This document shows positions 1-64,000 of a stretch of DNA of 64,000 nucleotides, in pieces. The translations under genes and the position numbers were made by a program. The notes beneath the pieces were generated by a model, which was not told the origin of the DNA, searched no databases, and worked only from the letters and a program-made list of their open reading frames with translations. Source of the DNA: Flavobacterium cauense R2A-7 (lineage in GTDB: Bacteria; Bacteroidota; Bacteroidia; Flavobacteriales; Flavobacteriaceae); the NCBI RefSeq assembly GCF_000498475.1, contig NZ_AVBI01000019.1, forward strand, positions 186,001-250,000, read 5' to 3'. Numbering within the stretch: position 1 is the first letter of the stretch; each line of letters starts with the position of its first letter.

Positions 1-697
1 GCAATATTTTACTGATTTCCGGAATTTTCTCATTTGGAACATTCATCAGTATGTATTTCGATTTCCGAGCCTTCAAAACCGATTGAATCCGAAAGCGAAG
101 CTTATCTAGAACGGCTTGTTTTTCTTCCGAAATTTTAGGTGAAATGGCAAGGACTGCTTCACTTTTCAGGATGACTTCCACTTCTTTCAGGTTGTTTTTA
201 AAAAGCGTACTTCCGGTGGAAACGATATCTACAATAGCATCTGAAAGTCCGATATTAGGCGCTATTTCAACGGAACCCGAGATTTCATGAAGTTCTACAG
301 CAACATTTTTGGAGTTGAAGTAATTTTGAACGGTATTCGGATAGGAAGTGGCGATGCGTAATCCGTTCAGATCTTTCAGATTGTTGTATTCAAAGGTTTT
401 AGGAACAGCTATTGAAACGCTGCATTTTGAAAATCCCAAACGTTCTGCAATGGTGATATTTGTCCCTTTTTCGACAAGTAAATTATCACCTACGATAGCG
501 ATATCTGCCACTCCGTCAATCAGATACTGAGGAATGTCGGAGTTTCGGAGAAATAAGATTTCCAGCGGAAAATTTGATGCTGTGGCTTTGAGTTGGTCGT
601 TACCGTTTTCTACCGAGATGCCACAGTCTTTCAAGATTTTTAGGCTGTCTTCGTTAAGACGTCCAGATTTTTGAATTGCAATTTTTAATGTACTCAT
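1..697 (-). CDS. hisG: ATP phosphoribosyltransferase HisG (3' end outside window)
   Basis: First enzyme of histidine synthesis; it joins ATP and PRPP to give phosphoribosyl-ATP. Reading leftward from ATG at 697 gives MSTLKIAIQKSGRLNEDS and 232 codons without a stop, so the C-terminal part lies beyond position 1. The visible part has the two periplasmic-binding-like lobes, the PRPP-loop-like stretch SDAIVDIVSTGSTL near residue 155, and the beginning of a C-terminal segment after about residue 215. That points to the long, hexameric, feedback-regulated HisG form. The his attenuator just upstream supports the assignment independently. The rest of the his operon probably continues to the left of the window. 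Confidence 0.95.
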   Translation of the reverse strand, partial: MSTLKIAIQKSGRLNEDSLKILKDCGISVENGNDQLKATASNFPLEILFLRNSDIPQYLIDGVADIAIVGDNLLVEKGTNITIAERLGFSKCSVSIAVPKTFEYNNLKDLNGLRIATSYPNTVQNYFNSKNVAVELHEISGSVEIAPNIGLSDAIVDIVSTGSTLFKNNLKEVEVILKSEAVLAISPKISEEKQAVLDKLRFRIQSVLKARKSKYILMNVPNEKIPEISKIL

Positions 698-741
698 TGT
701 TTTGGATTGAAAAGTCTGAGTACAACGTAACGTGTGGAAAT

Positions 742-774
742 AAAAAACCCGTTTGATGTACTCAAACGGGTTTT
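742..774 (-). terminator. his attenuator terminator hairpin
   Basis: On the minus strand a 13-bp stem (arm AAAACCCGTTTGA) with a five-base loop is followed by a run of six T. It lies between the His-rich leader peptide and hisG and is the terminating structure of the attenuator. Confidence 0.9.
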
Positions 775-818
775 AAAAATATATGATTTATACACATACC
801 ATTATCACTTCGCTTGAG
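761..818 (-). promoter_or_regulatory. predicted his antiterminator pairing
   Basis: CTCAAGCG at 818-811, in the last codons of the leader peptide, can pair with CGTTTGAG at 768-761, inside the 5' arm of the terminator (8 bp, one G-T wobble). A ribosome stalled on the His codons would leave the first segment free and allow antitermination. One that reaches the stop codon at 807-805 would cover it and let the terminator form. The pairing is seen in the sequence; the mechanism is inferred from classical his attenuation. Confidence 0.6.
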
Positions 819-858
819 CGGAGAAATAATGATGATGATGTAACTGGTTTAAAAACAT
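805..858 (-). CDS. his operon leader peptide (17 aa, four consecutive His)
   Basis: The short frame reads MFLNQLHHHHYFSAQAK and then TGA. The four CAT codons at 840-829 sense charged histidyl-tRNA. I chose the ATG at 858 because the in-frame ATG at 894 lies upstream of the predicted transcription start (about 873). The frame is followed by the terminator hairpin and then hisG, the full order expected of an attenuator. Confidence 0.85.
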   Translation of the reverse strand: MFLNQLHHHHYFSAQAK

Positions 859-879
859 TTTTTGTTTGTTTTGATGTTG

Positions 880-911
880 CAAATGTAAAGTCATTCTTTG
901 TTATAAAACAA
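880..911 (-). promoter_or_regulatory. his operon promoter
   Basis: On the minus strand TTG (911-909) and TACATTTG (887-880) are separated by 21 nt, matching the Bacteroidetes consensus. The predicted start near 873 is about 15 nt upstream of the leader peptide ATG. Confidence 0.7.
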
Positions 912-936
912 CTTTTTTTGAAATTTTATATTTTGT

Positions 937-1440
937 TTAATGCTCATCGTCAGTGGTTTCTGTTCCGTTTGTTTGCGATGAAGCTTCATTATTGCTGGCG
1001 TTTTCGCGAATTTCAGTATGACGGATTTCGCCACCGGAAGTACCAACATTTTTTGATAAAACGGCTGTTCCGATTGCTAAAATCAAAGTCGCATAGGCAA
1101 AAAACTTGGCTTTTGCATGGTTTTTAAAGGACATGAATAACGATAATAATGCCACCGCTCCGGTCAGGTATAGCAGGATTACAAATTTCTCGGCAATCTC
1201 TTCGTGTTCGTGGATGATTTGCTTGCCTACGTTTGGTAAATCTTCTACCATTTCTTCTGCTCCTTCTCCTGTATTCATTGATAATAACCCGAAAATGGCT
1301 GCAATGGTAAACAATACATAAGCCGTATGTTGCACTGATTTATTTTTCAGCAATAATCCTGCAATTAAAATTCCCAATCCTAAAATGGTTCCGATAATCG
1401 GAAAATGGTTTACAACCATGTGTAAATGTGCGTCGTTCAT
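937..1440 (-). CDS. small four-helix membrane protein, DUF2231-like
   Basis: Protein of 167 residues starting MNDAHLHMVVNHFPIIG. About four hydrophobic helices are visible (roughly residues 13-30, 38-54, 85-103 and 110-127), followed by a polar tail ending in Asp, Glu and His. The histidines at positions 5, 7 and 12 and an EEMVE stretch in the first loop could bind metal or heme. The N-terminal pattern resembles DUF2231-type membrane proteins, whose function is not established. It is the last gene of the metal-resistance cluster, 32 nt after the iron transporter gene, so a role in metal or redox homeostasis is plausible but inferred. Confidence 0.6.
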   Translation of the reverse strand: MNDAHLHMVVNHFPIIGTILGLGILIAGLLLKNKSVQHTAYVLFTIAAIFGLLSMNTGEGAEEMVEDLPNVGKQIIHEHEEIAEKFVILLYLTGAVALLSLFMSFKNHAKAKFFAYATLILAIGTAVLSKNVGTSGGEIRHTEIRENASNNEASSQTNGTETTDDEH

Positions 1441-1472
1441 GATAAAATAGTTTTAATTTGTTTATAGATTAG

Positions 1473-2591
1473 TTAACCTGCAATGGAAACGCCAATCAGC
1501 GCTCCGATTCCGTAAGTCACCGCTGCTGCAGCGAGACCAAAAAATACTTGTCGGATACCAGAAAAAAGAATGCTTTTCCCGGTAAAAAGTGTAATTGCCG
1601 ATCCGATTCCGAATAGCCCGACCACCGCACTTGCAATGCTTAAATATATGGCGTTTCTACCATCAAGAAACATGAACGGATACAACGGAATGATGGCACC
1701 AACCGCAAATAAAATAAATGAGGTGATGGCAGCTTCCCAAGCTGATCCTTCGAGTTCTTCTTTATTGATATTCAGTTCTTCCGTGATTAAGGTTTCGATG
1801 GCTGACTCATTTGTTTCAAAAGCTTTGTTGGCCAATTTCATCGCTTCTTCTGCATTCATACCTTTGGCTTGGTACAATAGCGCCAATTCTTTCTTTTCTT
1901 CTTCCGGAGAAGCTTCTAATTCCTGTGTTTCAAGGGCGATTTGGTTTTCGTATAATTCTTTTGAACTCTGAACCGATAACCATTCCCCCAAAGCCATTGA
2001 AATCGCACCTGCCAATAATCCCGCAGAACCGGTTAATAGAATCGTACTGTTAGAAACGGCTGCACCTGCAACACCCATCACCAAACTCATGTTGGAAACG
2101 AGTCCGTCATTGGCTCCTAAAACGGCTGCACGCAAGGCATTTCCTCCTACCGATTTGTGACGGCTTTCAAATTTCGACAGTAAACCGCCAGAAACATTAA
2201 AAGCGGCATTCTGATTGACGGCTTCAATGATTTTCAGGTGATTGTGTTCGTATCCGGTGAGCTTCTCACCTTTTTCAATTTTATTTTTTATCGAATTTAC
2301 TGCAAACTGTTTTTCGATGTTGGAAAGGTTGCTGATGATCGAATTATAGCCGAAAATCTTACCCAATTTCAATTGCAGTTTTGCTCGTGATGAAGGCAAT
2401 GGTGCAACCATGTTTGGATTGCTTTCCTGCAGCTTGGCAAGAATGTGAACCGCATGATTTTTTTCAATCTCTGATAGACTCTGCAATACTTTTTTCAGAT
2501 TGACATCTGTTTGTAAATTGGCAATGCTGTCGTACAAAAAAGCAGTATCGACTTCGGTTTGCAGTTGTTCTTTAAGTTTTTTTGCCTCCAT
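1473..2591 (-). CDS. ferritin-like domain fused to VIT1/CCC1 iron transporter
   Basis: A 372-residue protein in two parts. Residues 1 to about 135 are a rubrerythrin/ferritin-like helical domain with an ExxH motif (EKNH near residue 45). Residues about 150-372 are a VIT1/CCC1-family transporter with the signature AVLGANDGLVSNMSLVMGVA, the motif SMALGEWLSVQSS, and hydrophobic helices to the C-terminus. Such fusions export or sequester Fe2+ or Mn2+, with the ferritin-like domain thought to sense or deliver iron. It starts 7 nt after the adaptor gene, so it is almost certainly cotranscribed with the efflux pump. That links iron or manganese detoxification to the RND system. Confidence 0.88.
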   Translation of the reverse strand: MEAKKLKEQLQTEVDTAFLYDSIANLQTDVNLKKVLQSLSEIEKNHAVHILAKLQESNPNMVAPLPSSRAKLQLKLGKIFGYNSIISNLSNIEKQFAVNSIKNKIEKGEKLTGYEHNHLKIIEAVNQNAAFNVSGGLLSKFESRHKSVGGNALRAAVLGANDGLVSNMSLVMGVAGAAVSNSTILLTGSAGLLAGAISMALGEWLSVQSSKELYENQIALETQELEASPEEEKKELALLYQAKGMNAEEAMKLANKAFETNESAIETLITEELNINKEELEGSAWEAAITSFILFAVGAIIPLYPFMFLDGRNAIYLSIASAVVGLFGIGSAITLFTGKSILFSGIRQVFFGLAAAAVTYGIGALIGVSIAG

Positions 2592-2598
2592 GATGTTG

Positions 2599-3717
2599 TT
2601 AATTTGCTACATCAAAAACTCCTTTTGTAAGTAATTTTGAATTGGTGTTGACCTGAGTATTCGGAATGATTTCAACAAATTGTTCGGATTTTTCTCCAAT
2701 GGTAACGCCAACTTTTTTAAAGGAATAATTGTTGTTTGTATCACTTTGTAATAAAAGTACGAAATTTTTATTATTTTCGGTAATTAAAGCTTCAGTTGGA
2801 ATGGCAAGTCCTTTTTTTCTGTCGACAACTATAGAGGCTTCAACGAACATTCCTGTAAGTAGTTTTTGTTTAATCGCATCTGATAAATGACCGTGAACGT
2901 TAATGGTTCTGTCGTTTCCTTCAATGGATTTTCCAACTAGGTGCACACTAGCATCGAAAACATCTTTTGAAGCTTCCGGAACGGTGAATTTTATCGGTTG
3001 ATTTTCTTTTATTTTTAAGATATCTTTCTCAAAAACAGCCATTTCTAAATGAAGGTGATCGGTTTGTACAATTTCCAAAATAACATCAGACGGCGCTATA
3101 AACATTCCGGTATTTACATTCATCACTACAATATTTCCCGAAATTGGCGCATAAATAGTTATTGTAGATGTTAATTTACCGTTTTCAACATTTTTTGGAT
3201 TGATGTTTAAAAGCAATAATTTTTCTCTTAAACTGTTGTACATTGCTTTAGCTCTACGAAAATCACTTTCGGCTTTCAGATAATTTTTCTGAGAGGCAAT
3301 TTTTTCGTTGTATAAGGTTTTTTGTCTTTCGTATTCGGATTTCAGGTAATCGATTTGCTCTGCAACTTCAAGATAATCTTTCTGAATGTCAATAAAATCA
3401 GTGTTTTCCAAAGTAACCAATGCTTGACCTTTGGTAACTTTATCGCCTACCAAAAGTGTTGTTGATTTAATATAGCCACCTAAAAACGTAGTTACTTTTG
3501 CCCGATTTTGAGGCGGAACATCAATTTTTCCAGATGCTTTAACAGTTACATCAAAATCCTGTTCGACAGGTTGACTGATTTGCATTCCGCCCGACTGAAA
3601 CTGTTCTTTTGTAACAGAAATCAAATCGTTCACAGGTGTTTCAACGGTTTCCGGAGCCTGTTTTTTACAGGAAAACAAAGCTGTGGCTATGAGTAGGGTA
3701 AAAAAATATTTTTTCAT
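2599..3717 (-). CDS. RND efflux periplasmic adaptor lipoprotein, CusB/CzcB type
   Basis: Membrane fusion protein bridging the inner-membrane pump and the outer-membrane channel. The start MKKYFFTLLIATALFSCKK is a lipoprotein signal with the modified cysteine at residue 17. It is followed by a beta-barrel/lipoyl half-motif (residues ~60-105), an alpha-hairpin coiled coil (~110-170), the second lipoyl half (ending ISGNIVVMNVNTGMFI) and a membrane-proximal barrel with GMFVEASIVVDRKKGLAIP. The length of 372 is normal. It lies 9 nt downstream of the pump-channel fusion gene. The metal specificity cannot be read from the sequence. Confidence 0.9.
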   Translation of the reverse strand: MKKYFFTLLIATALFSCKKQAPETVETPVNDLISVTKEQFQSGGMQISQPVEQDFDVTVKASGKIDVPPQNRAKVTTFLGGYIKSTTLLVGDKVTKGQALVTLENTDFIDIQKDYLEVAEQIDYLKSEYERQKTLYNEKIASQKNYLKAESDFRRAKAMYNSLREKLLLLNINPKNVENGKLTSTITIYAPISGNIVVMNVNTGMFIAPSDVILEIVQTDHLHLEMAVFEKDILKIKENQPIKFTVPEASKDVFDASVHLVGKSIEGNDRTINVHGHLSDAIKQKLLTGMFVEASIVVDRKKGLAIPTEALITENNKNFVLLLQSDTNNNYSFKKVGVTIGEKSEQFVEIIPNTQVNTNSKLLTKGVFDVAN

Positions 3718-3726
3718 GGTAACGAT

Positions 3727-6700
3727 TTAAAAATTAAGATATTGAATATCCAGTTGTGTTTTGTTGTATTGTAGTACATTGTTTAAATAATCCATCTGAA
3801 TGGAAGTTGCGTTTTCCAGACTTAAAATATATTGAAAGAAATCAATTTCGCCGTGTTTGTAACTCATGTTAGCCACTTTTATAATTTCTTCGGATAATTT
3901 TTTACCGTATTCGTTATAATAAGCAATGGCTTCAGCATGTTTTTCCAGTTCACTGGTTTTCTGGCTGATGTATTTGTCGATTTTAAGTTCTTCATTCTGT
4001 TTTTGCTGTTCCCAACTTTGCAGTTCCAACTTGGCTACTTTAGATTTGGCAATGTTTCCGGAAAACAGAATCGGTACCGCAATGCCTACCTGAAAACCAT
4101 ATAACGATTGCGATAAACCGCTGTTTTTCCCTTGAAAATATTCTAGATTTAAATCGGGTAACCAGTTTTGTTTCTGTATCGATATTTGATTTTTATAATT
4201 TTTCGTAATGTTTTCAAAATAAGAATTGTATAATTCTTTATTTGATTTATTGCTTAAATTATTTAAAGGAACGATTGTGTTGTTTTTAATATTAAAATTC
4301 TCATCCGATTGTAGTAAGGATTGTAAAATTTCAAGATTCGCTTTTTTCTGTTTTTCGATTTGCAAAAGCGTTGTTTTAATTTGACGGAACTTTGCTTCGG
4401 CAGTAATTTTTTCCAAATAATTGGATTCTCCTAATTCAAATTTTCGACTGCTTGCTTTTGAGAAATTTTGGTACAGACTGTCTAAATAACGGTACAGTTT
4501 TTCCTGATGCTGTAACAAAACGATTTCCTGATAGGTCTGATTTACACTGTGTGTGAGTTTGTTTTTCTGAATTTCGAAATTCGATTGCTGTGTTTCATAT
4601 TCTGATTGATACAGGTTTTTATGTGCACCGTAAACAGTTGGAAATGCAAAACGCTGTTGTACCCCAAAGACTTTCAGCGGTAAATTGTTTATTGCCAGAT
4701 TATTTTGATCGTAACCATAATATATATTGGCTTTATCAAAAGAAAACGCTGTTTTTATGTTGGCCTTTGCTTTATCGACCTGTAATTGGGAAGCTTTTAT
4801 TCCTTTGTTATTGGCAATCGCTTTGGATACTAAACTGTCCAATTCAGGATTGTTGTTTTGCGAAAAAGCGACAGAAGAACCTAATAAAAACAAAATAACC
4901 GGAATAACGTTTTTATGTTTCTTTTTTAGTTTTGGTTTTATAATTTCTTTCGAATCAAAAACTTTGTATAAAATTGGTAATACTATCATTGTCAGTAAAG
5001 TGGCGGTAAACAAACCTCCAATTACTACCGTTGCTAACGGTCGTTGTACCTCTGCTCCTGCCGAAGCTGAAATTGCCATTGGTAAAAAGCCTAAAGCTGC
5101 AGCGGAAGCAGTTAATAAAACCGGACGTAATCTGTCGGTTGTACCTTTTAAAATCAGTTCGTTCATGTTGTTTATTCCCTGGTGTTTTAATTCTTTAAAG
5201 TGTTCAATAAGTACGATTCCGTTCAATACGGCGATTCCGAAAAGCGCAATAAAACCAACGCCTGCCGAAATACTGAACGGCAAATCTCTGATCCACAGAA
5301 ATAAAATTCCTCCAACGGCCGAAAGTGGAATAGCAGAATACACCAACAAGGCTTCTTTAACGGAACCGAAAGCAAAATACAGCATAATGAAGATCAGTAC
5401 TAGTGCGATTGGAACTGCAATCATTAATCGGGCTTTAGCGCTTTGCAGGTTTTCAAACTGTCCGCCATACGTAACATGATAACCGGAAGGCAGTTTTACT
5501 TTGGTTTCCACAATGCGCTGAATATCATCTACAACACTCTGTAAATCTCGGTTTCTTACATTGATTCCGACAACAATTCTTCTTTGGGTATTGTCTCTTG
5601 AAATTTTCGCAGGACCTTCGGTGTATTCAATTTGTGCTAATTCGCTTAGTGGTATCTGATCTCCGGAAGGTGTAGAAACATATAAATTACGCAAATCTTC
5701 AATATCTCTTCGGTTGGTTTTGTCTAATCGAATAACCATATCGAAACGTTTTTCACCTTCAAACACATTGCCTACCGTTTTTCCGGCAAAACCAAGTGCT
5801 ATGATTTCATTTAAATCGGCAATATTTAATCCGTATCGTGCAATCTTGCTTCTGTCGTAGCGAACGGCCATTTGCGGTAAACCTTCCGTTTTTTCGATAA
5901 TAATATCAGAAGCGCCTTCCACGTTTTTAATTGCCTTTTCGATTTCTTTTGCTTTTCGGGCCAAGACGTTCAAATCTTCACCGAAAATTTTCACCGCCAC
6001 ATCCGAACGCGTTCCGGAAATCAATTCGTTAAAACGCATTTCGATAGGTTGTGTAAACTCAATTTCCATATTTGGAATCTGTTTTTCGATTGCCGCTTTA
6101 ATCTTATCGGCCAATTCGTCTTTAGTTTCGGCGGAAACCCATTCAGATTTTGGTTTCAGTTTAACAATAACATCACTTTCCTCCATACTCATAGGATCTG
6201 TAGGCACTTCGGCAGCACCGATGCGGCTTACAACCTGATTGACTTCCGGAAAATTTTTCAGTATGATTTTCTCAATTTTGGTTGTTGTTCCTATTGTTTT
6301 TGTTAGGGAAGTTCCGGTTTTTAAAACAGGTTGGATTACGAAATCGCCTTCGTCTAACGTTGGGATGAATTCCCCACCCATTGTTGTAAATAAACCGATT
6401 GCCAGTAAAAGCAAGCCAAACGCGCCGTACATTACTTTTTTGGTATTGCTTAAAGCCCAGGTTATTACGGGTAAATACAAGGAATTTATTTTATTGATTA
6501 AACGATTCGACAGAGAATTTGGATTTTCCTCTTTCGGTTTTAAAAATAGGGAAGAAATTACCGGTACATAGGTAAAACAGAACAACATCGCGCCTACCAA
6601 TGCAAAACTGAAAGTCATCGCCATTGGTTTGAACATTTTTCCTTCCACTCCGGTTAAAGACAGGATCGGGATGAAAACAATCAGGATGATTAATTGTCCG

Positions 6701-8064
6701 AAAACGGCCGAGTTCATCATTTTTGAAGCACTTTTGAGCGTAATTCGGTCGATTTCCGATTGTTGGTCTGTTCCGGAAAGTTGGTTTAATTCTGCCGATT
6801 TATGGGTTATCTGAAATGCGATAAACTCCACTATAATTACCGCACCATCAATGATGATTCCGAAGTCGATTGCCCCTAAACTCATTAGGTTGGCGTCAAT
6901 TCCGAGAAGGTTCATAAAAGATATGGCAAACAACAGGCAAAGCGGAATTACCGAAGCCACTACCAAGCCGGAGCGCCAGTTTCCTAATAAAAGCACTACG
7001 ACAAAAATTACAATAAGACAACCTAAAATAAGATTTTCCGCTACGGTGAATGTGGTTTTACCCACCAATTCACTTCGTTCCAAAAATCCGTTTATGTAAA
7101 CGCCTTTCGGAAGTGTTTTCTGGATTTCAGCTACGCGGTTTTTTACATCTTCAATTACTTGCTTGGAATTAGCGCCTTTCAGCATCATAACCTGACCTAA
7201 AACTTTCTCACCTTCTCCATTGGCGGTTATAGCTCCGAAACGGTTTGCATGACCGTAGCGCACCTGAGCAACATTTTTCACATAAACCGGAATCCCGTTA
7301 TTGTTCTTTACAACAATGTTTTCAATATCGGAAACGGAATTAACTTTTCCTTCTCCACGGATAAAATAACTCTGATTTTCTTTTTCGATATAAGCACCTC
7401 CGGCAATACTGTTGTTGTTTTCCAAAGCTCGGAAAACCTCACCAATTTCAATATTCATCGCTTTTAAACTAGCAGTGTTTATGGCGATTTCATATTGTTT
7501 TAAGTAGCCGCCCCAAGTGTTGATTTCGACTACACCGTTGATTCCGGAAAGCTGGCGTTTTACCGTCCAGTCCTGGATTGTGCGTAAATCGGTTACTGAA
7601 TATTGATTTTTATATTCGGGTTTTACGTCGAGAATGTATTGATAAATTTCACCAAGTCCCGTCGTTATGGGTCCCATTTCGGGAGTTCCGAAACCTTGCG
7701 GAATTTTTTCGGAAGCGGTTTTGATTTTTTCGGCAATTAACTGACGCGGCAGATAAGTTCCTTCCTTTTCATCGAAAACAATGGTAACCACAGATAATCC
7801 GAATTTTGAAATGGAACGGATTTCTTTAACGCCGGGTAAATTGGCCATTTCCAACTCGACCGGATAGGTAATATATTGCTCAATATCTTCTGTGGAAAGG
7901 TTGCGAGAAGTAGTAATCACCTGTACCTGATTATTGGTAACATCCGGAACGGCACCAATGGAAATCTGGAAAACAGAAAACATTCCAAATCCTATAATAC
8001 CAATCGTAAAAAGAATGATTATGAATTTATTTCGAAGGCTGAATCCAATTATTTTATCCATCAT
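3727..8064 (-). CDS. CzcA/CusA heavy-metal RND pump fused to a TolC-like channel
   Basis: Inner-membrane proton-driven metal exporter. Residues 1 to ~1030 are a complete HME-type RND protein with twelve predicted helices and the proton-relay region GAIDFGIIIDGAVIIVE. A basic hydrophobic segment around residues 1045-1068 follows, ending in VAFSQ and looking exactly like a signal peptide. Residues ~1070-1445 are an outer-membrane-factor (TolC/CzcC) domain with coiled-coil helices. The upstream in-frame TTG at 8079 overlaps the predicted -7 element, so I start at ATG 8064 (8061 is equally possible). RND-channel fusions are recurrent in Bacteroidetes. Whether the chain is cleaved at the internal signal is unknown. 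Confidence 0.9.
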   Translation of the reverse strand: MMDKIIGFSLRNKFIIILFTIGIIGFGMFSVFQISIGAVPDVTNNQVQVITTSRNLSTEDIEQYITYPVELEMANLPGVKEIRSISKFGLSVVTIVFDEKEGTYLPRQLIAEKIKTASEKIPQGFGTPEMGPITTGLGEIYQYILDVKPEYKNQYSVTDLRTIQDWTVKRQLSGINGVVEINTWGGYLKQYEIAINTASLKAMNIEIGEVFRALENNNSIAGGAYIEKENQSYFIRGEGKVNSVSDIENIVVKNNNGIPVYVKNVAQVRYGHANRFGAITANGEGEKVLGQVMMLKGANSKQVIEDVKNRVAEIQKTLPKGVYINGFLERSELVGKTTFTVAENLILGCLIVIFVVVLLLGNWRSGLVVASVIPLCLLFAISFMNLLGIDANLMSLGAIDFGIIIDGAVIIVEFIAFQITHKSAELNQLSGTDQQSEIDRITLKSASKMMNSAVFGQLIILIVFIPILSLTGVEGKMFKPMAMTFSFALVGAMLFCFTYVPVISSLFLKPKEENPNSLSNRLINKINSLYLPVITWALSNTKKVMYGAFGLLLLAIGLFTTMGGEFIPTLDEGDFVIQPVLKTGTSLTKTIGTTTKIEKIILKNFPEVNQVVSRIGAAEVPTDPMSMEESDVIVKLKPKSEWVSAETKDELADKIKAAIEKQIPNMEIEFTQPIEMRFNELISGTRSDVAVKIFGEDLNVLARKAKEIEKAIKNVEGASDIIIEKTEGLPQMAVRYDRSKIARYGLNIADLNEIIALGFAGKTVGNVFEGEKRFDMVIRLDKTNRRDIEDLRNLYVSTPSGDQIPLSELAQIEYTEGPAKISRDNTQRRIVVGINVRNRDLQSVVDDIQRIVETKVKLPSGYHVTYGGQFENLQSAKARLMIAVPIALVLIFIMLYFAFGSVKEALLVYSAIPLSAVGGILFLWIRDLPFSISAGVGFIALFGIAVLNGIVLIEHFKELKHQGINNMNELILKGTTDRLRPVLLTASAAALGFLPMAISASAGAEVQRPLATVVIGGLFTATLLTMIVLPILYKVFDSKEIIKPKLKKKHKNVIPVILFLLGSSVAFSQNNNPELDSLVSKAIANNKGIKASQLQVDKAKANIKTAFSFDKANIYYGYDQNNLAINNLPLKVFGVQQRFAFPTVYGAHKNLYQSEYETQQSNFEIQKNKLTHSVNQTYQEIVLLQHQEKLYRYLDSLYQNFSKASSRKFELGESNYLEKITAEAKFRQIKTTLLQIEKQKKANLEILQSLLQSDENFNIKNNTIVPLNNLSNKSNKELYNSYFENITKNYKNQISIQKQNWLPDLNLEYFQGKNSGLSQSLYGFQVGIAVPILFSGNIAKSKVAKLELQSWEQQKQNEELKIDKYISQKTSELEKHAEAIAYYNEYGKKLSEEIIKVANMSYKHGEIDFFQYILSLENATSIQMDYLNNVLQYNKTQLDIQYLNF

Positions 8065-8076
8065 TATATTTTTTAA

Positions 8077-8122
8077 CAAATTTAAAAATGAAAGAAAAAA
8101 GGTAACTTAAGATAGCCTTAAG
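8077..8122 (-). promoter_or_regulatory. pump operon promoter with two CTTAAG operator repeats
   Basis: On the minus strand two CTTAAG sites (8122-8117 and 8111-8106) are 11 nt apart. After 21 nt comes TAAATTTG (8084-8077), a perfect -7 element. No TTG is visible at -33, as expected for an activator-dependent promoter. The same arrangement recurs at 11134-11179. Binding by the response regulator encoded at 10399-11064 is inferred. Confidence 0.65.
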
Positions 8123-8128
8123 ATGTTC

Positions 8129-9508
8129 TTACGAAAAGCTTAAAATTACTTCAGTCCCTTCATTTAGCGTACTGTTAATGTTGATTTGGATATTTAAAAG
8201 TAAGCATAATTTCCTTACAATTGATAAACCTAAGCCAGTTCCTTTAATATCGGAGTGTGTTGATGCTTCCGAACGATAAAACTGATCGAAAATAGCATTC
8301 AGGTCTTCTTTTTTTATACCAATACCGTTATCGGTAATTTTGCAGACGGTTTTTTCGCCATCTTTTGAAATATCGATTATTACCGTTCCGTTTTGCAATG
8401 TATATTTTACTGCATTGGAAATGATGTTTCCGATAATTATGGACAGCAGGTAATTGTCTGTTTTTACATAGTAATCTTTCGAAAAATCGGTTTTTACGGT
8501 AATATTTTTACTTTGGAATTTTGGGGCAAATCGGGCAAGAACATCCAGAAAAGTTGAATTCAAAAGCACTTCTTCGCTTTTTACATATTGTTTTTGGTTT
8601 TCGAATCGGGCCAGCAATAACAGCTCATCCACTAAATTATTTAGACGGTCGACTTCGGAAACGCAAAAATTAATTTTATCGATATACTCTTCGTTGGTTC
8701 GGGGTTTGCGAATTAAAACCTCCAATGTCCCTTTGATTACAGCCAATGGTGTTCTTAATTCGTGAGAAGCATCGGAAGTGAACTGTTTTTCGCGTTCGAC
8801 AGCGCTTTCGATTCGGTCCAAAAGCTCATTGATGTTTTTGGATAGTTGATATAGCTCGTCTTTGTTTTTGGGTAATTCAATTCGGGCACTTAAATTGTCT
8901 TTTGTTATTTCCGAAGACGTTTTAATAATCGTACTTACCGGTTTAATACTTCTTCCGGCTATAATTCTTGCGATAAAAAAAAGCACAATTAAAATTAATG
9001 GAAAAGCAATCAGTAAAATTTCCCGCTGATTGTTAATTACCATTACTGCATCTTCTAAAGACATGGCAATTATTACGTAACCTGCTTTTTGTTGGTTGTC
9101 AAAAATCGGAACCTGAATCTGTCGAATAATTTTTCCATCTAAATAAGTATCGTAAAAGTCATTGTCGTGATCTGCATTGGTTAGGAAAAGGGATTTGTCT
9201 TTAAGGTTTGGCGATTTGTCAATCAGATTTCCTTTATTGTCTACAAACTCGATAAAAACAGGATTAACATCAAAGGTATTGTGTTCCCTTTCTTTCCACT
9301 CTTCTTCGTGAGCCAAATTGATATGACCATTGCTTATGGTTATTTCTTTGCGGTGTTTTTCAATTTCCGTTTTAATATCCGAATTGATGTCATTATAAAC
9401 CGATATTTCTACGATATGATGAATAACGATGAATACGACGAAAATCAGTAATGCAGTACTGATGATATAGTTAAAAGCTATTCTATTCTTGAAGGAGAGT
9501 GAAAACAT
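8129..9508 (-). CDS. sensor histidine kinase, CusS/heavy-metal type
   Basis: Membrane kinase of 459 residues. One helix near residues 12-32 and a second near 163-182 enclose a periplasmic sensor domain of about 130 residues with several His and Asp (DHDNDFYD). A HAMP linker (~183-235), a HisKA box with phospho-acceptor His249 in SHELRTP, and an HATPase domain with the N, G1 (DNGIGI) and G2 (GTGLGLSI) boxes follow. It starts 3 nt after the CDF transporter gene, which itself directly follows the response regulator gene, so the three form one transcript. It probably senses periplasmic metal and phosphorylates the regulator encoded at 10399-11064. Confidence 0.92.
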   Translation of the reverse strand: MFSLSFKNRIAFNYIISTALLIFVVFIVIHHIVEISVYNDINSDIKTEIEKHRKEITISNGHINLAHEEEWKEREHNTFDVNPVFIEFVDNKGNLIDKSPNLKDKSLFLTNADHDNDFYDTYLDGKIIRQIQVPIFDNQQKAGYVIIAMSLEDAVMVINNQREILLIAFPLILIVLFFIARIIAGRSIKPVSTIIKTSSEITKDNLSARIELPKNKDELYQLSKNINELLDRIESAVEREKQFTSDASHELRTPLAVIKGTLEVLIRKPRTNEEYIDKINFCVSEVDRLNNLVDELLLLARFENQKQYVKSEEVLLNSTFLDVLARFAPKFQSKNITVKTDFSKDYYVKTDNYLLSIIIGNIISNAVKYTLQNGTVIIDISKDGEKTVCKITDNGIGIKKEDLNAIFDQFYRSEASTHSDIKGTGLGLSIVRKLCLLLNIQININSTLNEGTEVILSFS

Positions 9509-9511
9509 GAT

Positions 9512-10396
9512 TTATCGGTGTATGGATTCGAAATCCGGTTCAACATGAATGAGTACGTGTCCCAATTCGTTTAATTCGGCACGCAAAGTATCTTTTAAAA
9601 CATGCGCAATGTCGTGCCCTTCTTTTACGCTTTTTGTTCCGTCTACAATGATGTGTAAATCCACATGGTATTTCATTCCTGCTTTTCGGATGAAGCATTT
9701 TTCTATACCTTTCATATTGGGAATTGTAGCACCGATACGGATAATTTCGGCTTCTAATTCATGGTATAAATGCTCATCCATTATTTCGCCAAGCGCTGGT
9801 CTGAATATTTTATAGCAATTGTAAAGAATGAATCCTGAGGCTAATAAAGCGGCCCAATCATCGGCAGATTCGTATCCTTTTCCGAAATAAATCGCTATTG
9901 AAATTCCTATGAAAGCAGCTATTGAAGTTATTGCATCACTTCTGTGGTGCCAGGCGTCTGCTTCGAGCGAGCTGCTTTTAGTTTCTTTGCTTTTTTTCAT
10001 CACTGTTTGAAAAGAAAACTCTTTCCATAAGATAATGGCGCCTAAAACGAAAAGTGTAAAAGGTTTGGGTAACTCATGGGGAGTTCCGATATTCAGGATA
10101 CTTTCGTAGGCGATTATGGTTGCGGATGTAATTAAGAAACCTACTACGATAAACGTTACCAGCGGTTCTGCTCTTCCGTGACCGTAAGGATGGTTATCAT
10201 CGGCAGGTTTGTTGGAATATTTGATACCGAAAAGCACTAAAAACGATGCAAAAATATCGGCAGTAGATTCGATAGCGTCAGCAATCATGGCATAAGAATT
10301 ACCAAAATAGCCGGTGATTCCTTTTATTAAAGCCAAAAGAGTATTACCGATAATACTGAAATAGGTTGCCTTTATTGCCGTTTCGGTTTTTGACAT
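9512..10396 (-). CDS. cation diffusion facilitator (CDF) metal exporter
   Basis: Proton-antiporting exporter of divalent metals such as Zn2+, Co2+, Fe2+ or Mn2+. Six helices fill residues ~10-205, and a cytoplasmic ferredoxin-like domain (~210-294) is rich in His (MKYHVDLHIIVDG). The helix-2 metal pair appears as E43/D47 in ADAIESTAD, and the helix-5 pair as HxxxD in WHHRSD. A Glu at the first position, instead of the usual Asp or His, may alter metal preference. The gene sits 2 nt after the response regulator and 3 nt before the kinase, an uncommon place for a transporter. Confidence 0.93.
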   Translation of the reverse strand: MSKTETAIKATYFSIIGNTLLALIKGITGYFGNSYAMIADAIESTADIFASFLVLFGIKYSNKPADDNHPYGHGRAEPLVTFIVVGFLITSATIIAYESILNIGTPHELPKPFTLFVLGAIILWKEFSFQTVMKKSKETKSSSLEADAWHHRSDAITSIAAFIGISIAIYFGKGYESADDWAALLASGFILYNCYKIFRPALGEIMDEHLYHELEAEIIRIGATIPNMKGIEKCFIRKAGMKYHVDLHIIVDGTKSVKEGHDIAHVLKDTLRAELNELGHVLIHVEPDFESIHR

Positions 10397-10398
10397 AA

Positions 10399-11064
10399 TT
10401 AATTTTCGTTGGCGATGTACCCTACGCCTCTTATTGTTTTGATCAATTCGACATCTTTATTCAGGTTGAGTTTTTTTCGGATGGCGTTGATGAAAACATC
10501 AATAACTCCGGTATCGTATTCAAAATGAATATCCCAAACGTCTTCAATAATACTGTTTCTGGAACAAACGGTTCCTTTTCGTTCTATTAGATATTTCAGT
10601 AAGTCGTATTCGCGTTGTGTCAGTAAGACTTCTTTATCTTCAACAAAAACCTGATGGCTTAACGTTTTAATACTGATTGATCCTAATTTCAATATTTCAG
10701 GCTTTTGCTCGTTTCGAAAATGAATTTTGATGCGTTCCAGTAATTCTTCAAAGCTAAAGGGTTTTTTGATGTAATCGTTAGCCCCGGCTTTGAGTCCTTC
10801 AATTGTTTCCTGAACCGTGTCTTTTGCGGTAAGAAACAAAATTGGTGTTTTTTGGTCTTCTTTGCGTATCGCCTCACAAACTTCCAACCCGGTTAGTTTG
10901 GGCAGCATCCAGTCTAACAGAATTAAATCCGGCATTTCTTTTTTGGCCATTTCCAACCCTATCATCCCGTCGGAAGCCACGTGAATTGTGTATCCTTCTT
11001 CTTCCAAGCCTTGTTTTAAAAAGTTGGAAATCCCCGACTCGTCTTCTATAATTAAAATTTTCAT
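10399..11064 (-). CDS. OmpR/PhoB-family response regulator
   Basis: A 221-residue DNA-binding regulator. The receiver domain (1-~118) has the acidic pair E7/D8, phospho-acceptor D51 in LLDWMLP, and the conserved Lys in YIKKPFSFEEL. The winged-helix effector domain (~125-221) has the typical ending VELIKTIRGVGYIANEN. It is first in an operon with a CDF exporter and a sensor kinase and sits upstream of the metal pump genes. The CTTAAG direct repeats at 8106-8122 and 11134-11150 are its likely binding sites, which implies control of the pump, of the divergent LtaS-like gene and perhaps of itself (inferred). Confidence 0.93.
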   Translation of the reverse strand: MKILIIEDESGISNFLKQGLEEEGYTIHVASDGMIGLEMAKKEMPDLILLDWMLPKLTGLEVCEAIRKEDQKTPILFLTAKDTVQETIEGLKAGANDYIKKPFSFEELLERIKIHFRNEQKPEILKLGSISIKTLSHQVFVEDKEVLLTQREYDLLKYLIERKGTVCSRNSIIEDVWDIHFEYDTGVIDVFINAIRKKLNLNKDVELIKTIRGVGYIANEN

Positions 11065-11133
11065 ACGACTTTAGTGCTAAATATTCTTCGAAATTAATCA
11101 ATTATAAAATTATCCGAATGCTACAAATTTTAT

Positions 11134-11179
11134 CTTAAGCTAAACTTAAGCGATTTGGAAAAACCATTTTATATGTTTG
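11134..11179 (+). promoter_or_regulatory. LtaS-like gene promoter with two CTTAAG operator repeats
   Basis: CTTAAG at 11134-11139 and 11145-11150 (11 nt apart), then a 21-nt gap, then the -7 element TATGTTTG at 11172-11179. The spacing is identical to the pump promoter at 8077-8122. The site also lies upstream of the divergent response regulator gene and may serve autoregulation. Confidence 0.65.
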
Positions 11180-11196
11180 TATCATAATTTTTTCTT

Positions 11197-13290
11197 ATGA
11201 AATTAACAAAAAGTCTTTATCCATTTTTGCAATTAGGCTCATTTTACTTAATTGTAAATTTAATTTTAAGAGTAATTCTTATTTTTCATCCCATTACACA
11301 ATCCTCTTTCGGTTTGGGTGCTGTGATGAAAATCTTCTTGCTGGGTATCGTTTCTGATTTTTTTGTTTTTACACTGGCCAGTGTTTTTTTATGGTTGTAT
11401 CAGATATTTCTTTCGGATTCTAAGTATCATAAACCCTGGGGATATATTATTTTTGGGTTATTATTGGCATTATTGCTTTATGTGTCTTTTTTCAATACGA
11501 TTTTAAATGAATACGGAGGCGTAGTTCCTACTATCGGAATCGCTTTGATCGGACTGAAAACAGTTTTGTTCGGCTTACTTCTATTTCTTCCTAAATATCG
11601 TAAAAAAATACGATTCATTCTTTATTCGGTAACTATTTTCATCTTTGTTTTAGTTATGGTTCAGAATGCGGTGAGTGAATTCTTTTTCTGGAATGAGTTT
11701 GGTGTAAAATACAATTTTATTGCAGTTGATTATTTGGTGTATACAAACACTGTTATCGGTAATATAATGGAATCCTATCCCGTAGTTCCGTTATTTGCGG
11801 GAATTGGAATTGTAGCAGCCATTGCAACAGTAATTATCGTAAAAAAATCGAAATCATTCTTAGACAATCTGCCTTCTTTTACGGAGAAAATAAAGTTATC
11901 AGTCTTATTTTTGATTCTTTTCGGATTTTCATTATTTGCTGTTCCGTCGTTGGCTAAATTGGAAAATTCTCAAAATGTTTTTACCAATGAGCTTCAATCT
12001 AATGGTGTTTATAAATTCTATTTGGCGTTCATGAACAGTGAATTGGATTATTTCAAGTTCTACCCAACATTGCCGGATAACGAGGCATACGCACTTTTAA
12101 AACAACAGTTGCCTGATATTTCAAATGGATCAACGCTAAGACAAATCAACGGTATAGAAAAAGAAACCCGTAAAAATGTAGTATTGATAACCATAGAAAG
12201 TCTGAGTGCAGATTTCATGAAAGCTTACGGCAATGACCAGAACATTACTCCTTTTTTGGATTCATTGGCGGATAAAAGTTTGTTTTTTACAAATCTTTAT
12301 GCTACTGGAAACAGAACGGTTCGCGGACTGGAAGCCGTAACTCTTTGTATTCCACCAACAGCCGGTGAAAGTGTTGTAAAACGCGAAGACAACAAGGATA
12401 AGTTTTCTACCGCAAGTGTGTTCAGACAAAAAGGATATGGAGTCAACTATCTTTACGGTGGTGATGCTTACTTTGATAATATGCAGGATTTTTTTAGTGG
12501 AAACGGTTATAGCATCGTTGATAAAAAAACAATGGATCCAGCAAAAATTAATTTTGCAAACATTTGGGGTGTTTGTGACGGCGATATGGCCAATAAAGCG
12601 ATAGAAATGATGGATGAAGGTGTAAAGTCCGGAAAACCGTTCTTTACTCATTGGATGACCGTAAGTAATCACCGTCCGTTTACGTATCCTGATGGGAAAA
12701 TCGATATTCCTGCCAATTCCAAATCCCGTGAAGGTGGTGTAAAATATACCGATTATGCGTTGCGTCAGTTTTTTACTATGGCCGAAAAACAAGCATGGTT
12801 TAAAAATACCGTTTTTGTAATTGTTGCTGATCATTGCGCGTCCAGTTCCGGAAAAACCGAATTGCCTATGGAAAAATACCGAATTCCGGCCATGATTTAT
12901 GCACCCGGATTTATACAACCGGAGAAAAACGGGGTATTAATGTCGCAAATCGATTTAATGCCAACGCTTTTCGGACTGTTGCATTTTAATTATCAAAGCA
13001 AATTTTATGGCGAAGATGTTATGAAACCCGAGTACAAACCACGTGCTTTTATTGCAACATATGAAGATCTTGGTTTGATAAAGAATAATATTTTGACCAT
13101 TATTGCTCCGGTTAAAAAAGTAAAGCAATTCGATTTGATTTTAAAACCTACTAAAGGATTGCAACCGGAATTTCAGATTCATTTTGAAGAAAAACCAAGG
13201 AAAATAATAGACCAAAAATTGGTTCAGGAAACGATTTCTTATTATCAAACGGCATCCGAAATGCTGAAAAATAAGAAATATCAGAAATAA
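11197..13290 (+). CDS. LtaS-family phosphotransferase/sulfatase-fold membrane protein
   Basis: A 697-residue protein with about five N-terminal helices (residues ~10-225) and a periplasmic alkaline-phosphatase-superfamily domain (~325-640). Metal and catalytic residues are visible: E334 in TIESLSADF, the nucleophile T374 in GNRTVRGLEA, and the Asp/His pair in VIVADHCAS. In Gram-positives this family makes lipoteichoic acid. In Gram-negatives relatives move phosphoglycerol or phosphoethanolamine onto glycans or lipids, so envelope modification is the likely role; the substrate is unknown. It is divergent from the metal-response regulator and shares that regulon's promoter layout. Confidence 0.85.
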   Translation: MKLTKSLYPFLQLGSFYLIVNLILRVILIFHPITQSSFGLGAVMKIFLLGIVSDFFVFTLASVFLWLYQIFLSDSKYHKPWGYIIFGLLLALLLYVSFFNTILNEYGGVVPTIGIALIGLKTVLFGLLLFLPKYRKKIRFILYSVTIFIFVLVMVQNAVSEFFFWNEFGVKYNFIAVDYLVYTNTVIGNIMESYPVVPLFAGIGIVAAIATVIIVKKSKSFLDNLPSFTEKIKLSVLFLILFGFSLFAVPSLAKLENSQNVFTNELQSNGVYKFYLAFMNSELDYFKFYPTLPDNEAYALLKQQLPDISNGSTLRQINGIEKETRKNVVLITIESLSADFMKAYGNDQNITPFLDSLADKSLFFTNLYATGNRTVRGLEAVTLCIPPTAGESVVKREDNKDKFSTASVFRQKGYGVNYLYGGDAYFDNMQDFFSGNGYSIVDKKTMDPAKINFANIWGVCDGDMANKAIEMMDEGVKSGKPFFTHWMTVSNHRPFTYPDGKIDIPANSKSREGGVKYTDYALRQFFTMAEKQAWFKNTVFVIVADHCASSSGKTELPMEKYRIPAMIYAPGFIQPEKNGVLMSQIDLMPTLFGLLHFNYQSKFYGEDVMKPEYKPRAFIATYEDLGLIKNNILTIIAPVKKVKQFDLILKPTKGLQPEFQIHFEEKPRKIIDQKLVQETISYYQTASEMLKNKKYQK

Positions 13291-13298
13291 AAATCAAA

Positions 13299-13322
13299 AT
13301 GCCGATTCATTTGAATCGGCAT
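13299..13322. terminator. bidirectional terminator
   Basis: Perfect 11-bp hairpin (AATGCCGATTCA and its complement) followed by T8 on the plus strand, and by T-rich sequence on the minus strand. It separates two convergent genes. Confidence 0.88.
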
Positions 13323-13327
13323 TTTTT

Positions 13328-15355
13328 TTATAATAGTCCGTTATATTTTCTAGTAAACCATTCGGCAGCGAGAGAAACGACCAAAAGAACCATTAACCAA
13401 ATCCAGTCAATTAGCGGTGTTTTTTTAATTATGGCTTTCTCGGTAGCGATATAGTTTTGGTTTTTAAGCAAATCTTCGATTAACGCATCCACTTGGGAAG
13501 GGTAATACACTTTTCCGTTAGTGTTCGATGCCAGTTGCTGTAAACGTGAAGTATCAGGATTTACAAATTGTTTTTCAATTTCAAAATCCAATACTTCAAA
13601 AGTACCGGAATATTTTGTTTTCGAATTGTTTTCGGTAACGGTAAAGCTGTAATTTCCAAACTCTAATCCGTCCAGATTTACTTTGTATTCGCTATTTCCT
13701 TTTAGAAAGTCAAAATTCTTAGTTTTACCGGTTTGCTTGTTTTTCAGGGCTATTGTTAAACGTGCGTTTTCATCGAATTCATAGTTTTTATTGAAATACT
13801 GCGCTGTAATTTCGATGGTTTCCCCGGAATTATAAAAACTTTCATGCGTAACTGCCAATGATTTTTTAGCAGAATTGGATGCTAAATACTGGATTATTTT
13901 ATCGGTAAAAACATCAAACTGTTCGAATGATTTGGTTTTCAAATGACTTTCCATGCGCCATTTCCAAATATTTTCCCCGAAAAGATATGCGTTACGTTTT
14001 AAACCGTTTTCAGAAAACGTTAATAGTGGATTTTCAGTTGTAATGTTTCGGATTCTGGCTTTTAAAAGGGTGTTTGCATTTTCTTTTACCGAAATTGTAC
14101 CGAACGGATGCTGTAATGGCGTGAACTGTTCGAAACCAATATTGTCTAAAGCAAACGAATTGAACTGCGAATTGTAATCGGCGGAATAGTCTTCGTTTTG
14201 TCCTGAAAGCTTAAACTGTATCTGATTCTGGTATTGGTTCAGAAGATTGAAATCGGTGTTGGTTCCGGTAATCATCCAAGTGTTTAAACCTAAGTTTTTG
14301 TTCTGTTCCAAAAGGGATCTGAATTCGTTTGTAGGCTGATACAAAATCAAAACATTAAAATCTTGTAATGATTTGATTTCTTTTGGTTTAACAATGGTTA
14401 CTTTACGTTGTTGATTAGATTCAATGGAACGTTTTAAAGCACCCAAGTCGGGATGATTTATGGTAGAAACCAAGGCGATTTCCGAACGCTGATCGATGAC
14501 TTCAACCGCGAAATTTTTGGAGTTATTGTATTGGTTTTTCTCTTTTTCCGAAGATGAAATAACCGCTTTGAAAGTTTGTACTCCTACTTTGTCGGCGTTC
14601 AGTAAAACAGATACGACCTGAGCTTTTTTAGAAGGTGAAAATGCAACGGTTTGCTTGTGGATGGCAGCATTTCCCTGTTGTATAATGAAAGTAGCGTTTA
14701 CGGCTTTATTTCCGTTATATTGTAAAAACACTTCTACAGGAAATTTATTCTTCAGAAAAGCGTATTTGTTAACGTTAAGCTGATTGATTTTCAGATCAAA
14801 AAACGAGGTGGTATCACCTAAAATCAGAGGGTAAACTGAAGTATTTTGCTGAAAACTGTATACGTAATCGTTCCCGATGGTCTGGTTTCCGTCGGTTAAT
14901 AAAACAACCGGGTAATGCTGACTGCGGTAAAATTGCTTCAGATTTTGGGCTGCCTGATCAATATGAGTCTGCTTTCCTTTGAAATCCAGTTCGTTACCCG
15001 ATTGGAAATCGCTGTCAAAACGATACAACTGTACGTCGTATTTTTCGTTTAGTTTACTGTTTCGGGTTAATTTCTCTGAAAGTTCCTTGGCTGTATTGTC
15101 CTGACTCAATTCTTTGATTGACTGCGAATTATCAACAACAATTGGCAAAGGCGTTTTGGTGGTTTCAAATGTTTTTCGGGAAATAATCGGATTGATTAAT
15201 AATACGAAAATTGAAAACAAGGAAACAAAACGTAAAAAAGCCAAAAACAAGTGCAGTTTCGACTTGTAATTGGCTTTGTATAAGTAGTGGTAAAACGACA
15301 ATCCGGCAGCAATCAGTACAGAAAGTAATAAAAGTAAAATTGTGCTTGTTGTCAT
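13328..15355 (-). CDS. vWA-like membrane protein of unknown function
   Basis: A 675-residue protein with two N-terminal helices (~5-23 and ~36-55), a large extracytoplasmic part and a C-terminal helix (~648-666). After the second helix comes a von Willebrand A-like domain with a MIDAS-like motif (VVDNSQSIKELSQ) and the strand VVLLTDGNQTIG. Beta-sandwich-like segments and the stretch DFNVLILYQPTNEF follow; the latter resembles the glutamine-amidotransferase-like fold found in related BatA/vWA membrane proteins. It seems to be transcribed alone. I do not assign a function; a scaffold or receptor-like envelope protein is plausible. Confidence 0.65.
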   Translation of the reverse strand: MTTSTILLLLLSVLIAAGLSFYHYLYKANYKSKLHLFLAFLRFVSLFSIFVLLINPIISRKTFETTKTPLPIVVDNSQSIKELSQDNTAKELSEKLTRNSKLNEKYDVQLYRFDSDFQSGNELDFKGKQTHIDQAAQNLKQFYRSQHYPVVLLTDGNQTIGNDYVYSFQQNTSVYPLILGDTTSFFDLKINQLNVNKYAFLKNKFPVEVFLQYNGNKAVNATFIIQQGNAAIHKQTVAFSPSKKAQVVSVLLNADKVGVQTFKAVISSSEKEKNQYNNSKNFAVEVIDQRSEIALVSTINHPDLGALKRSIESNQQRKVTIVKPKEIKSLQDFNVLILYQPTNEFRSLLEQNKNLGLNTWMITGTNTDFNLLNQYQNQIQFKLSGQNEDYSADYNSQFNSFALDNIGFEQFTPLQHPFGTISVKENANTLLKARIRNITTENPLLTFSENGLKRNAYLFGENIWKWRMESHLKTKSFEQFDVFTDKIIQYLASNSAKKSLAVTHESFYNSGETIEITAQYFNKNYEFDENARLTIALKNKQTGKTKNFDFLKGNSEYKVNLDGLEFGNYSFTVTENNSKTKYSGTFEVLDFEIEKQFVNPDTSRLQQLASNTNGKVYYPSQVDALIEDLLKNQNYIATEKAIIKKTPLIDWIWLMVLLVVSLAAEWFTRKYNGLL

Positions 15356-15362
15356 TTTTATG

Positions 15363-15446
15363 GATTAAAAGATTTTAAAATTGAAAAATTAAAAGATTTT
15401 AGCGTTCAATAATCGTTCAATATTTAAATCATTAAATTTTTGAATT
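15363..15446. repeat. 8-nt-periodic intergenic repeat with hairpin arms
   Basis: Five octamers run without gaps from 15363 (GATTAAAA, GATTTTAA, then three more variants) to 15402. Arms 15379-15399 and 15426-15446 are inverted repeats matching at 18 of 21 positions around a 26-nt loop. It fills the gap between two minus-strand genes. Similar elements occur at 22853-22909 and 53172-53317. Confidence 0.6.
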
Positions 15447-15448
15447 GA

Positions 15449-16195
15449 TTAAGTTAACATTCCTCCGTCAACATTAATAACCTGTCCGGTAACATAAGCA
15501 CTCATATCGCAGGATAAGAAGACACAAACGTTAGCCACATCTTCCGGAGAACCGCCTCTTTTTAAAGGAATACTTTCTCTCCAGCCTTTAACCACATCTT
15601 CGTTTAATTTAGCAGTCATTTCCGTTTCTATGAAACCCGGAGCGATTACGTTACAACGGATATTACGCGAACCCAATTCTAAAGCTACAGATTTCGAAAA
15701 ACCGATAACGCCTGCTTTGGATGCAGCATAGTTGGTTTGTCCGGCGTTCCCCTTCACTCCTACTACGGAACTCATATTGATGATAGAACCGGCGCGGTTT
15801 TTAAGCATGATTTTCTGAACGGCTTTGGTCATGTTGAAAACCGATTTCAAATTCACATCGATAACCGTATCGAAATCTTCTTCAGAAATACGCATTAATA
15901 AGTTATCCTTAGTGATTCCGGCATTGTTGATTAAAATATCTACGTTTCCGAATTCGGCAATTACATCATCCACTAATTTTTGTGCTTCGTTAAAATCGGC
16001 TGCGTTAGATTGATATCCTTTGGCTTTAACACCTAAAGCGGTTAATTCGTTTTCTAATTCCTGAGCAGCTGCTGCAGATGAACTGTATGTAAAAGCTACA
16101 TTGGCTCCGTTTTTGGCAAAAACTTCGGCAATTCCTCTACCGATTCCTCTACTCGCTCCTGTAATGATAGCGGTTTTTCCTTCCAGTAATTTCAT
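15449..16195 (-). CDS. fabG: 3-oxoacyl-[acyl-carrier-protein] reductase FabG
   Basis: NADPH-dependent ketoreductase of fatty acid elongation, 248 residues, the usual family length. The Rossmann motif TGASRGIGRGIA, NNAGITKD, the catalytic Ser in INMSSVVG, YAASKAG with catalytic Tyr/Lys, and the C-terminal signature YVTGQVINVDGGM are all present. A longer frame opens at 16234, but a -7 element TATATTTG lies at 16239-16232, so translation must start downstream. ATG 16195 also gives the standard N-terminus MKLLEGKTAIITGAS. Single gene; no other fab genes adjoin it here. Confidence 0.96.
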   Translation of the reverse strand: MKLLEGKTAIITGASRGIGRGIAEVFAKNGANVAFTYSSSAAAAQELENELTALGVKAKGYQSNAADFNEAQKLVDDVIAEFGNVDILINNAGITKDNLLMRISEEDFDTVIDVNLKSVFNMTKAVQKIMLKNRAGSIINMSSVVGVKGNAGQTNYAASKAGVIGFSKSVALELGSRNIRCNVIAPGFIETEMTAKLNEDVVKGWRESIPLKRGGSPEDVANVCVFLSCDMSAYVTGQVINVDGGMLT

Positions 16196-16734
16196 ATAGT
16201 TAGTTTGTTTTGTTTTAATAATTACAGTTTTCAAATATATTGTTATTTTGATTTAAAAAAAAATCAATACTGTTTTACTTTTATGTTGAAACATAGTGTT
16301 TTTTGGTAATCTGTTGGATTATTACGGTAAATTTTCAGTTGTGTTTTGTAGCTGAAAATTTAATTGTCTGATGATGAGAATCTAAGGAATGTATTCATGC
16401 AAAAATTAATTATTTAAAGCTTGGATGATATTAAATTTACAGTCGCAGTGCTTTTTAACGTTTTTTTTATCAATTTGAAAGGTTAAATTGATAAATATCA
16501 ATGATATATCTATCTTTACTATTGTAAAAATGTAAGATTTACCGCTTATGTTTTTAAGATGATTTGTACTTATTGAGAATACCACCACACAGTAAGTAGT
16601 TTACAAAAACAAATTACCTTTTTTTGAAGTCGGATGCACTTGGCAGTTGAATTTTGTATTTAACTGTTTAATTGCTCGCGTTTCAATTCAACTAAAAAAG
16701 ATAAAAATTAATTAAACGGTTAAATCGAATTACC
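16196..16734. other. 539-bp AT-rich intergenic region with fabG -7 element
   Basis: It holds the fabG -7 element (16239-16232, minus; a TTG lies 25 nt upstream, too far for a clear -33). The remainder separates fabG from the divergent VTC operon. I found no credible gene; a 60-codon frame at 16406-16588 lacks coding character. No consensus promoter for the plus-strand operon is visible. Confidence 0.6.
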
Positions 16735-17115
16735 ATGAAAAAATATCTATTACTATTATTGGCTGTTACATTTATTGCCTGTTCAAAAGATGAAGGATAC
16801 GGAGGTTTGGCCACCATTTCAGGAAGGGTTTATGCGAAAGATTATAATTCAAACGGAGTTCTTGTGAGTGAAAATTATCTTGGTGGTGTCAAAGTGTATA
16901 TCAGCGCGCATAATGATACTTCTTTTTACGACGATGTGGACACTTCTTTTGACGGTTCTTTCAAATTCGACTTTCTTCAGGAAGGAACCTATGATATTTG
17001 GGTATTTGGAGATTGCGATTCTTGTCCGTGGGATCAGAATTATGTTTTGAAAACCATTGAGGTTAACTCAAGAAAAGCAAATGTAACGGTAGAAGATTTT
17101 GTCATTACAATCTGA
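16735..17115 (+). CDS. small lipoprotein with carboxypeptidase-regulatory-like fold
   Basis: A 126-residue lipoprotein: MKKYLLLLLAVTFIAC has its modified cysteine at residue 16. Residues ~25-120 look like a single Ig-like/transthyretin-type domain (ISGRVYAKD near the start, then DGSFKFDFLQEGTYDIWVFG) of the CarboxypepD_reg/SdrD-B class. There are two further cysteines in GDCDSCPW, possibly a disulfide or metal site. It is the first gene of a four-gene operon, 5 nt upstream of the VTC-domain gene. Its role there is unknown. Confidence 0.7.
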   Translation: MKKYLLLLLAVTFIACSKDEGYGGLATISGRVYAKDYNSNGVLVSENYLGGVKVYISAHNDTSFYDDVDTSFDGSFKFDFLQEGTYDIWVFGDCDSCPWDQNYVLKTIEVNSRKANVTVEDFVITI

Positions 17116-17120
17116 TAATC

Positions 17121-17873
17121 ATGTTTAAAAAATTTACCAATCAACTTTCATTACTGAACAGTGTTTCTTTAAATGAATTGGAATCTGTTTCGCTGTTAAA
17201 CAGAATGGACAGTAAATATGCACTAACGGGAGACGATTTGCTGAAAATTTTTCCTTGTTTGATTGAAAATTATAATGTTCTTGAAATTGACGGCGTTCGC
17301 GTTTTTTCGTATGAGAATAATTATTTCGATACACCGGATCTTCAGTTTTTCAGAGACCATCATAACGGGTATGTGAATCGTATTAAAGTGCGCAGCAGAA
17401 GGTATGTGGAATCGGATTTGTGTTTTTTTGAAATCAAGAAGAAAGAGAAAATTGCCCGAACAAACAAACATCGGGAATCTCTTCCTTACATGCTTTCCGA
17501 TATAGACGAATCCCGAAAAAATGTGATACAGGATTATACGCGAAAAAACATTGGAGAAGTAACCTTTATTTTAAAGAATAATTTCAACAGAGTAACTTTG
17601 GTGAACAATCATTTTACGGAAAGAGTAACCATAGATATGAATTTGCATTTCATTGACAATCAGCGTGATGTGAAATTCGGAAAAATCGCTATAATCGAAA
17701 TAAAACAATCCAAAAACACACAGTCATCACCGTTGACCGCTTCATTAAAATATCATCACATACGGTCACAAGGAATCAGCAAATACATTTACGGCGTCAT
17801 TTCGCTGAATCCAACCGTTAAGAAAAATAATTTTAAGCCGATAATTAAAACCATAAATAAACTACAGCACTAA
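17121..17873 (+). CDS. VTC-domain (polyphosphate polymerase-like) protein
   Basis: A 250-residue soluble protein matching the VTC catalytic tunnel fold (CYTH-like). The basic residues that line the tunnel are conserved: K32 in RMDSKYAL, R87/K89/R91/R93 in NRIKVRSRRY, E104 and K106 in FFEIKKK, a late EIKQ motif (IAIIEIKQS) near residue 193, and a C-terminal SKYIYGV. In yeast Vtc4 this fold makes polyphosphate from ATP and feeds it through a membrane channel. The next gene, a four-helix DUF4956 protein, overlaps its stop codon and may be the membrane partner (inferred). Confidence 0.85.
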   Translation: MFKKFTNQLSLLNSVSLNELESVSLLNRMDSKYALTGDDLLKIFPCLIENYNVLEIDGVRVFSYENNYFDTPDLQFFRDHHNGYVNRIKVRSRRYVESDLCFFEIKKKEKIARTNKHRESLPYMLSDIDESRKNVIQDYTRKNIGEVTFILKNNFNRVTLVNNHFTERVTIDMNLHFIDNQRDVKFGKIAIIEIKQSKNTQSSPLTASLKYHHIRSQGISKYIYGVISLNPTVKKNNFKPIIKTINKLQH

Positions 17874-18511
17874 TGGAAACAGAAGAAGCATTGATAAGCG
17901 CTTTTAATACTTACGATTTTATTGTAAGATCTGCTATTGATTTTATAGCGGTGGCGTTGCTTGTGGGGTTTATTTACTATCCGAAACACAGAAATAAAGA
18001 TTTTATTTTCACTTTCATTTTGTTTAATGTGGTGAATTTTATGATCTGTTGTTTGCTTGGTGCGGTTAAAATAAAAATCGGATTTGCATTCGGACTCTTT
18101 GCCATGTTTTCGATAATCCGATACCGAACGATAGCCATTTCCATAAAAGACATGGGGTATTTTTTCGTTTGCGTGGCAATGGGAATGCTTAATTCGCTTG
18201 CTTTTGTAGATGATAATTACACGATACTTATTATTTGCAACATTGTTGTATTGTTTCTGACGTTTATTTTGGAACGTTTGGATTTTCTGAAAAATGAAAA
18301 TGCAAAAGAAATAGTTTATGATAAGGTTGAACTGATAAAACCCGAATACCGAGAACAGCTGTTATACGATTTGAATGAAAGAACCGGGTTAAATATTCAC
18401 AGAATTGAAGTGATTTCCATTGATTATTTGAAAGATACAGCGCTTTTAAAAGCATTTTATTATGCAAAAGAAAGCGAATACGTTTTACCAACCTCAGATG
18501 ATAATGATTAA
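17873..18511 (+). CDS. DUF4956 membrane protein
   Basis: A 212-residue protein with four predicted helices (about residues 18-37, 43-62, 66-85 and 95-135 as a pair) and a cytoplasmic C-terminal domain of about 70 residues. Its start overlaps the stop of the VTC-domain gene (TAATG), so the two are translationally coupled. DUF4956 genes are typically found next to VTC-domain genes. By analogy with Vtc1-type membrane subunits it may form the channel or anchor for polyphosphate. That function is inferred, not shown. Confidence 0.8.
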   Translation: METEEALISAFNTYDFIVRSAIDFIAVALLVGFIYYPKHRNKDFIFTFILFNVVNFMICCLLGAVKIKIGFAFGLFAMFSIIRYRTIAISIKDMGYFFVCVAMGMLNSLAFVDDNYTILIICNIVVLFLTFILERLDFLKNENAKEIVYDKVELIKPEYREQLLYDLNERTGLNIHRIEVISIDYLKDTALLKAFYYAKESEYVLPTSDDND

Positions 18512-19220
18512 AAAAAGGCATTTTTTTTTATTATTCGTATTTATGTTCGCTTATGAAGGAATCAGTCAGAATTACACTGATTTTCAGGGACGTTTTATAC
18601 CTTCAATAAACTACAGAATCAATAAAAAATGGAAAATTGCAGGGGAATACAGGTATTCCTTGCAAAAAGATCTTCAGGAATTCCGATCAAGCGCGGGGCA
18701 GCTTCAGCTTCAGTATGATATCAACAAAAAGTTTAGTATTGAAACAGGATATCGATTTACAACCTCTTTTAAAGAAGACAACCATCGTTTGTTTGCCGCA
18801 TTAAAATATGATTATAAGTTTAGTGATTTCACGCTGTTTTCGGGTATAAAATATCAGTTTTCAACCGGTAGTTTCGATAGCAGGTATATGAATTATTACA
18901 AAGAACCCAGACAAATGCTTCGGGAAAAAATCGGATTGGATTATAATATTCCCAAATCGAAAGCTTCAGTTTATACTTCGGCAGAAATATTTTTGAAATT
19001 AGCCGATGATGACCCGATAAAATTCAACCGGATGCGATATACCGTTGGAGGCGATTATAAATTAAAATACGGTAATGCTTTCGGTTTGTCTTTGTTTTAT
19101 GACGATAAAGTGAATCCGAGAAAAAATGATCGCTTCGTGTTGGAAACCAAATATTCGCTTTCTGTTGACGATCTGATGAAAAAAATCAAAAAGAATAAGG
19201 AGAAAAAAGCAGAAGAATAA
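18504..19220 (+). CDS. DUF2490 outer-membrane protein
   Basis: A 238-residue exported protein. The start is ATG 18504 (MIKKRHFFLLFVFMFAYEGISQ, a normal signal peptide), overlapping the DUF4956 gene by 8 nt; an upstream in-frame ATG at 18462 would put an odd 14-residue extension before the signal. The mature part is made of alternating amphipathic strands (WKIAGEYRYS, FSIETGYRFT, FTLFSGIKYQF), typical of a small beta-barrel of the DUF2490 class. The position as last gene of the VTC operon suggests an outer-membrane partner of the system, but this is inference. Confidence 0.75.
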   Translation: MIKKRHFFLLFVFMFAYEGISQNYTDFQGRFIPSINYRINKKWKIAGEYRYSLQKDLQEFRSSAGQLQLQYDINKKFSIETGYRFTTSFKEDNHRLFAALKYDYKFSDFTLFSGIKYQFSTGSFDSRYMNYYKEPRQMLREKIGLDYNIPKSKASVYTSAEIFLKLADDDPIKFNRMRYTVGGDYKLKYGNAFGLSLFYDDKVNPRKNDRFVLETKYSLSVDDLMKKIKKNKEKKAEE

Positions 19221-19324
19221 CATTAAGTTATTCAAATTCGTAAAAAATTAATTGAAATTTTAAACAATACATTAAACTATTTTTAGTTTTCGGAGTCCAA
19301 AATTCAAACCAAACCCGAAAACCT

Positions 19325-20515
19325 ATGAGAAAAGCATTGTTTTTAACGCTGAGCACCGCTGTGCTGTTTGTTTCCTGTAATAATCAGGAAGACAATTATG
19401 TAGCAATCCCTTCCGACAACTACCCTAATGTGGAAGCAACTTTTGGCAATACGATTGACTTAACCAATTTAAGTAATTATGCCAATCAGGTTATTCCGCC
19501 GTACATCACAAAAGACAATTCGGCTCTCAATCCTGTTACCGACAAAGGTGCGACTTTGGGAAGAGTTTTGTTTTATGATAAAAACCTTTCTTCGAACAAC
19601 ACCATTTCCTGTGCGAGTTGTCATCAGCAGGCAAATGCTTTCAGTGATACTAATGTTGCCAGCAATGGTGTAAACGGAACGACGGGCAGACATGCGATGC
19701 GATTAATCAATACCCGTTTTGCCAATGAGTCGAAATTCTTTTGGGATGAACGAGCGGCAAGTTTAGAAATTCAATCTACGATGCCGATTAAAAATCATGG
19801 TGAAATGGGCTTTAGTGGCGTCGATGGTGATTTGAATTTTGATGCTTTAATAACCCGTTTAAACGCAATTGGTTATTATAAGGAATTGTTCGAATTTGTT
19901 TACGGAACTGAAGAAATTACCGAGGTTAAAATTCAAAATGCTTTAGCACAGTTTATCCGAAGTATTCAATCGTTTGATTCGAAATACGATTCCGGAAGAG
20001 CTTTGGTTGCTAATGATAATCAGCCTTTTCCAAATTTTACCGCTCAGGAAAATCAGGGAAAAAATTTATTTCTGACGCCACCAGTCTTTGATGGGACCGG
20101 TTCCAGAACCGGAGGTGGAATAGGTTGTGCCGGTTGTCATGCAGCGCCCGAATTTGATATTAATCCGATTACGGGTAATAATGGAATTATTGGTGTTTTA
20201 AATGGAACTGGTATCGATATTACGAATACCCGCGCTCCTTCCCTGCGTGATTTGGTAAAAACTGACGGAACTACAAACGGCCCGATGATGCATACCGGTG
20301 TGATTACTTCTTTACAAGCGGCTATAGGTCATTATGGAACAATCAATATTGCACCCGGAAATACCAATTTAGATCCGAAACTGACTCCGGGTGGCAACGG
20401 ACAAAGGTTAAATTTAAATGCTAATGAAGTTAATGCAGTGATTGCATTTTTGCGAACCCTTTCCGGAACCAATGTGTATACAGATAATAAATGGTCGAAT
20501 CCGTTTTCTAATTAA
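19325..20515 (+). CDS. di-heme cytochrome c peroxidase, lipoprotein (MauG/CcpA family)
   Basis: A 396-residue periplasmic enzyme reducing H2O2 with electrons from cytochrome c. The start MRKALFLTLSTAVLFVSC is a lipoprotein signal (Cys18). There are two c-heme motifs: CASCH at 96-100 and CAGCH at 268-272. Typical family stretches are LGRVLFYDKNLS, RHAMRLINTRFAN and a C-terminal VNAVIAFLRTLSG. The spacing fits bacterial di-heme peroxidases. It is monocistronic, between the DUF2490 gene and a strong terminator. Some relatives catalyse other oxidations (MauG-like), so peroxidase activity is likely but not certain. Confidence 0.9.
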   Translation: MRKALFLTLSTAVLFVSCNNQEDNYVAIPSDNYPNVEATFGNTIDLTNLSNYANQVIPPYITKDNSALNPVTDKGATLGRVLFYDKNLSSNNTISCASCHQQANAFSDTNVASNGVNGTTGRHAMRLINTRFANESKFFWDERAASLEIQSTMPIKNHGEMGFSGVDGDLNFDALITRLNAIGYYKELFEFVYGTEEITEVKIQNALAQFIRSIQSFDSKYDSGRALVANDNQPFPNFTAQENQGKNLFLTPPVFDGTGSRTGGGIGCAGCHAAPEFDINPITGNNGIIGVLNGTGIDITNTRAPSLRDLVKTDGTTNGPMMHTGVITSLQAAIGHYGTINIAPGNTNLDPKLTPGGNGQRLNLNANEVNAVIAFLRTLSGTNVYTDNKWSNPFSN

Positions 20516-20520
20516 CTAAA

Positions 20521-20547
20521 AAAGCCCCGAAATTTCGGGGCTTTTTT
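20521..20547. terminator. bidirectional terminator
   Basis: Perfect hairpin AAAGCCCCGAAATTTCGGGG followed by CTTTTTT on the plus strand; the A-rich sequence on the other side gives T-rich ending for the minus strand. It separates the peroxidase gene from convergent sucD. Confidence 0.9.
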
Positions 20548-20568
20548 ATATGATAAAGTTTAGAAAAA

Positions 20569-21441
20569 TTATCCTAAAACTTCTTTTACTTTTTTACCGA
20601 TTTCGGCTGGAGAATCTACCACGTGGATTCCGTTTTCTCTCATGATACGTTTTTTAGCTTCTGCTGTATCATCAGCACCACCAACGATAGCACCTGCGTG
20701 ACCCATTGTACGTCCTTTTGGAGCAGTTTCACCAGCGATGAAACCTACAACCGGTTTTCTGTTTCCGTCTGCTTTAACCCAACGCGCTGCATCTGCTTCC
20801 AGCTGACCTCCGATTTCTCCAATCATAATGATGATTTCAGTTTCAGGATCGTTCATTAATAATTCAACCGCTTCTTTTGTAGTGGTTCCGATAATTGGAT
20901 CTCCACCAATTCCGATTGCTGTAGTAACACCTAATCCTTGTTTTGCAACCTGATCAGCAGCTTCGTATGTTAAAGTACCTGATTTAGAAACGATACCTAC
21001 TTTACCTTGTTTGAAAACGAAACCTGGCATGATACCAACTTTAGCTTCACCCGGAGTAATTACACCCGGACAGTTAGGACCTACTAAACGGCAATCTTTA
21101 CCTTTTATGAAATCATAAGCTTTGATCATATCGGCAACAGGTATTCCTTCTGTGATACAAATGATTACTTTAATTCCGGCATCAGCAGCTTCCATGATAG
21201 CATCAGCAGCAAATGCAGGTGGTACAAAGATGATAGAAGTATCAGCACCTGCCTGATCTACAGCATCTTTAACCGTGTTAAAAACCGGACGATCTAAATG
21301 TTGTGTTCCACCTTTTCCCGGAGTTACACCACCTACAACGTTTGTTCCGTATTCAATCATTTGAGAAGCGTGAAAAGTACCTTCACTTCCTGTAAAACCT
21401 TGAACAATTATTTTAGAATTTTTATTAACTAAAACACTCAT
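20569..21441 (-). CDS. sucD: succinyl-CoA synthetase alpha subunit SucD
   Basis: TCA-cycle enzyme interconverting succinyl-CoA and succinate with ATP/GTP formation; the alpha subunit binds CoA and carries the phospho-histidine. The 290-residue length is standard. The CoA-binding N-terminus ([15 protein letters not shown]), [13 protein letters not shown], and active-site His248 in [10 protein letters not shown] are clear. The beta subunit gene sucC is not in this window, which is common in Bacteroidetes. A -7-like element TATTTTTG lies at 21486-21479 without a clear -33. Confidence 0.97.
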
Positions 21442-21548
21442 GATATCGTTTTTTATGTTGTTTGTAAAATTTGTGTTGCAAAAATAGCGTATTAGAAGAA
21501 ATATCTAAAGGATTTTGCTATAAACTTTTTAAGATTTTTAAAGGGAAA

Positions 21549-21911
21549 TTAGCTTAGTTGACTCATTTGGTAACCGCGAAACAATTTTCCGTCTTTTACT
21601 TCCCAAATTGTCATAAAATGTGCTAAAATCATTTCTTCGGTTGGACTTTCGATTGGCGTTACATAATAAGTGTACCGCACAGAAACATTATTGTCTTCTT
21701 GTAAAATATGAGAAAACTGAATGCGTGACGAAAGATAAGATCGATTCATCTCATTAGATAAATCGATTAAGTCACTTTTATTCATTTTAAGAAAACCTTT
21801 GGAACTGTACCAATGAAATTCCATTTCATCATGAAGAAAACGATTCAGGGTTTCCGTATTTCGTAATGCGTCCGATTGATAAAAATCTGTAACAAGCTCT
21901 TTAGCCATCAT
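21549..21911 (-). CDS. SnoaL/NTF2-like small protein
   Basis: A 120-residue protein with the cone-shaped alpha+beta pattern of NTF2-like proteins: an N-terminal helix ([20 protein letters not shown]), a HWYSSKG segment, and C-terminal strands ending [20 protein letters not shown]. Family members include isomerases, hydrolases and ligand-binding proteins, so no activity can be assigned. Its start overlaps the end of the upstream lpxD-like gene by about 11 nt (ATGATG at 21911/21908 leaves a choice of two starts), so it is cotranscribed with the lipid A block. Confidence 0.65.
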
Positions 21912-22842
21912 TTTTATTCAGTTTGTTTAGTATTTCCGGTATTTTTTTAACGTTTGCCAATTGTTTTAGCTTTTCACGGGATTCTTCAATAGGGGTTCCG
22001 AAATAAGTTTTTCCGCCTTCTACTGATTTGGTTACACCGGTTTGTCCTAAAATAACCGCTTTTTCACCAATCGTAATGCCGCTTGTGGTACCAACTTGTC
22101 CCCAAAGTGTCACTTCGTCTTCAATCACTACACAGCCAGCGATTCCGGTTTGGGAAGCAATCAAACATTTTTTGCCGATTACAGTATCGTGACCTACATG
22201 CACTTGATTATCGATTTTTGTTCCTTCACCAATAGTAGTATCGCCGGTAACGCCTTTGTCAATAGTACATAAGGCACCAATACCTACGTTGTTTTCGATT
22301 ACCACACGGCCACCGGATAACAATTGATCAAAACCTTCCGGGCGTTTTTTGTAATAGAACGCATCCGCTCCCAAAACACTTCCGGAGTGAATGATTACGT
22401 TATCGCCGATTATTGTATTATCGTAAATGGCAACATTGGAATGAATCAGACATTCTTTTCCAATCACCACATTATTACCGATGAAACAATTGGGTTGTAT
22501 TACTGTTCCTTCTCCAATAACCGCTGATTCAGAAATAGCAGTATTAGAGGATTGAAAAGGCCTGAAGTGTTTTGTCAGTTTGTTGAAATCACGAAAAGGG
22601 TCATCTGAAATAAGCAGTGCCTTACCTTCAGGGCAATCTACTTTTTTGTTGATTAAAACAATTGTAGCTGCTGATTGCAACGCTTTGTCGTAATATTTCG
22701 GATGATCCACAAAAACGATGTCTCCTCGTGTTACCACGTGAATTTCATTCATTCCGTGCACAGGAAAACGCTCATCGCCCACATACTCACATTGAATAAT
22801 GTTGGCAATTTCTTTAAGAGTATGTGTTTTGTGAAATTTCAT
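21901..22842 (-). CDS. LpxD-like UDP-3-O-acylglucosamine N-acyltransferase paralogue
   Basis: A 313-residue acyltransferase. Residues 1-~95 resemble the uridine-binding N-terminal domain of LpxD, followed by a left-handed beta-helix of hexapeptide repeats ([26 protein letters not shown]) and a short helical C-terminus. It is shorter than the LpxD encoded at 25726-26748, in the same transcription unit, and the two clearly share domain order. One is probably the housekeeping enzyme; this one may acylate another substrate or act with a different acyl chain. Two LpxD-like genes are common in Flavobacteria. Confidence 0.85.
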
Positions 22843-22852
22843 ATCAATTAGT

Positions 22853-22909
22853 ATTCAGTGTACAGTTATATAGTAACCAGTGTAGGATAATCTTAGCTGA
22901 ACACTGAAT
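22853..22909. repeat. short-period intergenic repeat with hairpin arms
   Basis: Arms ATTCAGTGTACAGTTA (22853-22868) and 22894-22909 are inverted repeats matching at 14 of 16 positions, with a 25-nt loop. CAGT-like words recur about every 7-8 nt. It lies between two minus-strand genes, as do the elements at 15363 and 53172. Confidence 0.55.
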
Positions 22910-22926
22910 GCTGTGAACTTTTAAAA

Positions 22927-23493
22927 TTATTCTTTAACACGCTCCATGTAAGAACCGGTAGCGGTATCGATTTTGATTTTATCTCCTTCGTTAATAAATA
23001 AAGGTACGTTAACAGTTGCTCCAGTTTCTACTGTTGCCGGTTTTGTTGCGTTTGTAGCAGTATTTCCTTTTACTCCAGGTTCTGCGTAAGTAACTTCCAA
23101 TACCACTGAAGCTGGCATGTCTACAGCTAAAGGTGCGTCAGTTTCAGTGTTAATCTGAACCATTACGTTTGTTCCTTCTTTTAATAAATCCGGAGCATCA
23201 AGAACATCTCTGTTTAATGAAATTTGCTCGAACGTCTCATTGTTCATGAAATGGAATTCTGTACCTTCAGCATATAAAAACTGGAAAGTGTGTGTTTCAA
23301 CACGAACTACATCAATTTTATGACCTGCAGAAAAGGTATTGTCCAATACTTTTCCGTTAGTTAAACTTTTTAATTTTGTTCTAACGAAAGCAGGACCTTT
23401 TCCTGGTTTAACGTGAAGAAATTCTACAATTTTGTAAATATCGTGGTTAAATTTAATACACAATCCGTTTCTGATATCAGCTGTACTTGCCAT
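22927..23493 (-). CDS. efp: translation elongation factor P
   Basis: Three-domain tRNA-mimic of 188 residues that relieves ribosome stalling at polyproline. The N-terminal KOW-like domain has the loop KPGKG with the tip lysine K32, equivalent to the modified Lys34 of E. coli EF-P. Two OB domains follow (EFHFMNNETFEQI, and the C-terminal GATVNVPLFINEGDKIKIDTATG signature). It lies between lpxA and the second lpxD-like gene, an arrangement also seen in other Bacteroidetes. No epmA/epmB genes are in this window, but a deoxyhypusine synthase-like gene is (46453). Confidence 0.97.
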   Translation of the reverse strand: MASTADIRNGLCIKFNHDIYKIVEFLHVKPGKGPAFVRTKLKSLTNGKVLDNTFSAGHKIDVVRVETHTFQFLYAEGTEFHFMNNETFEQISLNRDVLDAPDLLKEGTNVMVQINTETDAPLAVDMPASVVLEVTYAEPGVKGNTATNATKPATVETGATVNVPLFINEGDKIKIDTATGSYMERVKE

Positions 23494-23522
23494 TTTAAAG
23501 TATTTATTTGTTTTATTTATTA

Positions 23523-24308
23523 TTAAACGATTCCGGTATAACCTTTCATTACACCACGCGATGAATTTCTGATAAACAGAATGATTTCATCACGTTCTGG
23601 AGTTGCCTCCATTTCTGCTTCGATGATGCTCAAAGCTTGTGTTGTATTATAGTTTTTCTGATACAAAATTCGGTAAATATCCTGAATTTCACGTATTTTT
23701 TCTGTTGAAAAACCCCTTCTTCGTAATCCTACCGAATTGATTCCTACATAGGATAACGGCTCTTTTGCTGCTTTAGTAAACGGAGGAACATCTTTTCTTA
23801 CCAAAGAACCACCTGAAATCATTGCGTGATCTCCAATAGAAATAAACTGATGTACTGCTGCCAGTCCGCCAATGATTGCATAATCGCCTACAGTAACGTG
23901 TCCGGCTAAAGCCACTCCGTTAACAATGATGGCATTATCGCCTATGTGACAATCGTGTGCAATGTGCGCTGTTGCCATAATCAGACAGTTTTTCCCAATC
24001 TTGGTTTGTCCTGAAGCAATAGTTCCTCTATTTATTGTAACACATTCTCTTACAGTAGTATTATCGCCTATTATTGCAAGTGAATCTTCACCTCCAAATT
24101 TTAAATCCTGAGGAACGGCTGCAATAACCGCACCGGGGAAAATATTACAGTTCTTACCGATTCGTGCCCCTTCCATGATGGTAACATTCGAACCAATCCA
24201 GGTTCCTTCACCAATTTCTACATTATTATGTATCGTTGTAAAAGGCTCAATTACCACATTTTTGGCAATTTTTGCACCCGGATGAACATATGCTAAAGGT
24301 TGATTCAT
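23523..24308 (-). CDS. lpxA: UDP-N-acetylglucosamine acyltransferase LpxA
   Basis: First committed acyl transfer of lipid A synthesis. The 261-residue length is standard. N-terminal hexapeptide-repeat beta-helix (IGEGTWIGSNVTI, IGKNCNIFPGAVI) with the catalytic-histidine region TAHIAHDCHIG and GHVTVGDYAIIGG, then the helical C-terminal domain starting SVGLRRRGFSTEKIREI. It starts 10 nt after lpxC/fabZ and is part of the same operon. Confidence 0.97.
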   Translation of the reverse strand: MNQPLAYVHPGAKIAKNVVIEPFTTIHNNVEIGEGTWIGSNVTIMEGARIGKNCNIFPGAVIAAVPQDLKFGGEDSLAIIGDNTTVRECVTINRGTIASGQTKIGKNCLIMATAHIAHDCHIGDNAIIVNGVALAGHVTVGDYAIIGGLAAVHQFISIGDHAMISGGSLVRKDVPPFTKAAKEPLSYVGINSVGLRRRGFSTEKIREIQDIYRILYQKNYNTTQALSIIEAEMEATPERDEIILFIRNSSRGVMKGYTGIV

Positions 24309-24318
24309 AAATTCTTGT

Positions 24319-25707
24319 TTAGTTCTTTTTTACAATTTGTGCCATTAATTCGGCTTCAGTAACTAATTTACCGTTTGCGTACGCGCTGGCCTGCATATGA
24401 CAGATTCCGCGACGGATTGGTGATAATAATGTTAATTTGAATATTAACGTATCGCCCGGTAAAACTTTATGTTTGAATTTTACATTGTCAATTTTCATGA
24501 AATATGTCAGGTAGTTTTCAGGATCAGGAACCGTACTTAAAATAAGGATTCCTCCAGTTTGTGCCATAGCTTCGATAATTAAAACGCCCGGCATAACCGG
24601 TGCTCCCGGGAAGTGTCCCACGAAGAATTCCTCATTCATGGTTACGTTTTTCAATCCAACTACATGTGTATCTGACATTTCTAAAATTCGGTCTACCAAC
24701 AAAAACGGATTTCTGTGTGGCAGCATCGACATGATTTTAGTAACATCCATTAACGGTTCTTTGTTTAAATCGAAAACAGGAACCTGATTTTTTTGTTCGT
24801 TTTTAATAATTTTCGACATTTTTTTAGCAAACATCGTGTTTACAAAATGTCCCGGTTTATTAGCGATAACTTTCCCTTTTATTTTAGTTCCGATTAAGGC
24901 CAAATCACCTACTACATCAAGCAATTTATGACGTGCTGCTTCATTTGGATAATGTAACGTCAGATTGTCTAAAACACCATTTGGTTTTACAGAAATATTA
25001 TCTTTACCGAAAGCAACTTTTAAGCGCTCCATGGTTTCCGAGGATATTTCTTTATCCACATAAACGATAGCATTATTTAAATCACCACCTTTAATCAATC
25101 CGTGTTCCAATAAACCTTCTAATTCATGAAGGAAACTAAACGTACGACAATCAGCAATTTCAGTTTTGAACTCGCTGATGGATTTCATTGTCGCATTTTG
25201 GGTGCCTAAAACTTTTGTACCGAAGTCGACCATTGCGGTAACACAATATTCATCCGAAGGAATAATAGTAATTTCACTTCCCGTTACTTCATCCATATAA
25301 GAAATCACTTCCTTAACGACATATACATTGCGCTCTGCGTCTTGTTCCACAACACCGGCTTTTTCGATGGCTTCCACAAAATATTTCGAAGAACCGTCCA
25401 TAATTGGTGGCTCTGAAGCATCTAATTCGATGATAACGTTGTCTACATCACAACCAACAAAAGCAGCTAAAACATGCTCTGAAGTTTGGATTTTAACTCC
25501 CAATTTTTCCAGGTTTGTACCTCTTTGGGTGTTAACAACATAATTGGCATCGGCTTCAATGATGGGTTGTCCTTCCAAATCCACACGCACGAATGTAAAT
25601 CCGTTGTTTACCGGCGCCGGTTTGAAAGTCATCGTTACTTCCTGTCCGGTATGTAACCCCACTCCTTTTAATGAAATTTCGTTTTTAATGGTTGTTTGCT
25701 TAACCAT
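24319..25707 (-). CDS. bifunctional LpxC deacetylase / FabZ dehydratase
   Basis: Fusion of two enzymes. Residues 1-~300 are the Zn2+ deacetylase LpxC, the committed step of lipid A synthesis: zinc ligand His in QTSEHVLAAF, then HYPNEAARHKLLDVVGDLAL with the second His and Asp ligand. Residues ~315-462 are the hotdog-fold dehydratase FabZ: MLPHRNPFLLVDR and the catalytic GHFPGAPVMPGVLIIEAMAQ. The fusion is well known in Bacteroidetes and couples the two uses of 3-hydroxyacyl-ACP, lipid A and fatty acid elongation. Flanked tightly by lpxD and lpxA. Confidence 0.96.
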   Translation of the reverse strand: MVKQTTIKNEISLKGVGLHTGQEVTMTFKPAPVNNGFTFVRVDLEGQPIIEADANYVVNTQRGTNLEKLGVKIQTSEHVLAAFVGCDVDNVIIELDASEPPIMDGSSKYFVEAIEKAGVVEQDAERNVYVVKEVISYMDEVTGSEITIIPSDEYCVTAMVDFGTKVLGTQNATMKSISEFKTEIADCRTFSFLHELEGLLEHGLIKGGDLNNAIVYVDKEISSETMERLKVAFGKDNISVKPNGVLDNLTLHYPNEAARHKLLDVVGDLALIGTKIKGKVIANKPGHFVNTMFAKKMSKIIKNEQKNQVPVFDLNKEPLMDVTKIMSMLPHRNPFLLVDRILEMSDTHVVGLKNVTMNEEFFVGHFPGAPVMPGVLIIEAMAQTGGILILSTVPDPENYLTYFMKIDNVKFKHKVLPGDTLIFKLTLLSPIRRGICHMQASAYANGKLVTEAELMAQIVKKN

Positions 25708-25725
25708 GGTTTACTTATTTTAGTT

Positions 25726-26748
25726 TTAGTTAGTTTGTTTTTTCTTTAATGCGTGAAGATCATCCACAATTTTTGGTAAATTTTTGAAATGGACATACGA
25801 TTTACTGAAATCTCCGTAACTGAAAGCCGGACTTCCCTGTATCGCTTCTCCTTCTTTAATGCTTCTTCCCACGCCGGATTGTGCCTGAATTCGAACACCA
25901 TCACCAATGGTAATATGTCCGACAATTCCGACCTGACCGCCAATCATACAGTTTTTACCGATTTTAGTAGAACCAGCCACTCCGGTTTGGGATGCTATAA
26001 CGGTGTTTTCTCCGATTTCAACATTGTGGGCGATTTGAATCTGATTGTCCAATTTAACACCTTTACGAATAATTGTCGAACCTAAAGTAGCACGATCAAT
26101 GGTCGTACAGGAACCGATATCTACATTGTCTTCAATAATTACGTTACCGATTTGCGGTACTTTGGTATACGTTCCGTCTTCTTGAGGTGCAAAACCAAAT
26201 CCGTCCGAACCAATAATGGAACCGGAATGAATGGTACAGTTTTTACCAATTTCGGTTTCGGAATAAATGCGAACACCGGCAAACAATACAGAATTGTCGC
26301 CAATGATTACGTTGTCTCCCACGAAACTGTTCGGATATATTTTTACGTTATTCCCAATCTTTACGTTTTTACCGATGTAGCAAAAACTACCTAAATAAAG
26401 GTTTTCCCCGTATTCCACATTTTCTGAAATGACAGAAGGCTGCTCGATTCCGGATTTCATCAGTTTCACCTGATTGTAGTATTCCAATAATTTAGAAAAG
26501 GATTTATAAGCGTCTTCTACCTTAATTAAAGTCGTAGTAATAGGCTGTTCGGGTTCAAAAGTCGAATTTACAATCGTAATAGTCGCTTTTGTGGTATATA
26601 TATGATTCAGGTATTTCGGATTGGCCAGGAAAGTAAGCGAACCTTCTGTTCCTTCTTCTATTTTAGCCAATTTAAAGACTTCTGCCGAGGGATTTCCAAC
26701 GACTTCACCTTCTAAAATACCTGCTATTTGTTCTGCTGTAAATTTCAT
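25726..26748 (-). CDS. lpxD: UDP-3-O-acylglucosamine N-acyltransferase LpxD
   Basis: Adds the N-linked acyl chain in the third step of lipid A synthesis. The 340-residue length is typical. N-terminal uridine-binding domain (MKFTAEQIAGILEGEVVG, SLTFLANPKY), hexapeptide repeats from ~110 to ~305 with the catalytic-His segment IQIAHNVEIGENTVIASQTG, and a C-terminal helix (KNLPKIVDDLHALKKK). First of the lipid A genes, 18 nt downstream of the HD-domain gene. Confidence 0.96.
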   Translation of the reverse strand: MKFTAEQIAGILEGEVVGNPSAEVFKLAKIEEGTEGSLTFLANPKYLNHIYTTKATITIVNSTFEPEQPITTTLIKVEDAYKSFSKLLEYYNQVKLMKSGIEQPSVISENVEYGENLYLGSFCYIGKNVKIGNNVKIYPNSFVGDNVIIGDNSVLFAGVRIYSETEIGKNCTIHSGSIIGSDGFGFAPQEDGTYTKVPQIGNVIIEDNVDIGSCTTIDRATLGSTIIRKGVKLDNQIQIAHNVEIGENTVIASQTGVAGSTKIGKNCMIGGQVGIVGHITIGDGVRIQAQSGVGRSIKEGEAIQGSPAFSYGDFSKSYVHFKNLPKIVDDLHALKKKQTN

Positions 26749-26766
26749 CTATGCAAAAATATAAAA

Positions 26767-28014
26767 TTAAATCAAATCTGAACTTTCCAAGAGTACTTTT
26801 GGAAAACAGAGGTAATATTTGGTAACAGGTTTTGATAATGCTTTTAAATGCAACTGATCCGAAGCTTCCACAACATCTTCAATTGTTTTATCTTTTTTAT
26901 AGATATGAATAGGTTCGCCGGTTTTGTTATAAGCCTGATTTTTAATTTTTCCTTTAAATATGAAATAATCCGCATCTTTTTCGGTGATTGGATAGAGTTG
27001 CATTAATTTCATTTTTAAATCAGAAAGCCGTTCTTTGGTTACTTTTTCGGTAACCATTTTAATTTTTGGCAAATCTCTGTTAATAATCATTTTACTTAAC
27101 GAAGAAAGCACATAATCGTCATGAAACTGCCATATTTTGATAGCGCTTACGATGTCGAAGTCATCTAATAACGCAAATTTTTTCAATATTGTTGCATCGA
27201 AGCTTTCATGCGTGATTTTATGTTGCATGAAAAACAAAAGCGGTTCGCTGCAAGGCAACAAATCACCTTTTTGAGTTAGTTCTTTGGCGCGTTTTAAGAT
27301 TTTGGTCAGCGTTAATTCGGCCACCAGGCTGGTTTTATGCAAATACGCCTGCCAATACATCAATCGTCTTGCTACCAGAAATTGTTCTACCGAATAAATG
27401 CCTTTTTCTTCAATTACCAAAACATCATCAACCACATGCATCATCTGAATCAAGCGTTCGGAATTAATGTTTCCTTCGGCTACACCGGTATAAAAACTGT
27501 CGCGTTTTAAATAATCCATTCGATCCATGTCGAGCTGACTGGAAATCAGTTGTAACATGAATTTTCTGTGATATTCTCCTTTGAAAATCTGAATGGCTAA
27601 AGATAATTTTCCGTCGAATTCCCGATTCAATTCGTTCATGAACAGCAATGAAATCTCTTCGTGGTGAACATCTTCCACAATACTGTGTTCCATCGCATGC
27701 GAAAAAGGACCGTGACCGATATCGTGTAATAAAATGGCAATGTAGAGGGCGTTTTCTTCTTCTTCCGAAATAACAACTTCTTTAAAACGAAGTGTTTGAA
27801 CTGCCTTCTGCATAATGTGCAGACAGCCCAAAGCATGATGAAAGCGTGTATGATGCGCTCCGGGATAAACCAAATACGACATTCCCATTTGCGAAATACG
27901 TCGTAATCGCTGAAAATAAGGATGTTGTATTAAATCGTAAATTAAGGTATTTGGAATGGTTATAAAACCATAAATAGGGTCGTTTAATATTTTAAGCTTG
28001 TTAATCTGACTCAC
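26767..28014 (-). CDS. HD-domain phosphohydrolase (dGTPase-like)
   Basis: Protein of 415 residues in the SAMHD1/dGTPase-like HD group. The HD motif is complete: H in YPGAHHTRFHHALG, HD in ILLHDIGHGPFSHAMEH, and the downstream Asp in LDMDRMDYLKRDSFY. Members hydrolyse dNTPs or other phosphate esters; the substrate here is unknown. The reading frame can be extended to a TTG at 28035, but a -7 element TATATTTG (28040-28033) overlaps that point. I therefore start at GTG 28014, giving MSQINKLKI. It heads the lipid A operon. Confidence 0.85.
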   Translation of the reverse strand: MSQINKLKILNDPIYGFITIPNTLIYDLIQHPYFQRLRRISQMGMSYLVYPGAHHTRFHHALGCLHIMQKAVQTLRFKEVVISEEEENALYIAILLHDIGHGPFSHAMEHSIVEDVHHEEISLLFMNELNREFDGKLSLAIQIFKGEYHRKFMLQLISSQLDMDRMDYLKRDSFYTGVAEGNINSERLIQMMHVVDDVLVIEEKGIYSVEQFLVARRLMYWQAYLHKTSLVAELTLTKILKRAKELTQKGDLLPCSEPLLFFMQHKITHESFDATILKKFALLDDFDIVSAIKIWQFHDDYVLSSLSKMIINRDLPKIKMVTEKVTKERLSDLKMKLMQLYPITEKDADYFIFKGKIKNQAYNKTGEPIHIYKKDKTIEDVVEASDQLHLKALSKPVTKYYLCFPKVLLESSDLI

Positions 28015-28032
28015 GCAAGTATTACTTTTTAA

Positions 28033-28040
28033 CAAATATA
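28033..28040 (-). promoter_or_regulatory. -7 element of HD/lpx operon promoter
   Basis: TATATTTG on the minus strand, 18 nt before the GTG start. No TTG is found at the usual -33 distance, so only the -7 half is supported. Confidence 0.45.
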
Positions 28041-28085
28041 AGAAAATTAATATTGAGAATTTATTTCTTACGATTTACAAAACAA

Positions 28086-28111
28086 AAAAACCACCCGAAA
28101 GAGTGGTTTTA
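28086..28111 (-). terminator. terminator after M13 peptidase gene
   Basis: On the minus strand AACCAC pairs with GTGGTT around a loop of about nine bases and is followed by seven T. It ends the transcript of the M13 peptidase gene. Confidence 0.8.
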
Positions 28112-28131
28112 ATTTATTTAGTTGTCCGGTA

Positions 28132-30180
28132 TTACCAGATTACGACACGTTGTTCCTGAGAACGGTGCATTTTATCGCCTTCTTTAATTTTAAAAGTGGT
28201 GTAAAATTCCGGAATATTACTCAACGGACCGTTAATTCTGAATTGTGCCGGCGCATGAACATCAGTCATAATTTGTTGCGATAATGCTTCGTCTTTAATG
28301 TTTACCATCCAGGCATAACCGTAAGCCAAAAAGAAACGTTCGTTTGGAGTCAGTCCTGCAATCTTCTGATTCTTTTTGAATTGTTCCGTTTTCTTAAAAG
28401 CTTCATATCCCATGACAACACCGCCTAAATCAGCAATGTTTTCACCTTGAGTGGCATCTCCGTTAACGAATTTACCTTTCAATACTTCATATTTGTTGAA
28501 CTGCTCAACAATCAGTTTCGTTTTTGCTTTGAATTTTGTTAAATCTTCTGCTGTCCACCAGTTGTTCAGGTTTCCTTTGTCGTCATACTGACTTCCCTGA
28601 TCGTCGAAACCATGTGTGATTTCATGTCCGAATGTAGAACCACCGATAATTCCGTATAAAACCGCATCATCCGGCATTCTTCCTTCAAATCCGGGAACGA
28701 TGATATTACAGGCCGGAACGCAGATTTCATTGTTGCTCGGATTGTAATAAGCGTTATACGTTTGCGGATACATGCCCCACTCGGTTCTGTCAACCGGTTT
28801 TCCGTATTTTGAAATCATGTAATCATACTCCCATTTGTTAGTATTCATTACATTGGTACAGTAGGATTTTCTGTCGATGGAAACACTGCTCATGTCTTTC
28901 CATTTGTCCGGATAACCCACTTTCATTACAATTTTACTTAGTTTCTGAAGCGCTTTTTCTTTAGTAACCGGACTCATCCAATCCAATTTTTTGATATGAT
29001 CAGCATAAACGTCTCTGATGTTGTTCCCGATTTCCAAAAGTTTTTCTTTGGTTCCTTTTGGCAGATATTCCGCTACATATACTTGTCCGATTAATTCTCC
29101 TAATGAAGCATCGGTGCGTGCTACTACCCTTTTCCATCTTGGTTTTTGTTTGGTAACTCCGTTCATTACCGTAGAATAGAATTTGAAATTCTGCAAATCG
29201 ATAGCTTTGTTCAGATACGACGCGTAACTGTCTACTAAATTCCATTTTAAATACACTTTCCAGTCTTCTACAGTATATTTTTTAACCAATTGATTCAATC
29301 CTTTATAAAATTCCGGCTGACCGACAATAACAGAATCCGCTTTGGCTACTTTTAAAGTGGTAAGTATTTTATCTGAAGATAAATTAGGAGTTATTGCTTT
29401 GAATTGAGCAACCGACATCTTATTATAATTTTTAATCGGATCACGAAGCGCTTCCAATTTTCTTGATGCTCCGGCCAAATCGGTTTCCAATTTCATAATA
29501 ACTGCTGCATTTTTAGCTGCAGTTGCGTTATCCTGACCGATTAATTGCATCATGGCCTGAACGTGTTTTACATATTCTTTTCGGATATTAACCGTTTGTT
29601 CGTCGGTATTGAAATAGTAGTCACGATCGCCCAAACCTAAACCGCCCTGAGAAAAAAACAAAGCATATTTTGTACTGTTTTTATCGTCTTGCCCTAAATA
29701 AAAATTGAAAGCAGGACTTGACCCAATGGTGTGAAGATGTGCAATAGTTTCGTTTAATGAAGCTGCATCTTTTACAGCGTCAATTCGAGCCATTTCGGCT
29801 TTTAAAGGATTGATTCCTGCTTTTTCAATGGCGATGGAATCCATTCCGGAAGCATAAAAATCACCGATTTTCTGTTTGTTGCTGCCTTTTTCTGCATCTT
29901 TATCTTCAGCTGATTTGATGCAAATTGACTTAATCTGAGAATTAATGGTATCACCGATGGTTCTGAAAATTCCGTTGCTGCTTTCCGTTTCCGGAATTGG
30001 GTTTTTCTTGAACCAGCCACCGTTGGCATAATGGAAAAAATCTTCTCCCGGGTTAACGGTTGTGTCTCGGTTCATTGCTAACGGATCGGGTTGAAGTAAT
30101 TCGTCTGCTTCTTTGTTTTTACAGCTCGTCATTGCCAAAGTAACTCCGGCAACAAGAAGTGTAACGTGTTTTAATTTCAT
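28132..30180 (-). CDS. M13-family zinc metallopeptidase, lipoprotein (neprilysin/PepO-like)
   Basis: Envelope endopeptidase cleaving oligopeptides, 682 residues, the usual size. Lipoprotein signal MKLKHVTLLVAGVTLAMTSC (Cys20), then the large helical M13_N domain (VNPGEDFFHYANGGWFKK near residue 42). The catalytic domain has H519-E520-I-T-H523 as the zinc motif and ENIADLGGV supplying the third ligand. The C-terminal VHAPAQFRINGPLSN is a family signature. Monocistronic, with its own terminator. Confidence 0.95.
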   Translation of the reverse strand: MKLKHVTLLVAGVTLAMTSCKNKEADELLQPDPLAMNRDTTVNPGEDFFHYANGGWFKKNPIPETESSNGIFRTIGDTINSQIKSICIKSAEDKDAEKGSNKQKIGDFYASGMDSIAIEKAGINPLKAEMARIDAVKDAASLNETIAHLHTIGSSPAFNFYLGQDDKNSTKYALFFSQGGLGLGDRDYYFNTDEQTVNIRKEYVKHVQAMMQLIGQDNATAAKNAAVIMKLETDLAGASRKLEALRDPIKNYNKMSVAQFKAITPNLSSDKILTTLKVAKADSVIVGQPEFYKGLNQLVKKYTVEDWKVYLKWNLVDSYASYLNKAIDLQNFKFYSTVMNGVTKQKPRWKRVVARTDASLGELIGQVYVAEYLPKGTKEKLLEIGNNIRDVYADHIKKLDWMSPVTKEKALQKLSKIVMKVGYPDKWKDMSSVSIDRKSYCTNVMNTNKWEYDYMISKYGKPVDRTEWGMYPQTYNAYYNPSNNEICVPACNIIVPGFEGRMPDDAVLYGIIGGSTFGHEITHGFDDQGSQYDDKGNLNNWWTAEDLTKFKAKTKLIVEQFNKYEVLKGKFVNGDATQGENIADLGGVVMGYEAFKKTEQFKKNQKIAGLTPNERFFLAYGYAWMVNIKDEALSQQIMTDVHAPAQFRINGPLSNIPEFYTTFKIKEGDKMHRSQEQRVVIW

Positions 30181-30322
30181 ATGATTTTTGGTTTTGTGAG
30201 CAATTTATGTTTTCAAAGATATCTTTTTCAACTATTTTTTACAAATAATCAGTAAAATGGGTTAAGATAGGTTAATCAGAATCCGAAATAATGGTATATT
30301 CTATTGTATACTCAGATACTTT

Positions 30323-30354
30323 TTGGACAAATTTATAGTGATATTATAGCTTTG
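30323..30354 (+). promoter_or_regulatory. porX promoter
   Basis: TTG at 30323-30325, a 21-nt gap and TAGCTTTG at 30347-30354. The predicted start is about 125 nt upstream of porX. The rest of the 306-bp gap 30181-30486 shows no gene or clear second signal. Confidence 0.65.
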
Positions 30355-30486
30355 CTGTTTCTCAATTTCAAATGTATTGTGTTTTTAAATCGGACATGAA
30401 TAATAACACGTTTATTTTTACAATAATTTTAACCTCATTCCGTTGATAAAAACATAAATTGCACTTTAATTACACAACATAGCATT

Positions 30487-32040
30487 ATGAGCGATATAAA
30501 GATACTTTGGGTTGACGACGAAATCGATTTACTGAAACCGCATATATTATTTTTAGAAAAGAAAGGATACGATGTAACTACCTGTAATAACGGGCAGGAT
30601 GCCATTGATATGTTTGATGATGAAAATTTCGATATCGTTTTTTTAGATGAAAACATGCCCGGATTGAGCGGATTGGAAACCTTAGCTGAAATCAAAGAAA
30701 AAAAATCGGCCACACCGGTAATTATGATTACCAAAAGTGAGGAAGAATACATCATGGAAGAAGCCATCGGTTCTAAAATTGCCGATTATCTGATAAAACC
30801 CGTGAATCCAAATCAAATTCTTCTTAGTTTAAAAAAGAATCTGGATCATTCGCGTTTGGTTTCTGAAAAAACCACGTTGGATTATCAAAAAGAATTCCGC
30901 AAAATCGCAATGGATATGGCTATGGTAAATAGCTATGAAGATTGGGTAGAACTCTATAAAAAGCTATTATTTTGGGAAATCGAACTGGAAAATATTGAAG
31001 ATCAGAGCATGGTGGAAATATTGGAAAGTCAGAAACTCGAAGCGAATTCCCAGTTCGGAAAATTTATCGAGAAAAATTACGAAAAATGGTTTACCACTGA
31101 AGAAAATCGTCCTTATTTGTCGCACGAAATCTTTCGCAAATTAGTGGTTCCCGAAATCCGCAAAAAAGACAAACCTATTTTATTTGTTGTTATTGATAAT
31201 TTACGTTACGACCAATGGAAAGCGTTTGAAAGCGTGGTGAACAATCATTATAAATTGGAAAAAGAAACCAGTTATTTCGCCATTTTACCAACCGCTACTC
31301 AATATGCCAGAAATGCTATTTTCTCTGGCTTAACGCCTTTGGAGATGGAAAAAAACTATCCGCAGTATTGGAAAAACGATACGGATGAAGGCGGTAAAAA
31401 CCTATTTGAAGGTGAGTTTTTAACCGAACAGTTAAAACGTTTGCGAATCGATATTAAACAGGAATATTACAAAATCACCAATTTTAAGGACGGTAAAAAG
31501 TTAGTTGATAATTTTAAAGGTTTGAAAGGAAACGATTTAACAACAATAGTCTATAATTTCGTAGACATGCTTTCGCATGCCAAAACCGAAATGGATGTGG
31601 TAAAAGAACTGGCTTCCAACGACAAGGCTTATCGTTCGCTGACATTGAGCTGGTTCAGAAATTCACCTCTATTGGAAATTATTCAGCAAGCGCAGCAAAT
31701 GGGTTTCAAACTGATTTTGACAACAGACCACGGAACGATTAATTGTAAAAATCCTTCGAAAGTTATCGGCGACAAACAAACCAGTTTGAATTTACGTTAC
31801 AAAACCGGGCGCAGTTTAACCTACGAAGATAAAGATGTTTACGCGGTAAAAGATCCTAAAAAAATTGGGCTTCCTGCTATCAACATGAGTAGCTCTTTCA
31901 TCTTTGCGAAGAACGATTTATTTCTTGCTTATGTGAACAATTACAATCATTATGTGAGCTACTATCGCAACACTTATCAGCATGGCGGCATCTCATTGGA
32001 AGAAATGATTGTTCCTTTCTTGGTTTTCAATCCAAAATAG
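30487..32040 (+). CDS. porX: PorX: response regulator fused to PglZ phosphodiesterase
   Basis: Cytoplasmic regulator of type IX secretion and gliding genes. The receiver domain (1-~125) has D10/D11, phospho-acceptor D54 in FLDENMPG, T82 and K104. A helical linker follows, and residues ~220-517 form an alkaline-phosphatase-superfamily PglZ domain with catalytic T271 in LPTATQYARNAIFSG and metal ligands in FVDMLSHAK and LTTDHGTI. In studied Bacteroidetes PorX works with the kinase PorY and sigma factor SigP and hydrolyses oligonucleotides. PorY is not in this window. Full length (517), with no frameshift. Confidence 0.95.
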   Translation: MSDIKILWVDDEIDLLKPHILFLEKKGYDVTTCNNGQDAIDMFDDENFDIVFLDENMPGLSGLETLAEIKEKKSATPVIMITKSEEEYIMEEAIGSKIADYLIKPVNPNQILLSLKKNLDHSRLVSEKTTLDYQKEFRKIAMDMAMVNSYEDWVELYKKLLFWEIELENIEDQSMVEILESQKLEANSQFGKFIEKNYEKWFTTEENRPYLSHEIFRKLVVPEIRKKDKPILFVVIDNLRYDQWKAFESVVNNHYKLEKETSYFAILPTATQYARNAIFSGLTPLEMEKNYPQYWKNDTDEGGKNLFEGEFLTEQLKRLRIDIKQEYYKITNFKDGKKLVDNFKGLKGNDLTTIVYNFVDMLSHAKTEMDVVKELASNDKAYRSLTLSWFRNSPLLEIIQQAQQMGFKLILTTDHGTINCKNPSKVIGDKQTSLNLRYKTGRSLTYEDKDVYAVKDPKKIGLPAINMSSSFIFAKNDLFLAYVNNYNHYVSYYRNTYQHGGISLEEMIVPFLVFNPK

Positions 32041-32049
32041 GTATATTTG
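32020..32049 (+). promoter_or_regulatory. tsaE promoter
   Basis: TTG 32020-32022, a 19-nt gap, TATATTTG 32042-32049. It overlaps the end of porX, so tsaE can be transcribed independently. Confidence 0.65.
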
Positions 32050-32091
32050 GATTGTAAAATTCTTACAATCAAATAAAAGCCTATAATTGTT

Positions 32092-32499
32092 ATGGAAATA
32101 ACGTTCACTCTTGAAGAGATTCAGGATGTAGTAAAACAGATATTTGCTCACAGTATAAAAAAAGTAGTTGTTTTCCACGCTGAAATGGGCGTGGGAAAAA
32201 CTACATTAATAAAAGCCTTAGTCCATTATCTTGGTGTTAAAGATATGGCTTCGAGTCCGACTTTCTCCTTGGTTAATGAATACAAAGCTGATAACGGCGA
32301 GACCATTTACCATTTTGATCTGTATCGGTTGAATTCGGAAGAAGAAGCCTATGACATGGGAATTGACGAGTATTTTTATTCCGGGAATTGGTGCTTTATC
32401 GAATGGCCTGAGAAAACACCAAACCTTATTCCTTTAGACCATACGGCAATCCACATCAAATTGTTACCTAACGGAAAACGTCATTTGACTGTAAAATGA
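32092..32499 (+). CDS. tsaE: tRNA t6A synthesis ATPase TsaE
   Basis: Small P-loop ATPase that helps TsaB-TsaD make N6-threonylcarbamoyladenosine in ANN-decoding tRNAs. 135 residues: Walker A EMGVGKTTL with K36, then ASSPTFSLVNEY and the Walker B-like YHFDLYRL, followed by DEYFYSGNWCFIEWPE, all family signatures. Own promoter at 32020-32049; the next gene follows 53 nt later. Confidence 0.95.
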   Translation: MEITFTLEEIQDVVKQIFAHSIKKVVVFHAEMGVGKTTLIKALVHYLGVKDMASSPTFSLVNEYKADNGETIYHFDLYRLNSEEEAYDMGIDEYFYSGNWCFIEWPEKTPNLIPLDHTAIHIKLLPNGKRHLTVK

Positions 32500-32552
32500 T
32501 ATTGTATTTTGTTAAAATTTCGTAATTTGTACCCAATTCACACAACTAAAGC

Positions 32553-33746
32553 ATGTCAATAACACCTTTTTCGAAACACCAACTGATTCCGCAGGAAGAA
32601 AAGCTGGAAATAGCAAAACATAAAAGTGAACTTTTTATAGGAATTCCAAAAGAAACGTCCTATCAGGAGCGTCGTATTTGCCTCACGCCGGATGCTGTGA
32701 ACTCATTGACGTCTCATGGTCACAGAGTATTGATGGAAGCCAGTGCAGGAGAAAGTTCGAGTTATTCGGATAAGGAATATAGTGATGCAGGTGCAGAAAT
32801 TACCAATGATACCAAAAAGGTTTTTAGTTGTCCGATGATTCTGAAAGTAGAACCGCCTACGTTGGATGAAATCAATATGATGAATCCGCAGACCATCCTG
32901 ATTTCTGCAATCCAGTTAAAAACGCAAAAGAAAGCCTATTTTGAGGCTTTGGCAACAAAACGAATTACCGCTTTGGCTTTCGAATTTATAAAAGACGAAG
33001 ACGGCTCCTACCCTGCCGTAAAATCACTGAGTGAAATTGCAGGAACAGCATCCATACTGATTGCTTCGGAACTGATGATTAATCAATCAATAGGTAAAGG
33101 ATTGTTGTTTGGTAATATTACAGGGGTACGACCTACCGAAGTTGTTATTTTGGGCGCAGGAACTGTTGCGGAATATGCCGCCAGAACCGCAATCGGACTT
33201 GGGGCAACGGTAAAGATTTTTGACAATTCCATTACCAAAATGCGTCGTTTGCAGAATATGTTGAACCAGCGTATTTTTACTTCCACTATTCAGGAAAAAT
33301 CGTTATTAAAAGCTTTACGTCGTTGTGATGTAGCCATTGGTGCGATGCGTGGAAAAAACCGAACGCCTGTTGTGGTAACCGAAACTATGGTGGAACACAT
33401 GAAAAAAGGCGCTGTTATTGTAGATGTCAGTATTGACACCGGAGGATGTTTTGAAACCTCTGAAGTAACCACTCATGAAAAACCTACCTTTATCAAGAAC
33501 AATGTAATTCATTATTGCGTACCGAATATTCCGTCTCGTTATTCGAAAACCGCTTCGATGTCTATCAGTAATATTATAACGCCTTCCCTACTCAAAATTG
33601 CAGACGACGGCGGATTGGAAAGCGCAATTCGTTGCGACCGTGGTTTAAAAAACGGAGTCTATTTTTATCACGGAATCTTAACTAACAAATCTATTGCGGA
33701 TTGGTTTAATATTTCTTATCGCGATATAAACCTGATTGTATTTTAG
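32553..33746 (+). CDS. alanine dehydrogenase-like NAD(P)-binding protein
   Basis: A 397-residue protein of the alanine dehydrogenase/transhydrogenase alpha family: N-terminal substrate domain with GIPKETSYQERRICLTPDAV, and NAD-binding domain with VVILGAGTVAEYAARTA. It would interconvert alanine and pyruvate. However, the catalytic His of canonical enzymes (in TYLHLA) is replaced: the matching stretch here reads SAIQLK, with Gln. The substrate Lys appears kept (ILKVEPP). I treat the name as a family call, not a proven activity. C-terminal half has VPNIPSRYSKTASMSISN, also family-typical. Confidence 0.75.
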   Translation: MSITPFSKHQLIPQEEKLEIAKHKSELFIGIPKETSYQERRICLTPDAVNSLTSHGHRVLMEASAGESSSYSDKEYSDAGAEITNDTKKVFSCPMILKVEPPTLDEINMMNPQTILISAIQLKTQKKAYFEALATKRITALAFEFIKDEDGSYPAVKSLSEIAGTASILIASELMINQSIGKGLLFGNITGVRPTEVVILGAGTVAEYAARTAIGLGATVKIFDNSITKMRRLQNMLNQRIFTSTIQEKSLLKALRRCDVAIGAMRGKNRTPVVVTETMVEHMKKGAVIVDVSIDTGGCFETSEVTTHEKPTFIKNNVIHYCVPNIPSRYSKTASMSISNIITPSLLKIADDGGLESAIRCDRGLKNGVYFYHGILTNKSIADWFNISYRDINLIVF

Positions 33747-33777
33747 TTGGCAGTAGCCAATTGTTTGCTTACTTTTG
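33747..33777 (+). promoter_or_regulatory. promoter of DUF4258 gene
   Basis: TTG 33747-33749, a 20-nt gap, TACTTTTG 33770-33777. It places the transcript start about 10 nt before ATG 33794 and rules out the upstream in-frame ATG at 33761. Confidence 0.7.
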
Positions 33778-33793
33778 CAGCAAATTATTTACC

Positions 33794-34168
33794 ATGAAAT
33801 TCGTACATCGTTTAGCCTACTATCTTTTCGGTCTGCTTTTGGGCGGAATGTTTTTGGTTTTCTTCTTCCAGAAAAAGAAAACGGAATTCTGTTATTTGCC
33901 AAATTGCAGGGTTTTAAAAGATCTTCGCAGCAAACCAATAAGTTATTCCAAAGAAGCTGAAGCTAAATTTAAAGAAAAATGGGTAACCATTGAGGATGTT
34001 AAGAAATGTTTAGAGCATGGAGATGTTGATTTCGATAACAGTAATAAACCTTTTGAAAAAGGAAAGCTTTATATAATCGAAGGGAAAAGCACTAAGAATG
34101 AAGATATTACTGTTGAGATGATTAATTACACGGAAAGAGTGGTACTTAAAGATATAAAAAAACAGTAA
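33794..34168 (+). CDS. DUF4258-containing membrane-anchored protein
   Basis: A 124-residue protein: one N-terminal helix (residues 6-23, YYLFGLLLGGMFLVFFF), two cysteines in FCYLPNCRVL, then a soluble domain that looks like DUF4258 (residues ~55-120: VTIEDVKKCLEHGDVDFDNS and KLYIIEGKS). Its function is unknown. The start was chosen from the promoter position. Monocistronic, followed by the tRNA-Val gene on the same strand. Confidence 0.75.
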   Translation: MKFVHRLAYYLFGLLLGGMFLVFFFQKKKTEFCYLPNCRVLKDLRSKPISYSKEAEAKFKEKWVTIEDVKKCLEHGDVDFDNSNKPFEKGKLYIIEGKSTKNEDITVEMINYTERVVLKDIKKQ

Positions 34169-34185
34169 AAAAGTTTAGAAAATCC

Positions 34186-34215
34186 TTGCAAGATCGAATT
34201 CCTGACGTATATTTG
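34186..34215 (+). promoter_or_regulatory. tRNA-Val promoter
   Basis: TTG 34186-34188, a 19-nt gap, TATATTTG 34208-34215, an ideal Bacteroidetes promoter 35 nt upstream of the mature tRNA. Confidence 0.75.
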
Positions 34216-34250
34216 CACTCGCAATCAGGAAGAACTGAAAGCATTTATTC

Positions 34251-34325
34251 GGGCGATTAGCTCAGCTGGTTCAGAGCACCTCGTTTACACCGAGGGGGTC
34301 GGGGGTTCGAACCCCTCATCGCCCA
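34251..34325 (+). tRNA. tRNA-Val (anticodon TAC)
   Basis: Complete cloverleaf: acceptor GGGCGAT pairs with ATCGCCC, the D-arm starts TAGCTCAGCTGG, the anticodon stem CCTCG/CGAGG holds the loop with TAC, and the T-arm GGGGTTCGAACCCC is perfect. A34325 is the discriminator base; CCA is not encoded. Confidence 0.97.
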
Positions 34326-34331
34326 CAACTT

Positions 34332-34355
34332 AAAGCACTTCGAAAGAAGTGCTTT
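34332..34355 (+). terminator. terminator after tRNA-Val
   Basis: AAAGCACTTC, GAAA tetraloop, complementary arm, then a T7 run. Confidence 0.9.
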
Positions 34356-34415
34356 TTTTATTTCCTTTTTTAAAAACCTCACTAACTTTAGTATCTTTAT
34401 CACAAAGAAAATAAA

Positions 34416-35096
34416 ATGACAAAAATTCTGCTTCTGGAAGACGATTTGGTGCTGTCTAAAGAGATTTGCAATTTCTTGAAGTCAAACGAAATGGAATGCG
34501 ATTGTGTTTTTGACGGAGAAGTTTTTTTCAGACAATTGAAAGCAGGCAAATACAGTATCTATCTTCTTGATATAAATGTTCCTAAATTAAATGGATTAGA
34601 TGTTTGTTCAAAAATTAGGGAAACAGATAAAACCACTCCAATCATTATGTTAAGCGCTTATGGCGATTTAACCGATAAAATTGATGCATTTCAATTAGGC
34701 GGCGATGATTATCTGGTAAAACCATTTCATTTAGAAGAACTGCTCATCAGGATTTATGCATTATTAAGAAGAAGTTCTGTTCCTCAATCGGATGATGATT
34801 TGATAGTAATAGATGATTTGGAAATTTCACCTTTAGCGATGACTGTCAAACGTGGTGGAACTACCATTGAACTGACACAAAAAGAGTATCAACTACTTTT
34901 ATTATTGGCCAAAGCAAAAGGAAGAACTCTTTCAAAACAAGCTATTTCAGAGCAAATTTGGGATGTTCATTTTGATACAAATCTAAATACTATAGAAGTA
35001 TACATTAACTTTCTGAGAAAAAAAATTGATAGAAATCATGATGTCAAACTCATTCATACCCGTCCTGGTTTCGGATATTATTTAAAAGCAATTTAA
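34416..35096 (+). CDS. OmpR-family response regulator of second metal system
   Basis: A 226-residue regulator with a receiver domain (acidic pair D9/D10, phospho-acceptor D52 in LLDINVPKLNG, Lys in YLVKPFHLEEL) and a winged-helix domain ending VKLIHTRPGFGYYLKAI. Its stop overlaps the ATG of the kinase gene, so they form one unit. The pair sits directly upstream of a czcCBA-type operon whose promoter carries four TTAAG repeats, the likely targets (inferred). Confidence 0.93.
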   Translation: MTKILLLEDDLVLSKEICNFLKSNEMECDCVFDGEVFFRQLKAGKYSIYLLDINVPKLNGLDVCSKIRETDKTTPIIMLSAYGDLTDKIDAFQLGGDDYLVKPFHLEELLIRIYALLRRSSVPQSDDDLIVIDDLEISPLAMTVKRGGTTIELTQKEYQLLLLLAKAKGRTLSKQAISEQIWDVHFDTNLNTIEVYINFLRKKIDRNHDVKLIHTRPGFGYYLKAI

Positions 35097-36454
35097 TGAC
35101 ATTAAAAAGAAGAATAGCGGTAAATGTAAGTATGGTGTTTTCCATACTTTATGCTATTTCGGCTATTTTAATTTATTTGTCGTATTCCTCGTTCCGTAAA
35201 CAGGAATTTATGGATCGTTTGGAAGAAAAAGCTTTGACTACTACAAAATTGCTTATAGAAGTAAAAGGTATTGACAATCAAATTCTTAAATTGATTGACC
35301 GGAATACAATCAATAAGCTTTACAATGAAAAAACGCTTATTTTCGATCAGAATTATACTCTTTTATATAGCAGTATTGATGATGCTTCGGTAAACTGGAA
35401 TGTTGATTTATTAAAAAAAATCAAAAACCATAAAAAAATATATGCGCGTGATAACGAAAAAGATATTTTAGGCGTATTTTATGATTACGAAAAAATCGAT
35501 TATTATGTGCTTATTGCCGCTGAAGATAAATATGGGAATACTAAATTACAGCATTTACTGCAAACACTTATCATAACCTTTTTTACAGGAACAACTTTAG
35601 TTTGGCTACTCACCTATTATTTCATTAAAAGATTACTGAAGCCATTAGACGATTTTCAGAAAATCATTACTAGCATATCCATTAATAAACTTAATACTAA
35701 ATTACAGGAAACTTCGAATGCCGATGAGATTAATGTACTCTCAAAAGCATTCAACCAAATGATGCACCGAATTGAAAAATCATACATTGCACAAAAAGAA
35801 TTTACTTCGAATGCCTCACATGAGTTGAGAACACCAGTAAGCCGACTCACGCTGCAATTAGACAATCTTATAAAAATGGAAAATCATTCGGAAAATTCGA
35901 TAGCTTATTTAAAAAACATGAGCAACGATGTGAATCAGATTTCCGATTTAATCAATTCCTTATTACTCTTATCACAAATCAATGCCTCTAATTTTAATGC
36001 GTTGTTAAAGAAAGAGCGCATTGACGATATCATCTTTCGTTCTTATGAAAAAACGGTCAAAATTTATACTGATTTCAATATGAATTTTGAAATTCTTAAC
36101 GATGACAGTAGTTTGGAAATCAACGGTGTAAATTCCCTTCTGGAGATTGTTTTCAATAATTTTTTCAAAAACGCTTATCTTTATTCTCTGGATAAAAAAG
36201 TGAATGTTTTTATTGATGAAGAACCCGGAAAATCATTAATCATCACGTTAACGAATTCAGGAAACAAATTGAGTCTGGAAGAAGAAAGCAAAATTTTTAA
36301 TTCTTTTACCAGAGGAAGCAATAATCAAAAAAATGCTGGTTCTGGTTTGGGTTTACGCATTGCAAAACGAATTCTTGAAATACACAATGCCAACCTTTCC
36401 TATGCATATATTGGCGATTCCCATCAATTTATTATAAAATTCCCTATCTCTTAA
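35096..36454 (+). CDS. sensor histidine kinase of second metal system
   Basis: A 452-residue membrane kinase: helices ~8-28 and ~155-177 enclose a periplasmic sensor domain of about 125 residues, then HAMP (~178-230), HisKA with H242 in SHELRTPVSRL, and HATPase with the G2 box GSGLGLRI. The N-box reads IVFNNFFKNAYLYS; the usual G1 DxGxG is degenerate (TNSGNKLS). The catalytic domain is therefore somewhat divergent, as in several CzcS-like Bacteroidetes kinases. It probably senses metal for the downstream pump. Confidence 0.9.
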   Translation: MTLKRRIAVNVSMVFSILYAISAILIYLSYSSFRKQEFMDRLEEKALTTTKLLIEVKGIDNQILKLIDRNTINKLYNEKTLIFDQNYTLLYSSIDDASVNWNVDLLKKIKNHKKIYARDNEKDILGVFYDYEKIDYYVLIAAEDKYGNTKLQHLLQTLIITFFTGTTLVWLLTYYFIKRLLKPLDDFQKIITSISINKLNTKLQETSNADEINVLSKAFNQMMHRIEKSYIAQKEFTSNASHELRTPVSRLTLQLDNLIKMENHSENSIAYLKNMSNDVNQISDLINSLLLLSQINASNFNALLKKERIDDIIFRSYEKTVKIYTDFNMNFEILNDDSSLEINGVNSLLEIVFNNFFKNAYLYSLDKKVNVFIDEEPGKSLIITLTNSGNKLSLEEESKIFNSFTRGSNNQKNAGSGLGLRIAKRILEIHNANLSYAYIGDSHQFIIKFPIS

Positions 36455-36472
36455 AAGAAATAATTCTCCTTT

Positions 36473-36530
36473 TTAAGGATTTTTTAAGGTCGTTTTTAAG
36501 GTCAATTTAAGACTGTTGTCTGAAACTTTG
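36473..36530 (+). promoter_or_regulatory. czcCBA-type operon control region with four TTAAG repeats
   Basis: TTAAGG or TTAAGA begins at 36473, 36484, 36496 and 36507, spacing 11-12 nt, i.e. on one face of the helix. A near-consensus -7 element AAACTTTG (one mismatch) is at 36523-36530, 22 nt after the third repeat. The layout is that of a response-regulator-activated promoter. Confidence 0.6.
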
Positions 36531-36558
36531 TATTGAATAATTTATCAGTTCAATCAAA

Positions 36559-37803
36559 ATGAAAACAGTATTATTAATAGCGCCTTTTTTTATGTTGCAA
36601 TTTGCGCATTCCCAAAGAAATATAACGCTTAAAGAATGTGACGATGCGTTACAAAAAAACAATTTGCTGGCAATTGCAGGACAATACAACATTACAGCCT
36701 CAAAAGCTGCAGTAATTCAGGCCAGAATTTGGGAGCAGCCATTTATAAGTGCTGAAATCAACGCCCTGAATCCTGATGCGAACCGAACTTTTGACATCGG
36801 TCAAAATGGTCAAAAAGCCTTAGCGATTCAGCAACTTATTTATTTGGGCGGAAAAAAAAGAAATGAAATCAAAGTTGCCAAATCAAATGCAGAATTGGCA
36901 GAACTTCAATTCGAACAATTAATCAGTAATCTCAAATTTGAATTGCGTCAAAGTTTTTACTCGGTGTATTTCGATCAGAAGAAATTAACCAGTCTTGCAT
37001 CGCAAAGTGAACAAATCGAAACACTTTTAAAATCGAATGAAATTCAGGCCGAAAAAGGCAATATTCCGCTAAAAGATGTGGTTCGTCTTCAATCCTTATT
37101 ATTGAATTTGAAAAATGATAAAATTGCCGTTCAAAAAGATGTAACCTTTCAAAAGCAAAATCTGGCATTATTAACCGGAATTGCAGAACCTATAAATCCC
37201 ATTGTGGATGAAACAAAAATTATTGACGATTACACTATTCCGAAATATTCAGAAGAAGAACTACTGAAATTAGCCAAAGAGAAAAATCCTGAGTACCTGA
37301 TTTCTTTAAAACAAGTTGAAACACAGGAAGCCACTGTTAAACTTCAAAAATCGTTATCAATTCCCGATGTAACTACCGGATTCTCATACGATCAAAACGG
37401 CGGGGCTTTTCATAATCAGGTAAATTTTACGTTGGGAATCCCGCTTCCACTTTGGAACAAAAATAAAGGGAACATAAAAATTGCTCAGGCACAATTGGGT
37501 GAAATAAAAGCCAATAGCGATTACAAAACGTTAGAGTTGCAAGAACAAATTCGAAGCTCCTTTGCCTTGTGGAAAGAACAAAAACTTCAATATACATCCT
37601 TGTCGAAATCCATAAACCAAAACTTGGATGCTGTGTATCAGGGAGTGCTTCAAAACTTCCTTAAAAGAAACATTTCACTCTTTGAATTTACGGATTTTAT
37701 GGAAAGTTATAATCAGAGTACGTTACAATTAAATGAAATGCGAAAACAATTCATATTGTCAAGTGAGGAATTAAATCATATTGTTAATACAACCATCTTC
37801 TAA
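36559..37803 (+). CDS. TolC-family outer-membrane channel, CzcC type
   Basis: A 414-residue outer-membrane factor with a signal peptide (MKTVLLIAPFFMLQFAHSQ) and two OEP repeats: the family motif QQLIYLGGKKRNEIKVAKS near residue 95, long coiled-coil helices (~105-200, ~300-380) and the second-repeat strand NFTLGIPLPLWNKNKG. It forms the exit duct for the RND pump encoded two genes downstream. Unlike the first cluster, the channel here is a separate protein. Confidence 0.9.
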   Translation: MKTVLLIAPFFMLQFAHSQRNITLKECDDALQKNNLLAIAGQYNITASKAAVIQARIWEQPFISAEINALNPDANRTFDIGQNGQKALAIQQLIYLGGKKRNEIKVAKSNAELAELQFEQLISNLKFELRQSFYSVYFDQKKLTSLASQSEQIETLLKSNEIQAEKGNIPLKDVVRLQSLLLNLKNDKIAVQKDVTFQKQNLALLTGIAEPINPIVDETKIIDDYTIPKYSEEELLKLAKEKNPEYLISLKQVETQEATVKLQKSLSIPDVTTGFSYDQNGGAFHNQVNFTLGIPLPLWNKNKGNIKIAQAQLGEIKANSDYKTLELQEQIRSSFALWKEQKLQYTSLSKSINQNLDAVYQGVLQNFLKRNISLFEFTDFMESYNQSTLQLNEMRKQFILSSEELNHIVNTTIF

Positions 37804-37804
37804 A

Positions 37805-38887
37805 ATGAAATATTCAATCATTGTCTGCCTGTCATTATTGGCTATCACTTCTTGCAAAAAAGAAGAAGTTAAAGGCGAAATTAAAGAAACCTTTGTTTTG
37901 AGTGATAAAATGCTCGAAACCACCAAAACCGCAACAGTTTCGCTTCAGCCTTTGCGAAACGAACTGAATTATTACGGAAAAATCACAACCGATAACAACA
38001 AAACAATTGAAGTATTTCCGGTTGTTGGCGGAAGTGTTTCTAAAGTGTATGTAGAATTAGGTGATTATGTAACCAAAGGCCAGTTGCTGGCAACCATAAG
38101 AAGTACGGAAGTGGCCGATTTTGAAAAACAACTCGATGATGCCAAGAACGATGTTATTGTTGCCAAAAATAATTTAAAGGTTGCCCAAGAGTTGTTTGAA
38201 GGAAAACTAAATGCCGAACGCGATGTAATTGAAGCCAAAAGTAATCTTGAAAAAGCAAAATCGCAGTTAAGCCGCATTCAGGAAACCTATAAAATTTACA
38301 ACATTAAAATGGGTGCTATTTATGAGGTTCGTTCACCTTTAAGCGGATTCGTAATTGAGAAAAAGATAAATGAAAAAATGCTTTTACGTAACGACCGAAG
38401 TGATAACATATTTGATATTGCCGAAATCAATGACGTTTGGGCTATTGCTAATGTTAACGAAAGTGATATCAATCAGGTTAAACTTGGAGAAAGTGCGGCA
38501 ATTACAACATTAAGTTATCCTGATAAAGTTTTCAGCGGAAAAGTGGATCGAATTTTTAACATCATCGATCCGGAAACCAAAGCCATGAAAGTACTTATCA
38601 AGTTACACAATCCCGGATTTATTTTAAAACCGGAAATGAGAGCCAACATTAAACTTTCTTATGTGGAAAATGATAAACAAATGTTAGCAATTCCGTCTGA
38701 TGCGGTGATTTTTGATAAAAGCAAAAATTATGTTATGATTTACAAAGACCGAAACAATATTGAAACAAGAGTAATTGAAATTTTCAGACAAATTGGTGAC
38801 GTAACATATGTTTCTTCTGGTTTAAACAACGGAGAAAAGGTAATGACACACAATCAGTTGTTAGTTTATGATGCACTAAACGATTAA
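37805..38887 (+). CDS. RND periplasmic adaptor lipoprotein, CzcB type
   Basis: A 360-residue membrane fusion protein. Start ATG 37805, immediately after the channel gene's stop, giving the lipoprotein signal MKYSIIVCLSLLAITSC (Cys17); the in-frame ATG at 37781 is inside the previous gene. Lipoyl halves around residues 60-95 (VYVELGDYVTKGQLLATI) and 165-190 (VRSPLSGFVIEKKINEKM) flank an alpha-hairpin, followed by the beta-barrel domain. Only 2 nt separate it from the pump gene. Confidence 0.91.
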   Translation: MKYSIIVCLSLLAITSCKKEEVKGEIKETFVLSDKMLETTKTATVSLQPLRNELNYYGKITTDNNKTIEVFPVVGGSVSKVYVELGDYVTKGQLLATIRSTEVADFEKQLDDAKNDVIVAKNNLKVAQELFEGKLNAERDVIEAKSNLEKAKSQLSRIQETYKIYNIKMGAIYEVRSPLSGFVIEKKINEKMLLRNDRSDNIFDIAEINDVWAIANVNESDINQVKLGESAAITTLSYPDKVFSGKVDRIFNIIDPETKAMKVLIKLHNPGFILKPEMRANIKLSYVENDKQMLAIPSDAVIFDKSKNYVMIYKDRNNIETRVIEIFRQIGDVTYVSSGLNNGEKVMTHNQLLVYDALND

Positions 38888-38889
38888 TT

Positions 38890-41800
38890 ATGAGTAAATT
38901 CATTAAAAATATTATTGCTTTTTCATTAAAGAATAAAGCTTTCACCTTTTTTTGGGTAGGAATACTTGTAATATCAGGATTTATCGCATTTAAAAACATG
39001 CCAATAGAAGCATTTCCGGATGTAACCAATACCCAGATCATCATTGTAACCGAATGGAACGGCAGAAGTGCCGAAGAAATAGAACGATTTGTAACGACTC
39101 CAATCGAAATCTCCATGAACTCCGTTCAGAAGAAAACTAGTGTTCGAAGCGTGACCATGTTTGGATTGTCGGTTATAAAAATCATTTTTGATGATGATGT
39201 AGACGATTCTTTTGCCCGACAACAGGTTAATAATCAATTGCGTACTGTTTCGCTTCCGGATGGCGTAGAACCAGATGTTCAGCCTCCTTATGGACCTACC
39301 GGTGAAGTATTCCGATATACTTTAAAAAGTAAGGATCGTGATACGCGTGATTTGCTCACCATTCAAAACTGGGTAATTGATAGACAATTACGAGCTGTTC
39401 CGGGCGTTGCTGATTTGGTAGCGTTTGGTGGTCAGGAAAAAACCTATGAAATCAGCGTAGATCCCGGAAGATTATCAAAATACGACATCACGCCTCTTGA
39501 AGTTTTTGAAGCAGTAAACAAAAGCAATTTAAACGTTGGTGGTGATGTAATCGAAAAAAATGGTCAGGCCTATGTGGTTCGTGGTGTTGGTTTGCTCAGT
39601 TCTGTGAAAGACATTGAAAACATTATTGTTACTTCTACCGGCGGAAATCCGGTTTTGGTTAAAAATTTAGCTGATGTTTCGGAAAGTTCCTATCCGCGTG
39701 TCGGACAGGTTGGAATGGATAACAATGATGATGTCGTGGAAGGAATTGTAGTGATGCGTAAAGGTGAAAACCCAAAAGAAGTACTGGAACGCGTTAAAGA
39801 AAAAATCGCCGAATTAAACGATTCTGTTTTACCGAAAGACGTAAAAATGGAAACTTTTTACGATCGCGACAATCTAATGAATTTTACCACAGCAACGGTA
39901 ATGCACAACCTTTTTGAAGGTATTATTTTTGTAACGGTTATTGTATTCCTTTTCATGGCCGATTGGCGAACAACATTAACGGTTGCCATCATTATTCCGT
40001 TGTCGTTACTCTTTGCTTTCCTTTGTTTGAAACTCAAGGGAATGAGCGCTAACTTACTTTCTTTGGGTGCAGTCGATTTCGGTATCATCATCGATGGCGC
40101 CGTCGTCATGGTAGAAGGTATATTTGTAACCTTAGACCATCTCGCCCATAAAAAAGGAATGGAAGCCTATAATAAATTGGCTATCGGAAGCGTAATCAAA
40201 AAAACGGGAGCTGAAATGGGGAAAGCCATTTTCTTTTCCAAGCTGATAATTATTACAGCTTTAATTCCGATTTTCTCCTTCCAGAAAGTTGAAGGAAAAA
40301 TGTTCTCACCCCTAGCCTACACCTTGGGATTTGCATTACTTGGAGCGTTAATTTTTACTTTAACGTTGGTGCCCGTTTTGTCACATATTCTGTTGAATAA
40401 AAATGTGAAAGAGAAAAACAATCCTTTTGTGAACTTTTGGAACCGAATTGTAGAAAAAGGATTTGCGTGGACTTTCAAACATAAACGAAAAACACTTATA
40501 GTTTCCATTTCATTAATTGTTGTTACTTTCTTTTCCGCCAAATTTTTAGGTACGGAATTCTTACCCGAATTAAATGAAGGTGCTCTTTGGGTGGAAGCTA
40601 AAATGCCAATGAGTCAAAGTTTACCCGAAACCGTGAAAATGGTTCGTGTTTTACGTAAAGAACTAAACAGCTTTGATGAAGTTAACGGCGTTTTATCGCA
40701 AACCGGACGTAGTAACGACGGTACCGATCCAAGCGGTTTCTATTATGTGCAAATGCAGGTAAATTTAAAACCCAAAGACGAATGGAAACGTAAAATATCG
40801 TTGCAGGAATTAATTAAGGAAATGGATACAAAACTTAGCAAATATCAGGGAATTGGTTATAATTATTCGCAGCCGATTATTGATAACGTTGCTGAAAGTG
40901 TTGCCGGAATTAACGCTTCCAATGCAGTGAAAATTTATGGAGATGATTTGAATAAACTCGATGAAATTGCCAACAAAGTACTGGAGCAAATCAAAAATGT
41001 AGATGGTATAAAAGATGTCGGTATTTTGCGAAATGTTGGGCAACCCGAAGTAAGTGTTGTTTTAGATAGGGAAAAAATGGCGGCTTATGGCATAACATTA
41101 TCGGATGCTCAGGCGGTTTTGGAAATGGCTTTTGGCGGAAAAACAGCTACGCAAAAATATGAAGGTGAGAAAAAATTTGATGTTCGTGTGCGCTATGCCA
41201 AAGAGTATCGAAAAGATGAAAATGATATTGCCAACATAAAAGTACCAACCATAGACAAAGTAAAAATTCCGTTGAAAGAAATCGCAACGATTCATAAAGT
41301 AACCGGACCGGCTTTCATTTACAGAGATAATACAAAACGCTTTATCGGAGTTAAATTCTCGGTTCGTGAACGCGATTTAGGAAGTACGATTGCCGAAGCT
41401 CAGGCTAAAGTAGACAAAAATATAAAACTTCCTTCCGGATATAAAATTGGTTGGACCGGAGAGTTTGAAAATCAGGTTCGGGCAACAACACGCTTAGGTC
41501 AGGTAGTTCCCATCAGTTTAATCGGAATATTTGTGTTGCTTTTTATTCTTTTCGGAAACATTAAAGATTCGTTGCTTGTTTTGGCAAATGTTCCTTTTGC
41601 AATCATTGGGGGAATTATTGCGCTACATCTGACCGGAATGAATTTCGGAATTTCAGCAGGAGTTGGTTTTATTGCCTTATTTGGAATCTGTATCCAAAAT
41701 GGCGTGATTCTTATATCGGAATTTCATAAAAACCTGAAGGGAAAAATGACATTAAACACGGCTATAGTTGAAGCAGTAAAAATAAGAACAAGACCGGTTG

Positions 41801-41991
41801 TAATGACTGCGCTTATGGCATCTATCGGGTTGCTGCCGGCTGCAATTTCAACAGGAATCGGATCGGAATCACAAAAACCGTTAGCCATTGTTATAATAGG
41901 CGGATTGATTACAGCTACCGTACTTACCTTGCTTGTTTTTCCAATTATTTTTTGGGTTTTCAATAAAAAGAAGCATCAGGTAATCGAATAG
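38890..41991 (+). CDS. CzcA/CusA-family heavy-metal RND pump
   Basis: A 1033-residue proton-driven exporter with twelve helices and two large periplasmic loops. HME-family markers: AFPDVTNTQIIIVTEW near residue 40, the proton-relay helix GAVDFGIIIDGAVVMVEG, and the late motif SAGVGFIALFGICIQNGV. It ends normally at a short C-terminal tail (FNKKKHQVIE), without the fused channel of the homologue at 3727-8064. Third gene of the operon, with a terminator 30 nt after it. The exported metal cannot be deduced. Confidence 0.94.
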   Translation: MSKFIKNIIAFSLKNKAFTFFWVGILVISGFIAFKNMPIEAFPDVTNTQIIIVTEWNGRSAEEIERFVTTPIEISMNSVQKKTSVRSVTMFGLSVIKIIFDDDVDDSFARQQVNNQLRTVSLPDGVEPDVQPPYGPTGEVFRYTLKSKDRDTRDLLTIQNWVIDRQLRAVPGVADLVAFGGQEKTYEISVDPGRLSKYDITPLEVFEAVNKSNLNVGGDVIEKNGQAYVVRGVGLLSSVKDIENIIVTSTGGNPVLVKNLADVSESSYPRVGQVGMDNNDDVVEGIVVMRKGENPKEVLERVKEKIAELNDSVLPKDVKMETFYDRDNLMNFTTATVMHNLFEGIIFVTVIVFLFMADWRTTLTVAIIIPLSLLFAFLCLKLKGMSANLLSLGAVDFGIIIDGAVVMVEGIFVTLDHLAHKKGMEAYNKLAIGSVIKKTGAEMGKAIFFSKLIIITALIPIFSFQKVEGKMFSPLAYTLGFALLGALIFTLTLVPVLSHILLNKNVKEKNNPFVNFWNRIVEKGFAWTFKHKRKTLIVSISLIVVTFFSAKFLGTEFLPELNEGALWVEAKMPMSQSLPETVKMVRVLRKELNSFDEVNGVLSQTGRSNDGTDPSGFYYVQMQVNLKPKDEWKRKISLQELIKEMDTKLSKYQGIGYNYSQPIIDNVAESVAGINASNAVKIYGDDLNKLDEIANKVLEQIKNVDGIKDVGILRNVGQPEVSVVLDREKMAAYGITLSDAQAVLEMAFGGKTATQKYEGEKKFDVRVRYAKEYRKDENDIANIKVPTIDKVKIPLKEIATIHKVTGPAFIYRDNTKRFIGVKFSVRERDLGSTIAEAQAKVDKNIKLPSGYKIGWTGEFENQVRATTRLGQVVPISLIGIFVLLFILFGNIKDSLLVLANVPFAIIGGIIALHLTGMNFGISAGVGFIALFGICIQNGVILISEFHKNLKGKMTLNTAIVEAVKIRTRPVVMTALMASIGLLPAAISTGIGSESQKPLAIVIIGGLITATVLTLLVFPIIFWVFNKKKHQVIE

Positions 41992-42020
41992 ATTTGTTTA
42001 GTTATTATTATATTTTTTTG

Positions 42021-42051
42021 AAATTGGCCTCAAGTAATTGGGGCCTTTTTT
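42021..42051 (+). terminator. terminator after second metal pump operon
   Basis: GGCCTC (42026-42031) pairs with GGGGCC (42040-42045, one G-T wobble) and is followed by TTTTTT. Confidence 0.75.
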
Positions 42052-42089
42052 ATAGCATACTATTTGTTTTAAAATGCCGTTATAAATGC

Positions 42090-42359
42090 ATGAAACCAAA
42101 TTCAATATATTTTTCAGGAATTAACAGTTTTCTGATTACTCAGTTTCTTTTCTTCATTGATGAAGGTTTTTATGATTTCAGATGGATGACCAATACCGGT
42201 AATTGGCTGGTGTTTGCGTTTTATTTTATAGTATTGACCATGATTTTATATATAATAAACTTAGGATTGGGAAAAATAAAAGCTAATGAAAACGTTATTT
42301 TGGGAGTCAACTTAATTGTTTTTCCGACGATTTTACTTTTGATACTTTATAATTTGTAA
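42090..42359 (+). CDS. small membrane protein, unknown
   Basis: An 89-residue protein from ATG 42090 (MKPNSIYFSGINSFLITQF). The frame is open back to 41994, but a terminator (42021-42051) lies in that extension, so the later start is preferred. Three hydrophobic segments are visible (about residues 10-20, 34-56 and 68-87). There is no recognisable motif. It is flanked by two terminators, so it is transcribed alone. Real but uncharacterised is the best call. Confidence 0.5.
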   Translation: MKPNSIYFSGINSFLITQFLFFIDEGFYDFRWMTNTGNWLVFAFYFIVLTMILYIINLGLGKIKANENVILGVNLIVFPTILLLILYNL

Positions 42360-42365
42360 AAAATA

Positions 42366-42391
42366 AAAACTCCGAAGCAATTCGGAGTTTT
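42366..42391. terminator. bidirectional terminator
   Basis: AAAACTCCGAA, loop GCAA, complementary arm and T5 on the plus strand; an equivalent T-run on the minus strand. It separates the small membrane protein gene from convergent proline dehydrogenase. Confidence 0.85.
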
Positions 42392-42396
42392 TAGTA

Positions 42397-43563
42397 TTAT
42401 AATTTTCTTCTTTTCTTTTCGGTTTCCAGAAGCATTAATTCTCTTCCGGTTTGTCCTGCTACTGAAGTATTTTCTTCCGCGCGTCGGATTAGGTATGGCA
42501 TAACATCTCGCACCGGTCCAAACGGTAGGTATTTGGCAACGTTATAACCGTTTTCAGCTAGATTGTAGCTGATGTTGTCGCTCATTCCGTACAACTGACC
42601 AAACCAAATACGGTTATCATTCTTAGAAATGCCGTTATGTTCCATCAGTTCCATTAATTTATAAGAACTGGCCTCGTTATGCGTACCTTCAAAAATCGCC
42701 ATTTTATCTATATTGCTCATCATGTAAGCAATACAAGTGTCGTAATTGTTATCTGTCGCTTCTTTCGATTCGCAAATTGGGTTTTTATAGCCTTTCAATG
42801 CCGCTCTTTCCGCTTCTTTTTCCATATAAGCACCACGAACCACTTTCATTCCGATGTAAAAACCTTCCGATTTAGCAGTTTCGTGTAGTTTTTTCAGGAA
42901 ATCCATACGATCCCAACGGTACATTTGTAAGGTATTAAAAATCAATGCTTTGTTTTTGTTGTATTTGCGCATCATGTCGGTAACCAAATCATCAGCAGCA
43001 TCTTGCATCCAACTTTCTTCGGCATCTACCAATAACATTACATCTTTTTCGAAAGCGGTTTTACAGATGGTTTCAAAACGAGCCACCACTCTGCTCCATT
43101 CTGATTTTTCAGTTTCAGTCAGTTCTATTTTCGCACCTACTTTTTCATATAATGCAATGCGTCCCAAACCTGTAGGTTTAAATACGGCAAAAGGAATGGC
43201 TTCTTTGGCTTTGGCAAATTCTATGGTTTTTAAAGTCATCTCTAAAGCAGCATCGAACTGAGCTTCTTCTTCTTTTCCTTCAACAGAATAATCCAAAACC
43301 GAAGAAACGCCTTTAGTATACATTTTATCGACTACTTTTAAGCAATCGTTTTCGCTTACGCCTCCGCAAAAATGATCAAAAACAGTCGCACGGATTAAAC
43401 CTTCTACCGGAAGATGAAAATTCAACGCGAAATTAGTTAGTGATGTTCCTATTTTAACCAATGATGGGTTTCCAATAAGTTTGAAAAGGAAATGGGCTCT
43501 GTTTAATTCCCTGTTGTTTTTTAAAGAGAATGCGACTTGGGTGTTGTTAAATATTTTTTCCAT
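42397..43563 (-). CDS. proline dehydrogenase
   Basis: FAD enzyme oxidising proline to pyrroline-5-carboxylate, which feeds the respiratory chain. The 388-residue monofunctional form is common in Bacteroidetes. TIM-barrel motifs: AVFKPTGLGRIALYEKV, LVDAEESWMQDAAD, FNTLQMYRWDRMDF, GMKVVRGAYMEKEA and the C-terminal helix RDVMPYLIRRAEENTS that contacts proline. A -7 element TATATTTG lies at 43593-43586 (minus). The P5C dehydrogenase is not in the window. Confidence 0.94.
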   Translation of the reverse strand: MEKIFNNTQVAFSLKNNRELNRAHFLFKLIGNPSLVKIGTSLTNFALNFHLPVEGLIRATVFDHFCGGVSENDCLKVVDKMYTKGVSSVLDYSVEGKEEEAQFDAALEMTLKTIEFAKAKEAIPFAVFKPTGLGRIALYEKVGAKIELTETEKSEWSRVVARFETICKTAFEKDVMLLVDAEESWMQDAADDLVTDMMRKYNKNKALIFNTLQMYRWDRMDFLKKLHETAKSEGFYIGMKVVRGAYMEKEAERAALKGYKNPICESKEATDNNYDTCIAYMMSNIDKMAIFEGTHNEASSYKLMELMEHNGISKNDNRIWFGQLYGMSDNISYNLAENGYNVAKYLPFGPVRDVMPYLIRRAEENTSVAGQTGRELMLLETEKKRRKL

Positions 43564-43659
43564 GGTTTATTTATAAATCGGCTTACAAATATAAGGAGGG
43601 TTTGAGAATAATTGATAAAAAATGCCTTATTTTGCTCTTCCATTATCAATACTTTAAAA

Positions 43660-44727
43660 ATGCAGATCATAAACGCCAACGGATATACAGTTTATTTTAA
43701 TGACGCTATTTATACTTTTCTAAGCGAAACGCTCCGTCCGGAAGTTTATTCTAAAGTTTTTGTATTGGCAGACAGTAAAACCAGTGTATATTGCTTGCCC
43801 GATTTTCTTGCGAATTTAGCAACAGAAGTTCCTTTGGAGATCATTGAATTTGAAGCCGGTGAACATTTTAAAAACATTGAAACCTGTTTTGAAATCTGGT
43901 CGGCATTAACAGAACTTGGCGGTGACCGAAAAAGCATTATCATCAATCTTGGCGGCGGTGTTGTAACGGATTTGGGCGGATTTGTAGCTTCAACGTACAA
44001 ACGCGGCATCGAGTACATCAATGTCCCTACCACTCTTTTGGCAATGGTGGACGCTTCCATTGGAGGTAAAAACGGCGTGGATTTAGGGAGCCTTAAAAAT
44101 CAAATAGGAACCATAACGACTCCAAAAGCTGTTTTAATCGATACCAATTTTTTAACCACTTTACCAGCAAACGAAATGCGCTCCGGATTGGCAGAAATGC
44201 TAAAACACGGACTGATTCAAAATAAAGAATACTGGAATAAATTCAAAAACTTAAGTGGTTTAAATACAGATGATTTGGATGTTTTAATTTACGAATCCAT
44301 TCAAATAAAAAACAACATTGTTTCTCAGGATCCTACTGAAAACGGCATACGAAAAGCACTCAATTTCGGACATACATTAGGTCATGCCATTGAGAGTTAT
44401 TTCTTGGATAATAATGAAAAAACACCATTACTTCATGGAGAAGCTATTGCTGTTGGAATGGTTTTGGAAAGCTTTCTTTCCCTGAAAAAAGATTTAATTA
44501 CCGCAGAAGAATATTTCGAAATTAAAACAGTAATTCTTGATATGTTCGGAAAGGTGGAATTCAGTCAGAATGATATTGAAGCAATCATTGTATTACTGAT
44601 TCATGATAAGAAAAATGAATTCGGAAAAGTGCAATTTGCATTGCTGGATGGAATTGGCAATGTAAAAATCAATCAATTCACAACTAATGAATTGATTTCC
44701 AGTGCTTTTGAAGATTATAGAAACTGA
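43660..44727 (+). CDS. aroB: 3-dehydroquinate synthase AroB
   Basis: Second step of the shikimate pathway, converting DAHP to dehydroquinate with NAD+ and a divalent metal. 355 residues from ATG 43660 (MQIINANGYTVYF); the longer frame from 43612 adds an unlikely N-terminus. Motifs: GGGVVTDLGGFVASTYKRG, PTTLLAMVDASIGGKNGVD, and metal ligands in ALNFGHTLGHAIES and LLHGEAIAVGM. Divergent from proline dehydrogenase. Confidence 0.96.
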   Translation: MQIINANGYTVYFNDAIYTFLSETLRPEVYSKVFVLADSKTSVYCLPDFLANLATEVPLEIIEFEAGEHFKNIETCFEIWSALTELGGDRKSIIINLGGGVVTDLGGFVASTYKRGIEYINVPTTLLAMVDASIGGKNGVDLGSLKNQIGTITTPKAVLIDTNFLTTLPANEMRSGLAEMLKHGLIQNKEYWNKFKNLSGLNTDDLDVLIYESIQIKNNIVSQDPTENGIRKALNFGHTLGHAIESYFLDNNEKTPLLHGEAIAVGMVLESFLSLKKDLITAEEYFEIKTVILDMFGKVEFSQNDIEAIIVLLIHDKKNEFGKVQFALLDGIGNVKINQFTTNELISSAFEDYRN

Positions 44728-44783
44728 TATTTTTTTACAAAATTTCTTTTAAATACGCTGTAATATTTTTTACATTTGTCGCA

Positions 44784-44963
44784 ATGAAAAAAACGCAGAA
44801 TACACGGTTTACCGCTAACAGAAATAACATTGAAAACAATTTGCTTTCCAATATTCAGCAGATTGTGTTTTCGATAAAAAGTATTCAGAATTTTGACGTT
44901 TTGGAATTCCCCAACCCATTGCATGACGAGTTGCAGATAATTTACGCAAATATTAGAGTTTGA
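44784..44963 (+). CDS. possible 59-residue protein of unknown function
   Basis: An open frame starts at ATG 44784 (MKKTQNTRFTANRNN) and ends at TGA 44961-44963. A consensus -7 element TACATTTG lies at 44771-44778, only 5 nt before the ATG, so a transcript might be nearly leaderless; no TTG is found at -33. The last part (LEFPNPLHDELQI) faintly resembles the PNP...D.L.I core of type IX sorting domains. It could be a small gene, a remnant, or the 5' leader of the arginine decarboxylase gene (start 45024). The remainder of the 296-bp gap shows nothing else. Confidence 0.35.
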   Translation: MKKTQNTRFTANRNNIENNLLSNIQQIVFSIKSIQNFDVLEFPNPLHDELQIIYANIRV

Positions 44964-45023
44964 AAATCAGTTGTTATTAGGAAAAAAAACAGTAATTTTA
45001 TAATCTAACAACTTATTATTCAG

Positions 45024-46427
45024 ATGAATACTAAATATTACGACTTAATAAACCAAACCTTTTACTTCCCACAAGAAGAGTTTACTCTAAATAAAGACAA
45101 TCTACAATTTCACGGTATCGACTTAATGAAATTGGTAGAACAATACGGAACACCGTTAAAGTTCACATATTTACCTAAGATTTCCGAAAACATTAATAAA
45201 GCCAAAATGTGGTTTAGAAATGCGATGGAAAAACATCATTATGAGGCGAAATACTTTTATTGCTATTGTACAAAAAGCTCGCATTTTGAATTTATATTAA
45301 ATGAAGCTTTAAAAAATAACATTCATATTGAAACGTCTTCTGCTTTTGACATTGATATAGTGGAACGTTTGATGGAAGAAGGGAAAATCAATAAAAACAC
45401 TTTTGTTGTTTGCAATGGTTTTAAACGCGATCAGTATGTTACCAACATTGCCCGTTTAATCAATAACGGACATAAAAATACCATTCCGGTAATCGATAAC
45501 TTTGAAGAGCTTGATTTGTTACAGGAGCAAATCGACGGTAAATTTAAAATCGGAATTCGTATTGCTGCTGAAGAAGAACCAAAATTTGAATTCTATACAT
45601 CCCGTTTGGGAATCGGTTATAAAGACATTGTTCCTTTCTATCGTAAACAAATCCAGGACAATAAAAAAGTAGAGCTGAAAATGCTTCACTTCTTTATTAA
45701 TGCCGGTATTCGTGATACGGCTTACTATTGGAATGAGTTATTGAAATGTATGAAAGTGTACATTGCTCTAAAAAGAGAATGTCCAACTTTAGACAGTTTG
45801 AATATCGGTGGTGGTTTTCCTATCAAAAATTCATTGGCTTTCGATTACGATTACCAATATATGGTTGATGAAATCTTAAATCAGATTAAAATCGCTTGTG
45901 ACGAAGCAGAAGTTGCAGTTCCTCATATTTTTACAGAATTCGGATCGTTTACTGTTGGAGAATCCGGAGGTGCATTGTATCAGGTTTTATATCAGAAGAA
46001 ACAAAATGACCGTGAGAACTGGAACATGATTGACTCTTCTTTCATTACTACTTTACCGGATACTTGGGCAATCAACAAACGTTTCGTTATGATGGCCGTA
46101 AACCGATGGAATGATACTTACGAACGTGTACTTTTAGGTGGATTGACGTGTGATGGAGACGATTATTACAATTCGGAGCAACACATGAATGCCGTTTATC
46201 TTCCGAAATACAATAAAGAAAAACCTTTGTATATCGGTTTCTTTAATACCGGAGCTTATCAGGAAACAATCGGTGGTTTTGGCGGATTAAGTCACTGTAT
46301 TTTACCGCAACCGAAACACATTCTGATTGATAAAGATAAAAACGGAATTTTTGCCACTGAAGTTTTTTCGGAACAACAAAGAGTTGAAGAAGTTTTAGAG
46401 ATTTTAGGATACAATAAGAAAAAATAA
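45024..46427 (+). CDS. arginine decarboxylase, PLP alanine-racemase-fold type
   Basis: A 467-residue PLP enzyme making agmatine from arginine, the entry to polyamine synthesis. Fold-type III signs: PLP lysine in YCYCTKSSHFEF near residue 85, IETSSAFDIDIVERL, the glycine-rich LNIGGGFPIKN, and the C-terminal pocket FFNTGAYQETIGGFGGLSH. It is shorter than E. coli SpeA (about 650) but typical for Bacteroidetes. The deoxyhypusine synthase-like gene begins 25 nt after it and is probably cotranscribed. Confidence 0.88.
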   Translation: MNTKYYDLINQTFYFPQEEFTLNKDNLQFHGIDLMKLVEQYGTPLKFTYLPKISENINKAKMWFRNAMEKHHYEAKYFYCYCTKSSHFEFILNEALKNNIHIETSSAFDIDIVERLMEEGKINKNTFVVCNGFKRDQYVTNIARLINNGHKNTIPVIDNFEELDLLQEQIDGKFKIGIRIAAEEEPKFEFYTSRLGIGYKDIVPFYRKQIQDNKKVELKMLHFFINAGIRDTAYYWNELLKCMKVYIALKRECPTLDSLNIGGGFPIKNSLAFDYDYQYMVDEILNQIKIACDEAEVAVPHIFTEFGSFTVGESGGALYQVLYQKKQNDRENWNMIDSSFITTLPDTWAINKRFVMMAVNRWNDTYERVLLGGLTCDGDDYYNSEQHMNAVYLPKYNKEKPLYIGFFNTGAYQETIGGFGGLSHCILPQPKHILIDKDKNGIFATEVFSEQQRVEEVLEILGYNKKK

Positions 46428-46452
46428 TTTTACAATAGAAATATACAAAGCG

Positions 46453-47427
46453 ATGAGTAAAGGACCTATCAGTCAGTTTATAGAGAAGCATTACCTTCAT
46501 TTCAATTCTGCGGCATTAGTAGATGCTGCTAAAGGATATGAAGAACATTTACTGGATAACGGAAAAATGATGATTACACTTGCCGGTGCGATGAGTACTG
46601 CCGAGCTTGGAAAATCATTAGCTGAAATGATTCGTCAGGATAAAGTTCACATTATATCTTGTACTGGAGCTAATCTTGAAGAAGATATTATGAATCTTGT
46701 AGCACACAATTCATATAAAAGAGTTCCTAACTACCGTGATTTGAGTCCGCAAGAAGAATGGGATTTATTGGAAAACCACTATAACCGCGTTACCGATACT
46801 TGTATTCCGGAAGAAGAAGCGTTCCGTCGTTTGCAGTCGCATTTGTTTGATATTTGGAACAATGCTGATTCAAAAGGAGAACGTTATTTTCCACACGAAT
46901 TCATGTACCAGATGATTAATTCCGGTGTTTTGAAGCAATATTATGAAATCGATCCCAAAGATTCATGGATGGTTGCAGCTGCCGAGAAAAACTTACCAAT
47001 TGTAGTTCCGGGATGGGAAGACAGTACAATGGGGAATATTTTCTCTTCTTACTGTATCAAAGGAGAATTCAAAGCCACTACAATGAAAAGCGGAATTGAA
47101 TACATGATGTGGTTGGCCGATTGGTATCCGAAAAACTGTGCAGGAAAAGGAATCGGGTTCTTCCAGATTGGTGGTGGAATTGCGGGTGACTTCCCTATTT
47201 GTGTTGTTCCGATGTTGTATCAGGATATGGAAATGCATGATGTTCCGTTCTGGAGTTATTTCTGTCAGATTTCCGATTCGACAACAAGTTATGGATCGTA
47301 TTCCGGAGCCGTTCCGAATGAAAAAATCACTTGGGGTAAATTAGACATTACAACACCTAAATTCATAGTAGAATCAGATGCTACCATTGTGGCACCATTG
47401 ATTTTTGCTTACGTTTTAGGGTGGTAA
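46453..47427 (+). CDS. deoxyhypusine synthase-family protein
   Basis: A 324-residue protein. Eukaryotic and archaeal DHS moves the aminobutyl group of spermidine onto a lysine of eIF5A. Here the NAD-binding and active-site pattern is recognisable: MITLAGAMSTAELGKSLAEMI and SYSGAVPNEKITWGK, with K296 aligned to the catalytic lysine of the WGK motif. The HH pair found ahead of the active site in the eukaryotic enzyme is not seen (the stretch reads GDFPICVV). The true substrate in bacteria without eIF5A is unknown; EF-P or a free amine are candidates. In an operon with arginine decarboxylase. Confidence 0.85.
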   Translation: MSKGPISQFIEKHYLHFNSAALVDAAKGYEEHLLDNGKMMITLAGAMSTAELGKSLAEMIRQDKVHIISCTGANLEEDIMNLVAHNSYKRVPNYRDLSPQEEWDLLENHYNRVTDTCIPEEEAFRRLQSHLFDIWNNADSKGERYFPHEFMYQMINSGVLKQYYEIDPKDSWMVAAAEKNLPIVVPGWEDSTMGNIFSSYCIKGEFKATTMKSGIEYMMWLADWYPKNCAGKGIGFFQIGGGIAGDFPICVVPMLYQDMEMHDVPFWSYFCQISDSTTSYGSYSGAVPNEKITWGKLDITTPKFIVESDATIVAPLIFAYVLGW

Positions 47428-47454
47428 TTTTTTTCAAAAAAAGATTATTTTTAT

Positions 47455-47485
47455 TTGAAAAATACAATTTAGGATATTACATTTG
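47455..47485 (+). promoter_or_regulatory. promoter of acidic-tail protein gene
   Basis: TTG 47455-47457, a 20-nt gap, TACATTTG 47478-47485, about 28 nt upstream of the start codon. Confidence 0.7.
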
Positions 47486-47513
47486 ACCACATACAAAGAT
47501 TAAACCACAACGA

Positions 47514-47882
47514 ATGAAAAGAGTAATTGTAGATTACGCTAAATTAACGAATGAAATCTTGACCCTTTTGGTTGAGAAGTTTCCTGACGGATATGACGAT
47601 TCTGACATCATCCGTTTTAAAAACGCTAAGAATGAGACTATTGAAGCAGTAGAGGTTCGCACAGAAGATACTATCTACTTAGTAAAAGTGAGTACGAAAT
47701 TAGCAGATAGAATTGAAAATTTTGATGAGGATGATGACGACATTGAAGCAGGTGAAGATTCATTGGATGCATTGAAAGAATTGGATATCGATTCGGATTC
47801 AGACGATGACGATGATGATACTGACGAAACTGGAGATGAACCTGGTGAGGGAGATGAAGATGATGCTGACGAAGAAGACTAG
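47514..47882 (+). CDS. small protein with highly acidic C-terminal tail
   Basis: A 122-residue protein. Residues 1-~72 form a compact alpha/beta domain (MKRVIVDYAKLTNEILTLL, KFPDGYDDSDIIRFKNAK, VEVRTEDTIYLVKVSTKL). From ~75 on, nearly all residues are Asp or Glu with some Ser/Gly, probably disordered. The folded part looks conserved among Bacteroidetes, where it is sometimes labelled DNA primase without support. I assign no function; an acidic tail of this kind can mimic nucleic acid or bind cations or basic proteins. Confidence 0.7.
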   Translation: MKRVIVDYAKLTNEILTLLVEKFPDGYDDSDIIRFKNAKNETIEAVEVRTEDTIYLVKVSTKLADRIENFDEDDDDIEAGEDSLDALKELDIDSDSDDDDDDTDETGDEPGEGDEDDADEED

Positions 47883-47900
47883 TCAAAAAGCATATAAAGA

Positions 47901-47929
47901 AAAAAGGAACTCAATTGAGTTCCTTTTTT
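47901..47929. terminator. bidirectional terminator
   Basis: AAAAGGAACTCAATTGAGTT is the core of a perfect palindrome ending in CCTTTTTT, with an A-run on the opposite side. It serves the acidic-tail gene and convergent dinB-like gene. Confidence 0.88.
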
Positions 47930-47931
47930 CT

Positions 47932-48456
47932 TTATAAATATCGTTCTCTGAAAATTTTCATGTGATGGTTTTGATGTCCGATAATAATAAAGCCCAAAGC
48001 CCTTACCGACATTTCACGTTCGGAAGCGATTCCTATTTTAAGAAAATCTTCCGGAGTAAAACTTTTAAAAAGTGCTATCGTGGAATGTCGCACCATTGTT
48101 AGCTCTGTAAGTAAATCTTTTAAATGTCTTTTATTTGCAGAAGGATTTACCGCATCTGCATAAGCGTTTTCATCAAATCCCGGAAGTGCTGTTTTATCGT
48201 TTCTGGAAAAACGCAAAGCCCTGTAAGTAAAAACCCGTTCAGCATCGATGATGTGCTGGATGATTTCTTTGATGGTCCACTTCCCTTCCGCATAACGGTA
48301 ATCAAATTTATCCATTGGAATGTCCTGAATAAAATGTATGGTCTTATGCAAACTGATTTCCAGTTCGTCGATAAGATTTATATTTTCATCAAGAGCGTCA
48401 ATATAAGGCTGGTAAAAAGAAGCGTACTCACTTTTTTGTAGTTGTGTCGGATTCAT
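47932..48456 (-). CDS. DinB-family protein
   Basis: A four-helix-bundle metalloprotein of the DinB/YfiT class, 174 residues from ATG 48456 (MNPTQLQKSEYASFYQPY). A longer frame opens at 48507, but a terminator hairpin occupies 48492-48515, so the shorter start is right. The three metal-binding histidines fit: one in IKEIIQHIIDAERVF near residue 65, and two in the C-terminal GHQNHHMKIFRERYL. Members act in thiol-dependent transfer reactions or stress responses; the substrate is unknown. Confidence 0.85.
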   Translation of the reverse strand: MNPTQLQKSEYASFYQPYIDALDENINLIDELEISLHKTIHFIQDIPMDKFDYRYAEGKWTIKEIIQHIIDAERVFTYRALRFSRNDKTALPGFDENAYADAVNPSANKRHLKDLLTELTMVRHSTIALFKSFTPEDFLKIGIASEREMSVRALGFIIIGHQNHHMKIFRERYL

Positions 48457-48491
48457 ATTTGTTTTTTTATGTGGCATAAATTTAAATAAAA

Positions 48492-48515
48492 AACCCGAAG
48501 CTTTCACCTCGGGTT
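48492..48515 (-). terminator. terminator after Lrp-family gene
   Basis: On the minus strand AACCCGA pairs with TCGGGTT across a 10-nt loop, and TTTT follows. It ends the Lrp transcript. Confidence 0.8.
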
Positions 48516-48529
48516 GGATATTGATTTGA

Positions 48530-49009
48530 TTACATATCTTTAAAAATCGTATGCATCAAACGTTTTTTATCATTGATGCTCTCTTCAAGAGAAATCATGG
48601 TTTCCGTTCTGTAAACACCATCGATATCATCAATCATATAAATTACCTCTTTTGCGTGTTTGGTATCCCTTGCTCTGATTTTACAGAAAATATTGAATTT
48701 ACCTGTTGTAACGTGAGCTACAGTAACAAACGGAATTTCATTAATACGCTCCAATACGAATTTGGTTTGTGAAGTATTATGCAGAAAAACACCCACATAT
48801 GCAATAAAAGAATAGCCCAATTTTTCATAGTCTAAAGTTAAAGACGAACCCTGAATAATTCCTGCATCTTCCATTTTTTTCACACGAACGTGAACTGTTC
48901 CAGCTGAGATCAACAATTTTTTTGCAATATCAGTAAAAGGAACTCTAGTGTTGTCTATCAACATATCTAATATCTGATGATCAACTTCATCCAAACGAAA
49001 CTTACTCAT
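48530..49009 (-). CDS. Lrp/AsnC-family transcriptional regulator
   Basis: A 159-residue regulator with the AsnC-type helix-turn-helix (residues 5-60: DHQILDMLIDNTRVPFTDIA, SAGTVHVRVKKMEDAGIIQG) and a C-terminal RAM domain that binds amino acids and builds octamers (GYSFIAYVGVFL, VTTGKFNIFCKIRARD). It is transcribed alone, with a terminator. Proline dehydrogenase and arginine decarboxylase in the neighbourhood are possible targets, but nothing in the sequence shows this. Confidence 0.94.
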   Translation of the reverse strand: MSKFRLDEVDHQILDMLIDNTRVPFTDIAKKLLISAGTVHVRVKKMEDAGIIQGSSLTLDYEKLGYSFIAYVGVFLHNTSQTKFVLERINEIPFVTVAHVTTGKFNIFCKIRARDTKHAKEVIYMIDDIDGVYRTETMISLEESINDKKRLMHTIFKDM

Positions 49010-49095
49010 AATTAAATTTATCTATCTATTTATTTTAATAAAAGTCAAAATTAAGAATAATAAATTAATTATTTAGCAGTAAAACAATTAATTTG

Positions 49096-50250
49096 TTATT
49101 TTTTTAGCAATCCATTAACAATTTTATTATTAATACCTATAATGAAATTTGCTTCTGAATCTATTTTCGGCATTTTATCTTTTTGATTTTCAAACAATTG
49201 GTTTTCAAAATCATACGTTGTATGCCCGAAATTCCCCTCTAATCCTTCTGTTTGACGAATAGTAGCCTTAAAAACAACTTTTCCGTCTAAAAGAATTTCG
49301 TTATAATGGGCTGCAAAAGTAATACTTTTTTCAAAACCATCAAGTATTATTTTTACATTTTTATAAATAAAATCATAAAAAATAGATTTATTTTGAGGAA
49401 TATTAAAATAATCAGTAGTTTTATTGATAAGAATATCGTTTTTAGAAATAGAAATCAGTGCTGCTAAATACGAAATGAAGATCATTTTTCTTGTAACTTC
49501 ACGCTCATAATCGTTTGGATAATGACCCGCTTCAAAAAGTATGGTCGGAACTCCCAATGATTGAAACATATCTCCAATACAATTTAGATTAAACGAATCA
49601 TCAAAACGACCTATCTGATTGGGAATGTATTTCTGTAACACTTCATTCATTGAAGCTATTACGTTAATAGCGCTTTGCCTAACATCATTAACAGCTCTTG
49701 CTTCATTATAGGAAGGTGCTAAAAAAGAAACTGTAGCAGGATTTTTAGTATTTCCGGCTGCAAAAATAGAACGCTGATCATGCAGGTTAAAACAAAAATC
49801 AGGTTTAAATTCTTCAAAAGTACTGCGTAGTAACTGACTTTCCGGTTGCGATAAGTCAACGGAGTCACGATTTAAATCTATTTCATTGGCATTTATACGC
49901 GTATATGCTTCTGCACCGTCCGGATTTAAAATAGGAATACATAAAAAAGTAAACGTTTTTTTAAAACCAATTGCTGTTTCATTATCTGATGAAAGAAAAT
50001 TAAAAAAATCAAAAAGTGCTTTTGTTGTGGTTGATTCGTTTCCGTGCATCTGCGACCACATATAAATACGTTTGCTTCCGGTTCCGACTTTTACCGCATA
50101 AATAGGTTTTTCTAAAACCGATTTACCTATAACAGAAACTTCAAAATCGGCATTAAGTTTTTCTAAAAGCGGTTCAATATGTTTATTGGTGATATATCTC
50201 CCAAAAAGATATTGCTCTTTATTTACTTCGGTAATTGCGGTAAAATCCAT
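49096..50250 (-). CDS. M14-family zinc carboxypeptidase-like protein
   Basis: A 384-residue peptidase with zinc ligands H69 and E72 in SQMHGNEST, the substrate-binding region ANEIDLNRDS, and NLHDQRSIF carrying the third ligand. No signal peptide is visible, so it is probably cytoplasmic. Members remove C-terminal residues or cleave peptidoglycan-type peptides. It is divergent from an XRE regulator. Its -7 element TACTTTTG (50277-50270, minus) lies inside a TTTAC-N4-GTAAA palindrome, so repression by that regulator is likely (inferred). Confidence 0.87.
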   Translation of the reverse strand: MDFTAITEVNKEQYLFGRYITNKHIEPLLEKLNADFEVSVIGKSVLEKPIYAVKVGTGSKRIYMWSQMHGNESTTTKALFDFFNFLSSDNETAIGFKKTFTFLCIPILNPDGAEAYTRINANEIDLNRDSVDLSQPESQLLRSTFEEFKPDFCFNLHDQRSIFAAGNTKNPATVSFLAPSYNEARAVNDVRQSAINVIASMNEVLQKYIPNQIGRFDDSFNLNCIGDMFQSLGVPTILFEAGHYPNDYEREVTRKMIFISYLAALISISKNDILINKTTDYFNIPQNKSIFYDFIYKNVKIILDGFEKSITFAAHYNEILLDGKVVFKATIRQTEGLEGNFGHTTYDFENQLFENQKDKMPKIDSEANFIIGINNKIVNGLLKK

Positions 50251-50265
50251 ATCGTATTTTTTCTA

Positions 50266-50337
50266 TTTACAAAAGTAAACATCTTATTTTTTACATCGGT
50301 AAACAGTAAATTTTAATCATTTGTTTACAATCCTAAA
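50266..50337 (-). promoter_or_regulatory. M14 gene promoter with TTTAC-N4-GTAAA operators
   Basis: Perfect palindromes at 50266-50279 and 50290-50303, and a weaker one at 50324-50337. The first contains the minus-strand -7 element TACTTTTG. A further match (TTTACTTCGGTAAT, 50222-50235) lies within the start of the coding region. Confidence 0.7.
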
Positions 50338-50485
50338 CAGGCAATAAATAAATAGGAGTATTTATATTCTAAAGTCTGTGCAAATACCTACCTTTCTTTT
50401 TTATTTATTCAAATATTTGTTTTTCAGTAATTTATAATTAATTTGTTAAAGCTTAAATACAATAAAAAAACCTGTTTTATAGATA

Positions 50486-50570
50486 TTTACATATGTAAAA
50501 TTGGTTATTAAATACTATTTGTTTACATTTGTAATGCGACTAGTATTTTATAATTATTTACAATGGTAAA
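50486..50570 (+). promoter_or_regulatory. XRE gene promoter with three TTTAC-N4-GTAAA operators
   Basis: Sites at 50486-50499, 50522-50535 (one mismatch at the end) and 50557-50570, spaced 36 and 35 nt. The promoter is TTG 50501-50503, 20 nt, TACATTTG 50524-50531. The second palindrome covers the -7 element, and the third contains the start codon in its spacer. The stretch 50338-50485 is very AT-rich with no other signal. Confidence 0.75.
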
Positions 50571-51051
50571 CACAGAAGATTTTGTAAAAAGACTTGAAAT
50601 TATACTTGAATATTACGGATTATCAGCCTCCGGATTCGCTGATAAAATTGGTGTACAACGTTCCAGTTTGTCTCACCTACTCTCTGGTCGAAACAAACCG
50701 AGTCTTGATTTTATTCTCAAAATAATTGAAGTTTTTCCTGAAGTGGATTTGTATTGGATTTTGAACGGAAAAGGTAATTTTCCAAAAAGTGAACCAACCG
50801 AAAAGTCGATTTCAGTTTCCGATCCAACACCTACACTGTTTTCTGAAAATAAAACAGATGAAGTAAAATTCGAAAATCAACCCGATTTATTTTCTGCTGA
50901 ACCAACGGTCGAAAAAAATCGCGTATTTGAAAATCATGAAGAAAATTTTTCAAATACGCGAAATTTCAGAATTCCTAAAACCGACTCGGATATTGACCAA
51001 ATTGTAGTCTTTTATAAAAACGGGACGTTTAAAAACTATTTCCCGGAATAG
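50563..51051 (+). CDS. XRE-family transcriptional regulator
   Basis: A 162-residue protein with a classic Cro/CI-type helix-turn-helix at residues ~7-66 (YGLSASGFADKIGVQRSSLS then HLLSGRNKPSLDFILKII, and the end motif LYWILNGKGNF). Residues ~75-140 are a low-complexity linker, and a short basic/aromatic C-terminus (IVVFYKNGTFKNYFPE) may be an interaction peptide. The three palindromes at its own promoter, one over the start codon, imply autorepression, and two more over the M14 promoter imply shared control. No phage or toxin genes adjoin it. Confidence 0.9.
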   Translation: MVNTEDFVKRLEIILEYYGLSASGFADKIGVQRSSLSHLLSGRNKPSLDFILKIIEVFPEVDLYWILNGKGNFPKSEPTEKSISVSDPTPTLFSENKTDEVKFENQPDLFSAEPTVEKNRVFENHEENFSNTRNFRIPKTDSDIDQIVVFYKNGTFKNYFPE

Positions 51052-51052
51052 C

Positions 51053-51610
51053 TTATGTTTTAGGGACAAAACTATTTTCCGGAATTTTTCCTAATACTCC
51101 TATAAAGTTTTGCTCTAAAATCTTAAAATCGGCATCCTTATTACCAGTTGGCCAAAAAGGTTCACAAAGTTTAACTTCTTTTTTACCCCAATCAAAAGCT
51201 ACCGGGATAATTGGAACATTTGCTTTCAGGGCAATATAATAAAAGCCTGTTTTCCATTCGGTTACTTTTTTACGTGTTCCTTCGGGCGCGATGGCAAGAC
51301 GGAAAACTTCTCTTGTTTCAAATACTTTTGCAATGGCATCTACTTTGTTTTCATTGGTATGACGATTTAATGGCGCACCACCCATCCATCGGAAATAAGC
51401 ACCAAAAGGGAATTTGAACAATTCTTTTTTGCCTACAAAATTCATCTCTAAACCTACTATTCCACGGGTAAAAAGACCTAAATAAAAGTCATGCCAACTC
51501 GTGTGTGGGACAACAATCATGGCGCATTTTTTAATTTCCGGTGAAATTGTTCCGATAATTTTCCAACCCATTAACCGGCAGAATATAAACTTGTACAGAA
51601 TTTGTTTCAT
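51053..51610 (-). CDS. 1-acylglycerol-3-phosphate acyltransferase-like protein
   Basis: A 185-residue PlsC-like acyltransferase with the HX4D catalytic motif (H36-TSWH-D41), glycerophosphate-binding APEGTRKK near residue 110, and VPIIPVAFDWG. It is shorter than E. coli PlsC (about 245) and lacks a clear N-terminal helix. It belongs to the compact subgroup whose acceptor may be a lysophospholipid or another lipid. It is convergent with the XRE gene (2 nt apart) and divergent from the methyltransferase gene. Confidence 0.85.
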   Translation of the reverse strand: MKQILYKFIFCRLMGWKIIGTISPEIKKCAMIVVPHTSWHDFYLGLFTRGIVGLEMNFVGKKELFKFPFGAYFRWMGGAPLNRHTNENKVDAIAKVFETREVFRLAIAPEGTRKKVTEWKTGFYYIALKANVPIIPVAFDWGKKEVKLCEPFWPTGNKDADFKILEQNFIGVLGKIPENSFVPKT

Positions 51611-51666
51611 TATAAAAAATTTGGTTCAAAAATAACATTATATTTACGAATAGAAAGTGCAGTGCG

Positions 51667-52329
51667 ATGATTAAAAAGATTCTGAGTTATTTTATCCCCA
51701 TAAACATACACCAAAAAAATTCTGAAATCAATAAAAGCCTTGAAGTTACCTGGGCTAACGGTCAATTGGTTTTAGATTCTAAAAACACTAATTATTCTTA
51801 TGGAAGTTTACAGCGTATTCTTCGTAAAGGGTTGCACTATATTGGATTTGAACGCATTAAAGAGTTTAAAAACGTACTGGTTTTAGGTGTGGCCGGCGGA
51901 AGTGTTATTAAAACCTTAGTTGACGAAATTAAATTTAAAGGTCAGGTTACCGGCGTGGAACTCGACGCAAATGTTATAGAGATCGCCAATAAATACTTCG
52001 GGTTAAACGAAGTTGAAAATCTGGAAATCGTGATTGATGACGCGTTTGAATTCGTCTTGAAAACCAAAGAAAAATACGATCTGATTATCATTGACATCTT
52101 TCAGGATACTAAAATGCCTAACTTTTTATTTGAAGATTTTTTTATCAACCGAATTAACTTTTTACTTAATGTAAACGGGTTTATCCTTTTTAATACGATG
52201 ACTTTGAACAAAGCGGATAAAGAACGTAATTTAAAGTATCGTTCCCGTTTTGATGAAAATTATTCCGTTCGAATGTATCCGAAAGTAGAAGATCACAACG
52301 AATTGTTTACCATTAAGAAGTTGAAGTAA
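51667..52329 (+). CDS. spermidine synthase-like methyltransferase-fold protein
   Basis: A 220-residue protein with the spermidine synthase/Rossmann methyltransferase fold: VLVLGVAGGSVIKTLVDE, ligand-binding Glu in GVELDANVIEIANKYF, and DLIIIDIFQDTKMP in place of the usual catalytic DSSDP-type loop. It could transfer aminopropyl groups or be a related enzyme; the altered loop argues for caution. With arginine decarboxylase and the DHS-like gene in the same window, a polyamine role is possible. Monocistronic. Confidence 0.75.
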   Translation: MIKKILSYFIPINIHQKNSEINKSLEVTWANGQLVLDSKNTNYSYGSLQRILRKGLHYIGFERIKEFKNVLVLGVAGGSVIKTLVDEIKFKGQVTGVELDANVIEIANKYFGLNEVENLEIVIDDAFEFVLKTKEKYDLIIIDIFQDTKMPNFLFEDFFINRINFLLNVNGFILFNTMTLNKADKERNLKYRSRFDENYSVRMYPKVEDHNELFTIKKLK

Positions 52330-52346
52330 TAAAAGTCTGTAACACA

Positions 52347-52419
52347 TTGTCATTCCGACGAAGGAGGAATCCCATAAAGTTATTTAGATTATGAGATTCC
52401 TCCTTCGTCGGAATGACAA
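52347..52419. repeat. long palindromic REP-like element
   Basis: Arms 52347-52377 and 52389-52419 are 31-nt inverted repeats with one mismatch and an 11-nt loop; the core word is CATTCCGACGAAGGAGGAAT. It sits between convergent genes and may end both transcripts. From memory such a word is frequent in Flavobacterium intergenic regions. Confidence 0.8.
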
Positions 52420-52441
52420 CATTATTCAAAAAACAATTACT

Positions 52442-53167
52442 TTAAACCAGTTTCCTAGCTTTCTCCAAATCTTCCAAAGTGTCAATACCAATACTTCCAT
52501 GTTCGGTTTCCACCATTCGAATGCGTTTTCCGTATTCTAAATAACGAAGTTGTTCCAATTTTTCGGAAGCTTCCAATGCTAACATCGGTAAGCGGTAGAA
52601 ATCCATTAATGCTTCTTTTCTAAAAGCATAAATGCCAATGTGTTTCATATAACGAACTCCAACGTTTTCTTCTCTCGGATACGGAATCACCGAACGCGAG
52701 AAATACAACGCAAATCCCTGTTGGTCAACAATAACCTTAACATTATTAGGATTTTCAATTTCAGATTTGTCTTTGATTTCAAACATTAAAGACGCCAAAT
52801 CAACTTTCTTATCGGTATCGTTTCTGAAGATTTCAATAACCTGTTCCAACGGTTTTTTGTTGATGAAAGGTTCGTCGCCCTGAACATTAATTACCACATC
52901 AACATCCATGTTTTCAACAGCTTCCGCAATTCGGTCACTACCTGATTCATGTTCTTTGATGCTCATAATCGCCTTTCCCCCGTTGGAAAGAATCTCATTA
53001 TAAATCAAATCAGAATCGGTCACCACAAAAACATCATCAAATAATTTGGTTTCCAATGCGGCTTCATAGGTTCTTAAAATCACGGTTTTGCCTCCCAAAT
53101 CCTGCATTAGTTTTGCGGGAAATCTTGTGGAAGCATATCGGGCTGGAATTACGGCTATTATTTTCAT
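52442..53167 (-). CDS. kdsB: 3-deoxy-manno-octulosonate cytidylyltransferase KdsB
   Basis: Activates KDO as CMP-KDO for the lipopolysaccharide core. The 241-residue length is typical. Nucleotide-binding start [35 protein letters not shown], the metal-binding NVQGDEPFI, and a C-terminal [11 protein letters not shown]. It fits with the lipid A genes at 21901-26748, though it is not in their operon. Upstream lies an 8-nt-periodic repeat, so its promoter may be within or beyond that element. Confidence 0.96.
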
Positions 53168-53171
53168 TTAG

Positions 53172-53317
53172 TTAAGGCACTAAGGTTCTGAGGTGCTAAG
53201 GTACTGAGTTTTATTTAAAGTTGCTGAGTGACTAAGTGACAGAGTAGCTAAGTTTTTTTAAAAAAAGCGGCTAAACTTCTAAATAACTAAGAAACTAAGT
53301 CACTCAGCAACTTAGTA
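53172..53317. repeat. 8-nt-periodic repeat array with inverted arms
   Basis: Octamers follow one another, e.g. CTAAGGTT then CTGAGGTG (53180-53195), GCTGAGTG then ACTAAGTG (53223-53238), and on the other side ACTAAGAA then ACTAAGTC (53286-53301). AGTTGCTGAGTGACTAAGT (53219-53237) is complementary to 53294-53312 with one mismatch. The array runs directly into the stop codon of the helicase gene. Confidence 0.75.
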
Positions 53318-53318
53318 A

Positions 53319-54740
53319 CTATTCTTCAAAATATTCGTCCTGAAAACCAATCAGATATAATTTATCTTTGGCGCGGGTAACAGCAGTGTACAGCCAACGA
53401 ATGTAATCCCTGTCAATGCCGTCCGGTAAATAAGGTTGTTCGATGAAAACGGTATTCCACTGCCCTCCTTGTGATTTGTGACAGGTAATGGCATAAGAGA
53501 ATTTCACCTGAAGTGCATTAAAATATTCATTGTTCTTTATCTTCTGCAACATCCGATATTTGCTGGTTTCATCTTCATAATCTTTCATTACTTCCTGATA
53601 CAAAAGATTGGATTGCTCATAAGTTAGCGACGGAGATTCACTGGTTAGCGTATCTAAAATCAAAACGGTTTCAAGTGGAAGCTGATCCGGATAATCAATC
53701 ATTCGGATTTTAACTTTAGCAAACCGGAAACCGTACAATTCCAAAATCCGGAAGATTTCCAATACTTCAATAATGTCGCCATTCGCAATAAAATCAACGG
53801 TTTCATTGTCTTTCAGCCAAAAATAATTGTTCTTCACCACCATTAAAAAGTCGCCAGCCGAAAGCTCACTTTCCTTATCCAGAATTTTCATCCGGATCTG
53901 CTGATTGTATTGGTTCGCACGTTTGTTTGAACGCACAATAAAACACGTATCTTCAATACTGTAGTTGGAATACGCGCTGTGAATCGCATCCTGAATATCA
54001 TAACCGTCCGTTAAACGAACAATGTCTTTAAAACCACGCAACTGAAACTGAAACGTATCAATAAATTGCGATTTCAACACTTCTCGCAATTCAGTAGCAT
54101 TGTATAAAATACCCGATTTCTCCGCCTGACGCATGACTTCATCCAGCTCAATATGAGGTACTTCCATGTTGTAATTCATGGAAAGTTTGTTCATGTCCAG
54201 CGCCGGACTTACATCCATGCCTACCGGTGGTAACTGCGCGGTATCACCCACTAAAATCATCTTGCAATTATGACCGGAATAGATGTACATAATCAAATCG
54301 TCTAACAAAGAACCGTTTTCGTACATGCTTGATTCTGTGGGCGAATCGGAAATCATCGAGGCTTCATCGACAATAAAAATCGTGTTTTTAAATTTGTTGG
54401 GCTGCATCGTAAACGTCACTCCGCCTCCGCTCTTCTTCGGAAAATAAATGCGTTTGTGAATCGTATGCGCCGGTTTGTTGGAATAATTGGCAATCACTTT
54501 CGCTGCACGACCGGTTGGTGCCAGTAAAACATATTTTTTATTAATGTCTTTCAGCTGATTTACAATCGTGGAAATCACCGTGGTTTTTCCGGTTCCGGCA
54601 TATCCTTTCAATACAAAAATCTCGTCCTGATTGTCATTGGTGGTAAACTCGGCAATCTGCTGGAAAAATATATCCTGCTTAGCGGTCGTCTGAAAAGGAA
54701 AATTTTGTTTGAGTAAGGAATAAAACTTGGCTGAAATCAT
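53319..54740 (-). CDS. RecD-like superfamily 1 DNA helicase
   Basis: A 473-residue helicase: Walker A VLKGYAGTGKTTVIST, motif II IFIVDEASMI, LVGDTAQLPPVG, and a C-terminal UvrD_C_2 segment with YAITCHKSQGGQW and LYTAVTRAKDKLYLIG. The length and the absence of RecB/RecC partners place it with stand-alone RecD2/Dda-like 5'-3' helicases that process stalled DNA. A possible structured RNA lies in its 5' region. Confidence 0.9.
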   Translation of the reverse strand: MISAKFYSLLKQNFPFQTTAKQDIFFQQIAEFTTNDNQDEIFVLKGYAGTGKTTVISTIVNQLKDINKKYVLLAPTGRAAKVIANYSNKPAHTIHKRIYFPKKSGGGVTFTMQPNKFKNTIFIVDEASMISDSPTESSMYENGSLLDDLIMYIYSGHNCKMILVGDTAQLPPVGMDVSPALDMNKLSMNYNMEVPHIELDEVMRQAEKSGILYNATELREVLKSQFIDTFQFQLRGFKDIVRLTDGYDIQDAIHSAYSNYSIEDTCFIVRSNKRANQYNQQIRMKILDKESELSAGDFLMVVKNNYFWLKDNETVDFIANGDIIEVLEIFRILELYGFRFAKVKIRMIDYPDQLPLETVLILDTLTSESPSLTYEQSNLLYQEVMKDYEDETSKYRMLQKIKNNEYFNALQVKFSYAITCHKSQGGQWNTVFIEQPYLPDGIDRDYIRWLYTAVTRAKDKLYLIGFQDEYFEE

Positions 54741-54765
54741 TAATTTTTATATTTTTTGGAGCGTA

Positions 54766-54851
54766 ACTCTGGTCGAGAATCAGGCCATTTTCCTGCTTTC
54801 CACTCTATCTTTTTCTTCCGAAAAAAAGAAAGAAAAAGGATGCCGCTCCAA
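54766..54851. ncRNA. candidate structured RNA or conserved intergenic element
   Basis: TTGGAGCG (54766-54773) pairs perfectly with CGCTCCAA (54844-54851). Inside are a CTTTTTCTT/AAGAAAAAG stem (54809-54817 with 54830-54838) and a small CAGG/CCTG hairpin (54781-54795). It is less AT-rich than its surroundings. Open frames cross it in both directions but look non-coding. The strand is undecided; a minus-strand transcript would be the helicase leader. Confidence 0.4.
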
Positions 54852-54993
54852 TCAGGGCTGAGAAAAAACACCAGGCTCCTTTTAAACTTTACGCTTATTA
54901 AAGTGATGTGTGCCAAATATAGTAAGGAATTTAAACACAATCCCGGTTTCAGTAGGAAAAAAAATGTAAATTTGCCCTAATCGGATTAAACGT

Positions 54994-55800
54994 ATGACTA
55001 CAGCTACAATCGCTTCAAAAAAATATAAAAAACTATCGCTTCAGGTGGCGCTTAACGGGCTTTCTTTTTGTGTTTTTGATACTTTGAACGAAAGAGTACT
55101 GGATTTGCAGGAAGTCAAATTCAATTACACGCAATCACTGGAAGACCAGTTGTGGCGCACCTTTGTAGATTTCCCAGCGCTAACAAAATCCTACGATGAA
55201 ATCATGGTGTTGCACGATAATAATTTTAATTCCTTCGTGCCGAAAGCGCTTTTCGATGAAAATTATTTGGGAAGTTATCTGCAATACAATACCAAAGTTT
55301 TTGAAACCGACTTCTTTGCTTACGACGAAATTGATACGTATGATATGAATAATGTTCATGTTCCGTTTGTGAATGTGAACAACTTTTTAATCGATCAGTT
55401 TGGTTCGTTTGACTATAAAAACGTGAACACAGTTTTGGTTTCCAAGATATTGGGTTTGTCAAAAAACCGATTTGATAAAGAAGTTTATATTCATTTGCAA
55501 GAAACTCATTTTGAAATAATTGTATCAAATAACTTAAAGTTATTATTGTATAATTCTTTCGAATACAAAACCCCGGAAGATTTCGTGTATTACCTGCTTT
55601 TTACCTTAGAACAATTGCAGTTAAATCCGGAAACGGTTTCGGTTTATCTGTTGGGTAAAATCTCAGAAAATCATCCGTGTTTTGAAATTGCTTACCGCTA
55701 TGTGCGTAACATAACGTTATTACCTTCTTCAAATTTAGAAATGAAATATTCCCTTTCTGAAGCTGAAGCATTACAACATTTTATCCTACTGAATTCATGA
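54994..55800 (+). CDS. DUF3822-family protein
   Basis: A 268-residue protein with an actin-like/ASKHA-type pattern of the DUF3822 family: KKLSLQVALNGLSFCVFDT at the start, VLHDNNFNSFVPKALF, VYIHLQETHFEIIVSN in the middle, and a C-terminal ALQHFILLNS. Its function is unknown. Its stop overlaps the start of rsmD (ATGA), so the two are coupled; this pairing suggests a link to ribosome biogenesis or envelope growth but proves nothing. A -7 element TAAATTTG is at 54967-54974. Confidence 0.85.
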   Translation: MTTATIASKKYKKLSLQVALNGLSFCVFDTLNERVLDLQEVKFNYTQSLEDQLWRTFVDFPALTKSYDEIMVLHDNNFNSFVPKALFDENYLGSYLQYNTKVFETDFFAYDEIDTYDMNNVHVPFVNVNNFLIDQFGSFDYKNVNTVLVSKILGLSKNRFDKEVYIHLQETHFEIIVSNNLKLLLYNSFEYKTPEDFVYYLLFTLEQLQLNPETVSVYLLGKISENHPCFEIAYRYVRNITLLPSSNLEMKYSLSEAEALQHFILLNS

Positions 55801-56387
55801 GAATAATTTCCGGAAAATATAAAGGAAGACGTATCAGTCCGCCCAAAAACCTGCCTGTTCGTCCTACCACGGATATGTCTAAAGAAGCATTGTTCAATAT
55901 TCTGAATAATCATTTTAATTTCAGTGAATTAAAAGTATTGGATTTGTTCGCCGGAACAGGAAACATCAGTTATGAATTTGCTTCCCGTGGCTGCGAACCT
56001 ATTACCAGTGTTGATGGCGACATGGGCTGTGTGAACTTCATCAAAAAAACCGCTCAGGAATTCGATTTTGATATTACCGCTATAAAAAGCGACGTTTTCA
56101 AGTTTTTGGAAAAAAACAAAGCGAGCTACGACATCATTTTTGCCGATCCACCTTATGGAATCGAACAAAAGGATTTTGAAAAAATCATTCAGTTAGTCTT
56201 TGAAAATGAACTGCTTGAAGAAGATGGAATGATGGTTATCGAACATTCCAAGCACACCAAACTGGATCACATGGAGAATTTTTCATTCGACAGAAATTAT
56301 GGTGGTTCGGTTTTCTCTTTCTTTGAATTTGAACAAAACGAAGAAGAAATCGACGAAGAAGATGACAATGACGAATTTGACAGTTAA
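55797..56387 (+). CDS. rsmD: 16S rRNA (guanine-966-N2)-methyltransferase RsmD
   Basis: Methylates G966 of 16S rRNA during 30S assembly. 196 residues: the start MRIISGKYKGRRISPPKNL, RPTTDMSKEALFNIL, SAM-binding VLDLFAGTGNISYEFASRG, and the catalytic FADPPYGI, all diagnostic. The C-terminus carries an acidic tail (about 12 Asp/Glu) absent from E. coli RsmD. Overlaps the DUF3822 gene by 4 nt. Confidence 0.95.
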   Translation: MRIISGKYKGRRISPPKNLPVRPTTDMSKEALFNILNNHFNFSELKVLDLFAGTGNISYEFASRGCEPITSVDGDMGCVNFIKKTAQEFDFDITAIKSDVFKFLEKNKASYDIIFADPPYGIEQKDFEKIIQLVFENELLEEDGMMVIEHSKHTKLDHMENFSFDRNYGGSVFSFFEFEQNEEEIDEEDDNDEFDS

Positions 56388-56511
56388 GAGGTTTTGCTGT
56401 TAGTCTATCGGTTGTTTTAAATGGCAACACAACAAGCAAATTACCTTGTTTCTATACTAATTAATAGGTATTCCGATAAACTATTTTTCCGAGAAACTTT
56501 AACTTAAAAAA

Positions 56512-56814
56512 TGCAGACCTGTAAGCCGGATTCTGTACCAACCGAAGTTAGCCCTTATCATTTATCTAGATTATTCATTGCTGAATAACTCAAGCTGCCT
56601 ACCCTTCAACAACGGACGAGTCGCCCTTAAATGCTGATATACTTGGCATTTCACCGCATAGAGTTTACCTGGTTTCACTACAGCATTACCTGTACATACT
56701 TTCTGTTGCACTTGTCCTCGCCTCTCGACGGACGGGCATTACCCGCTATGCTACTCTGTGGTGTCCGGACTTTCCTTCCTCCCGATTGCTCGGAACGACG
56801 ATAAGGCGGTCTGC
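56512..56814 (-). ncRNA. rnpB: RNase P RNA
   Basis: Catalytic RNA that trims tRNA 5' ends. On the minus strand the conserved GGAAAGTCCGGACACC lies near the 5' end, ACAGAATCCGGCTTAC near the 3' end, and the ends GCAGACC (56814-56808) and GGTCTGC (56519-56513) pair as P1. About 303 nt, bacterial A type. A consensus promoter sits exactly upstream. Confidence 0.95.
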
Positions 56815-56818
56815 GATG

Positions 56819-56850
56819 CAAACTTACGACAAATAAACGTCCAAAATCAA
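56819..56850 (-). promoter_or_regulatory. rnpB promoter
   Basis: On the minus strand TTG (56850-56848), a 21-nt gap, TAAGTTTG (56826-56819); the RNA begins about 5 nt later. Confidence 0.75.
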
Positions 56851-56941
56851 ATTTAAGCTAAACACTTTAACATTAGTTTCTGCATTACCCGTTTATAAAA
56901 ATCGTAAATTTAATATCCCCTAAATCAATATTTTTTGCATC

Positions 56942-57250
56942 ATGATACATACATATAACTACGCGAGTGTTTCCAAGGCTTTACAAGAACTCAAAGAGTT
57001 GGGTTTTGTCTATGATTTTAATGTAAATGACAGCGAATTTAAAAGTAACCCGCATGATTTTGAAATTGTTCACATTTATCGTTACGAAGGAGATTCCAAT
57101 CCCGACGATGAAGCAACGGTTTACGGAATACGTTCTAAATCAATGCAAGATAAAAAAGGAGTATTTGTATCCGGTTTTGCTGCCAATTCAGAAAGTGCTT
57201 CCGCCCGTTTCTTAATCGGACTTTCGATCAAATCAAGAAGAGGATTGTAA
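56942..57250 (+). CDS. small protein of unknown function, first tandem copy
   Basis: A 102-residue protein, [20 protein letters not shown]. It shares an order of motifs with the next gene: an N-terminal helix, GF.YDFN, an [21 protein letters not shown] core and a C-terminal [17 protein letters not shown]. Homologues in Flavobacteria are sometimes labelled phosphoribosylpyrophosphate synthetase, but 100 residues and no PRPP loop make that untenable. The function is unknown. Confidence 0.75.
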
Positions 57251-57289
57251 ACAAATTAAATAAGTTCAATAATTTAAACCTTAAAAATT

Positions 57290-57592
57290 ATGGCTCACAC
57301 TTATCATTATGCAACGGTTTCAGAAGCACTGGACGAATTGAATGAAAATGGTTTTACCCATGATTTCAATATTCATGAAAATGAAATCGTAGCGCATCCT
57401 GAAAACTTTGAAATCATTCACATTTACCGCTACGAAGGCGATACCAATCCGGATGATGAAGCAACGGTTTATGGTATTAAATCGTTGAAAAGCGGTAAAA
57501 AAGGTGTTTTTGTAACCGGTTTTGCTGCAAATTCAGAAAGTGAAGCCGCCAAAATTCTCATTGATCTTTCCATAAAAAGAAACCAGAAATGA
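57290..57592 (+). CDS. small protein of unknown function, second tandem copy
   Basis: A 100-residue paralogue of the preceding gene (39 nt away), with the near-identical core [20 protein letters not shown] and GFAANSE. More than half of the residues match by eye. A tandem duplication kept with two intact frames suggests related but non-identical roles. The charged, conserved core could bind a ligand or metal, but no activity can be named. Confidence 0.78.
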
Positions 57593-57677
57593 TTTGTGAA
57601 TAACTTTTCTTCAAATTAACGAATTGCGGAATATCAAAATCAACAAAAATTCTATATTTGTATTCCAATAAATTTCT

Positions 57678-59453
57678 ATGGAACAATTCGTTGTATCAGC
57701 CCGTAAATACAGACCCCAAACGTTTAAGGACGTTGTTGGGCAACAGGCTATTACCAATACTTTACTGAATGCCATAGAAAGTAATCACCTTGCTCAGGCG
57801 CTGTTATTTACAGGTCCGCGTGGTGTTGGAAAAACGACTTGTGCGCGTATTCTCGCTCGAAAAATCAATCAGGAAGGTTATGATGATCCGTATGAGGATT
57901 TTGCGTTCAATGTATTTGAATTGGATGCGGCTTCCAACAACTCGGTTGATGATATCCGTAATCTGATTGATCAGGTTCGTATCCCGCCACAAACCGGCAA
58001 ATACAAGGTTTATATTATTGACGAGGTGCACATGTTGTCTCAGGCAGCTTTCAACGCTTTCCTGAAAACATTGGAAGAACCCCCACGTCATGCGATTTTC
58101 ATATTGGCGACTACCGAAAAGCACAAAATCATTCCAACGATTTTATCGCGTTGTCAGATATTTGATTTCAAGCGAATTACCGTTAAAGATGCTAAGAATC
58201 ATTTGGCGGAAGTAGCTGCTAGTCAGAACATCACTTTTGAAGACGATGCTTTGCATATTATTGCGCAAAAAGCCGATGGTGCGATGCGTGATGCCCTATC
58301 GATATTTGATCGTGTGGTTTCGTTTTGCGGAAGTAACTTAACCCGTCAGGCGGTAACGGAAAACCTGAACGTACTTGATTTTGAATACTATGTGAAAGTC
58401 ACCGATTTGATTCTGGAGAATAAAATTCCCGAATTATTATTGGCTTACAACGATATTTTGGCAAAAGGTTTTGACGGACATCATTTTGTTTCCGGATTGG
58501 CTTCGCATTTCAGGGATTTATTGGTTTCTAAAAATCCTGCAACCTTAGTTTTATTGGAAGCCGGAGAACACGCCCAGAAATTGTATTATGATCAGGCACA
58601 AAAAGCGTCACAGGAGTTTCTTTTGCAGGGAATCAATATTGCCAACGAATGTGATTTAAAATATAAAGTATCGCAAAACCAACGTCTTTTAGTTGAACTT
58701 TGCTTAATGCAGCTTGCCTCTATCACTTTTGATGGAGAAAAAAAAAAAGCTGAGTCCTTTATAATTCCACCTACTTATTATCGAAATTCCGGTTATTCGA
58801 TTACCGAAGTAAAACCTAAACAAGTACTTCCGGTTGAAAATAGCCAACCTGTAAATGTTGAGAAGGAAATTCCAAATGGGTTTGAAATTTCAAACGATGT
58901 TAGTACAACACCAACTATTGTTGAAATTCCTCAAATTGTACAAACTGTTGTTACGGAAATTAAACCGGCAGTACAATCGGAACCAATCATCGGAACCAAG
59001 GTTTCTGCTTTGTCGTTAGCTAGTATTAAGGCGAAACGGGAGTTGGAAGCGTCACAGAAAGCAACTGTTAAACATCATGACGAATTGCCGAAAGAGCCTT
59101 TCACCGAAACCGACATGCTGTTGCAATGGACCAATTTTGCTCAGAAATTGAGTGATAAAGGGCAAAAAATCATGGCTACCTATATGCTTATCAATGATCC
59201 TACTTTAGAAGGGACAACAATTAAGTTAGAATTGCCCAATGAAGGTTCAAAAGTTGATTTTGACGCCAACAAAAATGAATTATTAGGCTATTTGCGAGGA
59301 AAATTACACAATCATGATATCATTATTGATGTACATGTAAACGAAGTGACGGAAACCAAATATGCCTTTACCCCAATTGAAAAATACGAAAGACTGAAAA
59401 CAATTAATCCTGCTATGGAATTGTTACGCAAGACGTTTGATTTAGATATTTAA
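57678..59453 (+). CDS. dnaX: DNA polymerase III subunits gamma/tau DnaX
   Basis: Clamp-loader ATPase, 591 residues. AAA+ domain I with Walker A GPRGVGKTT (K52), Walker B IIDEVHML, sensor 1 ATTEKHKI and SRC arginine finger in TILSRCQIFDF; domain III ends near residue 350. The zinc-binding cysteines found between Walker A and B in E. coli are absent. A tau-specific region with a Pro/Val-rich linker (~375-480) and a C-terminal domain follows. At residues 355-357 three Lys codons lie in an A11 run, a probable slippage site making a short gamma form. Confidence 0.96.
   Translation: MEQFVVSARKYRPQTFKDVVGQQAITNTLLNAIESNHLAQALLFTGPRGVGKTTCARILARKINQEGYDDPYEDFAFNVFELDAASNNSVDDIRNLIDQVRIPPQTGKYKVYIIDEVHMLSQAAFNAFLKTLEEPPRHAIFILATTEKHKIIPTILSRCQIFDFKRITVKDAKNHLAEVAASQNITFEDDALHIIAQKADGAMRDALSIFDRVVSFCGSNLTRQAVTENLNVLDFEYYVKVTDLILENKIPELLLAYNDILAKGFDGHHFVSGLASHFRDLLVSKNPATLVLLEAGEHAQKLYYDQAQKASQEFLLQGINIANECDLKYKVSQNQRLLVELCLMQLASITFDGEKKKAESFIIPPTYYRNSGYSITEVKPKQVLPVENSQPVNVEKEIPNGFEISNDVSTTPTIVEIPQIVQTVVTEIKPAVQSEPIIGTKVSALSLASIKAKRELEASQKATVKHHDELPKEPFTETDMLLQWTNFAQKLSDKGQKIMATYMLINDPTLEGTTIKLELPNEGSKVDFDANKNELLGYLRGKLHNHDIIIDVHVNEVTETKYAFTPIEKYERLKTINPAMELLRKTFDLDI
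58738..58764 (+). promoter_or_regulatory. dnaX A11 slippage site with stops in both other frames
   Basis: Eleven consecutive A occupy 58738-58748. A -1 shift (or one extra A) reads AGC TGA with the stop at 58751-58753. A +1 shift (or one lost A) stops at TAA 58762-58764. Either way translation ends right after the clamp-loader domains, giving a protein of about 358-361 residues. Confidence 0.7.
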
Positions 59454-59538
59454 AAAGGTTTTAGGGTGTCTTTTTAAGTTTTAGAATCTTGGCTTGGCTT
59501 GGCATTCGTGATGTTTCTGCACGCTTTTTTTAAATTAA

Positions 59539-60618
59539 CTACCAAGGCCCTTTCTGTTTGACTTGATAAAAACGCTCACCATCAAATCGATAGAGCCCAC
59601 TTCCGGCTCCCCACCACATATTTCCGGATCTATCCTGATACATACTTTGAACACAACAGTTGATTCCATCTTTTTCTGTAAAAATGGTAAAAGGTTTTTC
59701 ACCTATCATTACATTGGCAGAAGGATCGTATCTAGTCATGCTACCTCTTGCTGAAATCCATATGATACCAGATTTCTCTTCATAGATACCCCAAACTTCA
59801 TTTCCGCCTAACCCATCCTTTGTTGTGAAGTTTGTAAAATTTTTTCCATCATATCTGCAAATACCACCCTTCATTGTAAACCAAAAATTCCCGGTTTTGT
59901 CTTGTATCATACCGCCTGCATAGTTATCGCCTAAACCTTCATTTTCGGTAATATTTATTATCGTTTTCCCATCAAAGCGATAAACCCCATTGTCTTGTGA
60001 AGCAAACCAGATATTACCCGCTTTATCTTCCATTATGTCTCTTATTTTTATAGAAGCCAATAAAGGAAACAAAGAAAAACATTTTTCATTTGCGTTATCG
60101 ACACTGGCATTGTATCGAAAAACACCGCTCTCAGTACCTACCCAAATGGTATTTGATTTGTCTATCAGAATACTTTTTCGACTTACCGTAATATTTTTAA
60201 GTCCATTTTTTTCATTATAGTTTCTAAATTCTTTTCCATCATATTTAAAAACACCCTGGTCGGTTCCTAACCAAATATTACCATTCTTATCTTCAGTAAT
60301 TGCATGGATGCTATTGGCATCAAGCCCTTCAGATTTGGCAAAGTATGTTAAAGATTTTACATCATATCTAACCACGCCATCGCCTAATGTACCAAACCAT
60401 AAATTTCCTTTCGAATCTTGAAAAATACTTCTTATATATTGGCTAACCAGACTAGTGTCAAAATCAGGAGAAATACCTTGATGCGTGGGATTTCTTATCA
60501 ATGTAGGAATTGGTTTGAAAGTAATTATACTGTCTTTATTTCTATTTGTGGTTACTTGACAATTGCACAAGGTGAAAATTATCAACAAGCTTAAAAGTAT
60601 TATTTTGCTCAATTTCAT
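59539..60618 (-). CDS. seven-bladed Reg_prop beta-propeller lipoprotein
   Basis: A 359-residue lipoprotein (MKLSKIILLSLLIIFTLCNC, Cys20). Seven repeats of the form D..GN.W.GT..G..RYDG are visible, e.g. DSKGNLWFGTLGDGVVRYD, DKNGNIWLGTDQGVFKYDG and, last, DRSGNMWWGAGSGLYRFDG. This is the two-component-regulator propeller seen in hybrid sensors, but here without kinase or output domain. It could be a ligand-binding surface protein. Transcribed alone; the gap 60619-60816 upstream shows no clear promoter. Confidence 0.87.
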   Translation of the reverse strand: MKLSKIILLSLLIIFTLCNCQVTTNRNKDSIITFKPIPTLIRNPTHQGISPDFDTSLVSQYIRSIFQDSKGNLWFGTLGDGVVRYDVKSLTYFAKSEGLDANSIHAITEDKNGNIWLGTDQGVFKYDGKEFRNYNEKNGLKNITVSRKSILIDKSNTIWVGTESGVFRYNASVDNANEKCFSLFPLLASIKIRDIMEDKAGNIWFASQDNGVYRFDGKTIINITENEGLGDNYAGGMIQDKTGNFWFTMKGGICRYDGKNFTNFTTKDGLGGNEVWGIYEEKSGIIWISARGSMTRYDPSANVMIGEKPFTIFTEKDGINCCVQSMYQDRSGNMWWGAGSGLYRFDGERFYQVKQKGPW

Positions 60619-60816
60619 AATTTGTACAACTATTTAGAATTTTAAAATATTTTTATGTTTGAGTATTGTGTGCATACAACGTTAAAAGTCCTTTTAATCT
60701 AATAAAGTTATGTTTATTATTCCCAAACCATTCCACAACTTCGGAATTAAGTATAAGAAATAACCTTGTAAGTTGCTATAAAGTCTTTATTTTACGAGCA
60801 TTTAGGAGCTCAAAAA

Positions 60817-61707
60817 CTAAATCTTCCCGTTGTACATTGCTTTCACTACACCATCGGAAAGTCCGATTTTCGGAACATAGATGTTTCTTGCACCACTCCA
60901 TTTCATGGCGTTTAAGTAGATACGGAGTGCGTGTATAATTACATCGGCGCGGTCAGTGTTTAAACCTAATTCGGCGATACGCTGTTCGTAGCTTAGGGCG
61001 TTTAGTTTTTGATATTCAGCATTGAGGTAAATATAGGAAAGCGGTTTTTCCTGCGCTTTTCCGGATAATTTGAAAATCTTATTGATATTTCCACCGGAGC
61101 CAATAAGTGTTATGTTTTCATAATCTTCCGTATTGGTTTTAATCCATTTTTCAATTTCCTGCCAAACCACTTCGTTTACCATATTATTCAGTAAACGTAC
61201 GGTTCCGTTTTTAAAAGATTTTGAAGCTATCATTTTTCCTTCAGAGAATAATGAAAACTCGGTGCTTCCACCGCCAACATCTACATATAAATAGGTTTGA
61301 TCGGTTTTTATGAAGTGATGTAAATCGGAAGAAGCGATAATTGCGGCCTCTTTTTTACCATCGATAATTTCAATTTTAATATCTGCTTTTTTCTTGATGA
61401 TTTCTGTAACTTCTTTTCCGTTATATGCCTCACGCATTGCGGATGTAGCACACGCCATATAACGTTCAACTTTATATACTTTCATCAGTAATTTAAACGC
61501 TTTCATCGCATCAATCATACGATCGATATTTTCTTCGGTGATTTCTCCAACCGTAAAAGCATCTTGTCCTAAACGAATCGGCACACGAATTAAGGCACTT
61601 TTATTAAACTGTGTTTCTTTTCCGGGTTGTTCTACAATATTGGTAATAAGCAACCGCATGGCGTTGGAACCTATGTCGATTGCTGCATATTTTTTTATTG
61701 AAATCAT
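60817..61707 (-). CDS. ppx: exopolyphosphatase Ppx/GppA
   Basis: Releases phosphate from polyphosphate ends and/or hydrolyses pppGpp. 296 residues, the short two-lobed ASKHA form: AAIDIGSNAMRLLI (phosphate 1), ACATSAMREAYNG, YVDVGGGSTEFSLF (phosphate 2) and the adenosine-like motif LIGSGGNI. The C-terminal HD-like domain of E. coli Ppx is missing, as usual in Bacteroidetes. It lies 53 nt downstream of ppk1, so synthesis and breakdown of polyphosphate are coordinated. Confidence 0.93.
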   Translation of the reverse strand: MISIKKYAAIDIGSNAMRLLITNIVEQPGKETQFNKSALIRVPIRLGQDAFTVGEITEENIDRMIDAMKAFKLLMKVYKVERYMACATSAMREAYNGKEVTEIIKKKADIKIEIIDGKKEAAIIASSDLHHFIKTDQTYLYVDVGGGSTEFSLFSEGKMIASKSFKNGTVRLLNNMVNEVVWQEIEKWIKTNTEDYENITLIGSGGNINKIFKLSGKAQEKPLSYIYLNAEYQKLNALSYEQRIAELGLNTDRADVIIHALRIYLNAMKWSGARNIYVPKIGLSDGVVKAMYNGKI

Positions 61708-61760
61708 CTAAGGTTGATTCTTTATTTATTGATAAAGCGGATTTTTTTAACCCCTTATTA

Positions 61761-63875
61761 TTAAATCTTTTCTGTTATCACTTCGAGTTTATCGCAGTAA
61801 TATTTATACATTTCCTGTTGGGCACGGAACATTTTCTGATCGGGTTGCTTACGGTATTGGTTGTCCAGTTTTTCCGAATGTAAACGTGCTTTTACATTAG
61901 CTTTCCATCCTATTTCAAAGGTTTCCAACATTTCCTGTTTGATTTCAGGATCGTAAATCGGGCAACTTACTTCTACCCTTGCGTCTAAGTTTCGTGTCAT
62001 GAAATCGGCTGACGAAATATAAATATCAGGGTTACCGTCGTTTCCAAAAATATACACGCGGGAATGCTCCAGATAATTGTCTACGATACTGATAGCTTCA
62101 ATATTTTCACTCATGCCCGGAACACCTGGAATTAACGAACAGATTCCACGGATAATTAACTGTACTTTTACTCCGGCTCGGCTGGCATCATACAATTTAT
62201 CAATCATTTTAAAGTCAGACAAGCTATTCATTTTCAATTTAATAAAAGCTTCTCTTCCGGCCATTGCATTGAGTATTTCCCGGTCGATTAACTTATAAAA
62301 TTTAGATCGGGTATAATGTGGGGAAACTAATAAATGTTTGTAGCGATACACACGGTAATTCACGTCGAAAAACTCAAAAATTTTGGAAACATCACGCATA
62401 ATCTGAACGTGACTTGTAAATAAAGTTACATCAGTATATACTTTGGCGGTACTTTCGTTAAAATTTCCGGTAGAAATGATTCCGTAGCGTTTAACTTTGC
62501 CTTCTTCCATGCGTTCAATAACGCAAATCTTACTGTGAACTTTCAGCCCTTTTACTCCGAAAATCAGTTCGATACCTTCGGTTTGCATCATTTCGGCGTA
62601 GGAAATATTACTGGCTTCATCAAAACGGGCCTGCAATTCAATCTGAACCACCACTTTTTTACCGTTTTTGGCAGCATTGATAAGAGAACTGATAATTTGT
62701 GAGTTCTTCGCCAGTCGGTACAAAGTAATTTTGATGGAGACTACTTTCGGATCCAAAGCGGCTTCACGAAGAAACTTAATCAAATAGGAAAACGACTGAT
62801 AAGGCGCATTTACCAGATAATCTTTATGCTTGATTTTTTCAAGAATACTTCCTTCCAGATTCAATCCTACAACAGGAAGCGGTGTATTTTGTTTGGTTAA
62901 CAAATCATACCTTCCTAAGTTTGGAAAATCCATGTAATCTCGTCGGTTATGATAACGTCCGCCGGGAATTAAACTGTCGGTTGCATCAATTCCCATTCGG
63001 GTTAAGAAGAACGCTAAAGTATCTTTTTCTATGGATTGATCGTAAACGAAACGCACGGGTTCCCCTATTCGTCTGTCTTTTACACTGGACGAAATCTTTT
63101 CCATGAAACTTTTGTTTAAATCGGCATCAATATCCAATTCGGCATCACGGGTAATTTTTATCATATGTGCCGAGATACTTTCATAATCGAAAATATTGAA
63201 AATGCTGTCCAGATTATCACGGATAACATCGTCTAAAAGAATGATATACTGTTTGTCGGTATTGGACGGAAGCACCACAAAGCGGTTGATGGTTTTCGGG
63301 ATTTCGATAACGGCATAACGTACTTCCTTTTTCTGAATAATCTTGGAAAGAATCGTGTTTTGCGGTTTTGGTTTCATTACCAATTTCACCGCCAGATACC
63401 CTGAAGTGTCTTTTAGTAACGGGAATTCATCCAAATCATTAAGGATAATAGTCACCAATTCCGGACTTACTTTCTGAATAAAGAAATCGTGAATGAATTT
63501 TTTCTGTTCTTTGTTGATTTCGCGCTCATTAATGATGAAAATATTTTCTTTTTCGAGCATTTTTTCGATGACACTCAGAATACGTAAACTTTCCGATTGT
63601 TGTTCGATTACGATTTCGGTGATATCCTTTAAGAGTTGTTCTGCCGATATTCCGCCTAAAATTTTTTCTCCGGAAATTCCTTCCGAATTTAAACGACGGA
63701 TTGCCGCATAACGAACCCTGAAGAATTCATCTAAATTATTAGAAAAAATCCCTAAAAATCGTAGTCGGTCTAATAATGGAACTGATTCGTCTGCTGCTTC
63801 CTGAAGTACTCTTGCATTAAAAGCGAGCCAGCTTTTTTCTCGGTCAATATATCTGTTTTCCTGCGTAACACTCAT
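61761..63875 (-). CDS. ppk1: polyphosphate kinase Ppk1
   Basis: Reversible transfer of the ATP gamma-phosphate to polyphosphate. 704 residues from ATG 63875 (MSVTQENRYIDREKSW); the frame extends to 63935, but the ATG used overlaps the stop of the upstream gene (ATGA). N-domain, head domain, and two PLD-like catalytic domains with the phospho-His H447 in GLKVHSKICVI and H604 in YLEHSRVYIFGNDG. STGNFNESTAKVYTD and SSADFMTRNLDARVEV are family signatures. Confidence 0.95.
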   Translation of the reverse strand: MSVTQENRYIDREKSWLAFNARVLQEAADESVPLLDRLRFLGIFSNNLDEFFRVRYAAIRRLNSEGISGEKILGGISAEQLLKDITEIVIEQQSESLRILSVIEKMLEKENIFIINEREINKEQKKFIHDFFIQKVSPELVTIILNDLDEFPLLKDTSGYLAVKLVMKPKPQNTILSKIIQKKEVRYAVIEIPKTINRFVVLPSNTDKQYIILLDDVIRDNLDSIFNIFDYESISAHMIKITRDAELDIDADLNKSFMEKISSSVKDRRIGEPVRFVYDQSIEKDTLAFFLTRMGIDATDSLIPGGRYHNRRDYMDFPNLGRYDLLTKQNTPLPVVGLNLEGSILEKIKHKDYLVNAPYQSFSYLIKFLREAALDPKVVSIKITLYRLAKNSQIISSLINAAKNGKKVVVQIELQARFDEASNISYAEMMQTEGIELIFGVKGLKVHSKICVIERMEEGKVKRYGIISTGNFNESTAKVYTDVTLFTSHVQIMRDVSKIFEFFDVNYRVYRYKHLLVSPHYTRSKFYKLIDREILNAMAGREAFIKLKMNSLSDFKMIDKLYDASRAGVKVQLIIRGICSLIPGVPGMSENIEAISIVDNYLEHSRVYIFGNDGNPDIYISSADFMTRNLDARVEVSCPIYDPEIKQEMLETFEIGWKANVKARLHSEKLDNQYRKQPDQKMFRAQQEMYKYYCDKLEVITEKI

Positions 63876-64000
63876 GATTTTAGTTGTCTGGGAAAAATGG
63901 TCTTGAGCACTTTTCCCTTTTGTATGTTTTTCCAATCTTCTTCTTCAAACTTTAATGAGACAAATCCCGAAGTAGGAACATTATCTATGTAACAATCTCC
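63872..64000 (-). CDS. SixA-like histidine phosphatase, C-terminal end
   Basis: The last 42 residues of a gene entering from the right edge: it ends FEEEDWKNIQKGKVLKTIFP, with IDNVPTSGFVSLKF before it. This resembles the C-terminus of SixA phosphohistidine phosphatases, which commonly precede ppk1 in Flavobacteria. The catalytic RHG motif is outside the window, so the identity rests on the tail and context. Confidence 0.6.
   Translation of the reverse strand, partial: GDCYIDNVPTSGFVSLKFEEEDWKNIQKGKVLKTIFPRQLKS

Follow-up and report, generated by a model that had tools for sequence, protein, structure and literature searches.

In Escherichia coli, the gamma subunit is produced from dnaX by -1 ribosomal frameshifting at an A-rich stretch of lysine codons. 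In Thermus thermophilus, transcriptional slippage on a run of nine A's (A9) in dnaX has been reported (Larsen et al. 2000; PMC1088944, PMC5009743), and, according to PMC5009743, altering one nucleotide can be enough to exchange the dnaX product that depends on frameshifting for the other. Across 12 genera, Antonov et al. (2013; PMC3711429) counted 17 dnaX genes split into two ORFs, nine of which contain 10 A's, and proposed slippage for them; two-ORF A10 dnaX genes are thus already known, and the species set of that report may include flavobacteria. The same report takes orthologues shifting in both directions to point to transcription. In the Roseiflexus IS630 element, polymerase slippage is described as driven by a stem loop that immediately precedes the tract (Penno et al. 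2015; PMC5009743). Among the open-access papers retrieved on dnaX slippage, frameshifting and realignment, none deals, judging by title and abstract opening, with the hairpin described here or with swaps within Flavobacterium or Bacteroidota.

We analyzed a 64,000-nucleotide stretch of the genome of Flavobacterium cauense R2A-7 (hereafter, the window). The dnaX gene in the window resembles that of T. thermophilus in that it contains an A-run, encodes tau as one ORF, and has nearby stops in both other frames, and in that gamma is proposed here to come from slipped products. It differs from the Thermus gene in the length of the run (11 A's instead of nine), in a hairpin flush with the run on its 5' side, in the opposite default product of most of its relatives, and in that slippage is proposed here from sequence. 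These relatives, in which the default frame leads to gamma (gamma-first genes), are similar to the genes of Antonov et al. in that they consist of two ORFs, mostly with A10, and would produce tau by recoding; unlike those genes, dnaX of the window is one ORF (tau-first), and both states occur within one genus. As in E. coli, gamma would be obtained by a frame switch at an A-rich Lys stretch in a genome with a single tRNA-Lys anticodon, whereas here no 3' stem-loop signal was found, no usable Shine-Dalgarno stimulator is expected, the tract is longer, and the hairpin lies on the 5' side. The position of the stem loop, next to the slippage tract on its 5' side, and the terminator-like geometry are shared with Roseiflexus IS630, which, as described in the source cited above, differs in having a T5C5 tract in a transposase gene with deletion of one C, in contrast to A10–A11 in a chromosomal replication gene with mostly an insertion needed.

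The dnaX gene and its A-run in F. cauense

The ORF at positions 57678–59453 (forward strand, 591 codons plus stop) was identified as dnaX by comparison with NCBIfam, Pfam, and PDB. It matched NF011531, the DnaX equivalog model, at 710 bits (cut-off, 685), and its PDB matches were DNA polymerase III gamma/tau. The default product in this species is tau; the gamma and tau parts are in the same frame of one ORF. The clamp-loader model TIGR02397 stops at residue 346, and the A11 tract that we propose as the slippage site (58738–58748, forward strand, codons 354–357) begins eight residues later in codon 354, with codons 354–358 reading GAA AAA AAA AAA GCT. An A-run of at least nine is therefore present between the clamp-loader domains and the tau part, and it encodes Lys-Lys-Lys directly past these domains. 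The tau-only C-terminal part (58749–59453, forward strand, 234 codons plus stop) is out of frame in most relatives.

Both other frames are closed early. A -1 shift at A11, which corresponds to an mRNA with one additional A, reads AGC TGA and ends at the TGA at 58751–58753 (forward strand), giving a predicted gamma of 358 residues; an early stop in this frame is conserved. A +1 shift, which corresponds to an mRNA lacking one A, reads CTG AGT CCT TTA TAA, that is, four sense codons followed by the TAA at 58762–58764 (forward strand). This TAA lies within the tau-frame Ile codons ATA ATT, closes a predicted gamma of 361 residues, and is the counterpart of the gamma stop in most gamma-first relatives. 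The initial annotation had described an A11 run at the end of the clamp-loader domains, an immediate TGA after a -1 shift, a stop after five codons for a +1 shift, and a normal frame continuing for 234 residues. These readings were reproduced, with four sense codons counted before the TAA. Just upstream of dnaX, two adjacent small ORFs (56942–57250, 102 aa; 57290–57592, 100 aa) resemble tandem paralogues.

The dnaX A11 was the sole coding-strand run of at least nine A's in the 47 ORFs of the window (55 kb), compared with a mean of 7.4 (range 3–11) in synonymous shuffles, which indicates that such runs are avoided elsewhere in the genes of the window. In 114 kb of the genome's genes, two coding A-runs of at least nine were seen against 14.1 expected, and two T-runs of this length against 2.84 expected. 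Coding A-runs of at least seven were also depleted relative to synonymous shuffles in the window ORFs and other genes of the genome, and T-runs were not. AT-richness was rejected as the cause of the dnaX run since A-runs are depleted in genes. The whole 3.1-Mb genome contains nine distinct runs of at least 11 A's or T's, dnaX included. Six of the remaining eight have no overlap with any ORF of at least 80 aa; the seventh is within a 93-aa ORF of spurious appearance, and the eighth sits at the 5' end of a 285-aa ORF, the true start of which is probably downstream of the run. A T9 run was observed at 18521–18529, inside the ORF at 18462–19217.

Reading frames and stops in related genomes

We searched 150 genomes of the genus and obtained the dnaX site from 143 (144 loci, one genome being represented twice); seven genomes (G031, G101, G116, G122, G127, G131, and G149) were excluded owing to fragments, weak matches, or none. 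Two loci (L192 and L207) were too short, leaving 142 usable loci. The run was A10 in 137, A11 in four, and A12 in one, and therefore had a length of at least 10 in all 142. Interruption by a synonymous G, for which the initial annotation had suggested inspecting close relatives, was found in none of the 142 runs, whereas AAG occurred at other conserved dnaX Lys columns in 2–22% of the genus loci. Nearby stops, the conservation of which in Flavobacterium had likewise been raised there, closed both non-tau frames within 17 nt past the run in 141 of the 142 loci, compared with 11% of control positions in the same genes. In a first family set, both frames were closed within 17 nt in 24 of 29 loci and within 26 nt in all 29 (control at 26 nt, 24%). 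The first of the two Ile codons that make the +1 TAA was ATA in 131 of the 142 genus loci; ATA is uncommon among the Ile codons of the N-part (618 of 3982).

Another possible reason for keeping the tract is a need for a Lys-rich linker in tau, with the short form incidental; the three Lys residues just after the clamp-loader domains agree with this. AAG would serve equally well in a linker, however, and no run was broken by it. The linker is already contradicted by the synonymous constraint on codons 348–356 described below, and it accounts neither for the early stops and the ATA bias nor for the hairpin and the gamma-first genes of the genus; we regard it as very improbable.

In 130 of the 142 genus loci, dnaX consists of two ORFs, with the default frame leading to gamma (357–361 aa) and tau in another frame. 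Since tau is not encoded in one frame at these loci, a frame switch at the run would be needed there to produce it. The remaining 12 loci, including the window, are tau-first; nine of them keep A10 and have the frame altered by indels beside the run, and two others, L009 and L218, carry independent A11 runs. The programmed gamma switch put forward in the initial annotation is thus supported by the relatives, while the polarity of the window, tau by default, is found in only a minority of the genus loci. Another 80 named loci, largely from the same species group, agreed with these results except for A9 in L055 (Flavobacterium davisii) and L100 (Flavobacterium sp. YO12), which possibly represent assembly errors. 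In L055, the tau part has returned to the first frame even though the run is followed by a stop.

The two nearest relatives of the window (L011 and L012) have A10 and are gamma-first. Judged from these sequences, dnaX of the window looks like a gamma-first gene that recently gained one A, provided that this A is not an assembly error. Homopolymers are error-prone, and, with both nearest relatives in the A10 state, the eleventh A might be such an error or a population variant in a strain that is really gamma-first. The 11 other tau-first loci of the genus, two with independent A11 runs and nine with indels outside the run, indicate that tau-first genes are real, and we consider an erroneous or variant eleventh A unlikely. 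The switch site is intact with either A11 or A10.

A dnaX match was found in 128 of 129 family genomes. We took 111 family loci from outside the genus, with 17 further tau-first genomes not included, and 109 were usable (L242 and L399 were too short). The run was A10 in 90, A11 in 14, A9 in four, and A5 in one (L440); hence, it was at least nine in 108 of the 109 loci, and L440 has lost it. By default frame, 21 loci were gamma-first and 87 were tau-first, and L447 was unassigned. An additional A (or a -1 ribosomal shift) is needed in 18 of the 21 gamma-first loci, and the opposite direction is needed in three (L253, L432, and L436). On a quick tree of 249 sequences with the site excluded, the fewest default-frame changes were 24 overall and seven within the genus; because the support filter collapsed nothing, the count of 24 rests on this tree without a support cut. 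Outside the family, a run of at least nine was present in 21 of 25 order loci with a dnaX match, in all five class loci outside the order, and in six of 20 loci from other classes, the phylum sample giving loci from only part of its 41 genomes. L280 and L281, from the smallest genomes of the order sample (approximately 0.3 and 0.6 Mb), have no A-run of at least eight near the site; in L280, only a gamma-length frame (345 aa) was present, and the tau part was not found.

In the 151 gamma-first loci of the genus and family, the tau frame was open for a median of 223.5 codons past the run and was closed a median of 5 nt upstream of it. Five of these regions ended before a stop, and one complete tau frame (L195) was shorter than 180 codons. 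ATG was present within the first 15 tau-frame codons in one of the 151 loci, and ATG, GTG, or TTG in six. With the tau frame closed just upstream and start codons rare, most gamma-first loci would have to enter this frame at the run or immediately beside it. Alternatively, tau in these relatives may not be a fusion at all, the downstream ORF being re-initiated separately or decaying, as the close overlap of the two ORFs might suggest. Re-initiation was rejected because of the rarity of start codons. Decay is at odds with the tau frame staying open and with eight tested pairs, the tau parts of which diverged mainly at third codon positions, as would be expected of translated sequence; this alternative therefore seems highly unlikely. 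A programmed gamma/tau switch in dnaX, at the level of either the polymerase or the ribosome, appears, all the evidence considered, to be very likely.

A hairpin on the 5' side of the run

An 8-bp hairpin, CUCUAUCA-CUUU-UGAUGGAG, occupies positions 58718–58737 of the window (forward strand; 5' arm, 58718–58725; loop, 58726–58729; 3' arm, 58730–58737) and is flush with the A-run. The fold of the 20 nt before the run in the window by itself gave a z value of only -1.5. Within the N-terminal coding part, synonymous variability reached its minimum in codons 348–356, at 0.20 of the expected value in the genus (140 sequences; median, 0.86; lowest elsewhere, 0.54) and 0.36 in the family (29 sequences; median, 0.90; lowest elsewhere, 0.73). 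Hairpin codons were also low individually in the genus, with 0.06 for Ile349 (0.52 expected) and 0.12 for Gly353 (0.63 expected).

The stability of the 27 nt upstream of the run was compared with synonymous shuffles in 108 loci (107 from the family and the window). The mean fold was -6.78 kcal/mol, compared with -3.13 kcal/mol for the shuffles, and the hairpin was stabler than the shuffles in 101 loci (p<0.05 in 69) and no stabler in seven. The mean difference was -3.65, compared with a control mean of -0.16 (sd, 0.30; lowest, -1.5; 105 control windows). When 36 loci sharing one 19-nt hairpin sequence were removed, 65 of the remaining 72 were still stabler, 33 of them at p<0.05. Pairing in a fixed register was examined in 57 distinct sequences. 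Standard pairs made up 72.4%, compared with 67.0% in shuffled and 39–55% in slid registers, a modest excess that is partly explained by some genera pairing in a shifted register. Double-change cells numbered 32 against 18.7 in the shuffles; none of 500 shuffles reached the covariation score, and 30 of 500 reached the number of pairs showing a double change. RNAalifold predicted no consensus pairs in the 57-row alignment. Given the modest fixed-register counts, the case for the hairpin leans on the synonymous-shuffle test.

In the genus, at least seven of the eight pairs were kept in 125 of 142 loci and fewer in 17; the stem directly abutted the run in 129 of the 142 loci, and in the family it lay within 2 nt of the run in 96 of 108. 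Such a stem loop immediately before the tract was consistently present within the family only. In the order, class, and phylum samples it was not consistent, though the run was common there, and the claim is accordingly limited to the family. The signal named in the initial annotation, the A-run, holds, but it was drawn too small, since a conserved hairpin adjoins the run on its 5' side.

Level of the switch and its consequences

The loci keep A10–A11 runs, close both non-tau frames, have a flush 5' hairpin, and have changed their default frame repeatedly. In the mechanism that we propose, one dnaX gene would give two proteins, gamma (clamp-loader domains only, about 358–361 aa) and tau (591 aa). 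With a transcription hybrid of 9–10 bp, as given in PMC5009743, RNA polymerase at the end of the tract would hold a hybrid consisting entirely of rA:dT. The nascent hairpin at its upstream edge would loosen this hybrid in the geometry of an intrinsic terminator with A replacing U, and a share of the transcripts would gain or lose A's. In F. cauense, the unslipped A11 mRNA would be translated into tau and A10 or A12 mRNA into gamma, and in the gamma-first A10 relatives the slipped A11 mRNA would give tau. Because slipping would give both products in any template phase, a single indel could swap the default and the alternative with neither lost. The whole chain, a programmed frame switch with RNA polymerase slippage as the main level and the nascent hairpin aiding it, is in our judgement probable. 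The deletion caused by the Roseiflexus hairpin, where an insertion is mostly called for here, weighs against this chain. The three family gamma-first loci that need the opposite direction were counted for the polymerase level, as was the lack of a 3' structure signal: no excess stability was detected downstream of the run with five window settings over the 108 loci (mean z, -0.05 to -0.25), and a downstream stimulator was rejected.

The switch may instead be ribosomal, through a slip on AAA codons (a -1 shift at A_AAA_AAG or A_AAA_AAA, or sliding on poly-A), with the hairpin acting on translation or being incidental. UUU was the only tRNA-Lys anticodon among the 46 tRNA genes found in the genome, and the argument made for Thermus, that two lysine tRNAs favour polymerase slippage, was therefore rejected here. 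E. coli likewise has only tRNA-Lys UUU, and there the ribosome does the shifting. A G follows the run in 135 of the 142 genus loci, which creates A_AAA_AAG in A10 gamma-first genes, and the -1 direction of a ribosomal shift fits the 18 family gamma-first loci noted above. The avoidance of coding A-runs but not T-runs is more easily explained by a cost of poly-AAA to ribosomes than by polymerase slippage, which would act on both bases; together with the UUU-only lysine anticodon, it may leave room for ribosomal slipping. Against this, seven nucleotides suffice for a -1 shift, yet 10 A's are kept, and the window has no in-frame A_AAA_AAG of the E. coli type but reads A_AAA_AAA followed by GCT. 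Furthermore, a downstream stem-loop signal is lacking, and three lineages need the opposite direction. A ribosome on the tract is expected, from the size of its footprint, to cover and melt the 3' arm of the hairpin.

Published reports bear on both sides. Iterated AAA is reported to make ribosomes slide (PMC4363877), and a hairpin located upstream has been reported to reduce -1 shifting (PMC6321510). A GGAG adjoins the run upstream in the window and is substituted in several genera; Shine-Dalgarno pairing is described as unused by Bacteroidia ribosomes (PMC9976891), which makes stimulation of this kind unlikely. We regard a ribosomal switch as possible but doubtful.

As to polymerase slippage, we lean slightly towards reading the Flavobacteriaceae dnaX site as a terminator-like slippage module composed of the hairpin, a hybrid-length A10, and stops in both frames, the default of which would have been swapped at least 24 times with neither product lost. 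The hairpin and A10 together form a concrete, testable signal. From the frames, a simple gene caller is expected to report a gamma-length dnaX with tau out of frame in most Flavobacterium genomes. The role of the short clamp-loader subunit gamma has long been debated, and the maintenance of the switch site throughout the family despite repeated default swaps argues that both forms are selected. If the module reading is true, selection would be maintaining gamma as a product in the whole family, and the site would offer a natural experiment on the gamma:tau ratio.
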